Assembly (NCBI GenBank): GCA_014379965.1
Contig: JACMKU010000161.1
Location: forward strand, 1 to 64,000
DNA length: 64,000 nucleotides
Direction of reading: 5' to 3'
DNA from: Chitinophagaceae bacterium
GTDB taxonomy: Bacteria > Bacteroidota > Bacteroidia > Chitinophagales > Chitinophagaceae
Shown: positions 1-64,000 of the stretch, in pieces
Numbering within the stretch: position 1 is the stretch's first letter
Layout of the letters: each line of letters opens with the position of its first letter
The notes under the pieces: generated by a model
Told to the model about the DNA's origin: nothing
Databases searched by the model: none
What the model saw: only the letters and a program-made list of their open reading frames with translations
Program-made: the position numbers and the translations under genes

Positions 1-30
1 GGGTGGGGGTTTTGCGTCGGGAATACCCAT

Positions 31-82
31 GCGGGAGACTGGAGGCGGGAGACTGGAGGCGGGAGACTGGAGGCGGGAGGCT
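31..82. repeat. Tandem 14-bp repeat
   Basis: About three and a half head-to-tail copies of the unit GGGAGACTGGAGGC fill this stretch at the left edge of the window, followed by the degenerate tail GGGAGGCTGTACTGGATACT. No gene overlaps it. It resembles the other low-complexity arrays found between genes in this window. Confidence 0.85.
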
Positions 83-182
83 GTACTGGATACTGGATAG
101 CTCTATAGGTTGATCACTCTGTTTCTCCAACAATTTCTTTGTATTCCTCTGCGCCTCTGTGCCTTTGCGTGAAATTAACTTT

Positions 183-225
183 CGCAATTGAACAGTTGCG
201 CGTATATTTGCAATCAAATGGTTGC
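183..225 (+). promoter_or_regulatory. Promoter with two operator-like palindromes for the ArsR/SRPBCC operon
   Basis: A Bacteroidota-type -7 element, TATATTTG, sits at 203-210. It lies between two imperfect palindromes of the same design: CGCAATTG-AA-CAGTTGCG at 183-200 and GCAATCA-AA-TGGTTGC at 210-225. Both have GCAA/TTGC outer arms and a central AA, and their centres are 26 bp apart. The second ends 6 bp before the ArsR start codon. I infer autorepression by the ArsR protein. No good -33 element was found at standard spacing. Confidence 0.6.
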
Positions 226-231
226 ACAATA

Positions 232-552
232 ATGAGAAGAGATCCTTTCCAGGCGATTGCCGATCCTACGCGCAGGGCGATCCTGAGCCTGCTCGCGCTT
301 GGCGCAATGACACCGAATGCCATCGCCGCTAATTTTGACAGCACCAGGCAAGCGATATCGAAACACATCCAGATACTCAGCGAATGCGAACTATTAAAGC
401 AGGAACAGTCTGGCCGGGAAATCTATTATTACCTCAACCATAGAAAAATGAAGGAAGTAGACACGTGGATGGAACAGTTCCGCAAGCTCTGGAACAAACG
501 CTTTACTCAACTCGACACTGTATTAGATAACCTCAAAAAACAAAAGAAATGA
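232..552 (+). CDS. ArsR-family winged-helix transcriptional regulator
   Basis: A 106-residue DNA-binding repressor of the ArsR/SmtB type. It opens with the typical [18 protein letters not shown] and continues through a winged helix with recognition-helix sequence [13 protein letters not shown]. There is no cysteine cluster like that of metal-sensing ArsR proteins, which suits the sub-group that pairs with SRPBCC proteins. The start at 232 is preferred over an in-frame ATG at 139 because the family begins at MRRDPFQ and because the promoter and operators lie between the two ATGs. The stop overlaps the next start by 4 bp (ATGA), so the two genes are probably translationally coupled. Its ligand cannot be read from sequence. 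Confidence 0.92.
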
Positions 553-1037
553 AGCACGAAGCAATTTTCGATCAAGACAAGGAGAATAAGAAGATGACGA
601 TCACACGTCCGTTCAACGCCTCCCTCCCATTGGTTTGGGATGCATGGACGAAAGCGGAAATTCTTGATCAATGGTGGGCCCCTGAACCATACAAGACAGA
701 AACAAAATCAATGGACTTCCACGAGGGTGGCTTCTGGCTATATGCAATGGTCGGCGAAGGCCAGAAACACTGGTGTCGCGCAGACTACAAGAAAATTAAG
801 CCAAAGACAAATTTCACTTATATAGATGCCTTTTGTGATGAGAACGGCAAGTCAACCAACTTTCCAAACATGCATTGGCTAAATGAATTCGCAGAAACGA
901 ACGGTACAACCACAGTAACGGTCAACATTACATTCCCTACACAGGAGGACATGGATAAGATCATGGAGATGGGATTCAAGGAAGGCTTCACTGCGGGATT
1001 GAATAATCTGGAGGAGTATTTGGCGAAGAAGAAGTGA
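549..1037 (+). CDS. SRPBCC (AHSA1-like) domain protein
   Basis: A 162-residue single-domain protein of the START/Bet v1-like superfamily, in the branch related to the Aha1 C-terminal domain. Visible marks are [28 protein letters not shown] near the N-terminus and a C-terminal helix ending in GLNNLEEYL, both standard for AHSA1 proteins. The fold makes a hydrophobic cavity that binds small ligands, but the ligand here is unknown. It is co-transcribed with the upstream ArsR gene (4-bp overlap). ArsR-SRPBCC pairs of this kind are very common in soil and freshwater bacteria, and the regulator probably controls this gene. Confidence 0.9.
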
Positions 1038-1144
1038 CAGGAATCATATGCTGTGCGGATGCGTGTCTCCAAGAATCCGAACTTCAAATAATTGGCGCGC
1101 CCTTTTTATCAAGGTCCAGAGCAAAATGCATTTCGAATACTTAG

Positions 1145-1177
1145 GGTGTCACCCCGGGCTTGACCCGGGGTCTTTCT
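1145..1177. repeat. CCCCGGG inverted repeat (copy 1)
   Basis: A palindrome, ACCCCGGG-CTTGA-CCCGGGGT, sits at 1151-1171 with flanking GTGTC and CTTTCTC. A reverse-oriented near copy occurs at 3421-3452. The two copies bracket the LuxR/DUF4199 segment. The rest of the gap between 1038 and 1293 holds no recognisable gene. Confidence 0.8.
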
Positions 1178-1293
1178 CTAATTTTAATTCCGACGGTTGA
1201 AAAGGCTATAATGTGAGTTGGATTTCCGAGTGCATTGATCTATGTTGGTAAATCTAGAACCTGCGAAGCCAGTCACTGTCATCCAACTACTAC

Positions 1294-1836
1294 ATGAGCG
1301 ACTCTTGCATCTCAATTGTTCCTGCAATATCGAGCTATCCAGACCATCTTCGCCAATCCAGGGAAATCCTGGATTGGCTAACGACGCTAGATATCGTGAA
1401 ATCGAAGCCGTCTGACTGCGTACTCTCGCAAGAGCAAGGTTATGCAGTGTCAGAAGGCGCACGTAAAGTCACTAAAAACTCTAAGTATTTGCCATTTGAT
1501 CTTCATGTAAACGGCCTTGAAATAATTGTCACCAGACAAGTTTTTGATAACGGCGGAAATGGTATTGAGGAATTAATCTGTCCTATTTGCAAGCACGATA
1601 TTTCTTCAGAGGATTGGGATTTTCTAAATGATTGGACAAAGGATACGAGAGATAATATCACTTGCCCACTATGCAATGGTTCATCGGAAATACATAGTTA
1701 TACGTTTAAACCTGAATGGGGATTTAGCAATCTTGGATTTTCGTTCTGGAATTGGCCAGAATTCCAAGAAGGCTTCCTTGAAGAATTTAGAGACCGGTTA
1801 GCGAGTGAGATAAACATCGTTTATAGAAGGGTATAA
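1294..1836 (+). CDS. Hypothetical protein with paired CxxC (zinc-ribbon-like) motifs
   Basis: A 180-residue protein with no signal peptide or membrane segment. Residues 96-99 (CPIC) and 124-127 (CPLC) form two CxxC knuckles about 25 residues apart, consistent with one structural zinc site. The N-terminal half (CISIVPAISSYPDHLRQSRE and a segment around DILDWL-type residues) looks like a conserved domain seen in hypothetical proteins of Bacteroidota and Burkholderia. The C-terminal third is aromatic-rich. It stands alone between the SRPBCC gene and the LuxR-type regulator on the same strand. Function unknown. Two cysteine pairs with sensible spacing and normal codon use support a real gene. Confidence 0.7.
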   Translation: MSDSCISIVPAISSYPDHLRQSREILDWLTTLDIVKSKPSDCVLSQEQGYAVSEGARKVTKNSKYLPFDLHVNGLEIIVTRQVFDNGGNGIEELICPICKHDISSEDWDFLNDWTKDTRDNITCPLCNGSSEIHSYTFKPEWGFSNLGFSFWNWPEFQEGFLEEFRDRLASEINIVYRRV

Positions 1837-2001
1837 AGTTTCTTCAAATATCAATTCTGACATAACCGCTAAGCATCGCCCACAAAATATCGGCTTGAAA
1901 GGTCGATTACTTTGGAAATGAATTCTGAAAACGCCAGCTTTGTAGAAAAGGCACCGGGTCAAACCTTGGATGGTACCCGAAGTGATTGAATCGTAGTTAT
2001 T

Positions 2002-2481
2002 ATGGCAGTTAACAAAAACTTCCTGACTAAACATAAAGCGACTATAATTTATAGTATCAGTTTAGCCCTCCTGCTGTTTCTTCTCAAATGGTTAGAACTT
2101 CGTTTCCTGATCTTTGACCACTCATTTGAAATTTACGTCGGCTTTATTGCACTCATTTTTACCGGACTGGGCATATGGCTTGCCTTAAAGCTTTCTAGGC
2201 CAAAAATCAAAACAGTAGTAGTAGAAAAGGAAGTGTACGTGACCAGGAACGAAAATTTCGTCCTGGATACAACGCTCGTCTCCAGGCTAGAACTCAGCAA
2301 ACGGGAGTTGGAAATATTAAGTTTATTGGCACAAGGCCACAGCAACCAGGAAATTGCCACCAAACTCTTCGTTTCATTAAGCACCGTCAAGACACACCTT
2401 CAGAACCTTTTTGAAAAACTTGATGTGAAAAGACGAACACAGGCAGTTGAGAAAGCTAGAAGTTTAAGCCTCATACCTTAA
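2002..2481 (+). CDS. Membrane-anchored LuxR/GerE-type transcriptional regulator
   Basis: A 159-residue protein with two predicted transmembrane helices (about residues 14-31 and 44-63), a short linker, and a C-terminal LuxR-type helix-turn-helix at about 97-157. The HTH is marked by [25 protein letters not shown] followed by [22 protein letters not shown]. There is no receiver domain, so it is a membrane-tethered regulator, not a classical response regulator. The DUF4199 membrane gene starts about 110 nt downstream on the same strand, and this pairing is frequent in Bacteroidota. That suggests the DUF4199 protein modulates the regulator or is its target. Signal unknown. Confidence 0.88.
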
Positions 2482-2590
2482 AACGCTCCTACTTTGGTAT
2501 GAAAATAAGCGCGATAGCGAAAGAAATGGCCGAAAGTATGAGTGGAAGAAGCTGTGCAATGGTCACATTTGCACCAACAAAAAATCAACA

Positions 2591-3124
2591 ATGAAAAAGA
2601 ATATTATCATCTATGGGGTCATTGCGGGCCTTCTTGTTTCTACTTTCATGCTAGCAACTGTCAACTACATTAGCCATTGCGAAGGCAGCGTGGACTTTGA
2701 GACGAGCATGCTCATCGGGTACGCCTCAATGCTCGTCGCCTTTTCACTTGTCTTTGTTGGCATTCGCAATTACAGGAACAAGTATAATGGAGGGATTATC
2801 AGTTTTGGCAAGGCGTTCCAAATTGGGGGTTTGATCGTATTAATTGCTTCCACCATTTATGTGGTAGCCTGGCTCATCGACTACTTCTTTTTCATCCCTG
2901 ATTTTATGGAAAAATATTCGGCTGCGGAGCTGGCGAAATTGAAAGCAAGCGGCGCAAGCCAGGTAGAAATTGATAAGGAGACCAATGAAATGGCAAAGTT
3001 TGCTAAGATGTATAAGAATCCATTCTTTAATGCGATGATGACTTATGTGGAGATTTTACCGGTGGGGTTGGTTGTGACGCTTATCAGTTCATTTATATTA
3101 AGAAGAAAAACGGTGAAGAATTAG
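2591..3124 (+). CDS. DUF4199 family membrane protein
   Basis: A 177-residue integral membrane protein with four predicted hydrophobic helices, roughly residues 7-27, 38-60, 75-100 and 145-170. A charged loop containing KYSAAELAKLKASGASQVEID precedes the last helix. This layout and the conserved FGKAFQIGG segment after helix 2 are typical of DUF4199 proteins of Bacteroidota. No biochemical role is established for the family. It is the last gene of a likely two-gene unit with the upstream LuxR-type regulator, and a perfect 17-bp hairpin at 3153-3190 follows its stop. Confidence 0.85.
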   Translation: MKKNIIIYGVIAGLLVSTFMLATVNYISHCEGSVDFETSMLIGYASMLVAFSLVFVGIRNYRNKYNGGIISFGKAFQIGGLIVLIASTIYVVAWLIDYFFFIPDFMEKYSAAELAKLKASGASQVEIDKETNEMAKFAKMYKNPFFNAMMTYVEILPVGLVVTLISSFILRRKTVKN

Positions 3125-3152
3125 TGGAAGGTAACTGATCTGCCCTCGAGCT

Positions 3153-3190
3153 TGATGCTCGGATGCGTGGAGACACGCATCCGAGCATCA
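3153..3190. repeat. Perfect 17-bp hairpin (GGATGCGTG family)
   Basis: Arms TGATGCTCGGATGCGTG and its exact reverse complement are separated by GAGA. Related degenerate GGATGCGTG/CACGCATCC motifs recur at about 1055, 3297 and 3379. There is no following T-run, so it is either a REP-like palindrome or a transcript-end stabiliser for DUF4199. The gap from 3125 to 3520 contains these palindromes and no gene. Confidence 0.85.
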
Positions 3191-3420
3191 GAATTTTGGA
3201 CACATTGAAGGTTGACTACACTAGAAGATTTTAACGCGCAAAGTTTGAAACTTTGTCACAGGTTTTATAGCGCTGGACGAAACCATTTGCCGCCCGGATG
3301 CTTGTCCTCACGCATCCGTATCTCTATCATAACCAAACAACGATGATTGTAAAACTTGATCGCTCATTCCTTAAACAGCGGATGCGTGGCGACACGCATC
3401 GGGCCGTCAAGATTTGAGAA

Positions 3421-3452
3421 AAAGACCCCGGGTCAAGCCCGGGGAGACACCC
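3421..3452. repeat. CCCCGGG inverted repeat (copy 2, reverse orientation)
   Basis: ACCCCGGG-TCAAG-CCCGGGG with flanking AAAG and GACACCC. It is the reverse-oriented counterpart of the palindrome at 1145-1177. Confidence 0.8.
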
Positions 3453-3520
3453 GAGTGATTGAAGCGTTATTTGAACCTCGAACTCAACTCCTAATTCCGG
3501 ATTCCTGATTCCGGATTCCC

Positions 3521-3554
3521 AAAAAAAAAGACCCTGAATTTAATCAGAGTCCTT
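3521..3554 (-). terminator. Rho-independent terminator after the tRNA-like fragment
   Basis: Read on the minus strand, GACTCTGA pairs with TCAGGGTC (one G-T pair) around a TTAAAT loop and is followed by nine T residues. It lies directly 3' of the chimeric tRNA half. Confidence 0.75.
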
Positions 3555-3555
3555 G

Positions 3556-3612
3556 TGATCCCGCTGGGACTCGAACCCAGGGCCCTCCCGACTAAAGTCG
3601 GGATGCTCTACC
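3556..3612 (-). pseudogene. Chimeric tRNA-Lys 3' half (partial tRNA)
   Basis: On the minus strand this stretch reads from the D-arm GGTAGAGCA through the T-arm and acceptor strand of tRNA-Lys. It is identical to the intact gene at 3984-4056 over GGGCCCTGGGTTCGAGTCCC and beyond. There is no 5' half, and the anticodon arm is replaced by the palindrome CCCGACTTTAGTCGGG, which cannot form a 5-bp stem with a 7-nt loop. It therefore should not work as a tRNA. The 3' end of the GIY-YIG gene runs into it (3592-3612), so the last codons and stop of that gene come from tRNA-derived sequence. A terminator follows. Confidence 0.85.
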
Positions 3613-3852
3613 CTTCGCAATCAAATCTTCAATGTAACGACGCGACTTCATCCTTTTTATTTGCATTTCTCTTCGCCTTGCATCGAGTAAAACTTCAAAC
3701 TCTTCTAGGTACACTACCTGCCACGGCACACCCAAACTTGTGAATTTTGAATGTCCAGAATTATGTTCATATAACCTTCGTTCGAGGTTTGTGCATGAAC
3801 CAATATAATACTTGTCTAACCTTACTGAATAAAGTATGTAAGCAAAGGGCAT
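3592..3852 (-). CDS. Small GIY-YIG nuclease domain protein
   Basis: An 86-residue protein made almost entirely of one GIY-YIG (UvrC N-terminal-like) nuclease domain. The GIY and YIG strands correspond to AYILYSV (4-10) and KYYIGSC (14-20). The catalytic arginine is in ERRLYEH (24-30), and the metal-binding glutamate is likely E62 in RRREMQIK. Stand-alone GIY-YIG proteins of this size are abundant in Bacteroidota, usually with no known substrate. Its C-terminus (GRASRL) and stop are encoded by tRNA-Lys-derived sequence. The gene sits between two extra tRNA-Lys 3' halves downstream of the intact tRNA-Lys, like the cargo of a small mobile unit. No own promoter is evident. It may be read through from the tRNA. 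Confidence 0.85.
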   Translation of the reverse strand: MPFAYILYSVRLDKYYIGSCTNLERRLYEHNSGHSKFTSLGVPWQVVYLEEFEVLLDARRREMQIKRMKSRRYIEDLIAKGRASRL

Positions 3853-3889
3853 AAAAAAAAGGTTTCTTCTTGATGAAATAGTAACCTTT
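3853..3889 (-). terminator. Terminator-like hairpin 5' of the GIY-YIG gene
   Basis: The minus strand shows AAAGGTTACTATTTC followed by GAAGAAACCTTTTTTTT, an imperfect stem with a T-run that ends just before the GIY-YIG start codon. It resembles the terminator of the intact tRNA-Lys at 3947-3982 and appears to be its duplicated, partly decayed copy. Confidence 0.55.
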
Positions 3890-3941
3890 TGATCTCAATG
3901 GGACCTAAACCGGCCATCTTAACTATTGTCGGGATGTCTGG
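3890..3941 (-). pseudogene. Decayed second tRNA-Lys 3' half
   Basis: The minus strand contains CATCCCGAC, then a degraded T-arm (GGCCGGTTTAGGTCCCA) and GAGATCA, immediately followed by a terminator-like hairpin. The order and spacing match the chimeric fragment at 3556-3612 and the intact tRNA 3' end, but with many substitutions and small gaps. I read it as an older duplicated copy of the same tRNA 3' half. Confidence 0.5.
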
Positions 3942-3946
3942 TGAAA

Positions 3947-3982
3947 ACAAAAAAGGTTACCGCTCCTTGAAACAGTAACCTT
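3947..3982 (-). terminator. tRNA-Lys terminator
   Basis: The minus strand reads AAGGTTACTGTTTC, a short loop, then GAGCGGTAACC followed by a run of T. It begins directly after the tRNA-Lys acceptor stem. Confidence 0.75.
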
Positions 3983-3983
3983 G

Positions 3984-4056
3984 TGATCCCGCTGGGACTC
4001 GAACCCAGGGCCCCAACATTAAAAGTGTTGTGCTCTACCAACTGAGCTACGAGATC
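3984..4056 (-). tRNA. tRNA-Lys (anticodon TTT)
   Basis: A complete 73-nt cloverleaf without encoded CCA. The acceptor stem GATCTCG pairs with CGGGATC (one G-T pair) and the discriminator base is A. The D-arm contains GCTCAGTTGGTAGAGC. The anticodon stem CAACA/TGTTG carries loop CTTTTAA with anticodon TTT, and the T-arm contains GGTTCGAGTCC. A Bacteroidota promoter lies upstream at 4098-4129 and a terminator directly downstream. Two further 3' halves of the same tRNA follow downstream on the same strand. Confidence 0.96.
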
Positions 4057-4097
4057 TTCCACCAATCACAACCTGGAAGCGGTCGTGTTTGGGAGTG

Positions 4098-4129
4098 CAA
4101 AAATACGCCCCCACACCATCCATACCAAA
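4098..4129 (-). promoter_or_regulatory. Promoter of tRNA-Lys
   Basis: The minus strand shows TTTG (4129-4126), 20 nt, then TATTTTTG (4105-4098). This matches the Bacteroidota primary sigma factor consensus, with the -7 element 41 nt upstream of the tRNA. Confidence 0.75.
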
Positions 4130-4239
4130 AATTTCTACCGGTTCATCAAATATCGTCCTTACTGGTTTGCAACACTATATCCCGCATTTTGGAATTGTTG
4201 CTGTTTTTTAAAGTAGGTTTGCCATAAAGATTCTTTTTA

Positions 4240-5049
4240 ATGTCGAGTTATTTCAAAGACAAGGTGGTCATCGTCACCGGAGGCACCGACGGAATCGGCA
4301 AAGCTCTCGTGGAAGAATTACTCTCCCATGGAGCCAAAGTCGCTACTTGCGGTCGTGACCACGATAAATTATACCGCCTCCAATCGACTTTCCCCTCCTA
4401 TCATCTTCATACCATGGTCGCCGATGTTAGCAATGAAAATGATTGCCGTCGCTTCATCGAGACCACCATTAAATTCTTCGGCGGCATCGACGTATTAATT
4501 AACAACGCAGGCATTTCAATGCGCGCTCTCCTGAAAGATGCAAGCTTAGATGTGATCCGGAAAGTAATGGAGATAAATTTCTTCGGCGTAGTCTATTGCA
4601 CCAAATACGCCCTTGAATCGATCATCCAACGCAAAGGAACCATCGTCGGAGTCTCCTCCATCGCTGGATATCGTGGTCTTCCCGGCAGGAATGGATATTC
4701 CGCCTCCAAGTTTGCACTGCAAGGCTGGCTTGAAGCCATTCGCACCGAACTCATGGGCGATGGCGTTCACGTGATGTGGGTCTGCCCAGGTTTCACTACT
4801 TCCAATATCCGCCACGCCGCACTCAATAAGGATGGTGACTCGCAAGGCGAAAGTCCTATGGATGAAGGCAGCATGATGACCGCAGAGGAATGCGCCCGCC
4901 ACATCCTTCGCGCCGTCGAAAAGAAGAAGCGAACCCTCGTGCTCACCTTCACCGGCAAGCGAACAGTTTTCCTGAATAAATTCTTTCCCGGATTTGCAGA
5001 TAAGATGGTGAGGAAGTTCTTCTTTAGAGATGGTAAGCTGGTCAAGTAG
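4240..5049 (+). CDS. Short-chain dehydrogenase/reductase (SDR) family oxidoreductase
   Basis: A 269-residue classical SDR of usual length. The cofactor motif TGGTDGIG is at 13-20, NNAG at 88-91, the catalytic serine around 139-140 (VSSIAG), and the YSASK catalytic Tyr153/Lys157. CGRDHDKL after the second strand ends in arginine rather than an acidic residue, which hints at NADPH preference. The KKRTLVLTFTGKRTVFLNKFFPGFADKMV tail is typical of the membrane-associated DHRS7-like or acyl-substrate SDR branch, but the substrate is not identifiable. It stands alone, followed by a 110-bp inverted low-complexity repeat. Confidence 0.92.
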   Translation: MSSYFKDKVVIVTGGTDGIGKALVEELLSHGAKVATCGRDHDKLYRLQSTFPSYHLHTMVADVSNENDCRRFIETTIKFFGGIDVLINNAGISMRALLKDASLDVIRKVMEINFFGVVYCTKYALESIIQRKGTIVGVSSIAGYRGLPGRNGYSASKFALQGWLEAIRTELMGDGVHVMWVCPGFTTSNIRHAALNKDGDSQGESPMDEGSMMTAEECARHILRAVEKKKRTLVLTFTGKRTVFLNKFFPGFADKMVRKFFFRDGKLVK

Positions 5050-5158
5050 AATGTAAAATGCAAAATATAAAATGTAAAATGATAAAGTACCGACTTACCT
5101 CTATTTTTACTGATCAACTTTTACATTTTAAATTTTAGATTTACCATTTTACATTCAC
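5050..5158. repeat. AATGTAAAATG-type inverted low-complexity repeat
   Basis: Copies of the unit AATGTAAAATG and variants right after the SDR stop are mirrored by CATTTTACATT-type units just before the next start codon, giving a long imperfect palindrome. It may terminate or stabilise the upstream transcript. Confidence 0.7.
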
Positions 5159-5160
5159 AG

Positions 5161-5988
5161 ATGGCGCTGCTCACCCTCACTTCCGACATCGGTCACCAGG
5201 ACTACCTGGTTGGTGCAGTAAAGGCACAGCTCCTACAGATAAACCCCGCATTTTCCATCGTCGACATTTCACATAACCTTTCACCCTTCAATTACCCACA
5301 GGCTGCATATATATGCCGTAGCGCTATTAAGAACTTCCCAAGCTTCAGTTATCATATCATCCTGGTCAACCTTTTCGAGAAGAAGCCAGAACAATTGCTA
5401 CTCGCCTTCCACCAGGAACAGTATATTCTATGCGCCGACAATGGCCTACTCAGCATGATCCTCGAAGAGAAACCGGAGATGGTGATGGGAATACCACTCG
5501 ATAAACTAGCTAACAAGAATACGCTGTACTGTGCAAGTATGATGGGCAAGGTCGTGAACCAGTTACAACAGGGCGAGCCCGTGATGAATATCGGCAATGC
5601 CGACGTTACCTACACCGAGAAGAATCACCTTCGCCCCCTGCTTGATAATAACTGGATAGAAGGGCAGATCATCTACATTGATAATTTCGAGAATGTGATC
5701 GTCAACATCACCCGCGAGCAATTCGAGGAACAACGTGAAGGCCGTAGCTTTCGAATCGTCTTCAAGCGCGACGAGGTGATTGACCGTATCAGTGAGACCT
5801 ACGCCGACGTAAACGAAGGAGAGAAGTTGGCGATCTTCAATAGCGCAGGCTACATGGAAATCGCCATCAACAAAGGAAACGCGGCTGGACTATTTGGATT
5901 AAAAGGATTCTCCGAAAAATCTACCCAGGTAACGGGTATCCTCCAATCCCAGTTATTCTACCAAACAGTCAGAGTCTATTTCGGCTAG
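5161..5988 (+). CDS. SAM hydroxide adenosyltransferase (DUF62 / SAM-dependent halogenase family)
   Basis: A 275-residue enzyme of the chlorinase/fluorinase-like family. Members without halogenase features generally hydrolyse S-adenosylmethionine to adenosine and methionine using an activated water. Conserved marks are LTLTSDIGHQDYLVGAVKA at the N-terminus, the VDISHNLSPFNYPQAA segment, and ADNGLLSMI (the family's DNG motif). The second domain begins near NWIEGQIIYIDNFENVIVNI, a hallmark linker strand. The fluorinase-specific insertion loop is not apparent, so hydrolase activity is the better call. The ATG at 5161 directly abuts the inverted repeat. Single gene with no clear operon partner. 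Confidence 0.9.
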   Translation: MALLTLTSDIGHQDYLVGAVKAQLLQINPAFSIVDISHNLSPFNYPQAAYICRSAIKNFPSFSYHIILVNLFEKKPEQLLLAFHQEQYILCADNGLLSMILEEKPEMVMGIPLDKLANKNTLYCASMMGKVVNQLQQGEPVMNIGNADVTYTEKNHLRPLLDNNWIEGQIIYIDNFENVIVNITREQFEEQREGRSFRIVFKRDEVIDRISETYADVNEGEKLAIFNSAGYMEIAINKGNAAGLFGLKGFSEKSTQVTGILQSQLFYQTVRVYFG

Positions 5989-6013
5989 GTTTCTCAAAGC
6001 TACGAAGGTCAGG

Positions 6014-6078
6014 CACTATTCACTATTCACAACTCACTATTCACTATTCACTATTCACAACTGACCACTGACCACTCA
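6014..6078 (+). repeat. CACTATT tandem repeat
   Basis: The 7-bp unit CACTATT occurs repeatedly, interspersed with CACAACT and GACCACT variants, in the gap before the ABM gene. Confidence 0.8.
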
Positions 6079-6091
6079 CAAAATCGCCGCC

Positions 6092-6409
6092 ATGCCCATC
6101 ATCCGAATCGTTAAAATGAGTTTCCGTCCCGAGGAGATCGATCGCTTCACCAGGATGTTCGACGAACGGAAGGAGCGAATTCGAAGTTTCCCCGGTTGTC
6201 AACATCTCGAACTCTGGCAGGATGAAAAGGAGAACAATACATTTGTTACCTACAGCATCTGGGAGGACGAGCAACACCTGGATCATTACCGGTTCTCCAC
6301 ATTTTTCAAAGAAACCTGGGGCCTCACGAAAGCGCTTTTCCTCGCCAAGGCCGAGGCCTGGACATTACACCAGCGAGTTACAGGAAAAAAAGGTGAAGAA
6401 GAAGGATGA
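6092..6409 (+). CDS. Antibiotic biosynthesis monooxygenase (ABM) domain protein
   Basis: A 105-residue small alpha/beta-barrel protein. Family marks are IIRIVKMSFRPEEIDRF at the start, FPGCQHLELWQDEKENNTFVTYSIWEDEQHLDHYR in the middle, and a terminal helix. ABM-fold proteins act as small dimeric monooxygenases (quinone-forming or heme-degrading) or as cofactor-free oxidases. Nothing here identifies the substrate. The FxxxWxDEQHLDxYR pattern is common in Bacteroidota hypothetical ABM proteins. It is flanked on both sides by intergenic repeats and appears monocistronic. Confidence 0.85.
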   Translation: MPIIRIVKMSFRPEEIDRFTRMFDERKERIRSFPGCQHLELWQDEKENNTFVTYSIWEDEQHLDHYRFSTFFKETWGLTKALFLAKAEAWTLHQRVTGKKGEEEG

Positions 6410-6458
6410 TTTTCTTAGTCAGCTAATTGATCATAGGTAGAGCTTTTCGCCTGCTTTT

Positions 6459-6585
6459 CTAACGCAAAGACTACAGTTTCACGCAAAGACGCAACGTTCC
6501 GCAAAGTCGCAAAGGGGTCACTCCAGATATCGGAATCTCTTTGCGCCTTTGCGATTCTTTGCGTCTTTGCGAGAAACCAAATTGT
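6459..6585. repeat. CACGCAAAGACGCAAAG-family palindrome (copy at 6.5 kb)
   Basis: Left arm copies of ACGCAAAGACGCAA and GCAAAGTCGCAAAGG are mirrored by CTTTGCGCCTTTGCG and TTTGCGTCTTTGCG on the right, separated by about 25 nt. This fills most of the 316-bp gap before the DUF2723 gene. No gene is present. A TATTTTTG -7-like box occurs at 6669-6676, about 50 nt before the next start. Confidence 0.85.
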
Positions 6586-6726
6586 GGCTCTACAAATTAT
6601 ACCCGCCACTGCTCACATTATTAAGGAATTGACAGGCGAGAAACTTCCCTATATGCGCTGAAATCTCCTATTTTTGCGGCTTCCCGATCCTCTATCACCG
6701 GGATACTACAAAATCATTCATTTACT

Positions 6727-9700
6727 ATGAACTTCAGAAAAGTCAATAACCTTACTGGCTGGGCCGTATTCCTTATTGCGCTTGCCACTTACATGCTTAC
6801 CCGCGAGGCCCGCGGCAGCTTCTGGGATACGGGCGAATTCATCGCCAGTGCAGACAAAGTACAGCTCCCCCACCCTCCTGGCGCACCTCTTTTCGTTTTA
6901 CTCGGCCGCTTCTTCATCGTCCTCTTTGGAGATGATAATTTGACTGCAGCGAATGCTGTCAATTTCATGAGTGCACTCGCCAGCGCTGCTACGATCCTAT
7001 TTCTTTTCTGGACGATCACCCATTTTGCCCGGAAGATGTTCGTTTCCGTAGGTGAATCTCTCACGAGCCAACAAATGTTTACTACCATGGCCGCCGGTGT
7101 TATCGGCGGGCTCGCATATACCTTTAGCGATTCATTCTGGTTCAGTGCCGTCGAGGGTGAGGTGTATGCCCTTTCTTCATTCTTCACCGCACTTGTATTC
7201 TGGTCCATGCTGAAATGGGAACATGCCGACGAACACGCAGGAAATGACCTCGCCGCCAGGTCGAGAGCCGACCGCTGGATCGTTTTCCTATTCTTCATGA
7301 TGGGTCTGTCTATCGGCGTTCACTTGTTGAACCTACTGACCATCCCAGCGATCGTGATGATTTATTACTTCAGACGCTATTTTCGATACGAGCCATATAG
7401 AGCTGATATCCAAGTGTTCAGAAAAGATCAAGTTCTCCTTTGGACGGCGATCGTAGCAGGTGGCATAGCCCTCCTGCTGGTGCTTGCCAATATGATGAAC
7501 AAGGAGACTGACCTGGTAGGTATTGCGTTGATCATCCTATTCATCGGCATTGCCGTAGCATTGGTGAGAATCTTCATGAAGTACAAGGCGATTCGGGAGT
7601 TGATCAGTGCCTTCCTTATCGGTTGTATCATCACGGGTATCGTGCAGGTCGGCGTTATTCAGTATTCGATGAAGGCCGCCGGTTTCTTCGATGTATTCTT
7701 CGTGAACTCTGTAGGACTGCCATTCTTCTCAGGATTCACTATCTACTTCCTCGCACTTGCTGCCATCATTATCTGGGCGCTGCGCTTCAGCGAGCGAAAC
7801 ATTACCAGGACTAAACTTATCTCCTGGTTCGTTGCCTTCTTCGTACTGTTGGCATTACCATTTTTCATAGCAACCGGCTCCGGCGCTGAAAAGTTCCTCA
7901 AGTTCCTTGTGATTGCTGGTGCTGCCATACTCATCGGATACCTGTTCAAGGCCGGCGGACTCCGCATACTCAAACTTAGCTTGTGGTGCTATGTATTCAT
8001 CATGCTTGGATACTTCATGTACTTCACTGCATTGATTCGTTCTAACGCTAATCCTGCTATCGACATGAACAATGTCGACAACCCCATAAGCCTCGTATAT
8101 TATCTAAGCCGCGAACAATACGGAAGCGCTCCTCTTGTCTACGGACCGCATATTGGTGCGCGCTACAAACTCGATCCGGATAGCCGCAACGGAATTTCCA
8201 TGAAGGAAGGTGAGATGAAGTATGTGAGAGGAAAAGATCGCTACATAGCCGTAGGTAAAGAAAGCCAGCCTCGTTACAGGAGCGAAGACCAACAACTCTT
8301 CCCGCGTATCTGGGACAGGAGTAATGACCAGGGTCACCTTAGTTTCTATGTATCCTGGCTTGGACTCGAACAGACGACCGACGATGAAGGACAGGCAATG
8401 TATTCGCCTACCTATGCGGATAACGCCAATTGGTTCTTCACTTACCAGATGGACCTGATGTACTGGCGATACTTCATGTGGAATTTTGCAGGCAAACAAA
8501 ACGATATTCAGGGTCTGGGGAACGTTCGCGACGGCAATTGGATCAGCGGAATTTCCGTCATTGACAATGGGCGCCTCGGCGATCAGAGTCGCATACCATC
8601 GAGTATATCGAACAATAAGGCTAATAATAAACTGTTCATGCTCCCATTCATTCTTGGGATCGTTGGATGCGTTTATCAACTATTGCGTAATCGCAAAGAC
8701 TGGATAGTTAACTTCCTTTTGTTCTTCCTAACTGGCATCGCGGTCGTTATATACCTCAATCAGCCAGGCAACCAGCCGAGGGAACGTGACTACGCTTACG
8801 TTAGTTCATTCTACGCTTTCGCGATCTGGATCGGATTATCAGTGGTAGCCTTCGTCAAAATAGCACGGGAGCGGGCAGACAAGAAACTATTGACAAACGT
8901 GCTAATCTACGGATCGGTACTCACTCTCGCGATTACCATCATGAGTTCCGTTCATAAATCATCAGCTGGTCTAATCGTGCCTTGTTTGTTGATTACAGCA
9001 CTCTATGCATTAGTGACTGCCGGAATTGTATTCCTCACGCGAGCCATCTCGTCGGGTGGGCAAAAAGGCAGCATACTGACGGGATCCGTGGCGGCCATCT
9101 GCCTGATCGTTCCGATCATTATGGCACAGCAGGAATGGGATGATCACGACAGGAGCCAAAAGACCCTCGCGCCAGATCTCGCCCGCAATTATCTCGAGAG
9201 CTGCGCACCAAATGCTATCATCATCACTTTTGGAGACAATGATACTTATCCTCTGTGGTATGCACAGGAAGTGGAAGGCGTGCGTCCCGATATTCGTATA
9301 ATAAATAATAGCCTTCTTGGTATCGACTGGTATATCAACCAACTTCGATATAAAGTAAACCAGGCAGACTCAGTAGATGTGATCTGGAGCCCCGAACAAA
9401 TTGAAAATCATAATCGCGAATACCTTCGTTACCGTCTCGATCCTCGTGCCGACAAAACGACGTTCTATCCACTGTATGAGATCATGAAGAACGAACTCGG
9501 CAAACGCAACGAAGACCCTGATACGCGTCGTGACGTAGGTCCCGACTTCTTCCCTGTTTCTAGACTTCGCATACCCGTAGATACGGCATTGGTAAGGAAA
9601 AACGGAACGGTGAATGCAAATGATACGGTGCTTCCCGATATGCTCTTTGAAATACCGGAGAGCAAACTCAATGGAGGATTCATTCGTAGTGATCTCATGA

Positions 9701-10494
9701 TCCTTAATATCATCGCAGCCAATCAATGGAAACGTCCGATATATTTCACATCACCTATTGGGGAAATGGGATTTGGACAATATTTGCGAAAGGATGGATT
9801 AGCGTATAGGCTTGTTCCAATCGTTAACAAATTCCCTCAACAAAATTGGGAGATTGAGAATGCCTTTAGTCGCATTGAACAGAAGTACCGGACGAACCTC
9901 GGTGGTACGCAGATTAGAGATAACAATGCCGCTGTCATTTTCGATAACCTGATGACGAAATTCAGGTTCGGCGCCGATAAGAAGGGAGTTTACTTCGATG
10001 AAGAAAATCGCCGTCACCTCCTCAACATCCGAGCTATCTATGCAGAAGCTGCGGGTAACCTGGCCGACCAGGGTAGAACGGATGATGCGAAGAAACTCCT
10101 CGATAAAGCGGAGGCAGGCATCAATCCAGCTGACTTACCCTACGGCATGACGAGCAGGTTCAACAGTCACAACCAAACAGGACTTGTATACCTCGAGGCC
10201 TGTTACAAAGCAGGTAAGACCGAGCTTGCTGAGAAAGTGAGGAAGGATGTCCGAAGAGATCTGGAGGAGCAACAGAAATATTATAATTATATCAAAACTG
10301 AGCGGCCTGAATTGTTCGGCGGCACCCTCCAGGGCACGGAAGAATTCCTGAATGATATCATGCTTGAAGTACTCGCCTCGATCGAGACCAAGTATGCCCT
10401 GCAAACTCCGCTGAAACCGGAGAATAGCGGAAATATTAATAACGTGATAAAGCCTGATACCCTGAAACCGGCAGACACGGTTCGACCCAGGTAG
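6727..10494 (+). CDS. DUF2723 membrane glycosyltransferase-like protein (TMEM260-type)
   Basis: A 1255-residue protein. The N-terminal half has a dozen or so membrane helices. A long soluble C-terminal half (from about 790) ends in a TPR-like helical region and a charged tail. The first periplasmic loop carries SFWDTGEFIASADKVQLPHP (31-50) and HPPG (49-52); the acidic D34/E37 pair matches the catalytic-loop signature of PMT-type GT-C glycosyltransferases. DUF2723 is shared with human TMEM260, an O-mannosyltransferase, and is near-universal in Bacteroidota. I infer a lipid-linked-sugar-dependent transferase acting on exported proteins. The donor is unknown. It appears monocistronic between repeat-rich gaps. 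Confidence 0.88.
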   Translation: MNFRKVNNLTGWAVFLIALATYMLTREARGSFWDTGEFIASADKVQLPHPPGAPLFVLLGRFFIVLFGDDNLTAANAVNFMSALASAATILFLFWTITHFARKMFVSVGESLTSQQMFTTMAAGVIGGLAYTFSDSFWFSAVEGEVYALSSFFTALVFWSMLKWEHADEHAGNDLAARSRADRWIVFLFFMMGLSIGVHLLNLLTIPAIVMIYYFRRYFRYEPYRADIQVFRKDQVLLWTAIVAGGIALLLVLANMMNKETDLVGIALIILFIGIAVALVRIFMKYKAIRELISAFLIGCIITGIVQVGVIQYSMKAAGFFDVFFVNSVGLPFFSGFTIYFLALAAIIIWALRFSERNITRTKLISWFVAFFVLLALPFFIATGSGAEKFLKFLVIAGAAILIGYLFKAGGLRILKLSLWCYVFIMLGYFMYFTALIRSNANPAIDMNNVDNPISLVYYLSREQYGSAPLVYGPHIGARYKLDPDSRNGISMKEGEMKYVRGKDRYIAVGKESQPRYRSEDQQLFPRIWDRSNDQGHLSFYVSWLGLEQTTDDEGQAMYSPTYADNANWFFTYQMDLMYWRYFMWNFAGKQNDIQGLGNVRDGNWISGISVIDNGRLGDQSRIPSSISNNKANNKLFMLPFILGIVGCVYQLLRNRKDWIVNFLLFFLTGIAVVIYLNQPGNQPRERDYAYVSSFYAFAIWIGLSVVAFVKIARERADKKLLTNVLIYGSVLTLAITIMSSVHKSSAGLIVPCLLITALYALVTAGIVFLTRAISSGGQKGSILTGSVAAICLIVPIIMAQQEWDDHDRSQKTLAPDLARNYLESCAPNAIIITFGDNDTYPLWYAQEVEGVRPDIRIINNSLLGIDWYINQLRYKVNQADSVDVIWSPEQIENHNREYLRYRLDPRADKTTFYPLYEIMKNELGKRNEDPDTRRDVGPDFFPVSRLRIPVDTALVRKNGTVNANDTVLPDMLFEIPESKLNGGFIRSDLMILNIIAANQWKRPIYFTSPIGEMGFGQYLRKDGLAYRLVPIVNKFPQQNWEIENAFSRIEQKYRTNLGGTQIRDNNAAVIFDNLMTKFRFGADKKGVYFDEENRRHLLNIRAIYAEAAGNLADQGRTDDAKKLLDKAEAGINPADLPYGMTSRFNSHNQTGLVYLEACYKAGKTELAEKVRKDVRRDLEEQQKYYNYIKTERPELFGGTLQGTEEFLNDIMLEVLASIETKYALQTPLKPENSGNINNVIKPDTLKPADTVRPR

Positions 10495-10496
10495 GT

Positions 10497-10730
10497 TTGT
10501 TTCACGCAAAGACGCTAAGATTCGCAAAGGCGCAAAGGGATTCCTTTGCGCCTTTGTCATTATAGCTGCGACCGTTTTGTCTCACGCAAAGCCGCAACGA
10601 TTCGCAAAACCGCAAAGACTACCGTAACGCAGTGATAACGTCTAGGCCAGAAGGAGATAAGCGCAAAAGGAAACCCTTTGCGCCTTTGCGAATCTTTGCG
10701 TCTTTGCGTGAAACCACACCTCCGCGTGAA
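10497..10730. repeat. Two CACGCAAAGACGCAAAG-family palindromes in tandem
   Basis: A first compact hairpin (about 10500-10556) has TTTCACGCAAAGACG and GCAAAGGCGCAAAGG on the left and CCTTTGCGCCTTTG on the right. A second, longer palindrome (about 10577-10722) pairs TCTCACGCAAAGCCGCAA with TTTGCGTCTTTGCGTGAAA. They fill the 306-bp gap between DUF2723 and the VWA gene. No gene is seen here. Confidence 0.85.
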
Positions 10731-10801
10731 ACCTTTTACCTGTGCTGTTGTTATAATGCACAACGGGCAAATTATTCGTAAATTGCTAGTCTACCCCTAA
10801 T

Positions 10802-11899
10802 ATGAACGGTTTTCATTTTACACGATTCGACCCCAGCAGTGAAGGCAAAAGCAAGTTTGAGCAATTGCTCGACCTCTTCATGCAGCTGCTCACTTATACG
10901 AGTGGCGATGTGGGCGAGGCGCTACAATGGTTAAATGAGCTGGACAAAAAATACGAGCTTACGGACGAGGAATATGGCATGGGTGACTTCATCGATGAGT
11001 TAAAGGAGAAGGGCTACATTACCGAAGACAACCAGCAAGGACAAATCAAGATCACGCCGAAGACGGAGCAGGGAATCCGCAAGAAGAGCCTGGAAGAGAT
11101 CTTCGGAAAATTGAAGAAGACGAAACAGGGCGATCATCATAGTTTCAAACCCGGACAGGGCGACGAACAAAACCCGGACACGCGGCAGTTCCAATTCGGG
11201 GACATGCTCGAGCAGATCGACTTCACCGAGTCGATCAGGAATGCACAGATCAACCACGGCATCGATAGTTTCAAAATGCAGGAGGACGACCTTAGCATTC
11301 GCGAAACGGACTTCAAGGCGCAGACCTCCACTGTCCTGATGATCGACATCTCCCACTCCATGATCCTTTATGGCGAGGATCGCATTACACCGGCAAAGAA
11401 AGTTGCGATGGCATTGAGCGAACTGATCACCACAAAGTATCCAAAGGACACATTGGACATTGTAGTGTTTGGTAACGATGCCTGGCCCGTAGAAATAAAA
11501 GACCTGCCTTATCTCCAGGTAGGACCTTATCACACTAATACAGTTGCAGGGCTTGAGTTGGCGATGGATATCTTAAGAAGAAGAAAGAATCCCAACAAGC
11601 AAATATTCATGATCACTGATGGCAAGCCTACCTGCCTGAAGATTGGAAAACGTTATTATAAAAATAGTTTCGGTCTCGACCGCAAGGTAACCAGCCGCTG
11701 CATGAACCTCGCGGCCCAGTGCAAGAAGTTGAAGATCCCCATCACTACATTCATGATCGCTACGGATCCATATCTGCAGCGGTTTGTACAGGACTTCACC
11801 GAGACGAACAATGGAAAGGCGTTTTTTGCCTCATTGGATAAACTAGGGGCATTCATATTTAAGGATTTCGAGAGTGGTAAAAGAAGAACCGTTTATTAA
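10802..11899 (+). CDS. VWA (von Willebrand factor A) domain protein, Mg-chelatase-subunit-D-like
   Basis: A 365-residue cytoplasmic protein. Residues about 1-170 are helical and charged. A VWA domain spans about 175-350 with a complete metal-ion-dependent adhesion site: DISHS at 182-186, a threonine in HTNTVAGL, and the aspartate in MITDGKPT. The next gene, 110 nt downstream on the same strand, is a MoxR/ChlI-like AAA+ ATPase. AAA+/VWA pairs act together as chelatase-like or chaperone-like machines that insert metal ions or remodel protein complexes. The partner here is unknown. Order VWA then AAA+ is the reverse of the usual moxR-VWA arrangement. Confidence 0.88.
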   Translation: MNGFHFTRFDPSSEGKSKFEQLLDLFMQLLTYTSGDVGEALQWLNELDKKYELTDEEYGMGDFIDELKEKGYITEDNQQGQIKITPKTEQGIRKKSLEEIFGKLKKTKQGDHHSFKPGQGDEQNPDTRQFQFGDMLEQIDFTESIRNAQINHGIDSFKMQEDDLSIRETDFKAQTSTVLMIDISHSMILYGEDRITPAKKVAMALSELITTKYPKDTLDIVVFGNDAWPVEIKDLPYLQVGPYHTNTVAGLELAMDILRRRKNPNKQIFMITDGKPTCLKIGKRYYKNSFGLDRKVTSRCMNLAAQCKKLKIPITTFMIATDPYLQRFVQDFTETNNGKAFFASLDKLGAFIFKDFESGKRRTVY

Positions 11900-12009
11900 T
11901 TCAGGCGGCTGACGCATTGGATCGCTGCAACAAAAAGGGGAACTCGATAGCCTCACATCCATAGACCTCCCCTCCTCGTACTTAACATTTAAAAAGACTC
12001 GAACAACAC

Positions 12010-13542
12010 ATGGACATTAAGAAAATAAAGACCCTGGGAGATTTGAAGGCCTCCGGGTACAGACCAAGGAGTATAAAGGAAGAGTTGCGTCAGAACCTCA
12101 TCACGAAACTGCAGAGAAAGGAAAACACATTTCCTGGCATCGTAGGATATGAGGACAGCGTTATACCCGACGTAGAGAGAGCATTGCTGAGTAAACACAA
12201 TATTCTTTTTCTTGGATTGCGTGGGCAGGCGAAGACAAGGATGGCGAGGCTGATGATAGAATTACTGGATGAATACATCCCAGTAATCACAGGCAGCGAT
12301 ATCAATGATGACCCGATGGAGCCGATATCAAAATATTCAATCGACCAGATCGCGACGCTTGGCGACAAGACTCCTATCAACTGGCTGCATCGCTCCGATC
12401 GATATGGCGAGAAACTCGCCACTCCGGATGTGAGTGTGGCGGATCTTATTGGCGACATCGACCCGATAAAAGCAGCCAATCTAAAGTTGAGTTTTGCAGA
12501 TGAGAGAGTTCTCCACTACGGCATTATACCGCGTAGCAATCGCGGAATTTTCGTCATCAATGAACTCCCCGACCTACAGGCGAGGATACAGGTAGCTTTG
12601 TTCAACATACTGGAAGAAGGCGATGTACAGATCCGAGGTTTCAAACTGAGACTTCCGTTGGATATATTATTTGTGTTCACCGCGAATCCGGAGGACTACA
12701 CCAACCGTGGCGCCATAGTGACGCCGTTGAAGGACCGGATACAAAGCCAGATACTTACTCACTATCCAAAGTCATTGGAGAATGCGCTGGAAATAACAGA
12801 GCAGGAAGCCGCAATCAGCGACGAGCAGAAATCCAAAGTGCGTGTGAGCGACCTGATCAAGCGATTGATCGAACAGGTGGCATTCGAAGCGAGAGGAAGC
12901 GAGCTGGTGGACAAGAAAAGTGGAGTGAGCGCGCGTCTGACGATCTCAGCATTCGAAAATGCTGTTAGTTCGGCGGAGCGAAGGGCGATCATCAACGAAG
13001 AGAAAAATACGCAGGTTTGGCTGGCCGATCTGGTCGGCATCATTCCTTCTATTACCGGTAAGGTTGAACTCGTTTATGAAGGCGAGCAGGAAGGACCATT
13101 CCAGGTGGCGATGAACCTCGTGGACAAGGCGATCCGTTCGCAGTTCGTATTATATTTCCCCAACCCCGATACGCTCAAGAAAAGAAAGAACACCGGAAAG
13201 GCATCGCAACCCGAGAAGCCGGAGGATAATCCGTATAGATCGGTGATCTCCTGGTTCGACAAGGGCAATAATCTGAATCTCTCGTTCAACACGTCTGATA
13301 AAGACAAGACGATATTACTCTACCAGGTGGATGGTCTTCATTCATTGGTAAAAAAATACTTCGCGCAGGCAAACGAGGGGCAGTCGGCTCTTCTAATGGA
13401 GTTCGTGTTACATGGCCTGGCCTCCTATTCATTAATCAGCAAGAAGATCTTTGAGAATAAGATCGAGTTTAAGGATTTGATGGGGAGTATGATGAATTTT
13501 GGGAGTAAGGATTACGAGGAAGAGTTTGATGAAGAGGCTTAA
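12010..13542 (+). CDS. MoxR/ChlI-like AAA+ ATPase
   Basis: A 510-residue AAA+ protein of the magnesium-chelatase/MoxR branch. Walker A is GLRGQAKT at 69-76. Walker B is IFVINELPD at about 180-188, where the usual DE is NE. Sensor-1-type FTANPEDYTNRG follows, then the helical lid with VSARLTISAFENAVSSAERRA. A long C-terminal extension beyond about 380 is low in recognisable features. The family couples ATP hydrolysis to remodelling with a VWA partner, supplied by the gene just upstream. The Asp-to-Asn change at Walker B is seen in some MoxR-like groups, but activity cannot be judged. Converges with the next minus-strand gene across a palindromic repeat. Confidence 0.88.
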   Translation: MDIKKIKTLGDLKASGYRPRSIKEELRQNLITKLQRKENTFPGIVGYEDSVIPDVERALLSKHNILFLGLRGQAKTRMARLMIELLDEYIPVITGSDINDDPMEPISKYSIDQIATLGDKTPINWLHRSDRYGEKLATPDVSVADLIGDIDPIKAANLKLSFADERVLHYGIIPRSNRGIFVINELPDLQARIQVALFNILEEGDVQIRGFKLRLPLDILFVFTANPEDYTNRGAIVTPLKDRIQSQILTHYPKSLENALEITEQEAAISDEQKSKVRVSDLIKRLIEQVAFEARGSELVDKKSGVSARLTISAFENAVSSAERRAIINEEKNTQVWLADLVGIIPSITGKVELVYEGEQEGPFQVAMNLVDKAIRSQFVLYFPNPDTLKKRKNTGKASQPEKPEDNPYRSVISWFDKGNNLNLSFNTSDKDKTILLYQVDGLHSLVKKYFAQANEGQSALLMEFVLHGLASYSLISKKIFENKIEFKDLMGSMMNFGSKDYEEEFDEEA

Positions 13543-13544
13543 GT

Positions 13545-13715
13545 TTCACGCAAGGATTGTTTCACGCAAAGACGCGAAGAATCGCAAAGACGCAAAGGGA
13601 TTCTATTTCTCGTAAGTACGCAAATTGAGACCGCCTATTAAGGAAATTTTGCCTTGTGCAAACACAGAACCCCTTTGCGTCTTTGCGATTCTTCGCGTCT
13701 TTGCGTGAAACAAAA
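13545..13715. repeat. CACGCAAAGACGCAAAG-family palindrome between convergent genes
   Basis: Left arm TTTCACGCAAAGACGCG and ATCGCAAAGACGCAAAGG; right arm CCTTTGCGTCTTTGCG and TTCGCGTCTTTGCGTGAAA, about 70 nt apart. It fills the gap between the AAA+ gene and the convergent beta-barrel gene. A short GGCCGCCCACTTCGGACGGCC hairpin abuts its right end and could be a terminator for the AAA+ unit. Confidence 0.85.
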
Positions 13716-13756
13716 AGGCCGCCCACTTCGGACGGCCCTCACACTTTCATGTTCTT

Positions 13757-14626
13757 CTATTTGAGCAGCAGTCCTAACTTGATTGCAAATGTTGCCGATA
13801 GGCCCGGGCTCCGACCCAGGCGCGCATTCGCGTAATTATATGCGGCGGTATTATCATAATACCCGTCAGAATATTCATAAGAATCTTTCTTGTTGTCTAC
13901 ACCATATCCAAGACCGGTATATATATCGAGAAGGAATTTATCATTGAACACCCATTGCTTTCCTAATTCAATTTGAAGCGCGCCGAAGGTCACGTTCTGC
14001 TCACCTATTTCATAGGTACTGTTAGCTTTCCACATAATGCGGTTTTCTTTGTAGTGACCAACGTAAAGAATGGGCTTCAGGTAAGTGCCTTGCATGACGT
14101 GTGAAAACCTGGTCTTGCCGAATAAAACGAAATCAGGCAGTTTGCCAAACTTATAACCGAAGCTCGCGAAACCTCCAAACTGGTCTCTCTTCACGCTACG
14201 AAAGTCGTTGTCATAATACTCGAGGCGCGAGTTCTTTCCAGCACCAATTACACCCACAGAAATCTCATATCCTTTGCCAACACCCGTACTTTTCTCGAAG
14301 GATATTTGAGTATACCCAAGCAGAGGACCTAGAAAATCAAACTTGATTCCCTTCATGCGTTGTCCGGCATACCTCTCGGGATCCTTGATGTCTTCCAGGA
14401 AAGTCTTGCTAGTCCCATTCTCGAAAACGATTTTGCTGACCCTATCCGTCTCAAGGACATATATTGGGCCATCCGGGTTGTTGAATTCCTTGTACTTGAT
14501 TTCGGAACTACCGATCTCCAAAATTTTCGCTTCAACAGTCTTCCCATTCTTGCGAAATATCTTATCCTGCGACTGGGAAATAAGAGTGAGAGTGAGAGCG
14601 AGCGCGAGGAAGGAAATTTTTTTCAT
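13757..14626 (-). CDS. Secreted beta-barrel-like hypothetical protein
   Basis: A 289-residue protein with a cleavable signal peptide (MKKISFLALALTLTLISQSQ). A short domain at about 21-80 (DKIFRKNGKTVEAKILEIGSSEIKYKEF) is common at the front of Bacteroidota secreted proteins. The remainder is rich in alternating aromatic and hydrophobic strands ending in FAIKLGLLLK, as expected for an 8- or 10-strand outer-membrane barrel. No enzymatic motif is seen. Function unknown; the location inference is outer membrane. murB lies upstream on the same strand, separated by a TTGCCTA heptamer array. Confidence 0.75.
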   Translation of the reverse strand: MKKISFLALALTLTLISQSQDKIFRKNGKTVEAKILEIGSSEIKYKEFNNPDGPIYVLETDRVSKIVFENGTSKTFLEDIKDPERYAGQRMKGIKFDFLGPLLGYTQISFEKSTGVGKGYEISVGVIGAGKNSRLEYYDNDFRSVKRDQFGGFASFGYKFGKLPDFVLFGKTRFSHVMQGTYLKPILYVGHYKENRIMWKANSTYEIGEQNVTFGALQIELGKQWVFNDKFLLDIYTGLGYGVDNKKDSYEYSDGYYDNTAAYNYANARLGRSPGLSATFAIKLGLLLK

Positions 14627-14644
14627 ATAGTTGTTTAATGGTTT

Positions 14645-14760
14645 GGTTGCTGGTTGCTGCTGCCTATTGCCTATTGCCTATTGCCTGTTGCCTGTTGCCT
14701 GTTGCCTGTTGCCTATTGCCTGTTGCCCATTGCCTATTGCCTATTGGCTACTGGCTCCCG
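14645..14760. repeat. TTGCCTA heptamer array (copy A)
   Basis: About fifteen near-perfect copies of TTGCCTA/TTGCCTG lie in the gap between two minus-strand genes. The same 7-bp unit forms the arrays at 32.3 and 32.9 kb. Confidence 0.9.
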
Positions 14761-14805
14761 CCTCCTATGACACCCCAATTTTCCAGAGTGCTGCACTTGA
14801 CTTTG

Positions 14806-15837
14806 TTAAATGATGTTAACTTCCCGTTCGAGCGTGACGCCGAACTTATTATGAACGCTTTGGAGAATGCGTTCGCTGAGATCGTAGACCTCCTGGCCAG
14901 TAGCGTTGCCATAGTTTACCAATACGAGTGCCTGAAGCGGATGCACTCCTGCATCACCAAGGCGATAACCTTTCCAGCTAGTCTCATTATCGGGACCACT
15001 GTGCTCGATCAGCCAGCCTGCGGCCAGTTTTACCGAACCATCAGCGTTATCATACCCTACTGCGTCAGGAAAGTCTGTTTTCAATTGTTGAAACTTCTCC
15101 TTCGAGACGGAGGGATTTTTGTAGAAGCTGCCGGCGTTACCAATCTCGAGTGGATCGGGTAGCTTGGAGGTCCTGATGTTTATAACCGCATTAGAGATTG
15201 CACGAATGCTGAGTTCTTTGACATCCATCTTCGCCAGTTCCTGTTCGATCGCGCCATACCCCGTGTGAAACACGGGTTTCTTGTTGAGTCGAAACGTGAC
15301 ATGCAGGATGACGAACTGGTTTCTATATTTTCCTTTGAAGACGCTGTCTCGATACCCAAACTGGCAATCCTTCAAGCGAAATGTATAATTTGATTTCTCT
15401 TCAATGTGGAAGGCTGTCAGTTCGTGAAAGACATCCTTAAGTTCGACTCCATAAGCGCCGATATTCTGCATAGGTGAAGCACCCACACATCCGGGGATTA
15501 AGGATAGGTTTTCTACTCCCGCATAATTATTCTCGATGCAGTACATCACGAACCGATGCCAGTTCTCGCCCGCCCCCACTTTCAGGTAGACGAAGTTCTC
15601 ATCCTCACTGGTTTTCTGAATCCCCATGATCTCGTTTTTCAGCACTAACCCTTCAAAATCCTTCGTAAACAGGAGATTGCTACCTCCCCCAAGAACTAGT
15701 TTAGGCACTCGTGGGGATGAATTAATGATCTGGGTCAACTCTCCGGCATCACAAAACTTGCCATACCATCGTGTTTTTACCTTAATGCCAAAGCTGTTGA
15801 ATGGAGCCAGGGATATGTCTGTACTAAGTGATTCCAC
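14806..15837 (-). CDS. murB: UDP-N-acetylenolpyruvoylglucosamine reductase
   Basis: A 343-residue flavoenzyme that reduces UDP-GlcNAc-enolpyruvate to UDP-MurNAc with NADPH, the second committed step of peptidoglycan precursor synthesis in the cytoplasm. The FAD-binding segment KLVLGGGSNLLFTKDFEG is near residue 45. IPGCVGASPMQNIGAYGVE and the proton-donating serine in GNAGSFYKNP are present, as is the C-terminal glutamate in LEREV. The length equals that of E. coli type I MurB. It is transcribed away from the TPR/MORN gene with a short shared upstream region (15838-15933). Confidence 0.96.
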   Translation of the reverse strand: MESLSTDISLAPFNSFGIKVKTRWYGKFCDAGELTQIINSSPRVPKLVLGGGSNLLFTKDFEGLVLKNEIMGIQKTSEDENFVYLKVGAGENWHRFVMYCIENNYAGVENLSLIPGCVGASPMQNIGAYGVELKDVFHELTAFHIEEKSNYTFRLKDCQFGYRDSVFKGKYRNQFVILHVTFRLNKKPVFHTGYGAIEQELAKMDVKELSIRAISNAVINIRTSKLPDPLEIGNAGSFYKNPSVSKEKFQQLKTDFPDAVGYDNADGSVKLAAGWLIEHSGPDNETSWKGYRLGDAGVHPLQALVLVNYGNATGQEVYDLSERILQSVHNKFGVTLEREVNII

Positions 15838-15933
15838 AGGTGCAATGTAAATAGTAAAATAATAAAAAGCTACTCATTTTATTATACCTAAAATCCTATT
15901 ATCTTTCACCCGTTATAAACCACCACCATTCGC

Positions 15934-18900
15934 ATGAAGCTCCTTATCACTATCATTCTCTGCCTCTCCGCCATTCTATCAAATGCCCAGGAAAATAACC
16001 CACTCATCAACTCGGGAGAGGTGATCACTGAAGGTGTTCGGCTACATGATGAACGCAAGTATAAAGAATCGATAGCGACGTTCAGGAAGATCAGTCGCGG
16101 CGACACGAATTACTACAGGGCAGTTTACGAGATGGCGTATAGCCAGATGCTGGACAGCCAGTTTGTGGAAGCACGCAAGACTTGCGAACTGGGTCTCGCC
16201 GTTCAAAATGATAAATGGCCCGACTTCTACACCCTTTATGGTAACCTCATTGATGATATGGGAGATCCGGCGCGAGCCTTGCGGATTTACGATTCCGCGA
16301 TTAAGCTATATCCCGCGACTGCCGAGTTATACCTAAACAAAGGAACCACTCTGATGAAGCTAACCCGGTATGCGGAGGCGGAAGAAGTTTTTAAAGAATG
16401 TCTTTTAATAAATCCTTTCCAGGCCAGCTCCCATTATAAACTTGGCGTGAGCGCACTTCAACAAGGGAAGATCATCCCGGCATTCCTCAGTCACATCAAC
16501 TATCTATTGCTACAGCCTGCAGGTAGGTTTCATACCAATACCATCAACTCACTTAGCGCCATGACTAAGGGTACCGAAACGATGCAACCTTTTCTCGACA
16601 AGCGCACGCAAGATCAATCGGACAATTTTTCGCTGGCGGAGAAGATTATTCTTTCAAAGATTGCGCTGGACAAGCAATACAAGCCTCTTCTCAAGCTCGA
16701 CGATCCTATTTCGAGACAAATACAGGTATTATTTGAGAAATTGGAGTATGATGAGAAGGACCCGGATTTTTACATGCAGTATTACGTCCCATTCTTTAAA
16801 AAAATGTTTGAGGAGAAGAAATTCGAACCATTCATCTTCCGCTTGTTTGCTAACGTGAATATCGAATCGATACAGGATTACCATAAGAAGAACAAGAAAG
16901 AAGTCCAGGATGTAGTAAATGAGGTAAGTGTCTATCACAATGTGATACGATTAACCCGTGAACTTAATTACGCTACAAGAATACAAACACCTGCATTCTA
17001 TCATTTCGATGACGGCGGATTGTTTGGTAGAGGAAAAACGGCAGACAATGGTGAGAAGCTCGTAGGCGATTGGGAATTTTATTACCCCTCCGGAAATCTT
17101 AGGACCAAAACGAAATATAATGCGAGTGGCGAAAGAGATGGAACCTGGACATACTACCATTTCTCCGGCATTGAAAAAGGGAAGGAAAAATATAAGGACG
17201 GAAAGCAGGAAGGTGATGAGATCTTCTATTTTGATAATGGAGTCGTTTCCTCGACCAGTCACTACAAGGATGGCCTGGAAGACGGAGTGGCGAAAGGATA
17301 TTACAGGGTCGGTACACCGCGCACAGTCGTACCATACAAAGGAGGAAAGATCAACGGTGAGCGACGTACTTATTTCGCAAATGGAAACCTGCAATCAATC
17401 GAAAACTATCTAGAAGATTCATTGGAAGGTCCTTTCAAGACGTTTCATCAGAATGGCGCGGTAGAATCCAAACGGACATACAAAGATGGAAAGCAGGTAG
17501 GCGTTTACTCCGCCTATCATGACAACGGTCAACTCTCCATGGAGGGTAGCTATGCAAATGATGAGCTTGATGGAATGTGGAAACAGTATCATGAAAATGG
17601 AAAATTGCGCATTACCCAAACGTATGCTGGAGGGAAAATAGAAGGTGCTTACTCCGAATACTACGACAACGGCCAGCTCTTTTTTTCCTGTACTTACAAA
17701 AATGGAAAAGTTTCGGGCGATGTCGAGTACTTCGACCGCGACGGAAAACGCTTCTTCATCTACAGCTTCGACAACGACAATATAAAACAGGCTCGCTACT
17801 TCGATAAGACCGGTAAGGAGATCGGCAGTTCGGAGAGAAAGGCGAAGTCATTAAACCTTACAACCTACTACTCCGACGGCTTCAAACGCTCGCAAGTAGC
17901 ATATAACAGTGAAGGTGAGCAAGACGGTATGGAAAAATATTTCTACCGCTCCGGTGCTACCAGCAGTGAGATTCCCTACAAGGATGGACTGATAGAGGGA
18001 ACTGGATTAAACTATCATCCTAATGGAAAGATGCAGGCCGCTTCAACCTATGTCGGAGGCGACAAACACGGATATGATAAGTTCTGGTATATACACGGTC
18101 AACTCCAGGAAGAGGGCTGGCAGCAGGAGGGCGAACTTGAAGGAAGGTGGTTTAGTTACAATGAGCAGGGAAACCTGACGTTCATTTCGGAATATCTCAA
18201 TGGCGACCTCCATGGATACAAAGAGGAATTTTTTCCTAATGGAAAGAAGAATAATGAATTCCGGTATCACTACGGTTGGATCGAGGAATTCAAACAGTTC
18301 GATACTTTGGGCAAGGAGATCAACCATTACGTATTGAAGAACGGCGATGGAAAGTTCAAGGTTGTCTATTTCAACGGCAAGACGTTCGGGGAAGGCACCT
18401 ATGTAGATGGGGAACTCGAGGGAGCATACAAGTTCTCCTTCTTCGATGGCAGCACGAATACGATTCAACATTACAAACGCGGAGAGCTGGACAGCACCTT
18501 CAAGAATTATTACTATGGTGGTCAAATAGCGAACGAAGGGAAATACAAATTCGGAAATAAGGTCGGCGTTTGGAAGAACTACATGTCTACCGGTCAACTG
18601 AATTTCACGGAGACCTATGTCGATGGAGAAATGACGGGAAAGAAGATCTTCCTGTTCGATAATGGAAAGACTGACTCTGAGATTGAGATGCAAAAAGGCG
18701 AACGACATGGTTGGACGAAGAAGTATGATAAGGAGGGCGGACTAATGTACCAGGTGAGGTTTGATGAGGATTTACCGGTAGCGTATTCGTATATGGATAA
18801 ATCGGGTAAACTGGTACCAGAGATTGCAATACCTGGCGGTACGGGAAAAGTAACGGCATTCTATGCCAACGGAACACCTTCTTCAAGTTTCGAATACGCA

Positions 18901-19215
18901 GATGGCATCATCACAGGTGAGAATGTCTCATATTATCCTAACGGAAAGTTGATGTTGAAAGGCACGGAGAATTATGGCCTGTCCGAAGGAACTTATAAAT
19001 ACTACTATCCAAATGGACAGCTACAATTGGACTACGTATTCCTGCATGACAACCTTCATGGGTTTTATAAGGAATATAATGATAAAGGAATAGTGACCGA
19101 AGAAGGATACTACTTCAATGGCACGCCCCACAATAAGATCCGTCATTATGATGATGCTGGAAAACTTAAGGAGACGAGGGTCTATTATTATGGCCAATTA
19201 TTGGATGTAAAATGA
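15934..19215 (+). CDS. Secreted TPR and MORN-repeat (YwqK-like) protein
   Basis: A 1093-residue exported protein with signal peptide MKLLITIILCLSAILSNAQ. Residues about 25-210 form tetratricopeptide repeats (ESIATFRKISRGDTNYYRA, then NKGTTLMKLTRYAEAEEVFK). From about 365 to the end there are some 25-30 MORN_2-type repeats with the pattern YxxGxLxxxxxYxxGxxxGxxxxYYxNG. Such repeats form extended beta-sheet rods and are annotated YwqK-family in Bacteroidota, but the antitoxin label has no support here. A TATCTTTC box at 15900-15907 resembles a -7 element. It overlaps the next gene by 4 bp, so the following DUF3857 protein is probably co-made. Confidence 0.88.
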   Translation: MKLLITIILCLSAILSNAQENNPLINSGEVITEGVRLHDERKYKESIATFRKISRGDTNYYRAVYEMAYSQMLDSQFVEARKTCELGLAVQNDKWPDFYTLYGNLIDDMGDPARALRIYDSAIKLYPATAELYLNKGTTLMKLTRYAEAEEVFKECLLINPFQASSHYKLGVSALQQGKIIPAFLSHINYLLLQPAGRFHTNTINSLSAMTKGTETMQPFLDKRTQDQSDNFSLAEKIILSKIALDKQYKPLLKLDDPISRQIQVLFEKLEYDEKDPDFYMQYYVPFFKKMFEEKKFEPFIFRLFANVNIESIQDYHKKNKKEVQDVVNEVSVYHNVIRLTRELNYATRIQTPAFYHFDDGGLFGRGKTADNGEKLVGDWEFYYPSGNLRTKTKYNASGERDGTWTYYHFSGIEKGKEKYKDGKQEGDEIFYFDNGVVSSTSHYKDGLEDGVAKGYYRVGTPRTVVPYKGGKINGERRTYFANGNLQSIENYLEDSLEGPFKTFHQNGAVESKRTYKDGKQVGVYSAYHDNGQLSMEGSYANDELDGMWKQYHENGKLRITQTYAGGKIEGAYSEYYDNGQLFFSCTYKNGKVSGDVEYFDRDGKRFFIYSFDNDNIKQARYFDKTGKEIGSSERKAKSLNLTTYYSDGFKRSQVAYNSEGEQDGMEKYFYRSGATSSEIPYKDGLIEGTGLNYHPNGKMQAASTYVGGDKHGYDKFWYIHGQLQEEGWQQEGELEGRWFSYNEQGNLTFISEYLNGDLHGYKEEFFPNGKKNNEFRYHYGWIEEFKQFDTLGKEINHYVLKNGDGKFKVVYFNGKTFGEGTYVDGELEGAYKFSFFDGSTNTIQHYKRGELDSTFKNYYYGGQIANEGKYKFGNKVGVWKNYMSTGQLNFTETYVDGEMTGKKIFLFDNGKTDSEIEMQKGERHGWTKKYDKEGGLMYQVRFDEDLPVAYSYMDKSGKLVPEIAIPGGTGKVTAFYANGTPSSSFEYADGIITGENVSYYPNGKLMLKGTENYGLSEGTYKYYYPNGQLQLDYVFLHDNLHGFYKEYNDKGIVTEEGYYFNGTPHNKIRHYDDAGKLKETRVYYYGQLLDVK

Positions 19216-21137
19216 CGCATATGAAAAAACTGCTGAGATGGAGTTTCATTCTTCTATACATAGCAGTAGCCATCCCTGGCTATTCGCAGGACGTGGAAGC
19301 GATTAAGAAACAATTCCCGGGTGACCAGGCTGTTGTTCTCAACCATTCTGTTCACTACAAATTGAAACTAAAGGATGGACAACCGGTTGCAGAGAGCAAG
19401 GAGGTCCAGGAATTGTTGTTCCTATCCCCAAATGCCGCTTCATTCATGAGCAAATACTCGTTTTACCATAGCAGCTTTCACCAGGTGCAGGACTACGAGG
19501 CCTACACCATTCCCCCAACAGGGAAGAAGATACCGGTAAAGGATTTTAAGACTGCGCAAAGCATTTCAAATAGCGTGTTCTACGATGATTCGAAGGAAAC
19601 GAGTTTTGATTTTCCTTCAGTGACACCGGGATCCGTTGGTCACCTCGAGTACACGGTCAACCATACCAATCCCAGGTTATTATCGCCTCATTATTTTTCC
19701 AGGTATGTGCCGGTGGTGAATGGCGAGCTCAAGATTAGTTTTCCTAAAGAGATGTCAGTGAAATACATCATTAGAGGAAACAATAAGGAAAAAGTCCAGT
19801 TCGCATCCGAAACGAAGAAAGGGGAGGTTACATACACGTTCCATGTCAACAACCTGCAAAAGGAACTGAGGTTCCCCGATGCGCCTGATAATTCCTACTA
19901 TTCTCTCCATGTAATCTTCTATATCGAGAATTACCAGGATGGAAAGGATAAGACTATGAGTTATATGGCTAACCTCGATGACCTATATAAACTCGAGTGG
20001 AGCTTTGTAAAGGAGATAAACAAGGAAGTGAGTCCGGAACTCAAGAAAATCACCGATTCGTTAGTGGCAGGTGCTACGACCGTTGAAGAGAAGACGAGGA
20101 GGGTGTATCGTTGGGTACAGAAGAACATTAAATATGTTGCTTTTGAAGAAGGCATGGAAGGATTCATCCCAAGGGAAGCAAGTCTCGTATGCAGTCGACG
20201 CTTCGGTGATTGTAAAGACATGAGCAGCATTATCACCATGATGCTTCGTCATACAGGCGTACCTGCTTACTACACCTGGATAGGAAGCAGGGCCCTCCCC
20301 TATGACTACACCGACATCCATCTTCCGATCACGGACAACCATATGATCGCTACCGTAAAGCTTGGAAACGACTACGTGTTCCTGGATGGTACTGACCCTT
20401 ATTGTGTATTTGGCGTTCCTTCGGGTCATATCCAGGGAAAGCAGGCCCTCATAGGAATCAGCGAGAATGAATATAAGATCGTACGCGTGCCTGAGCACGA
20501 TAAGGACAAGAATGCGCTGGTTGACACGACCTACCTGGAGCTAACCGATAAAGGAATACGTGGCGCCATTAGCGTCAACATGACCGGCTACTATGCCATG
20601 AACATGTACGGCCTGATGAACTTCACGAATGATAAGGATCGCGAGAAGTATATGAAGAATTATTTCAACCGGGGATCTAATAAGTTTAAGCTTAATAAAT
20701 TCGAAGTCGAGAATACTGGGAATCCGAATACGTTTCAGCTTGCAGGTCAATTTGAACTACAAGACTATGGAAAGAAGATCGCCGATGAATGGTATCTCAA
20801 TCTTAACCTGTTCAAATTCTATGAGAATACGGAGATCGATTTGCCAAGGAGAAATATTCCGATGGAACATGAGTATAAGAATACCAGGAAATACGTGACC
20901 GTCCTTACAATACCGGAAGGATATAAAGTCTCGTACCTGCCCGAAAGCAAGTCATTCCGCAACGAGGCCTGGGGTTTTGCCATCAGTTACGAGCAGAAAA
21001 AGGACCAGGTCATTATGACGCAGAGTTTCGACAACGATCATCTACTCTTGCCCGTTGATAAGTTCCCGGCATGGAATAAAGTGCTCGAAAATCTATTTCC
21101 GCTTTACCGGGAAACAATCAGCCTCTCCAAGAAATAA
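19212..21137 (+). CDS. DUF3857/transglutaminase-like exported protein, intact triad
   Basis: A 641-residue protein, start at 19212 (overlapping the previous stop) or the ATG at 19221. It has an N-terminal signal segment (LLRWSFILLYIAVAIPGYSQ), a DUF3857 beta-domain at about 50-250 and a transglutaminase-like cysteine-protease fold at about 280-400. The catalytic triad is visible: C334 in FGDCKDMS, H377 in DNHMIAT and D392 in LDGTDP. A C-terminal beta-domain follows. Family members are periplasmic or surface proteins of undefined substrate, probably peptidases or crosslinkers. It lies in a run with the MORN-repeat protein and a second DUF3857 gene 20 nt downstream. Confidence 0.9.
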   Translation: MTHMKKLLRWSFILLYIAVAIPGYSQDVEAIKKQFPGDQAVVLNHSVHYKLKLKDGQPVAESKEVQELLFLSPNAASFMSKYSFYHSSFHQVQDYEAYTIPPTGKKIPVKDFKTAQSISNSVFYDDSKETSFDFPSVTPGSVGHLEYTVNHTNPRLLSPHYFSRYVPVVNGELKISFPKEMSVKYIIRGNNKEKVQFASETKKGEVTYTFHVNNLQKELRFPDAPDNSYYSLHVIFYIENYQDGKDKTMSYMANLDDLYKLEWSFVKEINKEVSPELKKITDSLVAGATTVEEKTRRVYRWVQKNIKYVAFEEGMEGFIPREASLVCSRRFGDCKDMSSIITMMLRHTGVPAYYTWIGSRALPYDYTDIHLPITDNHMIATVKLGNDYVFLDGTDPYCVFGVPSGHIQGKQALIGISENEYKIVRVPEHDKDKNALVDTTYLELTDKGIRGAISVNMTGYYAMNMYGLMNFTNDKDREKYMKNYFNRGSNKFKLNKFEVENTGNPNTFQLAGQFELQDYGKKIADEWYLNLNLFKFYENTEIDLPRRNIPMEHEYKNTRKYVTVLTIPEGYKVSYLPESKSFRNEAWGFAISYEQKKDQVIMTQSFDNDHLLLPVDKFPAWNKVLENLFPLYRETISLSKK

Positions 21138-21157
21138 CCACCATCAAACCAAAACAT

Positions 21158-23101
21158 ATGAGAAAGATCTTTTTACTGATTACCTGGCTCAGTACCGTAT
21201 TCCTGGCAAATGCCCAGGATTTTACGCGCGAGACCTGGGTTGAGAAGCCGGTCCTTCACCAGATCGACAAAAAGCTTAATGAAGAATCGGCTGTAGTCCT
21301 TCTTGACAAGAGAAGGGTTGAGTATTCGGATGGAAAGGAAGATTTAGTGATGTATAAAACGCTGCACAAGATCGTACACATTAACGACGATAAAGGCATC
21401 GAGAGTTTCAATCGGGTGTATTTGCCAGTGAGCACTACCGAAGATATCATCGATATCCGTGCGCGCACAATATTGCCCAACGGCAAGATCATAGAAGTGA
21501 GTAAGGAGAACATCAAAGACCTCAAGGAAGACGACCAGGTGTACAAGATCTTCGCGATGGAGGGATTGGAGAAAGGCTGTGAAGTTGAATTCTACTATAC
21601 CTACAAACGTAACACAGGCTTCTTCGGTCGCGAGGTGTTCCAGGGACCATTCCCGTTGCTGGAGGCGAGACTCGAACTGGTCAGCCCCGAGCGCCTGGTT
21701 TTTGAAATGCGCCCTTTCAATTCAATAGCAAAACCCTCAGATGTCATCACGAATGAGAAGAGATGGATCACGGTGACGGAGAAAGATATACCGGGTGCGG
21801 AAAATGAGAAATACAGCGCTTTTGAGGCCAACCTCAGGCGTGTCGAATATAAGCTGGCATACAACAAGAGCCGAACCATTGAGCGATTGCTGACTTGGGA
21901 TGAACTAGCCAAGCGTGTTTACCAGAACTATTCAACTTATTCCGATAAGGAAAATAAGAAAGTCAATGACCTTGTTGGGGATATGAAAGTGAAGAACCTC
22001 GCCTCCGAGACGGACAAGATTGTGGCAGTAGAGAACTACATCAAGGTAAACATGGCAACACGCGACGATATCGACGATGCCGACAACCTGGAGAAGGTGA
22101 TCAAGACTAAGTTGGCGAGTCACCTTGGGATCGTAAGGTTATATGGAGCTATCTTCAAGAACCTGGGTATTGCGCATGAGTTTGTGTTGGCGGGTAGCCG
22201 TGACAAGTATTCCGTAGAGAAAAACTTCGAGAACTGGAATAATTGTGAGAACCCTGTGATCTATTTTCCCACGGTAAAGAAATACCTCGCTCCTACCCTG
22301 AGCGAATATCGTTTTCCCTGGATCGAGCCAAACTGGGGCAACACGAATGCCTTGTTTTGCAAGACGACTACCATCGGGAATTTCACAACCGCAATTGGGG
22401 AGATCAGGCAGATTCCATTGGAAGATTTCAAAAAGAGCCTTATCAATATCGAGGCGGACGTGAGCCTGAACAAATCTTCTGACACCCTCCTTATCAATAT
22501 CAACCAGATCTACTCGGGATATTCGGCCTCTACCTATAGGGCTATATTTAATTTCTCGTCTGACGAAAACAAGCGACTGATCACGAAGGAGATGATCAAG
22601 TTTGGAACGAAGTCGGAGAATATACTCAGTACGAAGATGGAGAACCATGATTTCGAAAGCTATCACCAGAATAAGCCGTTCATTCTCTCTGCATCGGTCA
22701 AGGCGAGTGAGTTGATTGAAAGAGCGGGCAACAAGACGATCATCAGGATCGGTGATATCATCGGTCAGCAGGTAGAGATGTACCAGGAGAAGCCAAGACA
22801 GTTCCCGATGGAGATAGACTACCCGCATATTCTCGAGCGCAAGATCAACTTCACTATTCCCGAAGGGTACGTGGTGAAGAACCTCAGTGACATAGAGATC
22901 GATCACGTGTACCAGGACAAGGGACAGACGACGATGGGATTCACTTCATCTTACGAATTAGTGGGCAATGTGCTGAAGATCTCTGTCCTTGAAGAGTATC
23001 GTCGTACGAACTACCCGCTGATACAATTCGAAGACTTCAAGAAGGTAATCAATGCCGCGGCGGACTTCAACAAGGTGGCGCTGATATTGGAGAAGAAGTA
23101 A
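21158..23101 (+). CDS. DUF3857 protein with degenerate transglutaminase domain
   Basis: A 647-residue exported protein (signal MRKIFLLITWLSTVFLANAQ) with the same architecture as its upstream neighbour, a DUF3857 domain followed by a transglutaminase-like region. Where the active homologue has GDCKDMS this one reads KLASHLGIVRLYGAIF, with no cysteine, and the DNHMIAT histidine region is replaced by NCENPVIYFP. It is probably catalytically inactive. The adjacent active and inactive pair probably arose by duplication. Co-directional spacing of 20 nt on the left and 12 nt on the right indicates one operon from the MORN gene to the NAD(P)-binding gene. Confidence 0.88.
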   Translation: MRKIFLLITWLSTVFLANAQDFTRETWVEKPVLHQIDKKLNEESAVVLLDKRRVEYSDGKEDLVMYKTLHKIVHINDDKGIESFNRVYLPVSTTEDIIDIRARTILPNGKIIEVSKENIKDLKEDDQVYKIFAMEGLEKGCEVEFYYTYKRNTGFFGREVFQGPFPLLEARLELVSPERLVFEMRPFNSIAKPSDVITNEKRWITVTEKDIPGAENEKYSAFEANLRRVEYKLAYNKSRTIERLLTWDELAKRVYQNYSTYSDKENKKVNDLVGDMKVKNLASETDKIVAVENYIKVNMATRDDIDDADNLEKVIKTKLASHLGIVRLYGAIFKNLGIAHEFVLAGSRDKYSVEKNFENWNNCENPVIYFPTVKKYLAPTLSEYRFPWIEPNWGNTNALFCKTTTIGNFTTAIGEIRQIPLEDFKKSLINIEADVSLNKSSDTLLININQIYSGYSASTYRAIFNFSSDENKRLITKEMIKFGTKSENILSTKMENHDFESYHQNKPFILSASVKASELIERAGNKTIIRIGDIIGQQVEMYQEKPRQFPMEIDYPHILERKINFTIPEGYVVKNLSDIEIDHVYQDKGQTTMGFTSSYELVGNVLKISVLEEYRRTNYPLIQFEDFKKVINAAADFNKVALILEKK

Positions 23102-23113
23102 GACCTTTGGTCA

Positions 23114-23800
23114 ATGCGAGGAAAGACAGCGGCCATCATTGGTGCCACCGGCCTAACAGGAAGTTATCTCTACCATTTGTTGCTGGATGATAAATCATTC
23201 GACACGATCAGGGTGATCGTGCGTCGACCCGTGCCGAAAGAGAATGCGCGCACCGAAATAAAACTCGTCGATTTCAGGGATGCAGAATCTTTTCGCCTGT
23301 CGTTGGAAGGTTGCGACGTGGTGTTTTGCGCCGTCGGCACCACCCAGAAGAAAGTCAACGGTGACAAGGCTCTTTACCGAACCATTGACTATGATATTCC
23401 GGCAAATGCCGCGAACTTTTGCAAAATGAATGGCTGTGAGAAGTTCGTTATGGTCTCTGCCGTTGGTGCTAATAGCAAGAGCAGTAAATTCTATCTTTCA
23501 CTAAAGGGCGAGGCTGAAGAAGAAATTAGGAAAGTAGGTCTAAGTGCCGTTCACATCATGAGACCTTCCATACTCCTTGGTGATCGAAAAGAATTCAGAT
23601 TTGGCGAGAAGATCGGCATCGCAGTAACCACAGGTCTTTCCTTCCTCCTACCCTCAAAATACAAACCTATCCACGCAAATGAAGTTGCAAGGGCAATGCT
23701 CGCCGCTTCGAAGCTAAATGATACCGGATTTTTCATTCATGAGTACACGCAGATGAGGAAGCTGGGGAACCTTTTGACTAATCAGCCGCAGCATAATTAG
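23114..23800 (+). CDS. NAD(P)-binding Rossmann-fold protein (TIP30/HTATIP2-like)
   Basis: A 228-residue atypical SDR. The dinucleotide motif GATGLTGS sits at 10-17 and CAVGTTQKK in strand 4. An SDR-like YxxxK is seen as YLSLKGEAEE, and PSILLGDRKEFRFGEKIG follows, characteristic of the HTATIP2/TIP30-like oxidoreductase group. The substrate is unknown. Proteins of this group are often annotated as nucleoside-diphosphate-sugar epimerases, but no sugar-binding features are evident. Last gene of the 15.9-23.8 kb co-directional run. It converges with priA across a repeat hairpin. Confidence 0.88.
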   Translation: MRGKTAAIIGATGLTGSYLYHLLLDDKSFDTIRVIVRRPVPKENARTEIKLVDFRDAESFRLSLEGCDVVFCAVGTTQKKVNGDKALYRTIDYDIPANAANFCKMNGCEKFVMVSAVGANSKSSKFYLSLKGEAEEEIRKVGLSAVHIMRPSILLGDRKEFRFGEKIGIAVTTGLSFLLPSKYKPIHANEVARAMLAASKLNDTGFFIHEYTQMRKLGNLLTNQPQHN

Positions 23801-23802
23801 CA

Positions 23803-23936
23803 AGTCCGAAAGACGGGAAGTCCGAAAGTCCGAAAGACTAGTCATTAAAGTAGTCCAGTCTTCAATGAATGAAGAATAATCCTCGGTAGTGAACGTCTTC
23901 CGGTCTTTCGGACTTCCGGTCTTTCCGGACTTCTCT
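23803..23936. repeat. GTCCGAAAGAC-type inverted repeat between convergent genes
   Basis: GTCCGAAAGAC and AAGTCCGAAAG units on the left are mirrored by GGTCTTTCGGACTTCC and GGTCTTTCCGGACTTC on the right. They are separated by about 60 nt and form a long hairpin that could end both converging transcripts. Confidence 0.85.
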
Positions 23937-26442
23937 ACACAACATCCACATCCGCTACCACTCCCACGCTCCTAAACCTCTTTTCATTATGTAGTATCGC
24001 CACTTGTTCGAGCAGGTCGCGTTTGCACTGGGCAATTAGTTTGTGATCCTTAGGAAGTTTCAATAATAGTTCCATCAGGTATTGATTGCGGACTCGGTTG
24101 ACGACGGGTTCGGCGGGGCCGACGAGGTAGTTACCGTACCTGTTTTTCAGCGCATCGGTGAAATGGTAGGCCGCGGCCTCTACGACGTCCTTCATCTTAT
24201 GCTTGAATGTGAGAAGGATCATTCGGGTAAATGGTGGATATGCGAATTGTTTTCGCTTGAGCAGTTCCTCGTCATACATCGCTTTGTAGTCGTGTCGCTT
24301 CACGTATTGCAACACGGGATGTGAAGGGTTCATTGTCTGAATCAGCACCTTTCCAGTAGCTTGTTTTCGTCCTGCGCGACCACTGACTTGTTCCATCAGT
24401 TGGAATGCGCGTTCATTCACACGGAAGTCTGCGAAGTGTAACAATCCATCGGCATCGAGTATACCGACGAGGTCCACATTATCGAAGTCGAGCCCTTTCA
24501 CCACCATCTGTGTGCCCACCAGGATCTCGATTCGATGCTGCTCGAATTGTTGAATTAGTACGTCATGCGCATTCTTACCTCGTACGCTGTCCATGTCCAT
24601 ACGAGCCACCTTAACGTCAGGAAATATCTCCTGTAATTGTTCCTCGATCTTTTCCGTTCCGAAATTTCGTTGTACGAAATCATGATTGCCGCAGGCAGCA
24701 CACGTGGTCAGTGGAGGATAGGAAGTGCCGCAGTAGTGACAGATGAGCTTATGCGTAAATTTGTGATAGGTCAGCGACACGTCGCAATATTTACACTGCG
24801 GAATCCAACCGCACACATTGCACACCTGGTAGGGCGTGTATCCCCTACGATTTTGAAACAAAATGACCTGCTTCTTTCTATCGACTACTTGGCGGATGGC
24901 CTCCGTGAGTGGGGGCGACAGGATGATTTTAGTTTTATCCTTCCGTTCAATCGTCTTCAGATCGATGAATTCGATGTCTGGCAACTGCAGATCTCCGTAT
25001 CGCGTGGTAAGCGTGGCAAGTCCATATTTTCCACTGAGCGCATTGGTATAACTCTCAAGAGAAGGTGTGGCGCTTCCGAGAAGAACTTTTGCGCCAAACA
25101 AAGTGGCGAGGTAGATAGCGGCATCGCGCCCGTTGTATCTCGGAGCTGGATCGTATTGTTTAAAAGAGGCATCCTGCTCCTCGTCACAGATCACCAGGCC
25201 GAAATCGCTGAAGGGAAGGAATACCGAGGATCTTGCTCCAAGGATAATCTTGAGTTCGCCTGTTTTGACCTTATTCCATATCTCGACCCTTTCGTTTTGT
25301 GTAAATTTTGAATGGTAAATGCCGATATAACCACCGAAGTGTTTCTGCAGCCGACGAATTATCTGCGAGGTGAGGGCGATCTCGGGCAAGAGGTATAGCA
25401 CCTGTTTCCCTTTGCGAATAAACTCTTCGATCAATTTTATATATACCAATGTCTTCCCGCTGGAGGTAACTCCATGCAGTAGGCAGACCTGTTTGGATTG
25501 AAAAGATGAATGCACCTGTTCAAAAGCGCCAACCTGATCTGGAGATAACTCGAAATCTATTCGAATGTCCTTAGGTAAATATTGCAACCTGTCGACACTT
25601 CGCTTCTCCGTCCAAAGGATCTTCTTCTCGATCAGTCCTTTCAATTGCGATTCGGATGCGCCGGCTTTCTTAAGCAAGAGCGGCTTGGTCACCTCTCCTT
25701 CCGTTTTCATAAGGTGAAGATAGGCCAACAACAATTCCATTTGCTTCGGCGCACGTCCCCAGTTGTTCAATAACTCCGAGAGTTTGTCCTCGTCACTGAA
25801 TTCGGGGTTTAGTAAAACATATGTTTCCTTCTTGGCAGAATACGTTTGTTTCAACGCCTCCCATACGAAACAAACTTTCTTTTGAATGAGTCGATTGATC
25901 ACGGGATAAACGTGTGACGAATCGAGCAACTGCTGAACCTCGGTGAGTTTTAATTCCTTCTTGATGAGCAATGCTTCGGCCACGGGATATTCATCATGAT
26001 CGAGTGCGGAGAAATCATCGCCATACTCTTCGTTATAGACGAGGATGGTTTCGCTTGAGAGTTTGAAGTGTGCGGGGAGCGCTGCCGCCATTACTTCGCC
26101 TTCGCTGCACATGTAATAACCCGCCATCCATTCCCAAAGTGCGAGTTGCTCTTCGAAAACGACCGGGTCTACGTCGAGAACGTTCAGGATATCCTTGGGC
26201 TCGAAGAATTCCGGTTTCTCGTGGTGAAGCTTTTTTACAATGCCCGCATACTTCTTGTTCTTCCCGAGATTGACCTCTACCCTGCAGCCGGGTAACAATG
26301 AATTCCTGAATGTGTGGGGAACGGCCCATGTATAATTTTTAGGAAGGGCTAGTGGAATGATGATCTCCGCATAGACTGCAGGACCTTCGTCATTTGAAGA
26401 AAGTAGATCATTATCGACTAAACCAGGAATGCTATCTACCAT
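23935..26442 (-). CDS. priA: Primosomal protein N' (replication restart helicase)
   Basis: An 835-residue 3'-to-5' superfamily 2 DNA helicase that loads the replisome at collapsed forks. The N-terminal 3'-DNA-binding domain starts around AEIIIPLALPKNYTWAVP. Walker A is LLHGVTSSGKTLVY. The helicase motif II is DEEQD instead of the more common DEEH. Four CxxC pairs (CNVC, CKYC, CHYC, CAAC) make the PriA zinc domain. Helicase motifs V and VI are GTQMVVKGLDFDNVDLVG and QVSGRAGR. Last in a minus-strand group with a PlsC-type acyltransferase (28 nt upstream) and a DUF4258 gene. Confidence 0.97.
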   Translation of the reverse strand: MVDSIPGLVDNDLLSSNDEGPAVYAEIIIPLALPKNYTWAVPHTFRNSLLPGCRVEVNLGKNKKYAGIVKKLHHEKPEFFEPKDILNVLDVDPVVFEEQLALWEWMAGYYMCSEGEVMAAALPAHFKLSSETILVYNEEYGDDFSALDHDEYPVAEALLIKKELKLTEVQQLLDSSHVYPVINRLIQKKVCFVWEALKQTYSAKKETYVLLNPEFSDEDKLSELLNNWGRAPKQMELLLAYLHLMKTEGEVTKPLLLKKAGASESQLKGLIEKKILWTEKRSVDRLQYLPKDIRIDFELSPDQVGAFEQVHSSFQSKQVCLLHGVTSSGKTLVYIKLIEEFIRKGKQVLYLLPEIALTSQIIRRLQKHFGGYIGIYHSKFTQNERVEIWNKVKTGELKIILGARSSVFLPFSDFGLVICDEEQDASFKQYDPAPRYNGRDAAIYLATLFGAKVLLGSATPSLESYTNALSGKYGLATLTTRYGDLQLPDIEFIDLKTIERKDKTKIILSPPLTEAIRQVVDRKKQVILFQNRRGYTPYQVCNVCGWIPQCKYCDVSLTYHKFTHKLICHYCGTSYPPLTTCAACGNHDFVQRNFGTEKIEEQLQEIFPDVKVARMDMDSVRGKNAHDVLIQQFEQHRIEILVGTQMVVKGLDFDNVDLVGILDADGLLHFADFRVNERAFQLMEQVSGRAGRKQATGKVLIQTMNPSHPVLQYVKRHDYKAMYDEELLKRKQFAYPPFTRMILLTFKHKMKDVVEAAAYHFTDALKNRYGNYLVGPAEPVVNRVRNQYLMELLLKLPKDHKLIAQCKRDLLEQVAILHNEKRFRSVGVVADVDVV

Positions 26443-26470
26443 CGGGGCGTTAAAGATAAATCATGAATGG

Positions 26471-27265
26471 TTACTGCGGAATCGCGGTGGTTTCTTTTGC
26501 CGAAGGCTGTATCCAGGCCGCCCGATACTCGATCAGCTTCTTTTCCATGATCGAATATACTTTGTCCCGAAGCAAGGCCACATCGTCAATGGTAAGACCG
26601 GCGACCGGAATTTCATCCATATAGAGGATGCGACAGCGACCGGGCGTGAGTGAGAAGATGGATTCGTAGTGCATGCGGCTATAGGCATCCAGGAAGAGGA
26701 CGGGTTTGATGGGTGTCTGTGTCTCGATGGCGATGCGGAATGCGCCATCGTAGAATGATTTCAAAGGACGGTGTTCCATGTTGAACGTTCCTTCCGGAAA
26801 CACGAGTATCGAGATACCCTTCCTTAGAACGGATTTGAGTGTCATCACGCTCTTTGCGCGGTTCTCCGGGTTACTACGATCGACCGTGACGATGGCGTTG
26901 CGATAGATGTATCCGAATACAGGGACCTTGCTCATCTCTGCCCTACCGAGAGGACGTACGGGCTGGCGATAGGCTCTTACAAGGATACATGCATCGAGGT
27001 AGGAAATATGATTGTTGACGAAGATGAAGGACCGCGACTTATCGTGCGGCACTTCGTATATTTTTTTCGTAAAAATAAAAATCAGCGGGAACCAGAGGTC
27101 GCCCCAGAACATGCAGATGCGTAGGACCATATTGGCGCCACGGATGCGACCGAACAAACTGGCGATGATGACAAAGGGAAATATCACGAGCATGATGCCG
27201 ACAAATAGCAGGAGCGCGTAGATGCAATAGAGCCATTGGACTGGTTTCAATAGCATCTTCATCAA
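26471..27265 (-). CDS. 1-acyl-sn-glycerol-3-phosphate acyltransferase family (PlsC-like)
   Basis: A 264-residue acyltransferase with an N-terminal membrane helix (VQWLYCIYALLLFVGIMLVI). The catalytic H(X4)D motif is in NNHISYLDA and the substrate-binding motif is FPEGTF. A third block, PIKPVLFLDA, corresponds to family motif IV. The enzyme class transfers an acyl chain to the sn-2 position of lysophosphatidic acid or a related lysolipid at the inner membrane. Exact acceptor not determinable. Its start overlaps the DUF4258 stop by 4 bp and it precedes priA, so these three probably form one transcript. Confidence 0.92.
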   Translation of the reverse strand: MMKMLLKPVQWLYCIYALLLFVGIMLVIFPFVIIASLFGRIRGANMVLRICMFWGDLWFPLIFIFTKKIYEVPHDKSRSFIFVNNHISYLDACILVRAYRQPVRPLGRAEMSKVPVFGYIYRNAIVTVDRSNPENRAKSVMTLKSVLRKGISILVFPEGTFNMEHRPLKSFYDGAFRIAIETQTPIKPVLFLDAYSRMHYESIFSLTPGRCRILYMDEIPVAGLTIDDVALLRDKVYSIMEKKLIEYRAAWIQPSAKETTAIPQ

Positions 27266-27720
27266 TTCTTGTTTTTGTATTTATCGTCATCGCCGCCGCA
27301 ATCGCAGGACCAATCGGTATTGAGATCGATTACGGTGATCACCTTGGTCTTGGCATTGCACTGCCCAAAGACGATACGCACGCGTTGGTCGTCATCGGTG
27401 ACACCTTCGAGTGCATACGCCGGACAGGGGCTGGCGTTGACGTTGCTCTTTGTATAATTGATCTTGCCCTCCGACATGATCTCTTTCACTTCTTCCTGTG
27501 TGATCTTCCGGCATTCCATGCGACAGCGGGCGTGCTGGGTGTATTCGAGGTAGGACACTCTCCTGTCGAAACCGCGGTTGCGATCGACTTTTCCTGCCTG
27601 GCTGCCGGGACCTTGACCCGACGATGGCTTCGAAGTATCAGGCTTCTGGCATCTCTTAACGAAAAACAGAATGAGGCCGAGGGCGAAGATGGTAAGGTAA
27701 AGGAGGAGTTTTCTGTTCAT
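27262..27720 (-). CDS. DUF4258 domain protein with N-terminal membrane anchor
   Basis: A 152-residue protein. An N-terminal hydrophobic helix (LLLYLTIFALGLILFFV) with a nearby cysteine anchors it, and a proline/serine/glycine linker follows. The DUF4258 domain spans about 55-140 and contains TQHARCRMECRKITQEEVKEI, AYALEGVTDDDQRVRIVF and CNAKTKVITVIDL. DUF4258 is a BECR-like small fold related to relaxase/RelE-type proteins, with no confirmed activity in this chromosomal context. Unusually cysteine-rich for the family (six in the domain). First gene of the DUF4258-PlsC-PriA group. Confidence 0.85.
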   Translation of the reverse strand: MNRKLLLYLTIFALGLILFFVKRCQKPDTSKPSSGQGPGSQAGKVDRNRGFDRRVSYLEYTQHARCRMECRKITQEEVKEIMSEGKINYTKSNVNASPCPAYALEGVTDDDQRVRIVFGQCNAKTKVITVIDLNTDWSCDCGGDDDKYKNKN

Positions 27721-27734
27721 CAGAGCTAAAATAA

Positions 27735-27900
27735 GGGTTTAGTTGGTTAAGTTGATTCGGTTGAATGAGTTGAATGAGTTGATTAGGCTGGGAAGACTCC
27801 GACACAGCCTGGTAAGTATGGTGGCTACTTAATCAACCCAATCAACTCAATCAACTTAATCAACCGGCCCTCAACCAACCCAATCAACTTAATCAACTAA
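27735..27900. repeat. GTTGATT / AATCAAC inverted low-complexity repeat
   Basis: Units such as GGTTAAGTTGATT and GAATGAGTTGAATGAG on the left are mirrored by AATCAACCCAATCAACTC and AATCAACTTAATCAACC on the right. They fill the gap between the divergent DUF4258 and mtaB genes and form a long imperfect palindrome. Confidence 0.85.
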
Positions 27901-27911
27901 CTTCGCCCCCC

Positions 27912-29213
27912 ATGTCAATCGCAAAAACAATCGCCTTCCACACTCTCGGCTGCAAGCTCAACTTCGCCGAGACCTCGTCGCTATCGAGGCTGATGGAGAC
28001 GGAGGGGTTTGAGAAAAAGCCGTTCGAGGAATTGGCGGATGTTTATGTGATCAACACCTGCTCGGTGACTGATAACGCAGACAAAGAATGCCGGCACCTG
28101 GTGAGAAGAATTCGAAGGAAGGCGCCCGAGAGCTATGTGGTGATCACGGGATGTTATGCACAGTTGAAACCGAAGGAGATAGCGGCAATACCCGGTGTGG
28201 ACCTGGTGCTGGGGGCGGCGGAGAAATTCAATATCGCTACCCATATTCGTGAGCTTTCCAAGGGCGACTCGGCCCGGATTTGTAGTTGCGATATCGACGA
28301 GGTTTCCGACTTCCATTCGTCCTTTTCCGTAAACGATAGGACCCGGACATTTCTCAAGGTCCAGGACGGTTGTGACTATAATTGTTCATTCTGCACCATT
28401 CCCATGGCCCGCGGAAAAAGCCGGAGCGATTCGATCGCGAATGTGGTGGAGAATGCAAGACAGTTGGCCCATAATGGAGTGAAGGAAATCGTATTGACAG
28501 GAATCAACCTTGGCGATTTCGGGACGGCACATTCTCCCATCCATGAAGACGAAGGCACTCGATGGGAAAAGGGAAAAAAGGAAAATTTTTATGAGCTGGT
28601 GCAGGCCCTGGATCGGGTGGAGGGCATATCCCGATATCGGATCTCGTCCATTGAGCCTAACCTTCTTACGAACGATATTATTGCCTTCGTGGCGGGAAGT
28701 GACAAGTTCATGCCCCATTTCCATATACCCCTTCAGAGCGGTAGCAATAAGATATTGGGGCTGATGCGTCGTCGTTACCGCAGGGAATTATACCAGGATC
28801 GGGTGAACCTCATCAAGACCCTGATGCCACACTGCGCCATCGGCGTCGATGTGATCGTCGGCTTCCCAGGGGAGACGGACGAAGATTTTAAAGAAACGTT
28901 TGACTTTCTCCATAGCCTCGATATTTCTTACCTGCACGTATTTACTTACTCAGAGAGAGATAATACTCATGCGCTGACGCTCAAGCCAGTTGTCCCTGTC
29001 ACCGTAAGAAATGATCGAAATAAATCGCTGCGCAATCTCTCCTACATGAAGATGCAATACTTCACGCAGCAACATAGCGGGCAGAGTAGGAATGTTCTTT
29101 TCGAAAAACATAGTAAGTCGGAAATGATGGAAGGGTATACGGATAATTACATCAGGATTACTGCCGCTGCGAAAGAGGAATGCGTGAATAGGGTGGTTAA
29201 ATGGAAATTGTGA
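27912..29213 (+). CDS. mtaB: tRNA (N6-threonylcarbamoyladenosine(37)-C2)-methylthiotransferase
   Basis: A 433-residue radical-SAM methylthiotransferase that converts t6A37 to ms2t6A37 in ANN-decoding tRNAs. The N-terminal UPF0004 domain carries the three cluster cysteines in LGCKLN, NTCSVTD and TGCYAQ. The radical SAM CxxxCxxC is C154-C158-C161 (CDYNCSFC). VIVGFPGETDEDF and a short C-terminal TRAM-like region complete it. TLGCKLNFAETSSL distinguishes MtaB from MiaB and RimO. Single gene; a GC-rich hairpin follows at 29221-29247. Confidence 0.95.
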   Translation: MSIAKTIAFHTLGCKLNFAETSSLSRLMETEGFEKKPFEELADVYVINTCSVTDNADKECRHLVRRIRRKAPESYVVITGCYAQLKPKEIAAIPGVDLVLGAAEKFNIATHIRELSKGDSARICSCDIDEVSDFHSSFSVNDRTRTFLKVQDGCDYNCSFCTIPMARGKSRSDSIANVVENARQLAHNGVKEIVLTGINLGDFGTAHSPIHEDEGTRWEKGKKENFYELVQALDRVEGISRYRISSIEPNLLTNDIIAFVAGSDKFMPHFHIPLQSGSNKILGLMRRRYRRELYQDRVNLIKTLMPHCAIGVDVIVGFPGETDEDFKETFDFLHSLDISYLHVFTYSERDNTHALTLKPVVPVTVRNDRNKSLRNLSYMKMQYFTQQHSGQSRNVLFEKHSKSEMMEGYTDNYIRITAAAKEECVNRVVKWKL

Positions 29214-29220
29214 GTGCCTG

Positions 29221-29247
29221 CCCGCCGTAGCTTAGCGGAGGCGGGGG
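29221..29247. repeat. CCCGCC / GGCGGG hairpin after mtaB
   Basis: GCCCGCC, then GTAGCTTAGCG, then GAGGCGGGG forms a GC-rich imperfect hairpin immediately downstream of mtaB. It may act as an mRNA end. A related CCGC-rich element lies near 39738. Confidence 0.6.
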
Positions 29248-29423
29248 GTGAATGGTGAGTAGTGAATACACCCGAATTATAGCCGCTATTCCTAATTTCT
29301 ATCACACGATTTCACATTCATCAGCCGAATCGCCTGATTTACAATGTTCTTTTTCAACGAGAGGAGATGTTAAGGAAGCGGGGTTCGATTACCCTTATTT
29401 GTCACGATTTGGAAGAGAAAGTG

Positions 29424-29498
29424 TGGAACGTACTGGACTCGAACCAGTGACCCCTACTCTGTCAAAGTAATGCTCTAAACCAACTGAGCTAACGTTCC
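29424..29498 (-). tRNA. tRNA-Val (anticodon GAC)
   Basis: A complete 75-nt cloverleaf without encoded CCA. The acceptor GGAACGT pairs with ACGTTCC, discriminator A. The D-arm contains GCTCAGTTGGTTTAGAGC. The anticodon stem TTACT/AGTAG carries loop TTGACAG, anticodon GAC. The T-arm contains GGTTCGAGTCC. A TATTTTTG box on the minus strand at 29552-29545 is a likely -7 element. The flanking gap (29248-29423) shows nothing else. Confidence 0.95.
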
Positions 29499-29641
29499 GG
29501 TCAACAATAGGGCGAAAGTAGGAAGATCCCCTGTCCCGCGCCCGCAAAAATACTTGCTTCTTATTTATTTTTCCCCACTTCGTGTAGATAATTTTATTAT
29601 GGCTCAAACTTTATTCAATATACCTTGTCAATATAGTTACA

Positions 29642-29935
29642 ATGAGCATGAAATACCAGGTGTCAATACAGTTTGAAATGGATGAGGTGTATATGGAACT
29701 TGTGCCCCAACACAGGACCTACATTAATTACCTGATCAATAAAGAAATCATCGATCAATATGCGGTGAGCATGCAGTCGCAGCGATTGTGGATCACTCTA
29801 TCAGCCGAAGGCAAATACGAGATCGAAAAGATCCTTCGCAAATCTCCTCTCTACAAATACTGGACAGTTGAGATCGATGAGTTGTTTGTATTGGATGGGC
29901 AACACTACCGACTTCCTATAGCCCAACCCAACTAG
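29642..29935 (+). CDS. Small conserved-looking hypothetical protein
   Basis: A 97-residue soluble protein with alternating beta/alpha character: QVSIQFEMDEVYMELVPQHR, YINYLINKEIIDQYAVSMQS, LWITLSAEGKYEIEKILRKSPL, then YWTVEIDELFVLDG. This looks like a ferredoxin-like dimeric alpha/beta-barrel protein of the muconolactone-isomerase or YciI sort, a fold-level guess only. No catalytic motif is visible. It faces the convergent DUF4476 gene across a long palindromic repeat. Confidence 0.7.
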   Translation: MSMKYQVSIQFEMDEVYMELVPQHRTYINYLINKEIIDQYAVSMQSQRLWITLSAEGKYEIEKILRKSPLYKYWTVEIDELFVLDGQHYRLPIAQPN

Positions 29936-30236
29936 GTTTCACGCAAGATTTCACGCAAAGACGCAAAGTTTACGCAAAGACGCTAAGGGTTTCACGCAAG
30001 ATTTCACGCAAAGACGCAAAGTTTACGCAAAGACGCTAAGGGTTTCACGCAAATACGCAAAGATCAAATCGCAATGCGTGTCCGCGTGCAAGATTCTCTT
30101 TGCGTCTTTGCGAACCTTTGCGTCTTTGCGTGAAAGTGTTGCGTCTTTGCGTGAAAGTGTTGCGTCTTTGCGTGAAACAAAAAAGGCGCAGAGATAAATT
30201 TCTTACTCTGCGCCTCTGCGTCTTTGCGTGAAAACC
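29936..30236. repeat. Long CACGCAAAGACGCAAAG-family palindrome between convergent genes
   Basis: The left part has a direct duplication of about 57 bp built from TTTCACGCAAGA, TTTCACGCAAAGACG and AAGTTTACGCAAAGACG. The right part has four mirrored units of the type TTTGCGTCTTTGCGTGAAA. This is the largest member of the family in the window and fills the entire gap. Confidence 0.9.
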
Positions 30237-30239
30237 TTC

Positions 30240-32180
30240 TTATCGGCTTACATTAGCCTCTACATAAGCCGCTAGTTCATTCTTACTAGCTTGTGATGAG
30301 AAGATATCATATACCGAACTGAAATTCGTAGGGTCGGTGATATTATTATAGGAAAGCTTGGCTAATTCCAGCCTGTTTCCTTCATTGCTAACCATCTTAA
30401 TCAATTCTTTCGCTTGAGCTACGGTGAAATAGTTTGTCTCTGTATTGAAGATCTCGGTAAGGCTGTTATACTTCGCGCCAAGACCGAAGGTCAACACTAG
30501 ACTTCTTTGAATGCTTTTGAATTCACTTTCTGACATCGCAACCTTTGCAGTTACCGTTCCGTTTTGAACACCTGAAACAAATGCTGCAAGATCATTTCTC
30601 ATTGAGGTTGTATTAAACAGATCGTATACTGAAGTGAAGTTGGAAGGATCGACGATGTTATCGTATGAACTCTTCGCGAGAACTAACCTGTCATTCTCAT
30701 TTGTGATCTGCGTCAGAAGTTGTTTAGCCTGGTGAGTCGAAAAGAATGCAGTAGTTGAACGGAATGCATCTGAAACGATAGTCACCTTGTTAGAAGAACT
30801 CCATGCTCCAGTAACGCTCCTGTAAAGCGTATTGAAGTCCGCATCGGCCATTGCTGAACCTGTTGCTCCAACTGAAACGTTGTTATAGTTATTCACATAC
30901 GCATAAAGATCATTACGGCTAGCCGTAGAGTTGAGAAGATCGTTCAATAAAGTATAGTTAGTACGATCTACTAGTGTCTTGTATGCATTCTTTGAAAGCT
31001 GCAGACGGTTAGCCTCGTCACTTACCAACGCAATCAGCTTCTTGGCCTGGGCAGCGGTAAAATAATTACCGGCTGTCAGGAGGGCATTGTTGATAGCCGT
31101 GTTGCGGGATGAATTACTGTTTGTATAATAAACCGTCTGGTACAACTTATCATAATTAGCCGTAGTCATAGCTGCCATCGGGTTGCTACCGTCGTAGTTA
31201 TTGATATAAGCCTGTAGGTCAGAACGGCTTGAAGTAGTCGCGAGCAAAGAATAGATCGTATTGAAATTTCCCCTGTCAACTATACCGCGATAAGAACTCT
31301 TTGCAAGGCTCAAGCGTTCCTGCTCTCCTGAAATTGTCTGCAATAATTGTTTTACCTGTGCAGAAGTATAATAGTTAAAGTCACGGGTAAAGAAATTGTT
31401 GAGGTAATAGTTACGCTCACTCAACGTCGGCTCAGCAATGACCTCAGTATATATTGTATTGAATTGCGCATCGGTCAACTGGGCAGTTCCGGTTGTCGGA
31501 ATAGTTGGGTCTGTGGTATTCGAAGGCTGTGCTGCGATATAAGCATTCAGATCATTGCGGCTATTGGTACTGTTAAGCAGGTTTGCCACCGATGAAAAAT
31601 TCTGCTGATCGCTCACTCTCGAATATACAAGCTTCGCGAGTTTGAGACGCATGCTTTCCGAATTGACCAACTGGATCAAAGTGCTGGCCTGTTGTGCTGT
31701 GATCCTCCTGTTGGTGTTCGATGTGTTGAATTCAGCCTCGAGATACGCTGAACGGGCGGAAGCACCCGTCTTGTTCTTTGTATTCGTGTAAAGGGTATTG
31801 AAATTCTTGGTCGACAACTGACCTGCGTTGCCTCCTCTCCTGCTGTTACGCGTTTCGGAGGTGCTGACGCTACCATTGTTCGACACCGTAAGCGTAAGGT
31901 CATAACCATCTCTAAGATTGAAGGTCGACTTAGCGGAATTACGGGATGTTGTTTGATTTGTTCTGACAACAGACAGACTGTGTTGCCCTGGAAGGAGGTC
32001 GGTGATCACAACTGACTGCGTAGTAGTTGTTGATGTTGACGTCGCTGTCGGGATCGTGTAGGTCTTGTTATCAACTATTACTTGTTTGTTGCGGTTTCCT
32101 TCTGTTTTAATAGTCACTGTAGACTGTGAAATGGCAACAAGGCTAATGGCCATCGCCAGTACGGAAAATAAAGCTTTCAT
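30240..32180 (-). CDS. Exported protein with multiple DUF4476 domains
   Basis: A 646-residue protein starting at 32180 with signal peptide MKALFSVLAMAISLVAISQS. An upstream in-frame ATG exists, but that extension would only translate the repeat array and lacks a secretion signal. After a short Ig-like serine/threonine-rich domain (about 20-110) come about six copies of DUF4476, each about 90 residues. The copy pattern is F.NTLYxxV, FTxAQxKxLLxxIxxExxRLxLAKxSYxxIVDxxNFxxVYDLF, then RNDLxAYV. DUF4476 is abundant in Bacteroidota and has no known biochemical role. The high copy number is unusual, since one copy is typical. Confidence 0.85.
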   Translation of the reverse strand: MKALFSVLAMAISLVAISQSTVTIKTEGNRNKQVIVDNKTYTIPTATSTSTTTTQSVVITDLLPGQHSLSVVRTNQTTSRNSAKSTFNLRDGYDLTLTVSNNGSVSTSETRNSRRGGNAGQLSTKNFNTLYTNTKNKTGASARSAYLEAEFNTSNTNRRITAQQASTLIQLVNSESMRLKLAKLVYSRVSDQQNFSSVANLLNSTNSRNDLNAYIAAQPSNTTDPTIPTTGTAQLTDAQFNTIYTEVIAEPTLSERNYYLNNFFTRDFNYYTSAQVKQLLQTISGEQERLSLAKSSYRGIVDRGNFNTIYSLLATTSSRSDLQAYINNYDGSNPMAAMTTANYDKLYQTVYYTNSNSSRNTAINNALLTAGNYFTAAQAKKLIALVSDEANRLQLSKNAYKTLVDRTNYTLLNDLLNSTASRNDLYAYVNNYNNVSVGATGSAMADADFNTLYRSVTGAWSSSNKVTIVSDAFRSTTAFFSTHQAKQLLTQITNENDRLVLAKSSYDNIVDPSNFTSVYDLFNTTSMRNDLAAFVSGVQNGTVTAKVAMSESEFKSIQRSLVLTFGLGAKYNSLTEIFNTETNYFTVAQAKELIKMVSNEGNRLELAKLSYNNITDPTNFSSVYDIFSSQASKNELAAYVEANVSR

Positions 32181-32307
32181 AATTTGTAATTTTTTGATTC
32201 TAATACTGCGGGTTGCTAGAATTATACCAGCGTGGAAAATGGTATAAGTCATAGCATTACGTGTTATTGATAGGTTTTTATTGAGGCGAAACGACCCCAG
32301 TTTGGTC

Positions 32308-32448
32308 AATAGGCAACGGGCAAGAGGCAATAGGCAATGGGCAAGAGGCAATGGGCAACGGGCGATAGGCAATGGGCAATGGGCAATGGGCAATGGGCAA
32401 GGGGCGATAGGCAATGGGCAATTGGCAATGGGCAATGGGCTAACACCA
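32308..32448. repeat. GGCAATG heptamer array (copy B)
   Basis: About eighteen copies of GGCAATG/GGCAAGA/GGCAACG. This is the reverse complement of the TTGCCTA arrays at 14.65 and 32.91 kb, and with the latter it flanks the four-helix-bundle pseudogene in inverted orientation. Confidence 0.9.
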
Positions 32449-32495
32449 GAAATTGGCAGGGGGCGTGCAGGACTTTCCTGTTTTTGCGAAGACTA

Positions 32496-32859
32496 TTAAT
32501 ATTTTTCCGGATTGTGAAGCATGTGGTTTAACATTTTGCCAACCTCCGAATTTTTTGATGTTAATTGAGAATGAACCTCACTTCCTAAGTATTCACAATT
32601 CATCGCAAAATCCAACCACCCGGAAGTTTCGGAATTTTCCATGTCGCTATCGGACACCTTTGAGACAAAATATGCTCGATATCTTTTCTTTCTGTAGGCT
32701 TCTATTAGGGAGATGCAGACACCGCGAAGAACGTCTAATCTGATCAGTTAGGGAATATTTTTCTTCAGCAGGAAACCTTTTGGAAATTTCGAAAATCTCC
32801 ATTGCAAGTGTGAAAGCCAGTTTGTAGACCTTTGTTTCTTTAACATTTAACGCCCCCAT
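32496..32859 (-). pseudogene. Frameshifted four-helix-bundle (23S rRNA intervening-sequence-type) gene
   Basis: The first 48 or so codons give a normal N-terminus with KVYKLAFTLAMEIFEISKRF and YSLTDQIRRSSR. After SSR (about 32726-32732) the reading frame shifts, and the second frame continues VCISLIEAYRKKRYRAYFVS, then DMENSETSGWLDFA and [10 protein letters not shown] before a TAA at 32496-32498. The family normally reads RRSSRSVCANIAEA here, so about two bases appear lost at one codon. Such proteins are helical bundles of unknown function, first described inside 23S rRNA intervening sequences. The gene lies between inverted heptamer arrays B and C, which looks like a mobile-unit arrangement. 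Confidence 0.85.
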
Positions 32860-32908
32860 CCCAGTTCACCGTTTACCAAATCTCCAAATCTCGTTTTACT
32901 TTCTTGGC

Positions 32909-32998
32909 CCTTGCCTATTGCGTTTGCCAATTGCCTATTGCCTATTGCCAATTGCCAATTGCCTATTGTCTATTGCCTATTGCCTATTGCCTATTGCC
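32909..32998. repeat. TTGCCTA heptamer array (copy C), running into tag
   Basis: About twelve copies of TTGCCTA/TTGCCAA. The array reaches the 3' end of the tag gene, so its final Gln codon and TAG stop are read from the repeat unit (CAATAG on the minus strand). Confidence 0.9.
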
Positions 32999-33542
32999 CC
33001 CGGTTCCACATTGGCTTTAGTTTAATTATTTTTTGAAAGGCCGGACACGAATCCACATGCGCTCCGGGGAGATAACCCGTACTCATTAGAAACTCATTTA
33101 CGATCTCGCCGCCCGTGAATCGGAACTGTGACTTAAAAAGCTTTACCCATTCTTCCTTCGATAGTGGATGATGTTGATCCAGCCATTTCTTGAATGAGCC
33201 CGTCTCTTTCTGAATGGCCTTTATCTTCTTCGCGTTGTCGATAGTAGCTTCAATCTTCAGCCGGTTGCGGATGATGCCCGCATCGAGCATGAGCTTTTCT
33301 TTTCGCTTATCATTGTAGCGAGCAACTTTATCAATATCGAAGTTGTCAAAAGCCTTAAGGAAATTCTCTTTCTTCTTGAGAATCGTCTCCCAACTAAGTC
33401 CCGCCTGGTTGATCTCAAGTACGAGCCGGGCGAAGAGTTCGTTATCGGTACGCAATGGAAAACCATATTCTTTGTCATGGTAGTGCTGGTGCACAGTGCC
33501 TTTACCTTTATGTTGGACGAAGTCGCAGTAAGTCGAGGACAT
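32991..33542 (-). CDS. tag: DNA-3-methyladenine glycosylase I
   Basis: A 183-residue base-excision-repair glycosylase that removes 3-methyladenine from alkylated DNA. Family marks are [20 protein letters not shown], the active-site region [18 protein letters not shown] with its tryptophan, and the structural zinc ligands in the N-terminus (C6, H17) and C-terminus (H162, C166 in HVDSCPAF). [16 protein letters not shown] is also typical. Length matches E. coli Tag (187). The stop codon is embedded in heptamer array C, suggesting that array expansion trimmed or extended the C-terminus by a residue or two. Single gene. Confidence 0.94.
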
Positions 33543-33739
33543 GGTGGGGTGTTGTTTAAAGTCGATTTAGGTATTATTTAGACGTTTAACGTTTAACGTT
33601 CTTTAGTTCGATCTGCTTTTTATTTTTCTGGGTCTCCCTGGTATTCTTTAATACTATACAAATATGAGGTTTTTGTGAAGGTGGCCAATGGGGAAAAAAC
33701 TATTCACATGAGTTTTTTTTGGGTTGGAATATTTTTTTC

Positions 33740-34015
33740 AACTATGATTTATCAACATTAAGATGTTGATATGATTCTTATCCACCAATGAAACCAAGAT
33801 TTGGACCGCTGATATTCATGATTTTTTATGATTTAGGGATGATCGATGGTTATAAGGTAAGTAACCGCTGATCATCCCCACACATAAGAGTGTATCTGCG
33901 AAAATCATAACCATCATGATAAATCTGTGGTCAAATCTTGACCGCTGATATTCATGATTTTTATGATTGACGCGGATATCATTCCTAAATCATGATCATC
34001 ATGAAAATCTTCGAT
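33740..34015. repeat. AATCATGAT / ATGATT palindrome cluster
   Basis: The 570-bp gap before the BON gene has no gene. It contains two direct copies of GACCGCTGATATTCATGATT about 130 nt apart, and mirrored elements AATCATAACCATCATGAT and AATCATGATCATCATGAA. Together they can form several hairpins. The same family recurs at 35.1 kb. Confidence 0.75.
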
Positions 34016-34111
34016 CTATCCCTTGATACAGCTGTTGCTGGCCTAAATATTGTTACAAATTCTGAATATTTAGAAAAGTAAACCTGAACATCTCACACTA
34101 AACAGACATTT

Positions 34112-34612
34112 ATGAAAAAGATCAGTAGTACGTTATTATTGTTGTTTGCATCAATTACCATCTTCATTGGCACGGGTTGTAAGTCCGAGCCGAAGGATGC
34201 CGACGTAAAGACATCCGTAGAATCGGCATTACAGGCCAATCCTGAGACCACGGGTCTAAGCGTAGCCATCAATGATGGCGTCGCTACACTCACTGGCGAA
34301 GTAAAAGATGCGGCAGCGAAGTCCGAAGCCAGCACCATTGCAGGAGCTGTCAAAGGTGTTAAGTCCGTTAGCAATAATGTAACTGTAGCTCAAACAGTTG
34401 CTGCGCCTGTTGAAATAACTGCCGACGACCCACTCTCTGCTGCGGTTAGGGACGCCACAAAGGATTTCCAGGGAGTAGTCGCTACAGTGAATGATGGTAT
34501 CATTACCGTAGCGGGCGAAATAAAGTCAGCCGACTGGAAGAGGTTGAAGCCCATGCTCGATGCACTTAGACCTAAGAAAGTCGATGCAGTCACTTTGAAG
34601 ATCAATAATTAA
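34112..34612 (+). CDS. Lipoprotein with two BON domains
   Basis: A 166-residue lipoprotein. The signal sequence ends in the lipobox FIGTGCKSE (lipidated cysteine at about 23). Two BON domains follow: about 30-92 (ADVKTSVESALQANPETTGLS, then INDGVATLTGEVKDAAAK, SVSNNVTV) and about 103-165 (DPLSAAVRDATKDFQGVVAT, VNDGIITVAGEIKSADW). BON domains bind membranes or small ligands and often occur in osmotic-stress or envelope-maintenance proteins. The adjacent SH3 gene, 20 nt downstream, carries a related BON-like N-terminus, and the two are probably co-expressed. Confidence 0.92.
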   Translation: MKKISSTLLLLFASITIFIGTGCKSEPKDADVKTSVESALQANPETTGLSVAINDGVATLTGEVKDAAAKSEASTIAGAVKGVKSVSNNVTVAQTVAAPVEITADDPLSAAVRDATKDFQGVVATVNDGIITVAGEIKSADWKRLKPMLDALRPKKVDAVTLKINN

Positions 34613-34632
34613 TTCATCTAAAAACTTAAGTT

Positions 34633-35058
34633 ATGGCACTACAAGACAAATACAGGGAACTGACGAGCGCGGCCACTACATCCGGCTTGCGCAATCTCCA
34701 AATCAGGGAGCAGGATGGCGTGTTGTATATTGACGGTGAGGCTCCAGATGGTGCTGCGAAAGATCAGCTTTGGAACGTGTACAACAAACTGGATCCTAAT
34801 TTCAAATCGGGCGACGTTGTGATGAATGTAAACGTCAGGGAAGCTGCCGCCGGTTCGCAAGTAAAAGTGAATACACAGAAGTCAAACCTCAACATTCGCA
34901 AAGGGCCAGGTACGGATCAGCCGATTGTTGGAAAGGCCGCACATCATGAACTCATCACGTTGATCAGTAAGACGAATGATCAGTGGTGGCTCGTGAGGAC
35001 GAAAGATGGAGAGGAAGGCTATGCGTATGCAGAGTACTTATCTGCCGACCTGAACTAG
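34633..35058 (+). CDS. BON-like and bacterial SH3 domain protein
   Basis: A 141-residue protein without a signal peptide. Residues about 1-72 look like a BON-type domain (YRELTSAATTSGLRNLQIRE, DGVLYIDGEAPDGAAKDQLW). Residues about 76-138 are a bacterial SH3 domain with NLNIRKGPGTDQPIVGKA and WWLVRTKDGEEGYAYAEYL. LysM/BON and SH3 combinations occur in potassium or osmotic stress proteins such as YgaU/Kbp-like proteins, but here the LysM is replaced by SH3b. Target unknown, probably peptidoglycan or another envelope polymer if exported by another route. Follows the BON lipoprotein by 20 nt. Confidence 0.85.
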   Translation: MALQDKYRELTSAATTSGLRNLQIREQDGVLYIDGEAPDGAAKDQLWNVYNKLDPNFKSGDVVMNVNVREAAAGSQVKVNTQKSNLNIRKGPGTDQPIVGKAAHHELITLISKTNDQWWLVRTKDGEEGYAYAEYLSADLN

Positions 35059-35090
35059 AGAGGCGAGATAGGATAGCGAGTTCAATTAAC

Positions 35091-35176
35091 AAATCAGTCC
35101 TAAATCATAACAATCATGATAATCTGCGGGCAAATTGGCCACGGATTTCATGATTGTTATCATTTAGGACTGATTT
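35091..35176. repeat. 29-bp near-perfect inverted repeat after the SH3 gene
   Basis: Arms at 35091-35119 and 35148-35176 (AAATCAGTCCTAAATCATAA followed by CAATCATGA, and its mirror) match at 28 of 29 positions with a 28-nt loop. A T-rich stretch follows. It belongs to the AATCATGAT family at 33.8-34.0 kb and could work as a transcript end. Confidence 0.9.
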
Positions 35177-35253
35177 TTCGTGATTTTACATCCTTCCCAT
35201 AAAAGAGTAATTTTAGCAGCCTGAATTGAAATTATTTCAACCGGCTCCTGCTA

Positions 35254-38200
35254 ATGTCTTTTACCAAACCGACCCTGCCCAAACCTGGGTCATTTGCCTT
35301 ATTGCTTATCCTTCTTATCTGCCAGCAAGTAGCTGGTCAGCAAGTCACAGTTATTCAAAATCGCAATCAGCCTCCTTCGCAGTCCGCTCCCTCCCCCCCA
35401 CTTTCCATCGATCCTGGTGGCCAGACTCAATACTTTCGGGTCATCAACGCCATCACGCTTGACATTACAGTTGTTTCCTCGAGTTGCGGCGGTAGCAATG
35501 GCAGCATCGTAATCGTAGCCAGCGGTGGCACGGCACCCTATACTTATACGATGATATCGGGTTGGACACAGAACAACGGAAACTTTCCAGGACGCTCTCC
35601 CGGCACTTATAATTTCATCATTTCAGATGCAGCGGGGCTCACAGCACCAGCCACAGTGGTCGTGCCGAATACCTTTCCTCGCCCCACGCTGACTATGTCG
35701 AGTTACACCCAGGCCACTACCTGTTCGAGTGGGGATGCTACGGTGACGTTACAGGCAACTGGAGGTGTGGCTCCATATCAATACAGCATGGACATGGTGA
35801 ATTTCCAGTCGAGCAACGTGTTCGCCAATCTTAGCTCCGGCGCCTGGGATTTTTTTGTAAAGGATGCGAACGGGTGTGTCGGTCGTCTCAATAGTTTCAA
35901 CATCTCTTATTTATTGGGATGCGGCATGCCATGGGGAGTAACTTATACGTCTTTCGTTTGTACCGGTCAACTGGCCAATATCGAATTGAGGATGGTGGAT
36001 CCAGCGTTCGCGCCTTACGAGTATTCGATCAATGGCGGGCCATACCAGGCGGTGGGAATTTTCAATGTGCCGGTCGGTGTACACCACATCGTCGCAAAAG
36101 ACGTCAACGGAAAAACTTACCTATTGATCATTGGCGTTTTCCTGCAATGTGGTGTGACGGCCAATTGGGTCGTAACCGAGACTGCCTGCCAGCAAAATAA
36201 TGGACAGGTTACTATCACTCCCAGCGGTGGGGCTCCGCCATACACTTATTCGATCGATGGGATCAATTACCAGTCGAGCAATGTATTCACGGGATTGAGT
36301 AAGGGAAATTATTACGTGACCGTGAGGGATGCCAATGGTTACGCCACCGCGCTGCTCGCCAATATTACCGAGACCTGCCCTGCCCTCACGTTGAGTGCGG
36401 TGAATGCTACGTGTGGGAACAATAATGGAACGATTACGGCGACGACTACTAATGGGACCGCGCCATTTCAATACTCGCTGGATGGGGTCAACTTTCAGAC
36501 CAGCAATGTCTTCACCAACCTGGGTGCCGGCACGTATACGGTGACGCTAAAGGATGCGCTCAACTTCACGGCGACGGCGACTATACCTGTCACATATAAT
36601 TGTTTGTCGGTGACGGCCGTTCCGACGAACGTAGTCTGCGGGAATATGAATGGCGTCATCACGGCTACGGGTTCGGGAGGCACACTACCCTACCAGTATT
36701 CGAAAGATGGGATCAACTTTCAAACGAGCAATGTGTTTACGGGTCTCGGTGCGACGGCCTACACCGTGACCATTAAGGATAATACCGGCGCGACGGCAAG
36801 CACCTCCGTTACGATTACGGATTCGCCGGGTCCGACCATCGCTTTTACTATCGTTCCCACGTCTTGTAGTTTTAATGACGGAAGCATTACCATTACCGGC
36901 ACGGGTGGCACGCCGCCTTACACGTATAGCATCGACAACTTTAATTATCAATCCGGGAATGTATTTACCAATCTCACACCGAATCCATACATGCCGGCAA
37001 TACGGGATGCGAATGGTTGTGGCGTGGGGATGGGGATTAGCCTGGTGTTTAATTGTCCGACGATCACTACCGTACTAACGAACGAGACTTGTGGGAATGG
37101 CAATGGCGCGGTGACGGTGAACGTCACGAATGCTACGGCACCTTTTCAGTATTCCATCGACGGAACGAACTTTCAAGCATCGAATACATTCAGCGGTCTA
37201 ACGGCAGGTACGTATACCATAACAGTAAGAGATGCGATCAACTATACGAACACCACGACGATAAATATTTTGACTTCCTGTCCTGCGGTGACGGCAACAT
37301 GGACGAATGCGACTTGTGGGAATTCGAACGGAACGATCACGGCCACTGGCGCGAGTGGACAGCCTCCGTACCAGTATTCGTTGGATGGAGTAAACTTCCA
37401 AGCGTCGAATGTATTTATTGGGGTGCCCGCAATGACGCATACGGTGACGATAAAAGATGCGGGTGGCGCTACTGCAACCGCTGCGGTTACGGTAGGAAAT
37501 ATTGCGGGGCCGCAATTGGCTGTTTCGGTTGAGCCTCCGAGTTGTCTCAACGATGATGGTCGCATCCTGCTTTCGGGCACGGGTGGTACAACACCGTATC
37601 AGTATAGCATGGATGGGGTGAGCTATCAATCGGCGGCGGTGTTCAACAATGTTGGAGGAGGCAGTCATATTGCATGGATGAAGGATGCGAATGGATGCGT
37701 GGATTCGGAAACGGCGACGCTTACGATTGTAAATAATCTTGCTTTTACCGCTGGTGCGAATAATACGATTTGCGAGGGAACGACTGTGGCGTTAAACAAT
37801 GTCTCCAACGCGAGCAGCTTGTTGTGGACGCCAGCGGGGAGCCTGAATAATGCCAGTGTATTGAACCCAATAGCAGCACCGACGCAGACGACGAAGTATT
37901 ACGTGACGGCGAGACTAGGGAGCTGTATGAAGACGGATTCGGTGACGGTGCTCGTGCATCCGGCACCGATAGCGATTGCGGGACCTGGAGATGCGATCTG
38001 TTCGGGTAAGGATGCACAGTTGTCGGGATCTGGTGGAGTGGATTACAAATGGACGCCGACTACTTACTTGAGCGACCAAACAATTTCCAGCCCCGTGGTG
38101 AGAAATCCGACGGCGACGATTACGTATTCATTAGAGGTTACCGATGGAAATGATTGCAAATCCCTCGTACCATCAACGGTGACCATCACAGTGACACCAC

Positions 38201-38721
38201 CACCGAAGGTGTTTGCGGGGGATGACACGTCGATAATATTGAATCAGCCGTTTTTGCTGCAACCAAAGGACGTCAACAATAGCGGGTTTGCGCAGTACAG
38301 TTGGTCGCCTTCCTATGGATTAAGCAATCCTAATATCCAAAGTCCGATCGTGACATTAGATAAGGAGATGGAGTATACCGTTACCGCCATTACGCAGGAA
38401 GGTTGTGCTGGAACGGATGAGATCATCATCAAAGTTTACCGGGGACCGGAGATATATGTACCGAGTGCGTTTAGTCCGAATGGTGATGGGAATAATGATA
38501 TACTACGGGCGATACCGGTGGGGATAAAGCAATTCAAATATTTCTCGGTGTTCAATCGCTGGGGAGAGCGGGTGTTTCATACGACGGATAGTAGGAATGG
38601 ATGGTATGGCAGGATTGGATCGTTGCCCGCGGATACGAATGTGTTTGTGTGGGTGGCGGAGGGAGTGGATGAGAAGGGAGGGGTTGTGAGGAGGAGGGGG
38701 ATGGTTACTGTAGTTAGATAG
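35254..38721 (+). CDS. SprB-repeat surface protein with T9SS type B sorting domain
   Basis: A 1155-residue secreted protein. The signal sequence is within SFALLLILLICQQVAGQQ. About ten SprB-type repeats of 75-90 residues follow (pattern NGTIT, GGTxPYxYSIDGxNFQxSNVF, GLxxGxYTVTVKDxxG), then two Ig/PKD-like modules. The C-terminal domain of about 90 residues begins VPSAFSPNGDGNNDILR and includes FNRWGERVF, the gliding-motility-associated (type B) sorting signal recognised by the type IX secretion system. It is therefore predicted to be exported across the outer membrane and kept at the cell surface, as an adhesin or gliding-related filament. Apparently monocistronic. Confidence 0.93.
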   Translation: MSFTKPTLPKPGSFALLLILLICQQVAGQQVTVIQNRNQPPSQSAPSPPLSIDPGGQTQYFRVINAITLDITVVSSSCGGSNGSIVIVASGGTAPYTYTMISGWTQNNGNFPGRSPGTYNFIISDAAGLTAPATVVVPNTFPRPTLTMSSYTQATTCSSGDATVTLQATGGVAPYQYSMDMVNFQSSNVFANLSSGAWDFFVKDANGCVGRLNSFNISYLLGCGMPWGVTYTSFVCTGQLANIELRMVDPAFAPYEYSINGGPYQAVGIFNVPVGVHHIVAKDVNGKTYLLIIGVFLQCGVTANWVVTETACQQNNGQVTITPSGGAPPYTYSIDGINYQSSNVFTGLSKGNYYVTVRDANGYATALLANITETCPALTLSAVNATCGNNNGTITATTTNGTAPFQYSLDGVNFQTSNVFTNLGAGTYTVTLKDALNFTATATIPVTYNCLSVTAVPTNVVCGNMNGVITATGSGGTLPYQYSKDGINFQTSNVFTGLGATAYTVTIKDNTGATASTSVTITDSPGPTIAFTIVPTSCSFNDGSITITGTGGTPPYTYSIDNFNYQSGNVFTNLTPNPYMPAIRDANGCGVGMGISLVFNCPTITTVLTNETCGNGNGAVTVNVTNATAPFQYSIDGTNFQASNTFSGLTAGTYTITVRDAINYTNTTTINILTSCPAVTATWTNATCGNSNGTITATGASGQPPYQYSLDGVNFQASNVFIGVPAMTHTVTIKDAGGATATAAVTVGNIAGPQLAVSVEPPSCLNDDGRILLSGTGGTTPYQYSMDGVSYQSAAVFNNVGGGSHIAWMKDANGCVDSETATLTIVNNLAFTAGANNTICEGTTVALNNVSNASSLLWTPAGSLNNASVLNPIAAPTQTTKYYVTARLGSCMKTDSVTVLVHPAPIAIAGPGDAICSGKDAQLSGSGGVDYKWTPTTYLSDQTISSPVVRNPTATITYSLEVTDGNDCKSLVPSTVTITVTPPPKVFAGDDTSIILNQPFLLQPKDVNNSGFAQYSWSPSYGLSNPNIQSPIVTLDKEMEYTVTAITQEGCAGTDEIIIKVYRGPEIYVPSAFSPNGDGNNDILRAIPVGIKQFKYFSVFNRWGERVFHTTDSRNGWYGRIGSLPADTNVFVWVAEGVDEKGGVVRRRGMVTVVR

Positions 38722-38962
38722 ATGACAGTTGCTGTTTAGATAATAAAGTGGGATACCTCCACTTATACTTCCATTGATTTGACTATTATCATATCAATGG
38801 AATCTGCTGATTGACCCTCAATGCACTAATGTGTCGTTAGGATAGGAAATCTACTAAGTACTTCCATTAACGGAAAATACGTTCTATCTTGCGGAAATAT
38901 CCAACCCCACTGTGGTTTTCCACATTGGATCAGATATCATTCCGTAACCCTAAAATTTAATA

Positions 38963-39568
38963 ATGAAAACAACTCGACACCTCCTGTTGGGGACTCTCCT
39001 CTGTATCTCTGCTCTCGTCTCATGCCAACGCGACTACAACGAATTAGCGACAACCGAAATTAGCAGCGATCAGCAGGTGGCCGAAAATTCCACACAGGAC
39101 CCTCCCAACAATTACACTGACCAATACATGGCGTGGTACCCGAATCCCTACCTCATCACGCTGCTGGGCCCAACCCAGGTTGGCACGAATTGGGAATGGA
39201 TTTGGTCTATTCAAAACGTCAACCCAGGCAATGGATCAAATGGATCCGTCCAGGACCTAAGCCATTGGGGAATGACTCTTGGCTCATGCTTCGACATGAA
39301 TTCAGTTATTAGTGCCGCCCATAGCACCGATGGCGTCAATTGGAAGACCTTCACCCCTACCCTCCAGGTGGACAATTCTTCCTGTGTGAGTACTCCTGTC
39401 CTGAAGTTTGATTTTGGAACCCAGGGATCAAGAACTTCCTATTATCGTTTGGTAGTTAATCAATATTACACTTGGGGCATCTCAGAAGGATATTACAAAT
39501 CGGGCAAAAAAACAGGTTGCATTCCGTTTAATTTCTTCGGGATAGCCTGCTCAACATGGAGCGAATAA
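38963..39568 (+). CDS. Hypothetical lipoprotein
   Basis: A 201-residue protein with a lipoprotein signal (LLLGTLLCISALVSCQRDYN, lipidated cysteine near residue 22). The mature part is rich in aromatic residues and asparagine, with VGTNWEWIWSIQNVNPGNGSN, GSVQDLSHWGMTLG and a GSRTSYYRLVV strand, suggesting a secreted beta-sandwich. It does not match a family I recognise. It ends before a clear rho-independent terminator at 39616. Confidence 0.75.
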   Translation: MKTTRHLLLGTLLCISALVSCQRDYNELATTEISSDQQVAENSTQDPPNNYTDQYMAWYPNPYLITLLGPTQVGTNWEWIWSIQNVNPGNGSNGSVQDLSHWGMTLGSCFDMNSVISAAHSTDGVNWKTFTPTLQVDNSSCVSTPVLKFDFGTQGSRTSYYRLVVNQYYTWGISEGYYKSGKKTGCIPFNFFGIACSTWSE

Positions 39569-39615
39569 CACATCACGAGAATTCAATCACATCACCTCTT
39601 CCACCAAAAAATACG

Positions 39616-39648
39616 AAAGGCTTCAATTAAATTTGAAGCCTTTTTTTT
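39616..39648 (+). terminator. Rho-independent terminator
   Basis: The perfect 11-bp stem AAAGGCTTCAA / TTGAAGCCTTT has a TTAAAT loop and ends in eight T residues, downstream of the lipoprotein gene. Confidence 0.92.
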
Positions 39649-39792
39649 ATTTATAGTTTTGCCTAATTCTGATCGCGGTTCTACTTAGCAAAACGAACTC
39701 AGAAACCGGCTACGTCCCAATTCCCAATTCCCTCCTCCGCTGCGCTTTGGCGGGCACAGCCAAATTCTTATTTCAACCTAAACCATCATCCA

Positions 39793-42234
39793 CTAATTCC
39801 CACTCCCTGCCCGATTGATTTCATCGGTTGCTCCACCCTCCGATCGGTTCACAGGCTTCATCGCCTTACCAAACCGCCAGTTGAAGCTCAGTCTTACTAC
39901 TCGCGAATCCCAGGTCACGCGGAATGGTTCGTATGCATTTTGAAAAGTGGAAAAGCCAGAATAATTCTGATACAATGTAATATCCCGAACGCTTAGTCGT
40001 AGTGTTCCTTTCTTTTTTAGAATTTGTTTGGAGACACCCAGGTTCAGTTCGCCCTGTGGTAGAAGCCATTCCTGCAGGTCTATCTGACTCTTCGTTTGAT
40101 AGTAACCGCTTATCTCCAAGCCCCAGCCGTTCTTAAGCTGAAACTGGTTGTTGAGGCTAACATTTAATTGAGTCACCTTCGCTTCAAAAGGCGCCCATAC
40201 CACTCCTCTTATAATCTTACGATTAAGTGTGGCGACTGCGGTCAGGCTCCACCACTTAGTGATTGGACGTTGAAAAGTTTCCGTTAGACCAAAATTCTGG
40301 AACGATCCAACGTTACCCCGCGTGTAAATAATAATATTCTTGTTTGGGTTACTGTCGTTGGAATCGATAATAAATATCTGAGAGAAATAATCTTTGAGGT
40401 AGCTATAAGAAATTTCCGTTGTGAACATTTGCTTGTGCGTATGGGTCAGGCCAAAGTTCCAGGTGTATTGAGGGTTAATAAAAGGATTACCCGCCTCGTA
40501 GGTATATTTATTCAACGTGATCAGAAAGGGATTGAGGAACTGGAAGGGCGGCCGGTCAATTCTCCTGCCCGTACGGAAAGTTATCGTATTGCTGCTATCC
40601 AACGTGTAAGAAAGAAATCCGGTGGGAAACAAGCTGCCATAGTCTCTTTTAAATGCCGAATCTTTTACCACCGCGTTTCCTAATTGATGCGCCGAGTAGG
40701 AAGTGAGTTCATAACGAAGACCCACCTGCCAGTGCCATTTGCCTTTCTCCATATCTACGCTCGCATAGGCGGCACTAATATTTTCATTGTATAAAAAGTT
40801 ATTGCTACGACTAAGGTCGGGTTGCCAATTATTGTTTTCGGCATAATAATACTGGGCGAGATTATTTGTTTTGTTAATCGCCGTCTTCAACCCCGTTTCA
40901 AATACAAATTTTTTGAATCGCCTGGTGTAATCTGCTTTCGCGGTTATGATCTCCAGTTTTGACCGGGTGTTTCCCTTGGTGGCCAATATTTCGCTACCCG
41001 GTATATCCAACTGAGTCTCGTAATTCTGATCGCCATTGATCCTGAATCTTAAATAATCAACGTCCACGCTTATTTCACTATTCGCATCGATGTTATGTCT
41101 ACCATTCAAATTTATTCCTGCTCTTTTAAAATGCTGATTGTTTTCTCCCCTGGTATTGATGGTAGAGTCGAGATGGTAATCAGGCGACATCCATTTAATG
41201 GCACTAAAACTATTTGACTGTCGATCAAACAAACCACCTGTGAATACGAGGCCCAGGGTGGTTTTCTTGCTGACAAAAAAGTCGAGCCCCGTTTTAAGAT
41301 TATTTCCTAACAACGAGTTCTTATTGAAATTGGGCTGTTCCAGTAAAGCTGAATCCTCCCGGTTGGTGTCGAAATATTTTCGCAGCGTGTACAGGTTTTG
41401 TTTTTCGTTGCTGGCGCGAACGCCATAGTTTAGAAACCAGTTCACCTTTCCGTTCCTATAATTCAGATTTAGTGAATTACCTGTCTTAGCATAAAATCCC
41501 TGTCCTACGCTCAAGTTTAACGAACCATTGAAACCCTTCTGCCTATTGCTCTTCATTTTTATATTGATAATGCCGGCGTTGCCCGCTGCATCGTATTTGG
41601 CACCGGGGTTCTCGATCAATTCAATGACATCGACCTGGGATGCGGTGATGCCTGAAAGATATGCCTGCAGGTCTGCGCCGCTTAGCTGGGTCTGCTTGCC
41701 ATCAATCAGTACCATTACCGAAGGCTTTCCCTTCATGATGATGGACCCATCCTTCGACACGGTGATACCCGGTGATTTTTCGAGCACCTCCATAACCGTA
41801 GCACCTGCATTGGTAATACTGGCTTCGGGATTAATGACTGTTTTATCGGGAAGGAACTGGATAGCAGGCTTTTTAGAAACAACGACAACATCGCCCAATA
41901 CCTGGTTATTGGTGTTCAATATAATGGTGTCGGAAAAAAAGATATTGTTGACAAGATCAAACATTGAAGTAAATCCGTCCTTATAGCCGCTCATAGTTGC
42001 TCGCACACGGTATTGACCAGCGTGGAGATCCTGCCATGCAACAATGCCGGACGCATTGACGGCGCCGGAGCGAATCACTGTTGAGTCCTGGCTGAGCAGA
42101 TACACCGTAGCGCCAGGAAGAACGTTCTTTCGTAGGTCGATGATAGTAACGCGTACGCTTCGGCTCACTGTCTCCTGCGCATGAACCGTGCAATGAATAA
42201 AAATTAAAAAGATAGCGAATGCTGTTTTAACCAT
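39793..42234 (-). CDS. Outer-membrane beta-barrel receptor (TonB-dependent-receptor-like, CarboxypepD_reg N-terminus)
   Basis: An 813-residue protein, start placed at 42234 where a signal peptide begins (MVKTAFAIFLIFIHCTVHAQ). The in-frame extension to 42375 has no secretion features. A carboxypeptidase regulatory-like domain at about 25-105 (VRVTIIDLRKNVLPGATVYL) is followed by a plug domain (VMEVLEKSPGITVSKDGSII, VMVLIDGKQTQLSGADLQAY, VIELIENPGAKYDAAGNAGI). A large barrel of the OMP_b-brl_3 kind follows, ending in VRLSFNWRFGKAM. The classical TonB box is not obvious. Substrate unknown. Single gene, with a long AT-rich upstream region. Confidence 0.9.
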   Translation of the reverse strand: MVKTAFAIFLIFIHCTVHAQETVSRSVRVTIIDLRKNVLPGATVYLLSQDSTVIRSGAVNASGIVAWQDLHAGQYRVRATMSGYKDGFTSMFDLVNNIFFSDTIILNTNNQVLGDVVVVSKKPAIQFLPDKTVINPEASITNAGATVMEVLEKSPGITVSKDGSIIMKGKPSVMVLIDGKQTQLSGADLQAYLSGITASQVDVIELIENPGAKYDAAGNAGIINIKMKSNRQKGFNGSLNLSVGQGFYAKTGNSLNLNYRNGKVNWFLNYGVRASNEKQNLYTLRKYFDTNREDSALLEQPNFNKNSLLGNNLKTGLDFFVSKKTTLGLVFTGGLFDRQSNSFSAIKWMSPDYHLDSTINTRGENNQHFKRAGINLNGRHNIDANSEISVDVDYLRFRINGDQNYETQLDIPGSEILATKGNTRSKLEIITAKADYTRRFKKFVFETGLKTAINKTNNLAQYYYAENNNWQPDLSRSNNFLYNENISAAYASVDMEKGKWHWQVGLRYELTSYSAHQLGNAVVKDSAFKRDYGSLFPTGFLSYTLDSSNTITFRTGRRIDRPPFQFLNPFLITLNKYTYEAGNPFINPQYTWNFGLTHTHKQMFTTEISYSYLKDYFSQIFIIDSNDSNPNKNIIIYTRGNVGSFQNFGLTETFQRPITKWWSLTAVATLNRKIIRGVVWAPFEAKVTQLNVSLNNQFQLKNGWGLEISGYYQTKSQIDLQEWLLPQGELNLGVSKQILKKKGTLRLSVRDITLYQNYSGFSTFQNAYEPFRVTWDSRVVRLSFNWRFGKAMKPVNRSEGGATDEINRAGSGN

Positions 42235-42921
42235 ATGTAGAGACGAGAATTCATGAAAATATTGAAAGGTGGCGAGGAAACGAGGGTTTTTTCTATCAAT
42301 GGTCAAAAAAAGGGGGTTGAGACTTGAGTTCAACAGGCATATAAAGCAATCAAAATCTTTTGGCCAATTGCTCACCTTCGTGCCTGTATGATGCGTCTCT
42401 TAAAGGCTATTCTAAGTAGATAAAAAACCGGTTGTATACGTATATTTTTATGGCTTGTCCTGCAAGTCGTTCCGCTACCCACTCTTTATGTAATCATCTC
42501 AGGGCGATTTTCGATATTAAAAAACAGCGTCACTTAATTTGAGGGCTTACTTTATGTAAATATGAATTTACTCTGCGATAAACATTCACTAAACGGGATG
42601 CCCAGACCCATAGTTTATACCAGTGGTGTCAACAGTTTTACCAGTGGAGTTTTTTGAAAAACTCCATATCGGGAGTAACCCTTTCGAAAACGCGATATGC
42701 CGTAAAAATAATGGTTTAAATATCGACGAAATATTCACTTTTTCTATATCTAGGTGTTTATTTGTTAGGTTATTTCTAAAGACATCGCCCTTATGTCTTT
42801 ACGCTTAATATAGCGGCAGTTATAAGTATATGAATCAATTCAAAACAGCCTGTTATCACCAGAAAATATACTAAGCATGGTCTTTGTCTAAAGGATATAG
42901 AACCAACTAAACTGAATCAAC
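42235..42921. other. Gene-free AT-rich region with one hairpin
   Basis: About 690 bases upstream of the receptor gene (minus) and of the small gene at 42922 (plus) hold no ORF worth calling. The only clear structure is a 9-bp hairpin, GGAGTTTTTTGAAAAACTCC, at 42646-42665. Confidence 0.6.
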
Positions 42922-43143
42922 ATGAACTACTTCAAAAGCCTAAATCTGCCCATCCTTATTGATATGCTTTCTGATTTCAAAGAGCACTATAAAAAAATGA
43001 TACTTACTCGATCAAGTAAAGTGGATGATATCGATTGGTGTAAGTTATCTATTGACTCTATAGAGAAGGAGCTAATCAATCGCGACACAGAATTGAAAAG
43101 AGCACAAAATTTGGTCTTATTTTTTGATGCACTTTCAGATTGA
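42922..43143 (+). CDS. Small hypothetical protein
   Basis: A 73-residue, largely helical protein with many charged residues (DMLSDFKEHYKKMI, DDIDWCKLSIDSIEKELIN). No signal peptide or known motif. The ATG is preceded by an AT-rich leader. Codon use is plausible but the size leaves doubt that it is translated. It is the last chromosomal-looking gene before the tRNA-Val fragments. Confidence 0.5.
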   Translation: MNYFKSLNLPILIDMLSDFKEHYKKMILTRSSKVDDIDWCKLSIDSIEKELINRDTELKRAQNLVLFFDALSD

Positions 43144-43207
43144 ACTTAAATTTCCCGGAATGGCATCGTCATGTAGATTTCCCAATGGACTTGCGATGAG
43201 GCAGTAT

Positions 43208-43236
43208 ATAAAAAGGCCTTAAAAACTAAGACCTTT
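43208..43236 (-). terminator. Terminator after tRNA-Val 3' fragment 1
   Basis: On the minus strand AAAGGTCTTA pairs with TAAGGCCTTT (one G-T pair) followed by TTATA. Confidence 0.7.
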
Positions 43237-43259
43237 ACTACGCTTGCATTTTCGTTTCG

Positions 43260-43318
43260 TGGGAGCTGACGGCATCGAACCGCCGACCCTCCCGACTGTC
43301 GGGATGCTCTGAACCAGC
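43260..43318 (-). pseudogene. Chimeric tRNA-Val 3' half (fragment 1)
   Basis: The minus strand reads GCTGGTTCAGAGCAT, then CCCGACAGTCGGG, then GGTCGGCGGTTCGATGCCG and the acceptor strand CAGCTCCCA. This matches the intact tRNA-Val(TAC) at 44269-44343 from the D-loop onward, except that the anticodon arm is replaced by the same CCCGAC/GTCGGG palindrome seen at the tRNA-Lys locus. It begins 6 nt after the cupin gene stop and is followed by a terminator. It cannot fold as a tRNA because the 5' acceptor strand and the anticodon loop are missing. Confidence 0.85.
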
Positions 43319-43324
43319 CTCGGA

Positions 43325-43903
43325 TTATGATTTTTTTGTCTGCTTTAACGCGGGACCTATGTGTTCAAAGCCATGAGCTTTCCTCGCTTCGTGTTTTTCC
43401 TCTTCTGACATTTTCGCCACAGCACCATCGTTTACGAGGTTAAACCATTCTTCCATTTTGCCTGCTGGTTGAAATAACATGATAAGCTTGCTTTCTTCAC
43501 TCCCAACTTTAGCAAATGCATGCGGTACTCCCCGTGGACCGAAAACACAATCCCCGGCTTTTGCATTATACAGTTCATCTCCTACTTTAATGAGGTATTC
43601 GCCAGAAACTACATACCACCACTCATCCTGATCATAGTGGTAATGTAATGGCGGGCCGCCTTCCTTCAAACGAGTTGAATCAAAAATGTAAAGGTCACCG
43701 TCTGTGTCTTTCCCGGAGACCTTGCAATAAAACTTATCGCCGTCAAAAAGAGAAAGGGGTTTGCTAAAACGGTCACTCCCGTTTGCCACCATAAAACCTT
43801 TCTTTACTCTTCCATTCGAATTACCTTTTGCATTTACCTTTAGGGAAGTGCCAAATAGACCACCGATTGCTAGGAATGTCTTTAAGAAGAAGCTTCTTTT
43901 CAT
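43325..43903 (-). CDS. Exported cupin-domain protein
   Basis: A 192-residue protein with an N-terminal signal-like segment (SFFLKTFLAIGGLFGTSLKV) and a single conserved-barrel cupin domain at about 60-150. Motif 1 is PPLHYHYDQDEWWYVVSGEY, supplying two histidines and a glutamate for the metal. Motif 2 is GDCVFGPRGVPHAFAK, supplying the third histidine. Cupins of this type bind a divalent metal and may be dioxygenases, isomerases or sensors; the reaction cannot be assigned. The gene sits between two tRNA-Val 3' fragments on the same strand, the same arrangement as the GIY-YIG gene at tRNA-Lys. Confidence 0.88.
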   Translation of the reverse strand: MKRSFFLKTFLAIGGLFGTSLKVNAKGNSNGRVKKGFMVANGSDRFSKPLSLFDGDKFYCKVSGKDTDGDLYIFDSTRLKEGGPPLHYHYDQDEWWYVVSGEYLIKVGDELYNAKAGDCVFGPRGVPHAFAKVGSEESKLIMLFQPAGKMEEWFNLVNDGAVAKMSEEEKHEARKAHGFEHIGPALKQTKKS

Positions 43904-44012
43904 AAAAATTATTTTTCCTGGTGAGAGTTTTCAAGGGACAATATCCTTTCGGGGAGGCACGGACCCATCTTTTGTTGATGGAGAAAAGCAAGCATAAGAT
44001 AAAAAAAATTAC

Positions 44013-44048
44013 ATAAAAAAATAGGGTCTCAGTAACCACTGAGACCCT
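44013..44048 (-). terminator. Terminator after tRNA-Val 3' fragment 2
   Basis: A perfect 11-bp stem, AGGGTCTCAGT / ACTGAGACCCT, with a 4-nt loop at 44023-44048. On the minus strand it is followed by a T-run (44022-44013). Confidence 0.9.
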
Positions 44049-44060
44049 TCAATCTTTATG

Positions 44061-44095
44061 TGGGAGTTGATGGGATCGAACCGTCGACCCTCCCG
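44061..44095 (-). pseudogene. tRNA-Val 3' end fragment (fragment 2)
   Basis: The minus strand reads GGGAGGGTCGACGGTTCGAT followed by CCCATCAACTCCCA. This is the T-arm and acceptor strand of tRNA-Val with two differences from the intact gene, again preceded by ACGGGA in place of the anticodon arm. A strong terminator follows. On the minus strand it lies upstream of the cupin gene. Confidence 0.8.
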
Positions 44096-44183
44096 TCAGA
44101 GCAGTCTTCCGGACTACCGGACTTTCATCATGAGACTAGTCAACAAGCACACTGCGGACTTTCGGACAGTGAAGCAAAAAAAA

Positions 44184-44214
44184 TTTGGCTCAAAGCCTTT
44201 CAAACCTATCTTTG
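44184..44214 (+). promoter_or_regulatory. Promoter of tRNA-Val(TAC)
   Basis: TTTG (44184-44187), 19 nt, then TATCTTTG (44207-44214). This is a full match to the Bacteroidota consensus, with the -7 box 54 nt upstream of the tRNA. Confidence 0.8.
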
Positions 44215-44268
44215 CAATCCCTTAAAAAAATGGACGCCGTGGGGCGGTTTTTTGGGGAGAAAGGATTA

Positions 44269-44343
44269 GGGAGTTTAGCTCAGCTGGTTCAGAGCATCTG
44301 CCTTACAAGCAGAGGGTCGGCGGTTCGATCCCGTCAACTCCCA
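44269..44343 (+). tRNA. tRNA-Val (anticodon TAC)
   Basis: A complete 75-nt cloverleaf without encoded CCA. The acceptor GGGAGTT pairs with AACTCCC, discriminator A. The D-arm contains GCTCAGCTGGTTCAGAGC. The anticodon stem TCTGC/GCAGA carries loop CTTACAA, anticodon TAC. The T-arm contains CGGTTCGATCC. It has its own promoter (44184-44214) and terminator (44356-44384). The accessory region starts directly downstream, so this tRNA is a candidate integration site. Confidence 0.96.
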
Positions 44344-44355
44344 CGTAGATCAGTA

Positions 44356-44384
44356 AAGGGTTTCAGAAGATGAAACCCTTTTTT
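44356..44384 (+). terminator. tRNA-Val(TAC) terminator
   Basis: The perfect 10-bp stem AAGGGTTTCA / TGAAACCCTT has a 5-nt loop followed by TTTT. Confidence 0.9.
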
Positions 44385-44395
44385 CGTTTTAGTCA

Positions 44396-44416
44396 TTTGC
44401 ACACAGTTTGCACACA
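44396..44416 (-). repeat. GTGTGCAAA direct repeat pair (possible recombinase arm site, left)
   Basis: The minus strand carries GTGTGCAAA twice, 11 bp apart, 52 bp beyond the tRNA-Val 3' end. A 20-bp block with 17 matches, in opposite orientation, lies at 51818-51837. Paired direct repeats beside a tRNA are what a tyrosine-integrase att region often shows. No integrase was found in the window. The rest of the gap up to 44782 contains nothing recognisable. Confidence 0.5.
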
Positions 44417-44782
44417 TTTTTTAAATTGGAGGTATCAGCAGGGAGCTTTGCCGAGCCTAATGGATCAATATTTCGGGTAGTCGGGGAATGTTGATAATAA
44501 TCGGGATGCATAAAGCCCCACAAATTTCGTTTAGACATGTAGACGGAGAAGCGTCCTTAATTCGAGACGTTTTCTAAGATTGAGAACGTGAAAAAACGGT
44601 TTAAGGTAGGGTGAAATAACGCTTGTTTTAGGAGAGAGAATGAATCAAATTTGGAAGCAACCTGCTCAATGGGGGATCGGATGGAGATTAAGTGCCTTAT
44701 CCAAAATTCGAACGATTAAGATTAGTGTTGTTTAGGCTTGAAGATTTTCACTTCCGTATGGTAACTAACTATTTCTGAATCT

Positions 44783-45652
44783 ATGGTCGCGACTCAAAAT
44801 ATGTCTACATACAACTATGCGCTGTCACAAGTGTTTAGTCCTGCATTGCTTAAAAGGATTAATGATCCTTCGCTTGAGGCAACTATGCGATCCTTATTGC
44901 AAAGATGTTCCTTATATGAGGATGAGGAGTCATGGAATTTAACCAAGGCTTTGGACATAACTTATACGTATCTCAAAAGGAATTATAGGTGCGAATATGT
45001 CTACAAGAATGAAATTGCTAACCAGATACTGCTAAAATTACATAAGAACAATTCGGCCACCCTCCTTAAAGAAATTGCCTCCGATAATTGTATTGCTGAT
45101 ATTGTCATTATTAATGGTACCACTACCGCATATGAGGTGAAGACGGAATTAGACACTTTCAATAGACTTCCGAGCCAATTAGAATCGTATCAGATGATCT
45201 ACGACCACTTGTTTGTCGTAACCTATCCGAGTGCCATAACAACTCTTAGTAAATCACTTAGTAATAAAATCGGATTGATTGCGCTTGAGAAAAACGGCAA
45301 GTTAAAAACGGTTAGGGAGGCCAAATTATTAACCGATAAGTTTAATCCAGGTAAGGCGGTTTTGACTCTCAGACAATCAGAATTAGTTCAGGCCTACCAA
45401 AATTTGGATGGAGCGCTTCCTCAAATGGGAACGGCATTTGTGCATCGATTCTGTTGTAATTGGTTTATGACCCTCGAACTTGATGTGGCGCGTGATTTAT
45501 TTAGACAGTGCTTAAAATCAAGAAAGCCAACAAATCTGCAATTTGATCTTGTCCGGCGATGCCACCCTTCCCTAAAAATGATGTTTCTTGGCCGGGAGCT
45601 GTCGAATAAAGCGTGCAATTTAGTAATGGCAAGATTAGGGCTTCTCGAGTAA
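44783..45652 (+). CDS. sce7726 family protein (PD-(D/E)xK nuclease-like)
   Basis: A 289-residue protein of the sce7726 family. The core DNCIADIVIINGTTTAYEVK (101-120) places D106 and E118-V-K120 in the D...ExK arrangement of PD-(D/E)xK nucleases, with E122 following. KNEIANQILLKLH upstream would supply the first helix. The ATG at 44783 or the one at 44801 could start it. Genes of this family are commonly beside sce7725 genes, as here (21 nt downstream), and appear in variable genome regions. The role is not established, and nuclease activity in defence is my inference from the fold and the company. Confidence 0.82.
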   Translation: MVATQNMSTYNYALSQVFSPALLKRINDPSLEATMRSLLQRCSLYEDEESWNLTKALDITYTYLKRNYRCEYVYKNEIANQILLKLHKNNSATLLKEIASDNCIADIVIINGTTTAYEVKTELDTFNRLPSQLESYQMIYDHLFVVTYPSAITTLSKSLSNKIGLIALEKNGKLKTVREAKLLTDKFNPGKAVLTLRQSELVQAYQNLDGALPQMGTAFVHRFCCNWFMTLELDVARDLFRQCLKSRKPTNLQFDLVRRCHPSLKMMFLGRELSNKACNLVMARLGLLE

Positions 45653-45673
45653 TGTAACATTAACCACCGTCAT

Positions 45674-46594
45674 ATGTACTTTCCCTATTTACGAGGCAAG
45701 CAATTTGAGTTAGAAGCTTTACTTGATGTCTCCCCAAAAGTTTACTTAAATACCCTCCCAATCATTGAGCCAGTGAATACCACACAAAGGAAGTTTTACC
45801 GAAAGCTGGCGGGTAAAGGATATCCTCTGATACTAGTAACGAACCCCTATCATCCCCAGGCAAATCGATTGACAACCGCAGTTGTTCAAGGGATTTTGGA
45901 CGATGAACTTTCTACAAATCCTACGGTGCGAGTTGGCTATCTGATTGACCAGCGATTCAGGCTTGCCCACTTTACCTCCTTTCTTAATTCTAACCCTTCA
46001 CGAGGTAAAGCAGTAATTTTCAGAGTGAATCCATTGCCAGCAGACCTCACCGCTATTGCCGCCGCAATTACCAAGCATCCTGTGGAGTATATGATCTTCG
46101 ATGAAAGATTGACAAATTCAGCGACACGGGCTGTGTTTAATTCACATGCGCAAAAAGTATTGATAACTGATGGATTTCAACATCACGACCGAAATGCAGA
46201 TTACCCGCCGGTGAGCACATTCAGTTCTAATTATAATTCGTGGCGGATAGATGGGTGGTATGGTATCGGGGACTACTTATCTATTGGAGATGTTTTTAAA
46301 GAAGGCGGTGGTCAAGTATACGTGGTAAGCCTGCATATTACAATAGAATCACCATCAGGTCTATTGATGCATCATTTTTCCTCACGAGTTCATTCTACAA
46401 TTAAAGGATTTTCAGCCGAGAAATTTGCCGAGGCCAATTCTTTGTTAGTTGCGTCCCCGCAGGTTCGACCCCTTAGTAGTAGCGGTATAGAGCTATTCCG
46501 TGACTGGCATCATCGTTCACATAACCCACAATTAGGAGCGGCAAAAAAGGCATCAGTGATGAACCATATTGAGTTGCTGTCAAGTCTAATTTAG
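45674..46594 (+). CDS. sce7725 family protein (Beta-protein-like)
   Basis: A 306-residue protein beginning MYFPYLRGKQFELEALLDVS, the characteristic start of the sce7725/Beta-protein family, followed by VYLNTLPIIEPVN. The fold is probably a TIM-like barrel: successive strands such as PLILVTN, VRVGYLID, VIFRVNP, MIFDERL and VLITDGF are each followed by a helix. No catalytic residues are established for the family. It partners with the nuclease-like sce7726 gene just upstream, and the two are presumably one functional unit. Confidence 0.82.
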   Translation: MYFPYLRGKQFELEALLDVSPKVYLNTLPIIEPVNTTQRKFYRKLAGKGYPLILVTNPYHPQANRLTTAVVQGILDDELSTNPTVRVGYLIDQRFRLAHFTSFLNSNPSRGKAVIFRVNPLPADLTAIAAAITKHPVEYMIFDERLTNSATRAVFNSHAQKVLITDGFQHHDRNADYPPVSTFSSNYNSWRIDGWYGIGDYLSIGDVFKEGGGQVYVVSLHITIESPSGLLMHHFSSRVHSTIKGFSAEKFAEANSLLVASPQVRPLSSSGIELFRDWHHRSHNPQLGAAKKASVMNHIELLSSLI

Positions 46595-46625
46595 TCCTTT
46601 CAAGGTTAATAGCAGGTAGTAGTAA

Positions 46626-47093
46626 TCAAAGAGCCACCCAGGTGTAAGGGTTATTCGATTCAATAGTTTCAATTTCATCAATAAAGAGCGATTGCTCTTT
46701 TGTGTTAATCCGGTATCTCAAATCTAGATAAGCGGTTTGTTTGCTAATTGCGGCCCAGGGTACGCCTATATAATCCATTTGCAAACATAAAACGCATTTT
46801 AGATCCGTTGGGGCATTTGCATCTATTTTAAATGCTGGCGGTATTGACTCTCCAATGAAAGAAAGATCATAGTATTCTCGGCCATTATAGAATTTAGCTT
46901 TCAAGTCAGAAAGGATGCGAGGGTCTTTGGAGGTATTAAGAAACTGAAGGAATAGAGAAAAGGAAAGAATTTGAGTCGATTTTCCCTCAGATTCATAGTG
47001 GATGATGAATCGTTTATGGTTGAGAATTACTTTCCCTCTCCTCGAAACCAGCTTTGCAACATATGGGATTAAAGATGCCCAGTCGATACTCAT
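46626..47093 (-). CDS. Hypothetical protein
   Basis: A 155-residue soluble protein on the opposite strand to its neighbours. It has an N-terminal hydrophobic helix (ASLIPYVAKLV) and mostly beta-type sequence after that (RRGKVILNHKRFIIHYES, YYDLSFIGESIPPAFKID), with a CVLC cysteine pair at about 109-112. No family recognised. It converges with the sce7725 gene, 31 nt apart. Confidence 0.6.
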   Translation of the reverse strand: MSIDWASLIPYVAKLVSRRGKVILNHKRFIIHYESEGKSTQILSFSLFLQFLNTSKDPRILSDLKAKFYNGREYYDLSFIGESIPPAFKIDANAPTDLKCVLCLQMDYIGVPWAAISKQTAYLDLRYRINTKEQSLFIDEIETIESNNPYTWVAL

Positions 47094-47213
47094 AGGCCAA
47101 GCTATTTTCAGAGATCTAAAAATACCGATGTTTGCCTCATTTCCCCAATTTGCCCAGGCAGGTCAACTCTCCGAAGGATCAATACATTACGTAACTTTAT
47201 TGAAAGTGGGCAT

Positions 47214-47474
47214 ATGGAAACTTACACTTCTGAACAAGCGAATTATCTTATGGAATATTACGGGGCCAAAATAGTCGGCGGGCTGTTGGAAGAGTCAACA
47301 GGCTCTAAGGCCGTGGGATTGTTCATGGAAAATGTGGACGATGAAAAGTACATAATTCAGGTAGAGGGCACTCTGATAAGGGGAGTAGTTAAACCGAAAA
47401 GGCGGCTGGACCTGGTGGCAAAGACTCAAGGGTTGCCATCGCCGGCGGAGATATTGAGAGACAGAAGTGTGTGA
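47214..47474 (+). CDS. Small hypothetical protein
   Basis: An 86-residue protein, METYTSEQANYLMEYYGAK followed by a beta-rich middle (VGLFMENVDDEKYIIQVEG) and a basic tail (VKPKRRLDLVAK). No known motif. No clear promoter. Isolated between a minus-strand gene and the operator at 47.8 kb. Confidence 0.5.
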   Translation: METYTSEQANYLMEYYGAKIVGGLLEESTGSKAVGLFMENVDDEKYIIQVEGTLIRGVVKPKRRLDLVAKTQGLPSPAEILRDRSV

Positions 47475-47805
47475 TACGAACAGTAGCCGATAGATCAGGC
47501 AGGCTTGAAGGGCGGCGGCGGATATTTTGGATACCTTCCCGGGCAGTTATTTCTAACTGAATTCAAGGTAGTCATTGGATTTAAGACGCAGCTTGCTGCA
47601 ATTTATCTTTTAATATATCTTTTATAAATACCTTCTTTAATAATGTATCAAATGTTGATAGGTAACCCCACTGTAGATTGACCGGTATTAACCTTTACAT
47701 GATAGGCCAATCTTTGAATGATTTAGTAAATTAAATGTACCAGCAGATTTATTCTAGAGAATCGAGACTGCTCAAAAATTAAGTCGTTAATAAAAACAAA
47801 ATGTA

Positions 47806-47846
47806 GGACAATCGAGTTGTCCGACAAACCAAAAGGCTTATCTTTG
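47806..47846 (+). promoter_or_regulatory. Promoter with overlapping operator for the phage-like operon
   Basis: TTG (47817-47819), 19 nt, then TATCTTTG (47839-47846) fits the Bacteroidota consensus. The -33 element is part of the inverted repeat GGACAA-TCGAG-TTGTCC (47806-47822), so a bound repressor would cover it. The first gene starts 94 nt downstream of the -7 box. The remainder of the 466-bp gap (47475-47940) shows no gene. Confidence 0.65.
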
Positions 47847-47940
47847 TGGTGGATTTCATGAAAGCAACTCTTGTCTTTCCCATCCACATCGAGAAAAGAA
47901 ACCGCACAAATCGCTTCAAGTTCCAAGTTTTACACTTCTC

Positions 47941-48174
47941 ATGGAAAATGAAAAGTCATTATTGACAAAGGAGCAACTCGCAGATGAATTTAAAGTTTCA
48001 ACAAAAACGATCGATAGGTACGTTGCACGAGGATGGCTTAAGAAGATCAAGGTCGGGAAGTATGTCAGATTCGATCCGGATATAATTGACAAGGTTCGAG
48101 CTCATCTCGAGTCCGCCGCTCCTCCCCCTGGGGAAAATAGATTGCTAACTAATATCACCACAGATTGCGATTAA
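47941..48174 (+). CDS. Excisionase-type helix-turn-helix protein
   Basis: A 77-residue DNA-binding protein of the MerR-like excisionase (HTH_17) kind: LLTKEQLADEFKVSTKTIDR followed by a wing ending KVGKYVRFDPDIIDKVRAHL. The C-terminal tail is proline-rich. Such proteins act as recombination directionality factors or as regulators of the element that carries them. First gene behind the operator at 47.81 kb and start of a long co-directional run. Confidence 0.88.
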   Translation: MENEKSLLTKEQLADEFKVSTKTIDRYVARGWLKKIKVGKYVRFDPDIIDKVRAHLESAAPPPGENRLLTNITTDCD

Positions 48175-48186
48175 AGTTATTATTAA

Positions 48187-48612
48187 GTGAATCTTATATC
48201 ATTTTTAGAGGAGGACAAAATTGCGTTCCTCAGAGTTCCAAAGTGTTTACGCAGACTCGTAACGCCTCATGCCGCTGACTTGTATGCTTTATTGCGGGAA
48301 AGAAGAAGGTGGTTAATTGAAAAGAAGCTCATCAAAAACCATGAAGCATGGTTTTTTTATCCGACCCGGCAAATGCAATCTGACTTGCTCGCCCCCAATT
48401 CTTTGAATCATCTTAAGCTGTTGCTGAAAAAGTTAGAAGCGCAACGTTTGGTTCAGATTCAGGTACAAAAGGTGCCACCATTTACTAAGTATTATAGATT
48501 GGACGATTCTGTCTATTCTTTGATAGCACAAAGGGAGGCCAAGGCTCTCACAAAGAGGAATGAAAAGGAATTTGAGGAAGAGCATAAGGAAGAGGATTAC
48601 GACCCGATCTAA
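48187..48612 (+). CDS. Winged-helix-like replication/regulatory protein
   Basis: A 141-residue protein with a GTG start at 48187, 12 nt after the excisionase-type gene. The pattern LYALLRERRRWLIEKKL, WFYPTRQ-like WFFYPTRQMQSDL, NHLKLLLKKLEAQRLVQIQV, then PPFTKYYRL resembles the winged-helix domain of phage replisome organisers and plasmid initiators. The C-terminus is highly acidic (KEFEEEHKEEDYD). Function inferred from this resemblance only. Confidence 0.65.
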   Translation: MNLISFLEEDKIAFLRVPKCLRRLVTPHAADLYALLRERRRWLIEKKLIKNHEAWFFYPTRQMQSDLLAPNSLNHLKLLLKKLEAQRLVQIQVQKVPPFTKYYRLDDSVYSLIAQREAKALTKRNEKEFEEEHKEEDYDPI

Positions 48613-48681
48613 GAGTAGTTGCAGTAATGCCAATACAATCGCTGTAATTGACAATCAAATCGACCTTAATTAATTTTTAAA

Positions 48682-49032
48682 ATGTATCAACGGAAGCATT
48701 CCTACGACTCGCTTAGGGAGTCATTGAAATTATTAGCACATGTAATTCCACGCCAGAATAATGTCTTTTCTAAATCGAAGGAGGAGAATGATCTTTCAGT
48801 TTTTAAGAGATGTCTTGATTTGTACAAGGAAAAGGAAGAGGTTGGAGGACTTATGTACGACCAGTTTTGTGACCTCAAGGGTGACTTCACCTCAGGCAAA
48901 TTAAACCTAGCCCGGTATAAAGATAAGCTGTTAGAATACCAGGAGTTCTTTAATAGCGGGGTAATAAAAACGGATCTTCCCAAATCGTTAAAGGCACCTG
49001 AGATAATCTCTGAGATCGAAAAATATGTTTGA
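48682..49032 (+). CDS. Small helical protein, shared C-terminal module (copy 1)
   Basis: A 116-residue protein with no recognised family. Its C-terminal 60 residues (YDQFCDLKGDFTSGKLNLAR, then LLEYQEFFNSG, ISEIEKYV) line up with the C-termini of the products at 49775, 50601 and 51974. The common pattern is F, about five residues, (S/D)F, G or H, I/L, Y/F, then an LxxYxE-like helix, a variable loop and a final IxxxIxxYL helix. Predicted all-helical. The neighbours and spacing suggest one transcript from 47.9 kb. Confidence 0.65.
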   Translation: MYQRKHSYDSLRESLKLLAHVIPRQNNVFSKSKEENDLSVFKRCLDLYKEKEEVGGLMYDQFCDLKGDFTSGKLNLARYKDKLLEYQEFFNSGVIKTDLPKSLKAPEIISEIEKYV

Positions 49033-49210
49033 TGGTTTGACAGATCTAGTAAAGTATCAGCATGAGAAAAAATGTGATGTTGCAAAAATAAATGCATACA
49101 AAAGAGAGCAACAACATCTAACGAACGGTATCTTTGCCCCACAATCGCGGTGCATCCTGCATCAAATCGAACTTCTCCCTTGACTGTAAGGGTACAGAAA
49201 CAATCCCGTA

Positions 49211-49561
49211 ATGACCTCTGGCTATTCTTCAATTAACCCCTTTGAGGTTATCGATAGACGTTTACAATCAATTGAGAGTCTGTTAGCCGATCTGCTTTCA
49301 AAAATCGGTAATCAAAGTCCCCATGAGGATGATTGGGTGGAATCGGAAGAGGCAGCCAAGATGCTTCATTGGTCCGTTGACCACTTGTATGCTAAACACC
49401 GCACCATACTACATTCCACGAAACACGGGAAGAAGATATTGTTCTCCAGACAAGAGATTGAAGAATACTTGCAATCCAAGAGGATGAAGCCTGTGGATGA
49501 GGAGGTAATCGACGTTGAGAAATTCCGAATCAGAAGATTGAGTAAGCATAAGACTGCATAG
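49211..49561 (+). CDS. Second excisionase-type helix-turn-helix protein
   Basis: A 116-residue protein with an N-terminal coiled-coil-like helix (VIDRRLQSIESLLADLLSKI) and an HTH_17 domain at about 42-90 (WVESEEAAKMLHWSVDHLYA, then KKILFSRQEIEEYL). N-terminal helix plus HTH is typical of Bacteroidota element-borne excisionase-like proteins. Two different proteins of this type in one operon is unusual. A hairpin follows at 49571-49610. Confidence 0.85.
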   Translation: MTSGYSSINPFEVIDRRLQSIESLLADLLSKIGNQSPHEDDWVESEEAAKMLHWSVDHLYAKHRTILHSTKHGKKILFSRQEIEEYLQSKRMKPVDEEVIDVEKFRIRRLSKHKTA

Positions 49562-49570
49562 GCAGGTAAA

Positions 49571-49610
49571 TAAAAAAACCCTGGGGGAAACAAAACCCAG
49601 GGTTTAAAAC
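49571..49610. terminator. Hairpin after the second excisionase-type gene
   Basis: AAACCCTGGG (49576-49585) pairs with CCCAGGGTTT (49596-49605) around a 10-nt loop. Only the minus-strand reading ends in a T-run, so on the plus strand it may pause or stabilise rather than terminate. The remaining bases up to 49774 show nothing else. Confidence 0.6.
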
Positions 49611-49774
49611 TAATAATACCTACTGACAATGCAAAGGTAGTTCGAGTATTTCATAGGTGGAGATTAGTTGTTGACAAAGGTTTGTGAAATAATATCTGAA
49701 GAGCTACAAATTAATTTATAGAATTATCAACGCAGAAGGATTGCCAAAATAAAAAATAATTCAGCAGGCTAATA

Positions 49775-50266
49775 ATGAAAACGGCTCTCAAACCATATGT
49801 ACAGAATTTGGGCGTTCATCTTGCAAAACTATTTTCCATGTGCGAGCAATACAATAAGGTGACTCGGTGGCTGAATAGATATGGGGAAATTAAAAAAGAT
49901 TGGGTGGAAGAACTAAGACGACTTAATAGCGAGGCTATGCAAGGGAGGAATGTATCCGGCAAGAGGTTCATGCACCTGGATATTCTATTAGAGTTACGGC
50001 AAATTGATAAGGCAGAGAAAATAAGTTGCCGGGAAGAATTGCAGGATAAGTTGCAAGAATTGGCCAGGACAGTTTTTGAAACATTTAGCCATATTAGTTC
50101 GGATTTTGAAACAGGGAGCATTAGTCAGACGGAGTTCGTAGAATGCCTGAAGCTGTACCGGGAGTTAATTAATGGGTCGGATATGGAATTCATTCATACT
50201 TCAGCTTCCTGGGATGTCAAGAGGGCGATTAAGGAACATCTACCGACCAAAGCCATTAAAAGTTAA
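49775..50266 (+). CDS. Small helical protein, shared C-terminal module (copy 2)
   Basis: A 163-residue helical protein. The C-terminal part, TVFETFSHISSDFETGSISQ, LKLYRELINGSD, VKRAIKEHL, corresponds to the module described for the product at 48682. The N-terminal two thirds (VTRWLNRYGEIKKDWVEEL and a long charged helix) is not shared in an obvious way. No transmembrane segment or known motif. Element-encoded, function unknown. Confidence 0.68.
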   Translation: MKTALKPYVQNLGVHLAKLFSMCEQYNKVTRWLNRYGEIKKDWVEELRRLNSEAMQGRNVSGKRFMHLDILLELRQIDKAEKISCREELQDKLQELARTVFETFSHISSDFETGSISQTEFVECLKLYRELINGSDMEFIHTSASWDVKRAIKEHLPTKAIKS

Positions 50267-50295
50267 TTTATAAAGATTGCAGTCAATATTAAATA

Positions 50296-50547
50296 ATGTC
50301 AGAAAGAAGAAATCTAAGAGAGTTGTCAAGAGAAGGATGGAATGGTGTCGCTACCGTTGAAAACATTAACTCAGGTAGTCTCCAGAGAATAGCGGACTCA
50401 TTGGAGAAGATTGCCTTGAATCACAAACGACTGCAAGACGATCTTGCCTGGACGGAAAGACGACTAAAGGAAGAAAGGGAGAGCGGCCACAGATTGAGAA
50501 GATCGAATGCTGCATTTAAAGGTCACATCACGAGGTTGAAAAAGTAA
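50296..50547 (+). CDS. Small coiled-coil protein
   Basis: An 83-residue protein whose second half is strongly charged and helical (RIADSLEKIALNHKRLQDDL, RRLKEERESGHRLRRSN), consistent with a short coiled coil. Starts 30 nt after the preceding gene. No family recognised; small coiled-coil proteins of this kind are common in phage and mobile-element early regions. Confidence 0.6.
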   Translation: MSERRNLRELSREGWNGVATVENINSGSLQRIADSLEKIALNHKRLQDDLAWTERRLKEERESGHRLRRSNAAFKGHITRLKK

Positions 50548-50600
50548 AACTTGGTAGCGAGATACATGAAAGTGAATCGGAAGGTTAAAGATTAATTTAT

Positions 50601-50909
50601 ATGATAAACATTAGTCAGTTGGGAACTCAAGGGGTGTTACTCCAGTCGCATGTTAATCAGTTGAGTGAAGTTATGCAACTGGATAGGCAGGATGCTGTTG
50701 TGCAATTACAAATTGAATCCTTGTCAAAAAATATCCTGAATAGATTTCTTAATGTAAAAAGCAGCTTCATTGAACGGCATATTAATCAAGGGCAGTATGA
50801 AGACTTTCTACGCATTTTGAAAGAAGCCTTAAGTGGTAAAGTCAATTTAGACAATCCACACTTTGATGTACAGGACATTAGGACAGAAATAGATCGATAC
50901 ATTATCTAG
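50601..50909 (+). CDS. Small helical protein, shared C-terminal module (copy 3)
   Basis: A 102-residue protein. Residues 45-102 (ILNRFLNVKSSFIERHINQG, YEDFLRILKEALSG, DIRTEIDRYII) match the module found in the products at 48682, 49775 and 51974. The N-terminus (LSEVMQLDRQDAVVQLQIE) is a helix. Function unknown. The next gene follows after 10 nt. Confidence 0.65.
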   Translation: MINISQLGTQGVLLQSHVNQLSEVMQLDRQDAVVQLQIESLSKNILNRFLNVKSSFIERHINQGQYEDFLRILKEALSGKVNLDNPHFDVQDIRTEIDRYII

Positions 50910-50919
50910 AATATTAATA

Positions 50920-51165
50920 ATGAAAAAAGACAAAGCAAGGCCAGTGGGCATGGATGATGTGGTTTCACTGGCATGGAAGAGTTTGAATTTTTATAAAGAA
51001 GCGTCTCGAGGAAAGAAGATGAGTACTGCCAAGGAATTGGTAGCAACATTCAAGAATAGTCCGGCTATCAAAAAGGCGGGATGGGATTCAGAACCAATCA
51101 CTTTGGTTGAGAGAATGCTTGTGAAAACATTCCATATTGTGAATCAGGCAAGGCTTAAAAAATAA
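50920..51165 (+). CDS. Small hypothetical protein
   Basis: An 81-residue, basic, helical protein (MKKDKARPVGMDDVVSLAWK, KELVATFKNSPAIKKAGWDS, LVERMLVKTFHIVNQARLKK). No family recognised. The tight spacing to its neighbours and shared AT-rich leader style place it in the same operon. Confidence 0.6.
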   Translation: MKKDKARPVGMDDVVSLAWKSLNFYKEASRGKKMSTAKELVATFKNSPAIKKAGWDSEPITLVERMLVKTFHIVNQARLKK

Positions 51166-51216
51166 TTAAATTATAAGCTATAATGGCCGTCTTCTCTAGA
51201 ATCTTAGGCTCTTTGA

Positions 51217-51804
51217 ATGAGTAGAAAAAGAAAAATACCTGTAGTGGTGGTGGAAAGGCTTCCAGTTCTGTCCATAAAAAATATCCGAAGCCTGGGGTTG
51301 CTGGATAAGGTCGAGCGGTATAGAGAAATGCCATTACAACTTAGGGTGCATTCCGGTCTAGCCCAATCGATCAATACCGTTAGGGTTGCTATCCTATTGG
51401 ATGATGATCATTCTTATATACGACTGACCTATGATTTGGATGGAGAACCAGTAGACTATCGGATACGACTCGCGAGACTGAGAAGTAATCTGGGAAGAGG
51501 CGGATGGTTATGGTATTTCCTTTGTCCTGGCAGTAAAAGGTTAGCCAGAAAGCTATTTCTATATCGTGGTCGTTTTGTTGGGATCGAAGCTATTAAGGGG
51601 AAGATCTACCATCAACAGGTCCTGTCACGCCGTCAGAGGGCCCATTTTAAAGTAATAGCCAATCTGTCGAAGGCCGAGCAGATCATCAAGAAAAATAATC
51701 GAAAGTACCTTAAGCCTTATTATCAAGGTGCACCTTCCCGGCCTTGCATCAGAGCGATGAAGGCAAAGGCGACAATTGATCGTTTGACCGAGTTTTTTGT
51801 GTGA
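51217..51804 (+). CDS. Hypothetical protein resembling a decayed zinc-ribbon mobile-element protein
   Basis: A 195-residue, very basic protein. The segment LRSNLGRGGWLWYFLCPGSK followed by RLARKLFLYRGRFVGIEAI and IYHQQ has the layout of a widespread hypothetical family that reads FxCPxCxRRxxxLYL, then FxCRxCxxLxYxSQ. Here three of the four zinc cysteines are missing (CPGS, GIEAI). The C-terminus (AEQIIKKNNRKYLKPYYQGA) matches the helical end of that family. If the relationship is right, it is a metal-free descendant. Role unknown. The GTGCAAA repeat pair follows 13 nt after the stop. Confidence 0.65.
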   Translation: MSRKRKIPVVVVERLPVLSIKNIRSLGLLDKVERYREMPLQLRVHSGLAQSINTVRVAILLDDDHSYIRLTYDLDGEPVDYRIRLARLRSNLGRGGWLWYFLCPGSKRLARKLFLYRGRFVGIEAIKGKIYHQQVLSRRQRAHFKVIANLSKAEQIIKKNNRKYLKPYYQGAPSRPCIRAMKAKATIDRLTEFFV

Positions 51805-51817
51805 CAAAATGTCTATG

Positions 51818-51837
51818 GGGTGCAAATTGCGTGCAAA
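51818..51837 (+). repeat. GTGCAAA direct repeat pair (possible recombinase arm site, right)
   Basis: GGGTGCAAATTGCGTGCAAA matches the block at 44396-44416 at 17 of 20 positions, but in opposite orientation. It lies in the 169-bp gap between two element genes. Confidence 0.5.
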
Positions 51838-51973
51838 GGAATCAAATGGAATAAGACTCACAGAGTATGCAACCTTTTCCAGGGCTGCATTCCAGAGGAA
51901 ATATTAAACTTTAATCCCTATGCTTAGGGAGCATATTTCAGTATAAAAATCGCTTAATAAGACTAAAAATGAT

Positions 51974-52477
51974 ATGATGAATCAGGAGAGAACGTTACGT
52001 GAACCCGCCTACCCGCGTACTTGGCTACATGTTGGATCAGGCCTACTAAACCATTTGCAAAGTTATAAGGTCAACATCCTTGAGTGGCACGAGAACCATC
52101 TCTTGGAAGTGAGGAACTTGGATGAAGAAAAAAAGCGGTTGAACGATCTTTGCAGAGTTTCCCACGTTAGCTCAACAATCTGGCAATCCTTCGACCGAGA
52201 GTTAGAAGGGTTGAATATTAAGAAGCAAGGCAAGGCAGCAGAGGCTAATTTCATACTGGGCCACATTGAGACTGGAGTTACTGAATTTTTCAATTTGCAT
52301 ACCGATATCCTGGAAGATATGGGCTCGGGGTCCCTTTCCCGGAGACTGTATGTAAATAAATATTTGGCTGGATACCGGGACGTAATTGAAAAACTCGCCC
52401 TATGCCGTTTGGAAAATGTATTCCTACCTCCAAAGGATCTCACCGATGCCATAGCAAAGCACTTACGTTTGAAATAG
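51974..52477 (+). CDS. Small helical protein, shared C-terminal module (copy 4)
   Basis: A 167-residue protein, helical and charged, with HVGSGLLNHLQSYKVNILEW near the N-terminus. The last 65 residues (VTEFFNLHTDILEDMGSGSL, NKYLAGYRDVIEKL, LTDAIAKHLRLK) follow the module seen at 48682, 49775 and 50601, with an insertion before the G-S-L segment. It is the copy closest to the tail genes. Function unknown. Confidence 0.65.
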   Translation: MMNQERTLREPAYPRTWLHVGSGLLNHLQSYKVNILEWHENHLLEVRNLDEEKKRLNDLCRVSHVSSTIWQSFDRELEGLNIKKQGKAAEANFILGHIETGVTEFFNLHTDILEDMGSGSLSRRLYVNKYLAGYRDVIEKLALCRLENVFLPPKDLTDAIAKHLRLK

Positions 52478-52486
52478 GGTTAGGTA

Positions 52487-53278
52487 ATGAGAGGCCGTCC
52501 GAAAAAGATAATACCATTATTAGATCGCGATGCACTTATTGCTAAGTTCCTGGAGCAATTTAAACAGGGGTATAGTGATAAGTATATCGCTATGAGTGCA
52601 AAAGAGAATCCGGCATGCAAGTTCACTGACGAACAAGTTTTGGCTTTGATCACAGAGGCGAGAGAGATCCTGATGAACGAACATTCTCACAAGCCAGCAG
52701 ATATTAAGCTTTTACACGTTGCACGGCGAAACCGAATGACCGCGAAACTCCTGGCAACAAAAGAACTCGACGCCGATTTAGTCACGTCTAAGAGATGGTT
52801 AGACTCGCGAAATCGAAAGATACGCGCTAGCTCTAAAGCTTTAGAATTGTTATCAGCTATCGAATCGTTGCTTGAAATTTCATTCGAGCGAAATACAACT
52901 GTAGAAGTACTTCACGAGGTGAATGTGAGCCTAAACAGCCCGGAAAAATCGAACCTGTATGTTACCAGGCTCACCTTTGACGAACAACTAGAGCTATACC
53001 ACATGATGCTTAAGGCTAAGGTGGGCCGTGTTGAGCCGGTTGGAGTTCGGGAAATTGACTATATGGGGAACATCATTGAGGATATAGAAGCTGAGGTACT
53101 GCCAACAAATGTTGAGCATATCAAGCTAATAAATGCGCCGGTAGATTCAACGACTGAGAGAACTTCAAGTGACCCGACATTGCGACTACGAGAACGATTG
53201 AAGGCTTTAGCCGCTAAGAAATTTCACCAGGTGGGAGCTCACTTGGACGACACTGAACAAAAGTACTTTGATCAATGA
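52487..53278 (+). CDS. Phage-type hypothetical protein, possible DNA-binding packaging protein
   Basis: A 263-residue protein starting with the basic RGRPKK (AT-hook-like) and a helical region (ALIAKFLEQFKQGYSDKYIA) reminiscent of small-terminase DNA-binding domains. The pattern ITEAREIL, then KPADIKLLHVARRNRMTAKL reappears loosely in the next gene. Its stop overlaps the next start (ATGA). Position directly before a tape-measure gene would also suit a tail-assembly chaperone, so the identification is open. Confidence 0.6.
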   Translation: MRGRPKKIIPLLDRDALIAKFLEQFKQGYSDKYIAMSAKENPACKFTDEQVLALITEAREILMNEHSHKPADIKLLHVARRNRMTAKLLATKELDADLVTSKRWLDSRNRKIRASSKALELLSAIESLLEISFERNTTVEVLHEVNVSLNSPEKSNLYVTRLTFDEQLELYHMMLKAKVGRVEPVGVREIDYMGNIIEDIEAEVLPTNVEHIKLINAPVDSTTERTSSDPTLRLRERLKALAAKKFHQVGAHLDDTEQKYFDQ

Positions 53279-53766
53279 CTACCCACAAGGAAGTAATACA
53301 AATGACCGCAGATGGAATGCTTGATGGCAAGGGCAGAACGGAGTTAAGAGCAAAGATTCGCCGGGAACCGGCCTTTGAGTATTCTAATGATGACGAATGT
53401 GATACTATCATTGCACAGGCCAAAGCATTGCTCGAATCAACCACTTCACTTGATCCGAGAGATATAATATCAAACCACATTTTAATTTATGAAGAGATCT
53501 TTTTTTACGCTAGATCAATTGGAGATGCGGGCTTGGCCGATAAAGCTCTTAAGGCCAAGGAAAGGCTTATCGGTTTAACAAACCAAAGTCGTGTTATGAT
53601 CAACAAAAAAACAAATATCACGGTCCACGCACCTGTCCAATACGATTGGACTCGCCTTTCCTCTGAAGAATATCAACGTATGCAAGAACTAACGGCCAAG
53701 GCCACCCCGGTGCCAGAAGTCGGTCAAATTCTACAGATCGAATCAAATCAACCACAAGACCTATGA
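53275..53766 (+). CDS. Phage-type hypothetical protein, distant relative of its upstream neighbour
   Basis: A 163-residue helical protein, translationally coupled to the upstream gene (4-bp overlap). DECDTIIAQAKALLESTT followed by DPRDIISNHILIYEEIFFYA and ADKALKAKERLIGLTN resembles regions often seen next to or in phage small-terminase-like proteins, and loosely mirrors the layout of the preceding product. Function not assigned. Confidence 0.6.
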   Translation: MTTHKEVIQMTADGMLDGKGRTELRAKIRREPAFEYSNDDECDTIIAQAKALLESTTSLDPRDIISNHILIYEEIFFYARSIGDAGLADKALKAKERLIGLTNQSRVMINKKTNITVHAPVQYDWTRLSSEEYQRMQELTAKATPVPEVGQILQIESNQPQDL

Positions 53767-53823
53767 GATTTTATAGGCCTTTAAATCGCTCCAATTGGAC
53801 TCAACCGTGTTAACAAATTCAGA

Positions 53824-55764
53824 ATGGCCGAAAGTATCAATGTAAATTTTAAGGTTGCCGGATCGGAGCTATCCTCTTACATCGACTCCATACAAAAGAA
53901 GTCGGATCAGCTTTCCAATGCCGCTATCAAAGCAGCCCTTGAGCAAAACAACAAGGCCAAGGAAAATCTAAAGATCATTGATGATCAAATAAAAGCTATC
54001 GAACGCAAAAGCCGTATCGAGGGCCAGGCTCAACGCTCAATTTTACAGGAGAGAAGGGATACTGATTTAAGAAGGAACCGTGATTCTTATGAAGGCAGGA
54101 GAAATACCGTTTTCGCCGATCATTCTCTCACAGAAGCAGAGAAGAAGGAACGTATTGAGACCCTCCATGGTTCTGAGAAGGCGACAGAGCAAACTATCAA
54201 GAGTCAATACCGTGAGAACATCTCCCTCCTGAAGGAACAGGAGAGGCAGGACAAAATACAAACCCAACTTGCCAAGGAGAATATAGACACCCTTAAGGAG
54301 ACAGCAGCCAAGAACGTCAAGGCTATCATGACGGGCGACTTGAAGTTAGTTGACGTTATCAAAGGAGCTCAGTCTGAGGAAGAGAAGTTTGTAGCGAACC
54401 TAACTGAGCGAGGCCTAAAAGAACAGCCTTCAACAGCCAAGGATAAGGAATCAGTAAGAGGCGGACTATTCAACGACATTATTAGGGCTGAGAATTTTAA
54501 TCGCTTCCTGGACTTCGGAAGTCGTGCTGCTCAATCACAGAATGGGTTTGATATGATCTCTTCAGCAATCGCAGCCATCCCTCAAGGAATTGCGACAATA
54601 TCAGATGGTATACCGCTTGCAGGTGGCATTGCAAAGGTTGGAGCCAAATTAGCTGAGGCAGCAGGGCAATACCTGGAACGTAAGGCAATAGCAGGTCAAG
54701 CCTATTATAAGGAAGCCTTTCGATATAATGCAGTCACAGGGATTGACCCTACTACTTCCACTGACATGAACCGGGTTGGAGTCAGTGCAACCTCTTTTCT
54801 TGGAGCTCGAACAGATTATGTCAGGAGGCGAGGGTATTCCTCAGAATCAAACGAAACAGCCAGAGACGCTATCTATGCCGAAAAAGGTTTTGGTGTTGAT
54901 CAAGGCACATCTTCCACCCTTGTAGAACTCCAAAGAAGCAGCAGGGAGAATAATCGGGATCTCGCTGGATTAATTGGTGCTGTGATTGAGCGGGGTCAGG
55001 GGAATATCTTCAAAGGCGGTGATAATACTTTCCTCAATGAGTTTCTCGGAAAATTTGCAACACTCCAAAAAGAACTTTTAAAGTCACAGAGTAGCGTACC
55101 CACCGGTACTACGATGGACATATTGAGCCGGTTCAATAAACTAGGTGGCGAGTTTGATATGCGTGATCCCCGGTCAATGGGTAATATCAATGCTATCCAA
55201 CAGGGGCTTGCAAATCCTTCTTCTGACAACATGAAGGCAATGGCCTATCGAATCCTGAGTCAACAGAATCCTAACATGGGCATCTTTGATCTGAATGAGG
55301 AGATGAGCAAGGGGTTAGGATCACCTGGTTACCTAAAGGGAGTGTTATCAATGGTGAGTCAAATCGGTGGCAACGATCAGACACAGATGATGAATTTGGG
55401 TGGAGCATTCAAAGGACTTTCACCTTCAGCGGTAAGAAGGCTTTTCCAGAACAAGGAAAGTCTGATAAGTGGTAACATATCGATAGATGAGCTACAATCG
55501 AGGTTCCCAACCGATTTTAAAGGAAAGGCGGAAAGCAACACCACCTTAATCGAGAGAAATAATGCGGATATCGAGACACAATTGTTGAATGGAGTGAGAA
55601 AATCACTTGAGTCAATCTATGGATCGGTCAGGGAAGGAATTACAGATGCATTCTCTGGAGCAGTCTTAAAAGTCGATAATGGCAAAGGTACAATTGAATT
55701 CAAGCGGCCAAAAGAATTGTCCAATGAAGTAAAGTATCGTTCACCAAACGGAAGTCTCAGGTAA
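53824..55764 (+). CDS. Tape-measure-like phage tail protein
   Basis: A 646-residue protein. The N-terminal 190 residues are a long charged coiled coil (QLSNAAIKAALEQNNKAKEN, then SILQERRDTDLRRNRDSYEG). A glycine/alanine-rich hydrophobic stretch of about 50 residues follows at about 238-285 (FDMISSAIAAIPQGIATISD, then AGGIAKVGAKLAEAA), then alternating helical and glycine-rich sequence. This is the usual build of tail tape-measure proteins, which set tail length and later insert in the target membrane. At 646 residues it would predict a short tail, on the order of 90-100 nm by the usual 1.5 angstrom per residue rule. It heads the tail module. Confidence 0.75.
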   Translation: MAESINVNFKVAGSELSSYIDSIQKKSDQLSNAAIKAALEQNNKAKENLKIIDDQIKAIERKSRIEGQAQRSILQERRDTDLRRNRDSYEGRRNTVFADHSLTEAEKKERIETLHGSEKATEQTIKSQYRENISLLKEQERQDKIQTQLAKENIDTLKETAAKNVKAIMTGDLKLVDVIKGAQSEEEKFVANLTERGLKEQPSTAKDKESVRGGLFNDIIRAENFNRFLDFGSRAAQSQNGFDMISSAIAAIPQGIATISDGIPLAGGIAKVGAKLAEAAGQYLERKAIAGQAYYKEAFRYNAVTGIDPTTSTDMNRVGVSATSFLGARTDYVRRRGYSSESNETARDAIYAEKGFGVDQGTSSTLVELQRSSRENNRDLAGLIGAVIERGQGNIFKGGDNTFLNEFLGKFATLQKELLKSQSSVPTGTTMDILSRFNKLGGEFDMRDPRSMGNINAIQQGLANPSSDNMKAMAYRILSQQNPNMGIFDLNEEMSKGLGSPGYLKGVLSMVSQIGGNDQTQMMNLGGAFKGLSPSAVRRLFQNKESLISGNISIDELQSRFPTDFKGKAESNTTLIERNNADIETQLLNGVRKSLESIYGSVREGITDAFSGAVLKVDNGKGTIEFKRPKELSNEVKYRSPNGSLR

Positions 55765-55783
55765 ATATTAATTAATAAGAAAA

Positions 55784-58708
55784 ATGGGCAATCCTAAATC
55801 ATTATATCAAATAACGCATTCGTCCCCACAACAAACCACGGTAGGTGATCTTTTGAACGATAAAAACGGCGTTGCCTACATTTACCATACCGATCCGGAT
55901 GCATTCCTGGCCATCGTTGGAAAGGATGGTAAGACTAACAGGCAACGAATTGAGGCCACCTATAAATTCCCAGAGGAGAAACGGTATATAGGATATAAAG
56001 CAAACCTTCTCCCTCTAAAAGTAGGCACACTACTTTACCTTGAGTTCAGCAAGGTGAATGAAGCATCATGGTTAACAGAAGGTATTGAGGTATTGAATAA
56101 TAGTGAACCCGCCTTCAAAGCCGCACAGTTGGCAGCAATCGAGGGAGATCCCGGATATTTCCAAACTAATAAGCCTGTTCATGGCAAACCCCTCACAGGT
56201 ACATCGCAAAGTATTATGCCGGAAGTTACCGTATGGATTTGGTGTCGTGCACTGTCGCCAAAGTCAAGTGAGGGGACTGGGCAATTGCCGGGACAATTCC
56301 TCGACTTGACTCCGTTTGTCATGAGTTGCACTACCAACATCAATAAGAATACTGGAGGAAACTTCCAGATTACTTTGCCCCCACTTATGTGTGAGCTAGA
56401 CGATGAAAGGCAATGGATACTAAAGAGAAACCATTTGGACAGGTATGACTCAGTCAATGGAGCATCAATCCAAGGTGAAGGCTATGTGGCCCAGTCTGCA
56501 CTATTTCATTCTGACTTACAAAACAGTGGCGAAGGCAAAGCAAGTGACGAGGTTCTGGTAAGAAATCAATTCTTATTTCATAACATAATAACGAGTAACG
56601 ATCTGATTTTCATCCGGTTCGAAACACTGGATATGGAAAAGAAGAAAAGGTATGCCGATAGTAGGCAGTATTACGTGAGCAAAAACAACATTGCCGGCAA
56701 TCTTTACGACATGATCGGTCTGGTAGATTCAAATGCCCAGTCTGTGACTCCGGAAACGAACGATGTTACGATAAGCATTAGTGGTAGGGACGGATCGAAA
56801 TTGCTGCTGGAAGATGGTACATATTTCTATGCTCTTGAAAACAGTCAGGGGATGATGAAATTCGCCGGGCAATCTGAACAGAAGAGCCCACTCATTGACA
56901 GAATATATGGTAACGGAGCGTTGAATTTTCTTAGCCTGTATATGCACACCAGTATTGACTTAGTCTTGAAATTTATCATTCAACAGTTATCCAATATAGA
57001 GGTGATTCCAGATGGGCTATTCTCGAGTTTTGGTGACCGAATCAACTATAGGTTTAACGTAACTCAACCTAGATCAAAATCCAACACGGATTACAAACCA
57101 AAAGTGAAATTGGAGCCAGCAAACGGCATTTGGAAAATTGTAAAGCTGGTAATTGATGAATCGGTATCAGGGCGAATGATACAAGACTCTTCATTCTCTT
57201 CAGCAAATGGCTCAATCTTGAACTTTATTAGGACTGCTTGTCAGGAACCATTGGTTGAATTTTACATGGATACCTACGGAGATATGTATCACTTAATCGT
57301 TCGGAAACCCCCTTATGATCAAAATGCATTGATATCACTCATAGAAGGAAAAATTAATACAGAGACAGGTACGCCAGAAGTTCCGCCGGCTGTGATAAAC
57401 ATAGAGCAGGAAGATGTTCTGGATGAAAAATTAATGTTTGATGACTCTGAAGTCTATTCTTGGTATCACTTCTACCCTCGCAACGTGTTTATTGGAGATG
57501 ACAATTCCTACTCACTTAGTTATCTCGGAGCCATTTATTTTGAGGAATATGCAAAGCTGTGGGGCTCTAAACCTTTCCAGCAGTCTCACCCTTACATGCC
57601 ATATGTTCCGTTGAATAATAGTGAAAAGGGATTGGGGTTGTATGAACGACAGGCTATTTTCGATTTAAAATATGTGGTTGAAACTAATCAATACATGCCT
57701 TTTACTAGAAAGGGAAAACTTATTCTTAACGGAGACCGTCGAATCAAAATAGGAAATATCATAAGATACAAATCCACGGGTGAGATCTTTTTCGTAGACT
57801 CTGTGCAGCAGTCTTATCAAATATCCGAGAACAGCATTGATCGAATCACGGTGGTTGGAGTATCACGGGGGATGATAGAGCAATTAATTTATGGTGTTTT
57901 CTATGATACTGAATCGGGTGAAAAACGTTATGTGAGCTATTTCAATATCATCAATACAACGCTTGAATTAAGCCCAAGAGAGACGGTTGAGAAAATAACC
58001 AAGGTCAGGAAGGTATCAGACTTTCAGCCCTTGCCTGCAAATATTTCAGAGACCGTCCTGGATCAGGTAAACAATAAGGGGTTGGCAAAACTGGAGAAGT
58101 ATAACTACCGGCCAGAAAACAAAAAGGTCTTTGTTAAATTCATTAACGAAATAAATCGTCTTGGGTATAACGTCATCATCACCTCTACAAACAGGAGTTA
58201 CCAAGAACAATTCCAATTAAATCTACAAGACTCTCGAAATGCAGACCCAGGCCATTCTCGACATGAACACGGAAGCGCAATAGATATTAACCTGGAAAGC
58301 AAGACAACCGGTAAGAGGTACAAAAAGCTAACCAGCAAAGAAGCCTGGGAAGCCACCGGAGTCCCAGCACTGGCCAAACAAATGGGCCTCCAGTGGGCGT
58401 CCGGAAATGGTTCATTTGGCAACTATGTAGACCGGGTGCACTTTCAGATCGTAAATTCCAGCAGTGAGGCAAATGATGAAGTCCTGGCAGATAGATACGA
58501 AGAATACACCGAAGAGGTCAGAACGATTGAGATCAACAGGGATAAGATATTTTCAAACTTCAAGGTCAACAAATTCTCCTTTAATTTCTTCTTAAAGAAA
58601 TTGCAATTCGATCCATCTTATAAGAGGGTAACCAGTAGAAACGTTTTCCAAAACGATCAGCAGGGCACACCAATCGCTCCAATTATCAAATCAGTAAGAA
58701 AGAACTAA
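55784..58708 (+). CDS. Tail hub/baseplate protein with C-terminal M15 peptidase domain
   Basis: A 974-residue protein. The N-terminal and central parts are beta-rich and resemble tail-hub proteins (TVWIWCRALSPKSSEGTG, FVMSCTTNINKNTGGNFQIT, RIKIGNIIRYKSTGEIFFVD). Residues about 780-890 are a D,D- or L,D-carboxypeptidase-like M15 domain: SRHEHGSAIDI (825-835) supplies H827 and D834, and DRVHFQ supplies H886, giving the three zinc ligands. A tail-borne peptidoglycan peptidase would open the wall during injection. It overlaps the spike-like gene by 1 bp (TAATG) and follows the tape-measure gene by 19 nt. Confidence 0.82.
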   Translation: MGNPKSLYQITHSSPQQTTVGDLLNDKNGVAYIYHTDPDAFLAIVGKDGKTNRQRIEATYKFPEEKRYIGYKANLLPLKVGTLLYLEFSKVNEASWLTEGIEVLNNSEPAFKAAQLAAIEGDPGYFQTNKPVHGKPLTGTSQSIMPEVTVWIWCRALSPKSSEGTGQLPGQFLDLTPFVMSCTTNINKNTGGNFQITLPPLMCELDDERQWILKRNHLDRYDSVNGASIQGEGYVAQSALFHSDLQNSGEGKASDEVLVRNQFLFHNIITSNDLIFIRFETLDMEKKKRYADSRQYYVSKNNIAGNLYDMIGLVDSNAQSVTPETNDVTISISGRDGSKLLLEDGTYFYALENSQGMMKFAGQSEQKSPLIDRIYGNGALNFLSLYMHTSIDLVLKFIIQQLSNIEVIPDGLFSSFGDRINYRFNVTQPRSKSNTDYKPKVKLEPANGIWKIVKLVIDESVSGRMIQDSSFSSANGSILNFIRTACQEPLVEFYMDTYGDMYHLIVRKPPYDQNALISLIEGKINTETGTPEVPPAVINIEQEDVLDEKLMFDDSEVYSWYHFYPRNVFIGDDNSYSLSYLGAIYFEEYAKLWGSKPFQQSHPYMPYVPLNNSEKGLGLYERQAIFDLKYVVETNQYMPFTRKGKLILNGDRRIKIGNIIRYKSTGEIFFVDSVQQSYQISENSIDRITVVGVSRGMIEQLIYGVFYDTESGEKRYVSYFNIINTTLELSPRETVEKITKVRKVSDFQPLPANISETVLDQVNNKGLAKLEKYNYRPENKKVFVKFINEINRLGYNVIITSTNRSYQEQFQLNLQDSRNADPGHSRHEHGSAIDINLESKTTGKRYKKLTSKEAWEATGVPALAKQMGLQWASGNGSFGNYVDRVHFQIVNSSSEANDEVLADRYEEYTEEVRTIEINRDKIFSNFKVNKFSFNFFLKKLQFDPSYKRVTSRNVFQNDQQGTPIAPIIKSVRKN

Positions 58709-59568
58709 TGAGAGATGCAAGTTATAATCTCGGGGTAAATCCCATTCACGCAAAAGTGTGGTCAGCAGGCATCGCATTTGTGATTATTCCTTCCGATGTT
58801 GATCGGGCCGAATATATTGCAGAATGCTTCAGAACATCAACCGTATCGATATTTTCAGAGCATAACGGGTACAGCAATCGGGTTCAGATTGACCTTTTTT
58901 CGTTGAATTTTGTCAATTTTCCAACCGAAACCAATGAATTTGGATCAGCGGTGGCATTTACAATAGAGCCAGTAAGCAAGCGGCCATTCATCACCGGTAT
59001 ATTCTTTAAAGATGATCAAATATCTCAACTCAAAGAACATCAGTTTCGGTTCCGGAGAGAGCTTGATGGCAATATTGTGGAGCTAATGGGATCTCCCCAA
59101 GATGGGTTCTTGGGCTTTAATGTGAAAGCTGTCAATGGTGGAGAGGTAGCAATTTCGGTAGAAAGTGATGATGATTCGGGCAAGTTAAATGTGACTATTG
59201 ACGGTGATATTAATTTACAAGCATTGGGCAATACCACAATCAAGCAGTTTAACAAGCTTAGTATTGTAACCGTGGATAGGGACAACGAAAATGAACTTTC
59301 CATTTTTGAACAAAATAGCACTCAACACGAATTTTTCGATAAGGAGCACAAGGTAAATACCCAAAAGTTCTCAATTAATAATGGGCAAGAGCCATTGATA
59401 TTAGGAAAAGTATGGAAGAAGTTCATGGATGACTGTATTGATGAGATCGGCAAATCCACCGTGCTTACTCCGTTGGGTCAAATGCCACTGTTGAATAAAG
59501 CACAAATAATAGCCTTTAAGGAAAAAACTTCATCGATGCTATCTGAAATTGGATTTATAAATAAATGA
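58708..59568 (+). CDS. Baseplate spike-like protein
   Basis: A 286-residue protein. The N-terminal region (AKVWSAGIAFVIIPSDVDRA, then STVSIFSEHNGYSNRVQIDL) is beta-rich with OB-fold-like character. A repetitive beta-strand segment at about 145-205 (GEVAISVESDDDSGKLNVTI, GDINLQALGNTTIKQFNKLS) looks like a trimeric beta-prism, as in gpV/VgrG-type spikes. A C-terminal helix follows. No cysteine or histidine tip motif seen. It probably forms the membrane-piercing tip below the hub. Coupled to the hub gene by overlap and to the next gene with a 1-nt gap. Confidence 0.68.
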   Translation: MRDASYNLGVNPIHAKVWSAGIAFVIIPSDVDRAEYIAECFRTSTVSIFSEHNGYSNRVQIDLFSLNFVNFPTETNEFGSAVAFTIEPVSKRPFITGIFFKDDQISQLKEHQFRFRRELDGNIVELMGSPQDGFLGFNVKAVNGGEVAISVESDDDSGKLNVTIDGDINLQALGNTTIKQFNKLSIVTVDRDNENELSIFEQNSTQHEFFDKEHKVNTQKFSINNGQEPLILGKVWKKFMDDCIDEIGKSTVLTPLGQMPLLNKAQIIAFKEKTSSMLSEIGFINK

Positions 59569-59569
59569 T

Positions 59570-59812
59570 ATGCCACTACGTATAGGATCATTGTCGAAAA
59601 GTATGACCCATTTTGTTAAAGAAGTTAACAAGTTGGAACAAGAGGATGCTGAGAAGGCTATCACAGCTTATTGCAACAAACTTGAGGAGGTGATTTTTGC
59701 AGCCATAAAGAGCATTACCATAACCATACCTCCAAGTGCAATTCAGGTACAAGGGTCGGCAGCGGCCCAGACCAACTTAGTTCAAATCGTGTTAAAGGAA
59801 GTCGTATCATGA
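59570..59812 (+). CDS. Small tail-module protein
   Basis: An 80-residue protein, coupled to the spike-like gene. The first half is a charged helix (SMTHFVKEVNKLEQEDAEKA) and the second is beta-rich (SITITIPPSAIQVQGSAAAQ). Position and size suit a small baseplate or adaptor protein. No direct family match. Confidence 0.6.
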   Translation: MPLRIGSLSKSMTHFVKEVNKLEQEDAEKAITAYCNKLEEVIFAAIKSITITIPPSAIQVQGSAAAQTNLVQIVLKEVVS

Positions 59813-59872
59813 TATAGAAAATGCTCTCAGGAACCGAAATAGTTTACAAACCGAAAATAAAATCAGATCATA

Positions 59873-60811
59873 ATGGAATTAAACGCAGCTATTTTTGATG
59901 AGTTCCTACGTATCACGGGAAGGGATATATCCAGGTATTTTGTAAATGCTTTGAATTTTTTCAATTCCGACTATAATACAATCGTGAAATATTATTCGGG
60001 TGCTTTGGATAACATTTCAAGTACCCCCTTTTCTAATTTTGATGCTCTGGAAGAGGAGAATAAACAGGTGTTTGCGGTGTTTCAGCAGAACTCCAGGCAG
60101 TTTAATAATTTAAAGTGGTGGTTGCTAGTTGAACAAATGGAGGAAATAGACAATAGGCTTAAAACATTAAGAAATATCAATAAATGGTCACGTTCATCAT
60201 TGACAAAGGTTGGTTATGATCCCAATATTCAGGCAGAATATGTTTTGAAACAAAATCAGACGATAGAGAACGTTTCAAAGGACTTGATGCAGTCGGACAA
60301 GCCAAATGACGATTGGGCAGATATTGCCATTCAGAATGTCTTGGAAGAGGAGGACTACACCACCGAGGGAGGTAATGATTTGAAGTTAAGGTTTAACAGG
60401 GGGGTGAGGAATCTCCGGATAAATTGCGTAGTCGATGTAATCAACGATAAGAGTATTTACGGAAAGGATTTGAATAGACGAATTCAATTTGATTCTGATG
60501 AAAATGACCTTGAGGTGCTTGGATATGATGATACTATAAGGCAGGCCGTAGAGATCCTGAGTAACCTAAGAAAGAATGACAATCCTGACAATCCAAATGC
60601 AGGTTTACAATCTACATTGGTGGCTGGCTCAAATAGGGCGATGTTTAATGCCCCGGTCATCATCAGGCAATTCAACCAGACTTTTGCTGGGGACGATACC
60701 TTAAAGAATTTTAACATTAATGGACTGGGCCTTGATCAGGACAACCTAACGATAGACTACGTAGTACAAACCAGGCTTGATGAGACTTTTAGTGATCAAA
60801 TTATTTTTTAG
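59873..60811 (+). CDS. Hypothetical phage structural protein
   Basis: A 312-residue protein. The N-terminus is helical (FDEFLRITGRDISRYFVNAL, then FQQNSRQFNNLKWWLLVEQM) and the C-terminal half beta-rich (KLRFNRGVRNLRINCVVDVI, NAPVIIRQFNQTFAGDD). The last residues are IDYVVQTRLDETFSDQIIF. It follows the tail genes and is AT-rich like them. Likely a baseplate or tail-end component by position. No family recognised. A short hairpin follows the stop. Confidence 0.6.
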   Translation: MELNAAIFDEFLRITGRDISRYFVNALNFFNSDYNTIVKYYSGALDNISSTPFSNFDALEEENKQVFAVFQQNSRQFNNLKWWLLVEQMEEIDNRLKTLRNINKWSRSSLTKVGYDPNIQAEYVLKQNQTIENVSKDLMQSDKPNDDWADIAIQNVLEEEDYTTEGGNDLKLRFNRGVRNLRINCVVDVINDKSIYGKDLNRRIQFDSDENDLEVLGYDDTIRQAVEILSNLRKNDNPDNPNAGLQSTLVAGSNRAMFNAPVIIRQFNQTFAGDDTLKNFNINGLGLDQDNLTIDYVVQTRLDETFSDQIIF

Positions 60812-60813
60812 CG

Positions 60814-60831
60814 GGTATTCCTTCGAATACC
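60814..60831. repeat. Hairpin closing the tail module
   Basis: GGTATTC-CTTC-GAATACC, a perfect 7-bp stem 3 nt after the preceding stop codon, followed by AT-rich sequence. Likely transcript-end signal. Confidence 0.6.
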
Positions 60832-60910
60832 AGTCAAATTTTAAATTAACCGACATTGTTTGATGTTGTTGATAGTAGGAAATTATCATCGCTACAATCG
60901 CTTACTATTG

Positions 60911-60927
60911 CTTGACCTCAGGTCAAG
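60911..60927. promoter_or_regulatory. CTTGACCT palindrome upstream of the Mu-F-like gene
   Basis: CTTGACCT-C-AGGTCAAG, a perfect 8-bp inverted repeat centred on one base, 19 bp before the GTG start of the next gene. It may be a protein-binding site. Confidence 0.45.
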
Positions 60928-60945
60928 GGGTTAAATTAATTTTTA

Positions 60946-61884
60946 GTGCAGCTATTACCTCATCAAGTTCAGGAGTTATTAAAAGTTATCGACTCGAATC
61001 AACTTCTCCTACAAGTCCAGGAACTAGGACCGGACTTCCTCACCGACTACGACAAGCAACTCCTAAAGACCCATGGCATCGATTACGAAGGCCTGTACAA
61101 GCCTGAACTAAGCTCTATCCAGACCTCTTTCCATTTTGGTATGCTGGCTGAAGCACTAGGCCAGGTAGAGGCAAGCAAGATCTCCTACGATGCACTGAAG
61201 CTATATGTACGAGAAGGCAAGTACCTCCCCATCACAGAACGGCACAAGGCAGTCCTCAACAGCATCAAGATGCAAACCTTCTCGAGCCTGAAGAACCTCA
61301 ACGGTAACATCTTCACAGACATTAATAACATCATAACGGACAAAACCACCCACGGCCAACAACAATTTCTCGCTGACGAGTTAAAGGAAGGCGTGGACAA
61401 GCGAAAAACAGTAAGGCAAATAGCCAATCAGGTAGCCGAAAAGACAGGGGACTGGGGCCGGAACTTCGACCGGATCATTGAAACAGCGAGTCAAACTGCA
61501 TACGAATGGGGCAAAGCAGCAGAAATAGAACGACGAAACCCAGGTGGCGATCCACTGGTTTATAAGCATACGACACCAGGAGCTTGTAAGCATTGCATTA
61601 GGGTCTATATGACAAATGGCATGGGAAGTGAACCGCGAAAATTCAAGCTTTCGGAGCTAAGACGAAATGGTGACAATATTGGACGTTCCGTGGCAGAATG
61701 GAAGCCCACAGTGTCACCTGTGCACCCGCATTGCAGGTGCCCCATGTTTGAAGTACCGGAAGGATTTCTTTGGAACGAAGAAGCACAATCTTTCTCCACA
61801 CCTGATCCAAATTACCTGAAGCAAGTGGCAAAACAACGAGAATTAATTCGGGTGGTGATAAATGGAAAGGAATTTTATTTATGA
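60946..61884 (+). CDS. Phage Mu-F-like minor head protein
   Basis: A 312-residue protein of the Mu gpF/SPP1 gp7 minor-head family, GTG start at 60946 after an in-frame stop. The N-terminus has DFLTDYDKQLLKTHGID. The mid-region has KRKTVRQIANQVAEKTGDWG and IETASQTAYEWGKAAEIERR. The C-terminal F-domain carries TPGACKHCIRVY and PVHPHCRCPMFEV with its paired cysteines and histidines. Such proteins enter the procapsid with or next to the portal. No toxin domain is appended. It is isolated from portal, capsid or terminase genes and has a more cytosine-rich sense strand than the AT-rich tail module upstream. Confidence 0.82.
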   Translation: MQLLPHQVQELLKVIDSNQLLLQVQELGPDFLTDYDKQLLKTHGIDYEGLYKPELSSIQTSFHFGMLAEALGQVEASKISYDALKLYVREGKYLPITERHKAVLNSIKMQTFSSLKNLNGNIFTDINNIITDKTTHGQQQFLADELKEGVDKRKTVRQIANQVAEKTGDWGRNFDRIIETASQTAYEWGKAAEIERRNPGGDPLVYKHTTPGACKHCIRVYMTNGMGSEPRKFKLSELRRNGDNIGRSVAEWKPTVSPVHPHCRCPMFEVPEGFLWNEEAQSFSTPDPNYLKQVAKQRELIRVVINGKEFYL

Positions 61885-61906
61885 TTCGAGAGCAAACCAT
61901 TCCCAG

Positions 61907-62668
61907 TTATTGACGCTTAAGGTTAAGGAATGGGGTTGTGAAGTAAAATGCCGTGTCGTTCTGAGGGTAATTTTTAATTTTGCTTTCGTTGTGGAGGAAA
62001 AATACATTGCCCTTGTCAATTCTCATGATGAATTCATACCTATATACTTGCCCGTCAATTAGGTTTTCATAATCACAAAAACCCAAAAAGTAGAGGAAAA
62101 GTTTATACTTGAATAAATTGTTGACACTTTCATGCACCTTGGGCATTCTCGGGTAGTAATTAAAAATGGTTGGAGTATTGTACAGCCCAGATTCATTCGT
62201 TATATACAAATGGAGACTATCAGCCCCCCCAATAAGACTTGGTCGAAAATACAAGGTATCGAAAGGGTGAGTTGTATAAGAAATAGATCTTGTTAAAAGC
62301 TTTACTGGGAATTTTCCAAGATTTAATAGTTTGTATTCAATTCTTCGTGGCCACCCGTCGATCCCGGCTGTATCAAGAAAATTAGCTTGGACTTGTAAGA
62401 AAGGCCTATTTGCAAGCTTAAACTGCTTCACTTGTTCATTCAGTGATTCAACATTCGCATCTGCCAGCTTCTTCGCTTCGGTAATCGCCTCATTGGTGCT
62501 TCTTTCGTTGTTCATATTCGAAATCACAGTATAGAAAAACGCGGCCAAGGAAATAAGGATTGCCCAACGATCTGTCTTGGACACAATTCCTTTAATTAGT
62601 CGTCGTAATGACAACAAAAACTTCTTCCACTTAGGGATAAACGGACTGTTTGAGTTTTGTGCCATCAA
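61907..62668 (-). CDS. Hypothetical membrane-anchored protein
   Basis: A 253-residue protein with one hydrophobic helix near the N-terminus (WAILISLAAFFYTVIS, about 36-51), a coiled-coil-like stretch (NEAITEAKKLADANVESLNE), then a beta-rich domain of about 170 residues (NRPFLQVQANFLD, YKLLNLGKFPVKLL). This is a common layout for single-pass proteins of unknown function in accessory regions. It converges with the Mu-F-like gene (22 nt apart). No motif allows a functional call. Confidence 0.7.
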   Translation of the reverse strand: MMAQNSNSPFIPKWKKFLLSLRRLIKGIVSKTDRWAILISLAAFFYTVISNMNNERSTNEAITEAKKLADANVESLNEQVKQFKLANRPFLQVQANFLDTAGIDGWPRRIEYKLLNLGKFPVKLLTRSISYTTHPFDTLYFRPSLIGGADSLHLYITNESGLYNTPTIFNYYPRMPKVHESVNNLFKYKLFLYFLGFCDYENLIDGQVYRYEFIMRIDKGNVFFLHNESKIKNYPQNDTAFYFTTPFLNLKRQ

Positions 62669-62913
62669 TTTTAGTTTTAGTCATGAATATAAACCAAATT
62701 TATAGGTCTTGTTATTTCCTGAAAGTGATTGCAAAAGATTACGCTAACTTTATTCTTAAACCGCTAAAGTGACTACAGTTCTCAATTTTGATAATTGCGA
62801 TTTACACCGTTTTGATATCAAATCGTATTGGCAATACGTCCATTGTGATGACGGCGATTCGACTTATTAACCTGTTTTCGACATCACGATATCACAATTT
62901 TAAATGTTAGCGC

Positions 62914-64000
62914 ATGTCAAGATCGAATGAAAAAGAAACTAAGAAGGAAAAATTGAAGCCCCAATACGATACCAGAGGCTCAATTTGGCATCGGTGGGAT
63001 CCTCATCTTCACTGTCCGGGAACAATTTTAAATGATCAGTATAAAGGCGAGAATGCATTAAACGATTTCCTAACAAGAATTGAGGAATCTGATCCCTTAA
63101 TTAAAGTCTTAGGAATTACCGATTACTACAGTATTGATATGTATGAGAGAGTAATTGAAGAGAAATTGAATGGAAGGCTGCCAAATGTTGCGCTTATTTT
63201 CCCCAATATTGAGTTGCGTTTCGGAGTAGAAACTGCAAGCGGTAAACCGATCAATGGACATATTCTAGTTTCACCAGATGATCACAATCATATCGATGAA
63301 ACAAAGAGATTTTTAAGCAATCTTGAATTTATCTATAACAAGGAAAAGTATCGCTGTAGTCGAGAGGATTTAATCAAACTTGGTTATAAGTGTGACAAAG
63401 CGCTCAAAGATGATAGGGCGGCATTGGCAACCGGCACGATCCAGTTTAAAGTGAGTTATACCCAATTGTTTAAGGAGATTGTTGGCAGCAGCTGGGCGCA
63501 AAAGAACATATTGCTCGGGGTATCTGGCAATACGACTGATGGTACATCGGGATTGAAAAAGGACGCCTCGTTTAATGCTACTAGGACTGAAATTGAGCGG
63601 CATGCGAATATCATATTTTCGTCTCAACCAAAGCAAAGAGAATTTTGGTTGGGAAAGGGTATTGCCAGCATGAGTGACCTTAATGAAAAATGGGGAGGGA
63701 CTAAGCCATGCCTACACGGTTCTGATGCCCATGGAAACAATGAGGTGGGAAAACCGGCATTGGAGAGATACACTTGGGTAAAGGGCGATTTGGTTTTCGA
63801 GTCCCTTAAACAAGCTTGCATAGAACCTGAAGAAAGAGTGATAATTGGACCGATATGTCCGGACTCAGGATCAACTTCCAAAATAATTCAAGAACTGAAT
63901 CTTGATAATGCATCGTGGCTACAGACTTCGACACTTAAGTTGAATTCTGGATTGATAGCAATAATCGGTGCCAGGGGATCAGGTAAAACTGCGCTTGCTG
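62914..64000 (+). CDS. TrlF-type PHP-domain/AAA-like ATPase, 5' part
   Basis: The window ends inside this gene; 362 codons are present and open throughout. The start at 62914 is the first ATG after an in-frame TAG. An N-terminal PHP phosphoesterase domain carries the metal ligands WHRWDPHLHCPGT (H31, H33), GITDYYS and HGSDAHG. A P-loop, GARGSGKTALA, follows at about 353 to the edge, beginning an SMC/ABC-like ATPase domain. This is the layout of TrlF-family proteins, which couple an ATPase to a predicted nucleic-acid-cleaving PHP domain and are found in variable, defence-rich regions. Its role here is inferred. Confidence 0.82.
   Translation, partial: MSRSNEKETKKEKLKPQYDTRGSIWHRWDPHLHCPGTILNDQYKGENALNDFLTRIEESDPLIKVLGITDYYSIDMYERVIEEKLNGRLPNVALIFPNIELRFGVETASGKPINGHILVSPDDHNHIDETKRFLSNLEFIYNKEKYRCSREDLIKLGYKCDKALKDDRAALATGTIQFKVSYTQLFKEIVGSSWAQKNILLGVSGNTTDGTSGLKKDASFNATRTEIERHANIIFSSQPKQREFWLGKGIASMSDLNEKWGGTKPCLHGSDAHGNNEVGKPALERYTWVKGDLVFESLKQACIEPEERVIIGPICPDSGSTSKIIQELNLDNASWLQTSTLKLNSGLIAIIGARGSGKTALA

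Follow-up and report, generated by a model that had tools for sequence, protein, structure and literature searches.

Integrative elements that target tRNA genes by means of tyrosine recombinases have an intact tRNA at one end and a 3′ fragment at the other, the element itself restoring the gene. The unit described here, found beside a tRNA-Lys gene of a Chitinophagaceae bacterium in the 64,000-nucleotide stretch of DNA that was analysed (hereafter the window), resembles them in that its tRNA is regenerated while a fragment lies at its far end. It differs from them in having no integrase, a single gene of 261 bp and a displaced copy altered by a hairpin, and in the existence of 5′ versions. A second comparison is with RAYTs, which are Y1 transposases, and with the REPs, present in hundreds of copies. 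Here also short palindromes are tied to a small nuclease gene, but the protein belongs to the GIY-YIG family and not to the Y1 one, and the palindromes are few and bound to tRNA copies.

The nearest precedents are SegB and the related free-standing GIY-YIG homing endonucleases of T-even phages. SegB, encoded in the tRNA cluster of T4 and T6, is implicated in breaks in tRNA regions and drives its own inheritance as well as tandem and segmental amplification; microhomology links the 5′ end of a tRNA and the 3′ end of segB (PMC2988022, PMC13096335). In both cases a single intron-free GIY-YIG gene sits beside tRNA genes. The differences are that SegB is a phage gene lying between whole tRNAs, whereas the present units belong to bacterial chromosomes and are inserted within a tRNA gene; that they bring a replacement tRNA half and a hairpin; that they sort by isotype; and that their protein is nearer to UPF0213 and SLX1. 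Single-domain proteins of this latter kind (PDB 1zg2, 1ywl, 7cq2) are indeed the closest by sequence, yet the portions consulted of a phylogenomic survey of GIY-YIG proteins mention no association with tRNA genes for the standalone bacterial ones (PMC1564403).

No earlier description of tRNA-rebuilding GIY-YIG units was found in the open-access literature, subscription papers and preprints being outside this scope. They give the impression of a minimal selfish element of a class not yet described. As a working filing, we would place them beside the free-standing homing endonuclease genes and not count them as members of that class, because their nearest sequences are not homing enzymes and the cut-and-copy process that defines homing is here only predicted.

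The locus at tRNA-Lys

On the minus strand, from 4056 to 3519, the window displays the following features.

3983 to 4056, minus strand: intact tRNA-Lys(TTT), the host gene (ARAGORN)
3953 to 3982, minus strand: terminator immediately 3′ of tRNA-Lys
3890 to 3934, minus strand: decayed displaced tRNA 3′ part with a decayed palindrome, TCCCGAC-AATA-GTTAAGA (repeat family D3, matching the tRNA 3′ end with its terminator at 75%)
3853 to 3888, minus strand: terminator-like hairpin with a T-run reaching the start codon of the GIY-YIG reading frame (from the sequence; repeat D3)
3592 to 3852, minus strand: GIY-YIG nuclease gene, 86 aa, 261 bp (PF01541, E 5.6e-13)
3604 to 3612, minus strand: D-arm remnant of tRNA-Lys, GGTAGAGCA, within the end of the reading frame (the same in L010 and L015)
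3586 to 3603, minus strand: palindrome TCCCGACTTTAGTCGGGA, which replaces the anticodon arm and closes the unit on the right
3555 to 3585, minus strand: displaced tRNA-Lys 3′ end, matching the resident tRNA-Lys at 31 of 31 nt
3527 to 3554, minus strand: terminator 3′ of the displaced end, probably the original terminator of tRNA-Lys

Every part listed in the first-pass annotation (tRNA-Lys, three terminators or hairpins, two tRNA 3′ parts and the GIY-YIG gene) was thus recovered. The restored tRNA-Lys is intact and uninterrupted, and it is the displaced copy that has been changed by the hairpin. The GIY-YIG reading frame is the sole gene of the unit. Its final codons (G R A S R L stop) run through the D-arm remnant and the hairpin, the stop codon being inside the hairpin, which agrees with the earlier view that the end of the gene derives from a tRNA. 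That annotation had also spoken of a chimeric 3′ half. The last 31 nucleotides do match exactly, but more than a half is present: a piece of the D arm has been kept, and the palindrome stands in place of the anticodon arm, a substitution which is the hallmark of the wider family. ARAGORN calls the chimera (3627-3555) a defective tRNA, and its score against the Rfam tRNA model, 25.4 bits, is below the 29-bit cut-off. The 24-nt 3′ end of tRNA-Lys occurs twice in the window and in none of 100 shuffles. The decayed part at 3890-3934 is what is left of an earlier unit, from which the nuclease gene is missing.

Several familiar explanations were tried and rejected. A group I intron finds no counterpart, as the Rfam scan of 3400-4200 returned no intron family and the tRNA is uninterrupted. 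The unit, with its GIY-YIG gene only, has no integrase or recombinase that would make it the remnant of an integrase-type island, and neither PADLOC nor PHROG gave a match suggesting a defence or a phage gene. Just downstream of the unit, a palindrome (CGGATGCGTG..CACGCATCCG) is repeated three times within about 260 bp (window 3152-3411).

Association with tRNA genes and spread

Relatives were sampled in seven genomes of the same genus, in one genome per genus of the family, in GTDB contigs of other genera and phyla (a scan that used one protein as query), and in further loci. In the same genus, most of them begin about 25-60 nt 3′ of an intact tRNA of the same strand, be it Lys, Ala, Arg, Pro, Leu, Met, Glu, Phe or others, and most then show a partial copy of that very tRNA and a second terminator.

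The association was measured on 176 distinct matches with enough flanking sequence. Relatives scoring at least 80 bits lie at most 150 nt downstream of a same-strand tRNA in 71 cases out of 103, against 4 out of 38 below 60 bits, in a test that scores the second units of tandem arrays as unlinked. With so few linked, these distant GIY-YIG proteins make an internal negative control. Taken together, the tRNA-linked matches use some 20 anticodons. Sequence derived from a tRNA is found within 230 nt of 98 of the 103 higher-scoring relatives on one side or more, and on both sides for 83 of them, while it occurs in 0 of 119 control windows; of the 39 below 60 bits, 21 lack it altogether and only 4 are flanked by it on both sides. 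Both flanks are of one amino-acid type in 80 of the 96 two-sided cases, all scores included. Compared with the tRNA of its own locus, the downstream copy exceeds the 99% level set by mismatched tRNAs in 64 of 88 cases. Shuffles and mismatched-tRNA controls rule out a chance origin of these repeats and associations. The median unit is 350 bp long. A search for GIY-YIG genes that end in a tRNA half, proposed at the outset, showed this to be common: the displaced copy overlaps the end of the reading frame in 33 of 62 cases.

In a phylum-wide sample, the family is present in 58 of 148 genomes and 41 of 83 genera. An intact tRNA of the same strand was seen at 27 of the 28 loci examined, and it adjoins the unit or its array in nearly all. 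Beyond Bacteroidota, tRNA-linked members include records of Calditrichota, Neomarinimicrobiota, Sumerlaeota and CPR. Phages, plasmids and viral contigs gave no relative for the queries tried.

Boundaries and mobility of the unit

The limits of the unit are given by a congener (G002) that has the Lys-type unit at tRNA-Lys (L015) and again at an unrelated site (L009), with different flanks. The two loci have exactly 315 bp in common, 93% identical, starting at AGTCCCAGCGGGATCAC (from the T loop to the 3′ end of the tRNA) and ending within the palindrome. The shared stretch defines the unit as a tRNA 3′ end, a terminator, the gene, a scrap of D arm and the palindrome. In the window, its left end is the last 17 nt of tRNA-Lys (3999-3983). 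No target duplication is evident at L009, the sole ectopic copy found. Tandem arrays have a period of about 328-418 bp and reach eight units. The repeated insertion of a discrete unit, suggested earlier from the window alone, is borne out by these tandem copies and by the sharp ends of the ectopic one.

Comparison of relatives disclosed empty and filled sites, which the first-pass annotation had proposed to look for, both at the orthologous tRNA-Lys and at a pair of tRNA-Val genes in another genus. At tRNA-Lys, identified by the same neighbouring short-chain dehydrogenase gene, the nuclease gene is present in three congeners and absent in four. Of the latter, one shows only the terminator, its contig stopping shortly beyond, a second holds another insert, and two have non-coding tandem units of about 165 bp: two copies in G005 (L052) and several in G001 (L056). 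They open with AGTCCCAGCGGGATCAC, or with a near variant, and close with a TCCCG...CGGGA palindrome; this makes them look like non-autonomous kin of the unit. We also noted that each of them carries about the last 17 nt of tRNA-Lys and contains the 3′ end of this tRNA in inverted copies, and that G001 has, upstream of tRNA-Lys, a 5′ pseudo-copy with a palindrome in its D loop. The other insert (L054, in G003), placed 3′ of the same tRNA-Lys and apparently coded on the opposite strand, is of a different kind; the site thus seems to attract other elements too.

Cleaner evidence comes from a Val-Val-Tyr cluster of tRNA genes in a genus that belongs to a different family. It is empty in four species and filled in two (one unit in G265, two in G088), with flanks about 83-91% identical, and G214 has only pseudo-tRNA units there. 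At one and the same tRNA-Val, one of two Polaribacter genomes has one tandem unit more than the other. Mobility of the unit is well supported. A separate observation concerns three loci of one genus at a tRNA-Val cluster (L292, L293, L297): they hold repeats of about 190 bp, with no nuclease gene, each made of a tRNA-promoter-like stretch and a pseudo-tRNA-Val with the hairpin TTCCGATTTTTAATCGGAA.

Mirror units

A number of loci show the opposite order, with a displaced 5′ part and its hairpin ahead of the gene and the intact tRNA after it. This is the layout of Pro L156, of Arg L159 and L162, and of Ser L107 in a Berkelbacteria record; the intact tRNA is likewise downstream of the gene in L249, L250, L252, L254 and L260. 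The first-pass annotation had seen a very small mobile unit targeting tRNA 3′ ends. A discrete inserting unit it is, but its target is the entire tRNA gene, because in mirror units it is the 5′ half that is displaced. The principle common to both orientations is insertion within a tRNA gene, restoring whichever half the unit carries.

The hairpin of the displaced copies

Of 68 displaced copies, 54 contain a perfect GC-rich hairpin foreign to the tRNA; control stretches contain one in 3 of 50, and several displaced copies without a perfect hairpin hold imperfect ones. Its position, read by eye, tracks the nuclease clade and the isotype: it occupies the anticodon arm in Lys, Val, Arg(TCT) and Leu(TAA), the D arm in Pro and Phe, the anticodon loop in Met and Leu(CAA), the T loop in Glu and the D loop in Arg(CCG). 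Its sequence varies by clade (TCCCGA, TCCGCC, TTCCGA, CCTGCCTG) with the pairing kept. A REP-like palindrome repeated genome-wide was considered and discarded, the copy numbers in this genome being only 12 and 10. Elsewhere in the same genome lies another pseudo-tRNA, Pro-like, with palindromes in its arms (L045, G000:C161:371-388).

The nuclease

The 86-aa protein matches PF01541 above the cut-off, and the catalytic positions (Y5, Y16, G18, R26, H30 and E62) are invariant in 15 sequences. Among close copies dN/dS is 0.07-0.25; that the gene is under purifying selection is a well-supported conclusion. The nearest solved structures by sequence are UPF0213 proteins, followed by SLX1 and, weakly, I-TevI. 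The similarity to the UPF0213/SLX1-like proteins spans the whole domain (profile positions 2-73), and the model for group I intron endonucleases yields a sub-threshold match only. The protein is a single domain and, unlike I-TevI, has no separate DNA-binding domain. The enzyme is predicted to cleave DNA.

When tRNA labels are placed on the tree of 84 tRNA-linked proteins, they require 36 changes against 65 for shuffled labels, with 0 of 200 shuffles as low, on a tree of 81 columns in which many forks are open and near-copies add to the clustering. For most isotypes the grouping extends across genera, and the Pro member from Calditrichota sits with the other Pro members. There is good support for specificity of the nuclease clades for their tRNA isotype.

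A cupin gene in a similar setting

Another part of the window (44092-43259, minus strand) has the layout of the GIY-YIG unit with another gene inside: a tRNA-Val 3′ fragment and a terminator, a cupin gene, and a pseudo-tRNA-Val with the hairpin TCCCGACAGTCGGGA. An intact tRNA-Val(TAC) is found nearby, at 44269-44344 on the plus strand. The cupin gene is absent from the six congeners searched. It may be cargo, or it may merely lie between two relics. Among the loci of the family that could be judged, a search for other cargo met only known GIY-YIG arrays or non-coding units.

How the units might move

We think it fairly probable that the unit of the window belongs to a family of minimal selfish elements, widespread and some 330-470 bp long, single-gene and of homing type, that insert within tRNA genes and rebuild them. 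These discrete units have inserted repeatedly, sort by isotype and are under selection at tRNA genes. Upon insertion, the half carried by the unit would rebuild an intact tRNA on one side; the original other half would be displaced to the far side, the hairpin taking the place of one of its loops or arms, and in mirror units it is the 5′ half that would be rebuilt. Most likely, the nuclease would cut the tRNA gene, either as such or folded into a cruciform. Recombinational repair from an element-bearing copy, through the short flanking tRNA homologies, would then amount to homing with regeneration of the target. Repair via the tRNA halves would leave exactly such a locus: a whole tRNA, then the unit, and, displaced, the half and the terminator that belonged to the recipient. 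The tRNA direct repeats so created could subsequently permit tandem growth and loss, with relics such as the decayed half of the window. The gene starts where the T-run of the terminator ends, suggesting that it would be expressed by read-through from the tRNA promoter. The hairpin, too, would presumably have a role in the process.

Two points do not sit easily with homing: the intact tRNA at a filled site still contains the presumed target, and the protein, whose sequence resembles UPF0213 and SLX1 more than homing enzymes, lacks a separate DNA-binding domain. We therefore keep as a serious variant a structure-specific cut, either of a cruciform in the manner of SLX1, or of the terminal hairpin in the manner of RAYTs. 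Carried further, this leads to the idea that the substrate is the palindrome and not the tRNA gene, with a nuclease akin to REP-associated or hairpin-recognising transposases cutting the terminal hairpin and moving the unit as single- or double-stranded DNA, while tRNA homology only guides its landing. The palindromes are near-universal, sit at the unit end, keep their pairing despite the change of sequence between clades and also terminate the non-coding tandem units of G001 and G005, and SLX1, a near relative, is a structure-specific nuclease. This account is nevertheless unlikely, the palindromes being few per genome, unlike REPs, and the sorting of clades by isotype pointing to the tRNA as the target rather than to the palindrome.

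Selfishness might be dispensed with altogether. Unequal recombination between tRNA repeats would passively copy the tRNA and whatever follows it, and the nuclease gene would be a bystander kept, for example, for DNA repair. Direct repeats and tandem arrays are what unequal crossing-over is expected to produce, and purifying selection fits a bystander with another function. We nonetheless judge passive duplication very unlikely, for it leaves unexplained why one gene family should be found at about 20 kinds of tRNA, as well as the mirror units, the hairpin, the ectopic copy and the presence or absence of units between related species. Finally, the function might be exerted on RNA, the nuclease or the displaced copy acting on tRNA (as a toxin and its decoy, or in the processing of mRNA 3′ ends by tRNA enzymes), mobility being secondary. 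Displaced copies do retain tRNA-like arms with hairpin substitutes, reading frames often enter them, and a GIY-YIG domain fused to a tRNA methyltransferase appears in the consulted portions of the survey (PMC1564403). Against this, displaced copies decay freely, as in the window at 3934-3890, the half that is lost, 5′ or 3′, differs by locus, and our searches found no RNA-cutting GIY-YIG toxin; we regard a function at the RNA level as highly improbable.

To return to selfish units that insert within tRNA genes and rebuild them, it is possible, and we propose it tentatively, that they make a distinct class of transposable elements. Such single-gene GIY-YIG units would use a short tRNA homology and a terminal hairpin to insert within a tRNA gene, entering it from either side and rebuilding the tRNA as they do so. 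They would have non-coding derivatives and possibly passenger genes, as in the cupin unit, and would be present in Bacteroidota and other phyla without a phage or plasmid vehicle.

Biological meaning

If this explanation is true, the units would be among the smallest autonomous mobile elements of bacterial chromosomes, and they would account for a great many pseudo-tRNAs and GIY-YIG genes of the single-domain kind. They would show that a parasite can inhabit an essential gene by returning what it breaks. The origin of tRNA gene copy number and of tRNA pseudogenes in Bacteroidota would become testable, and the family would be a source of small nucleases that may be specific for individual tRNA isotypes.
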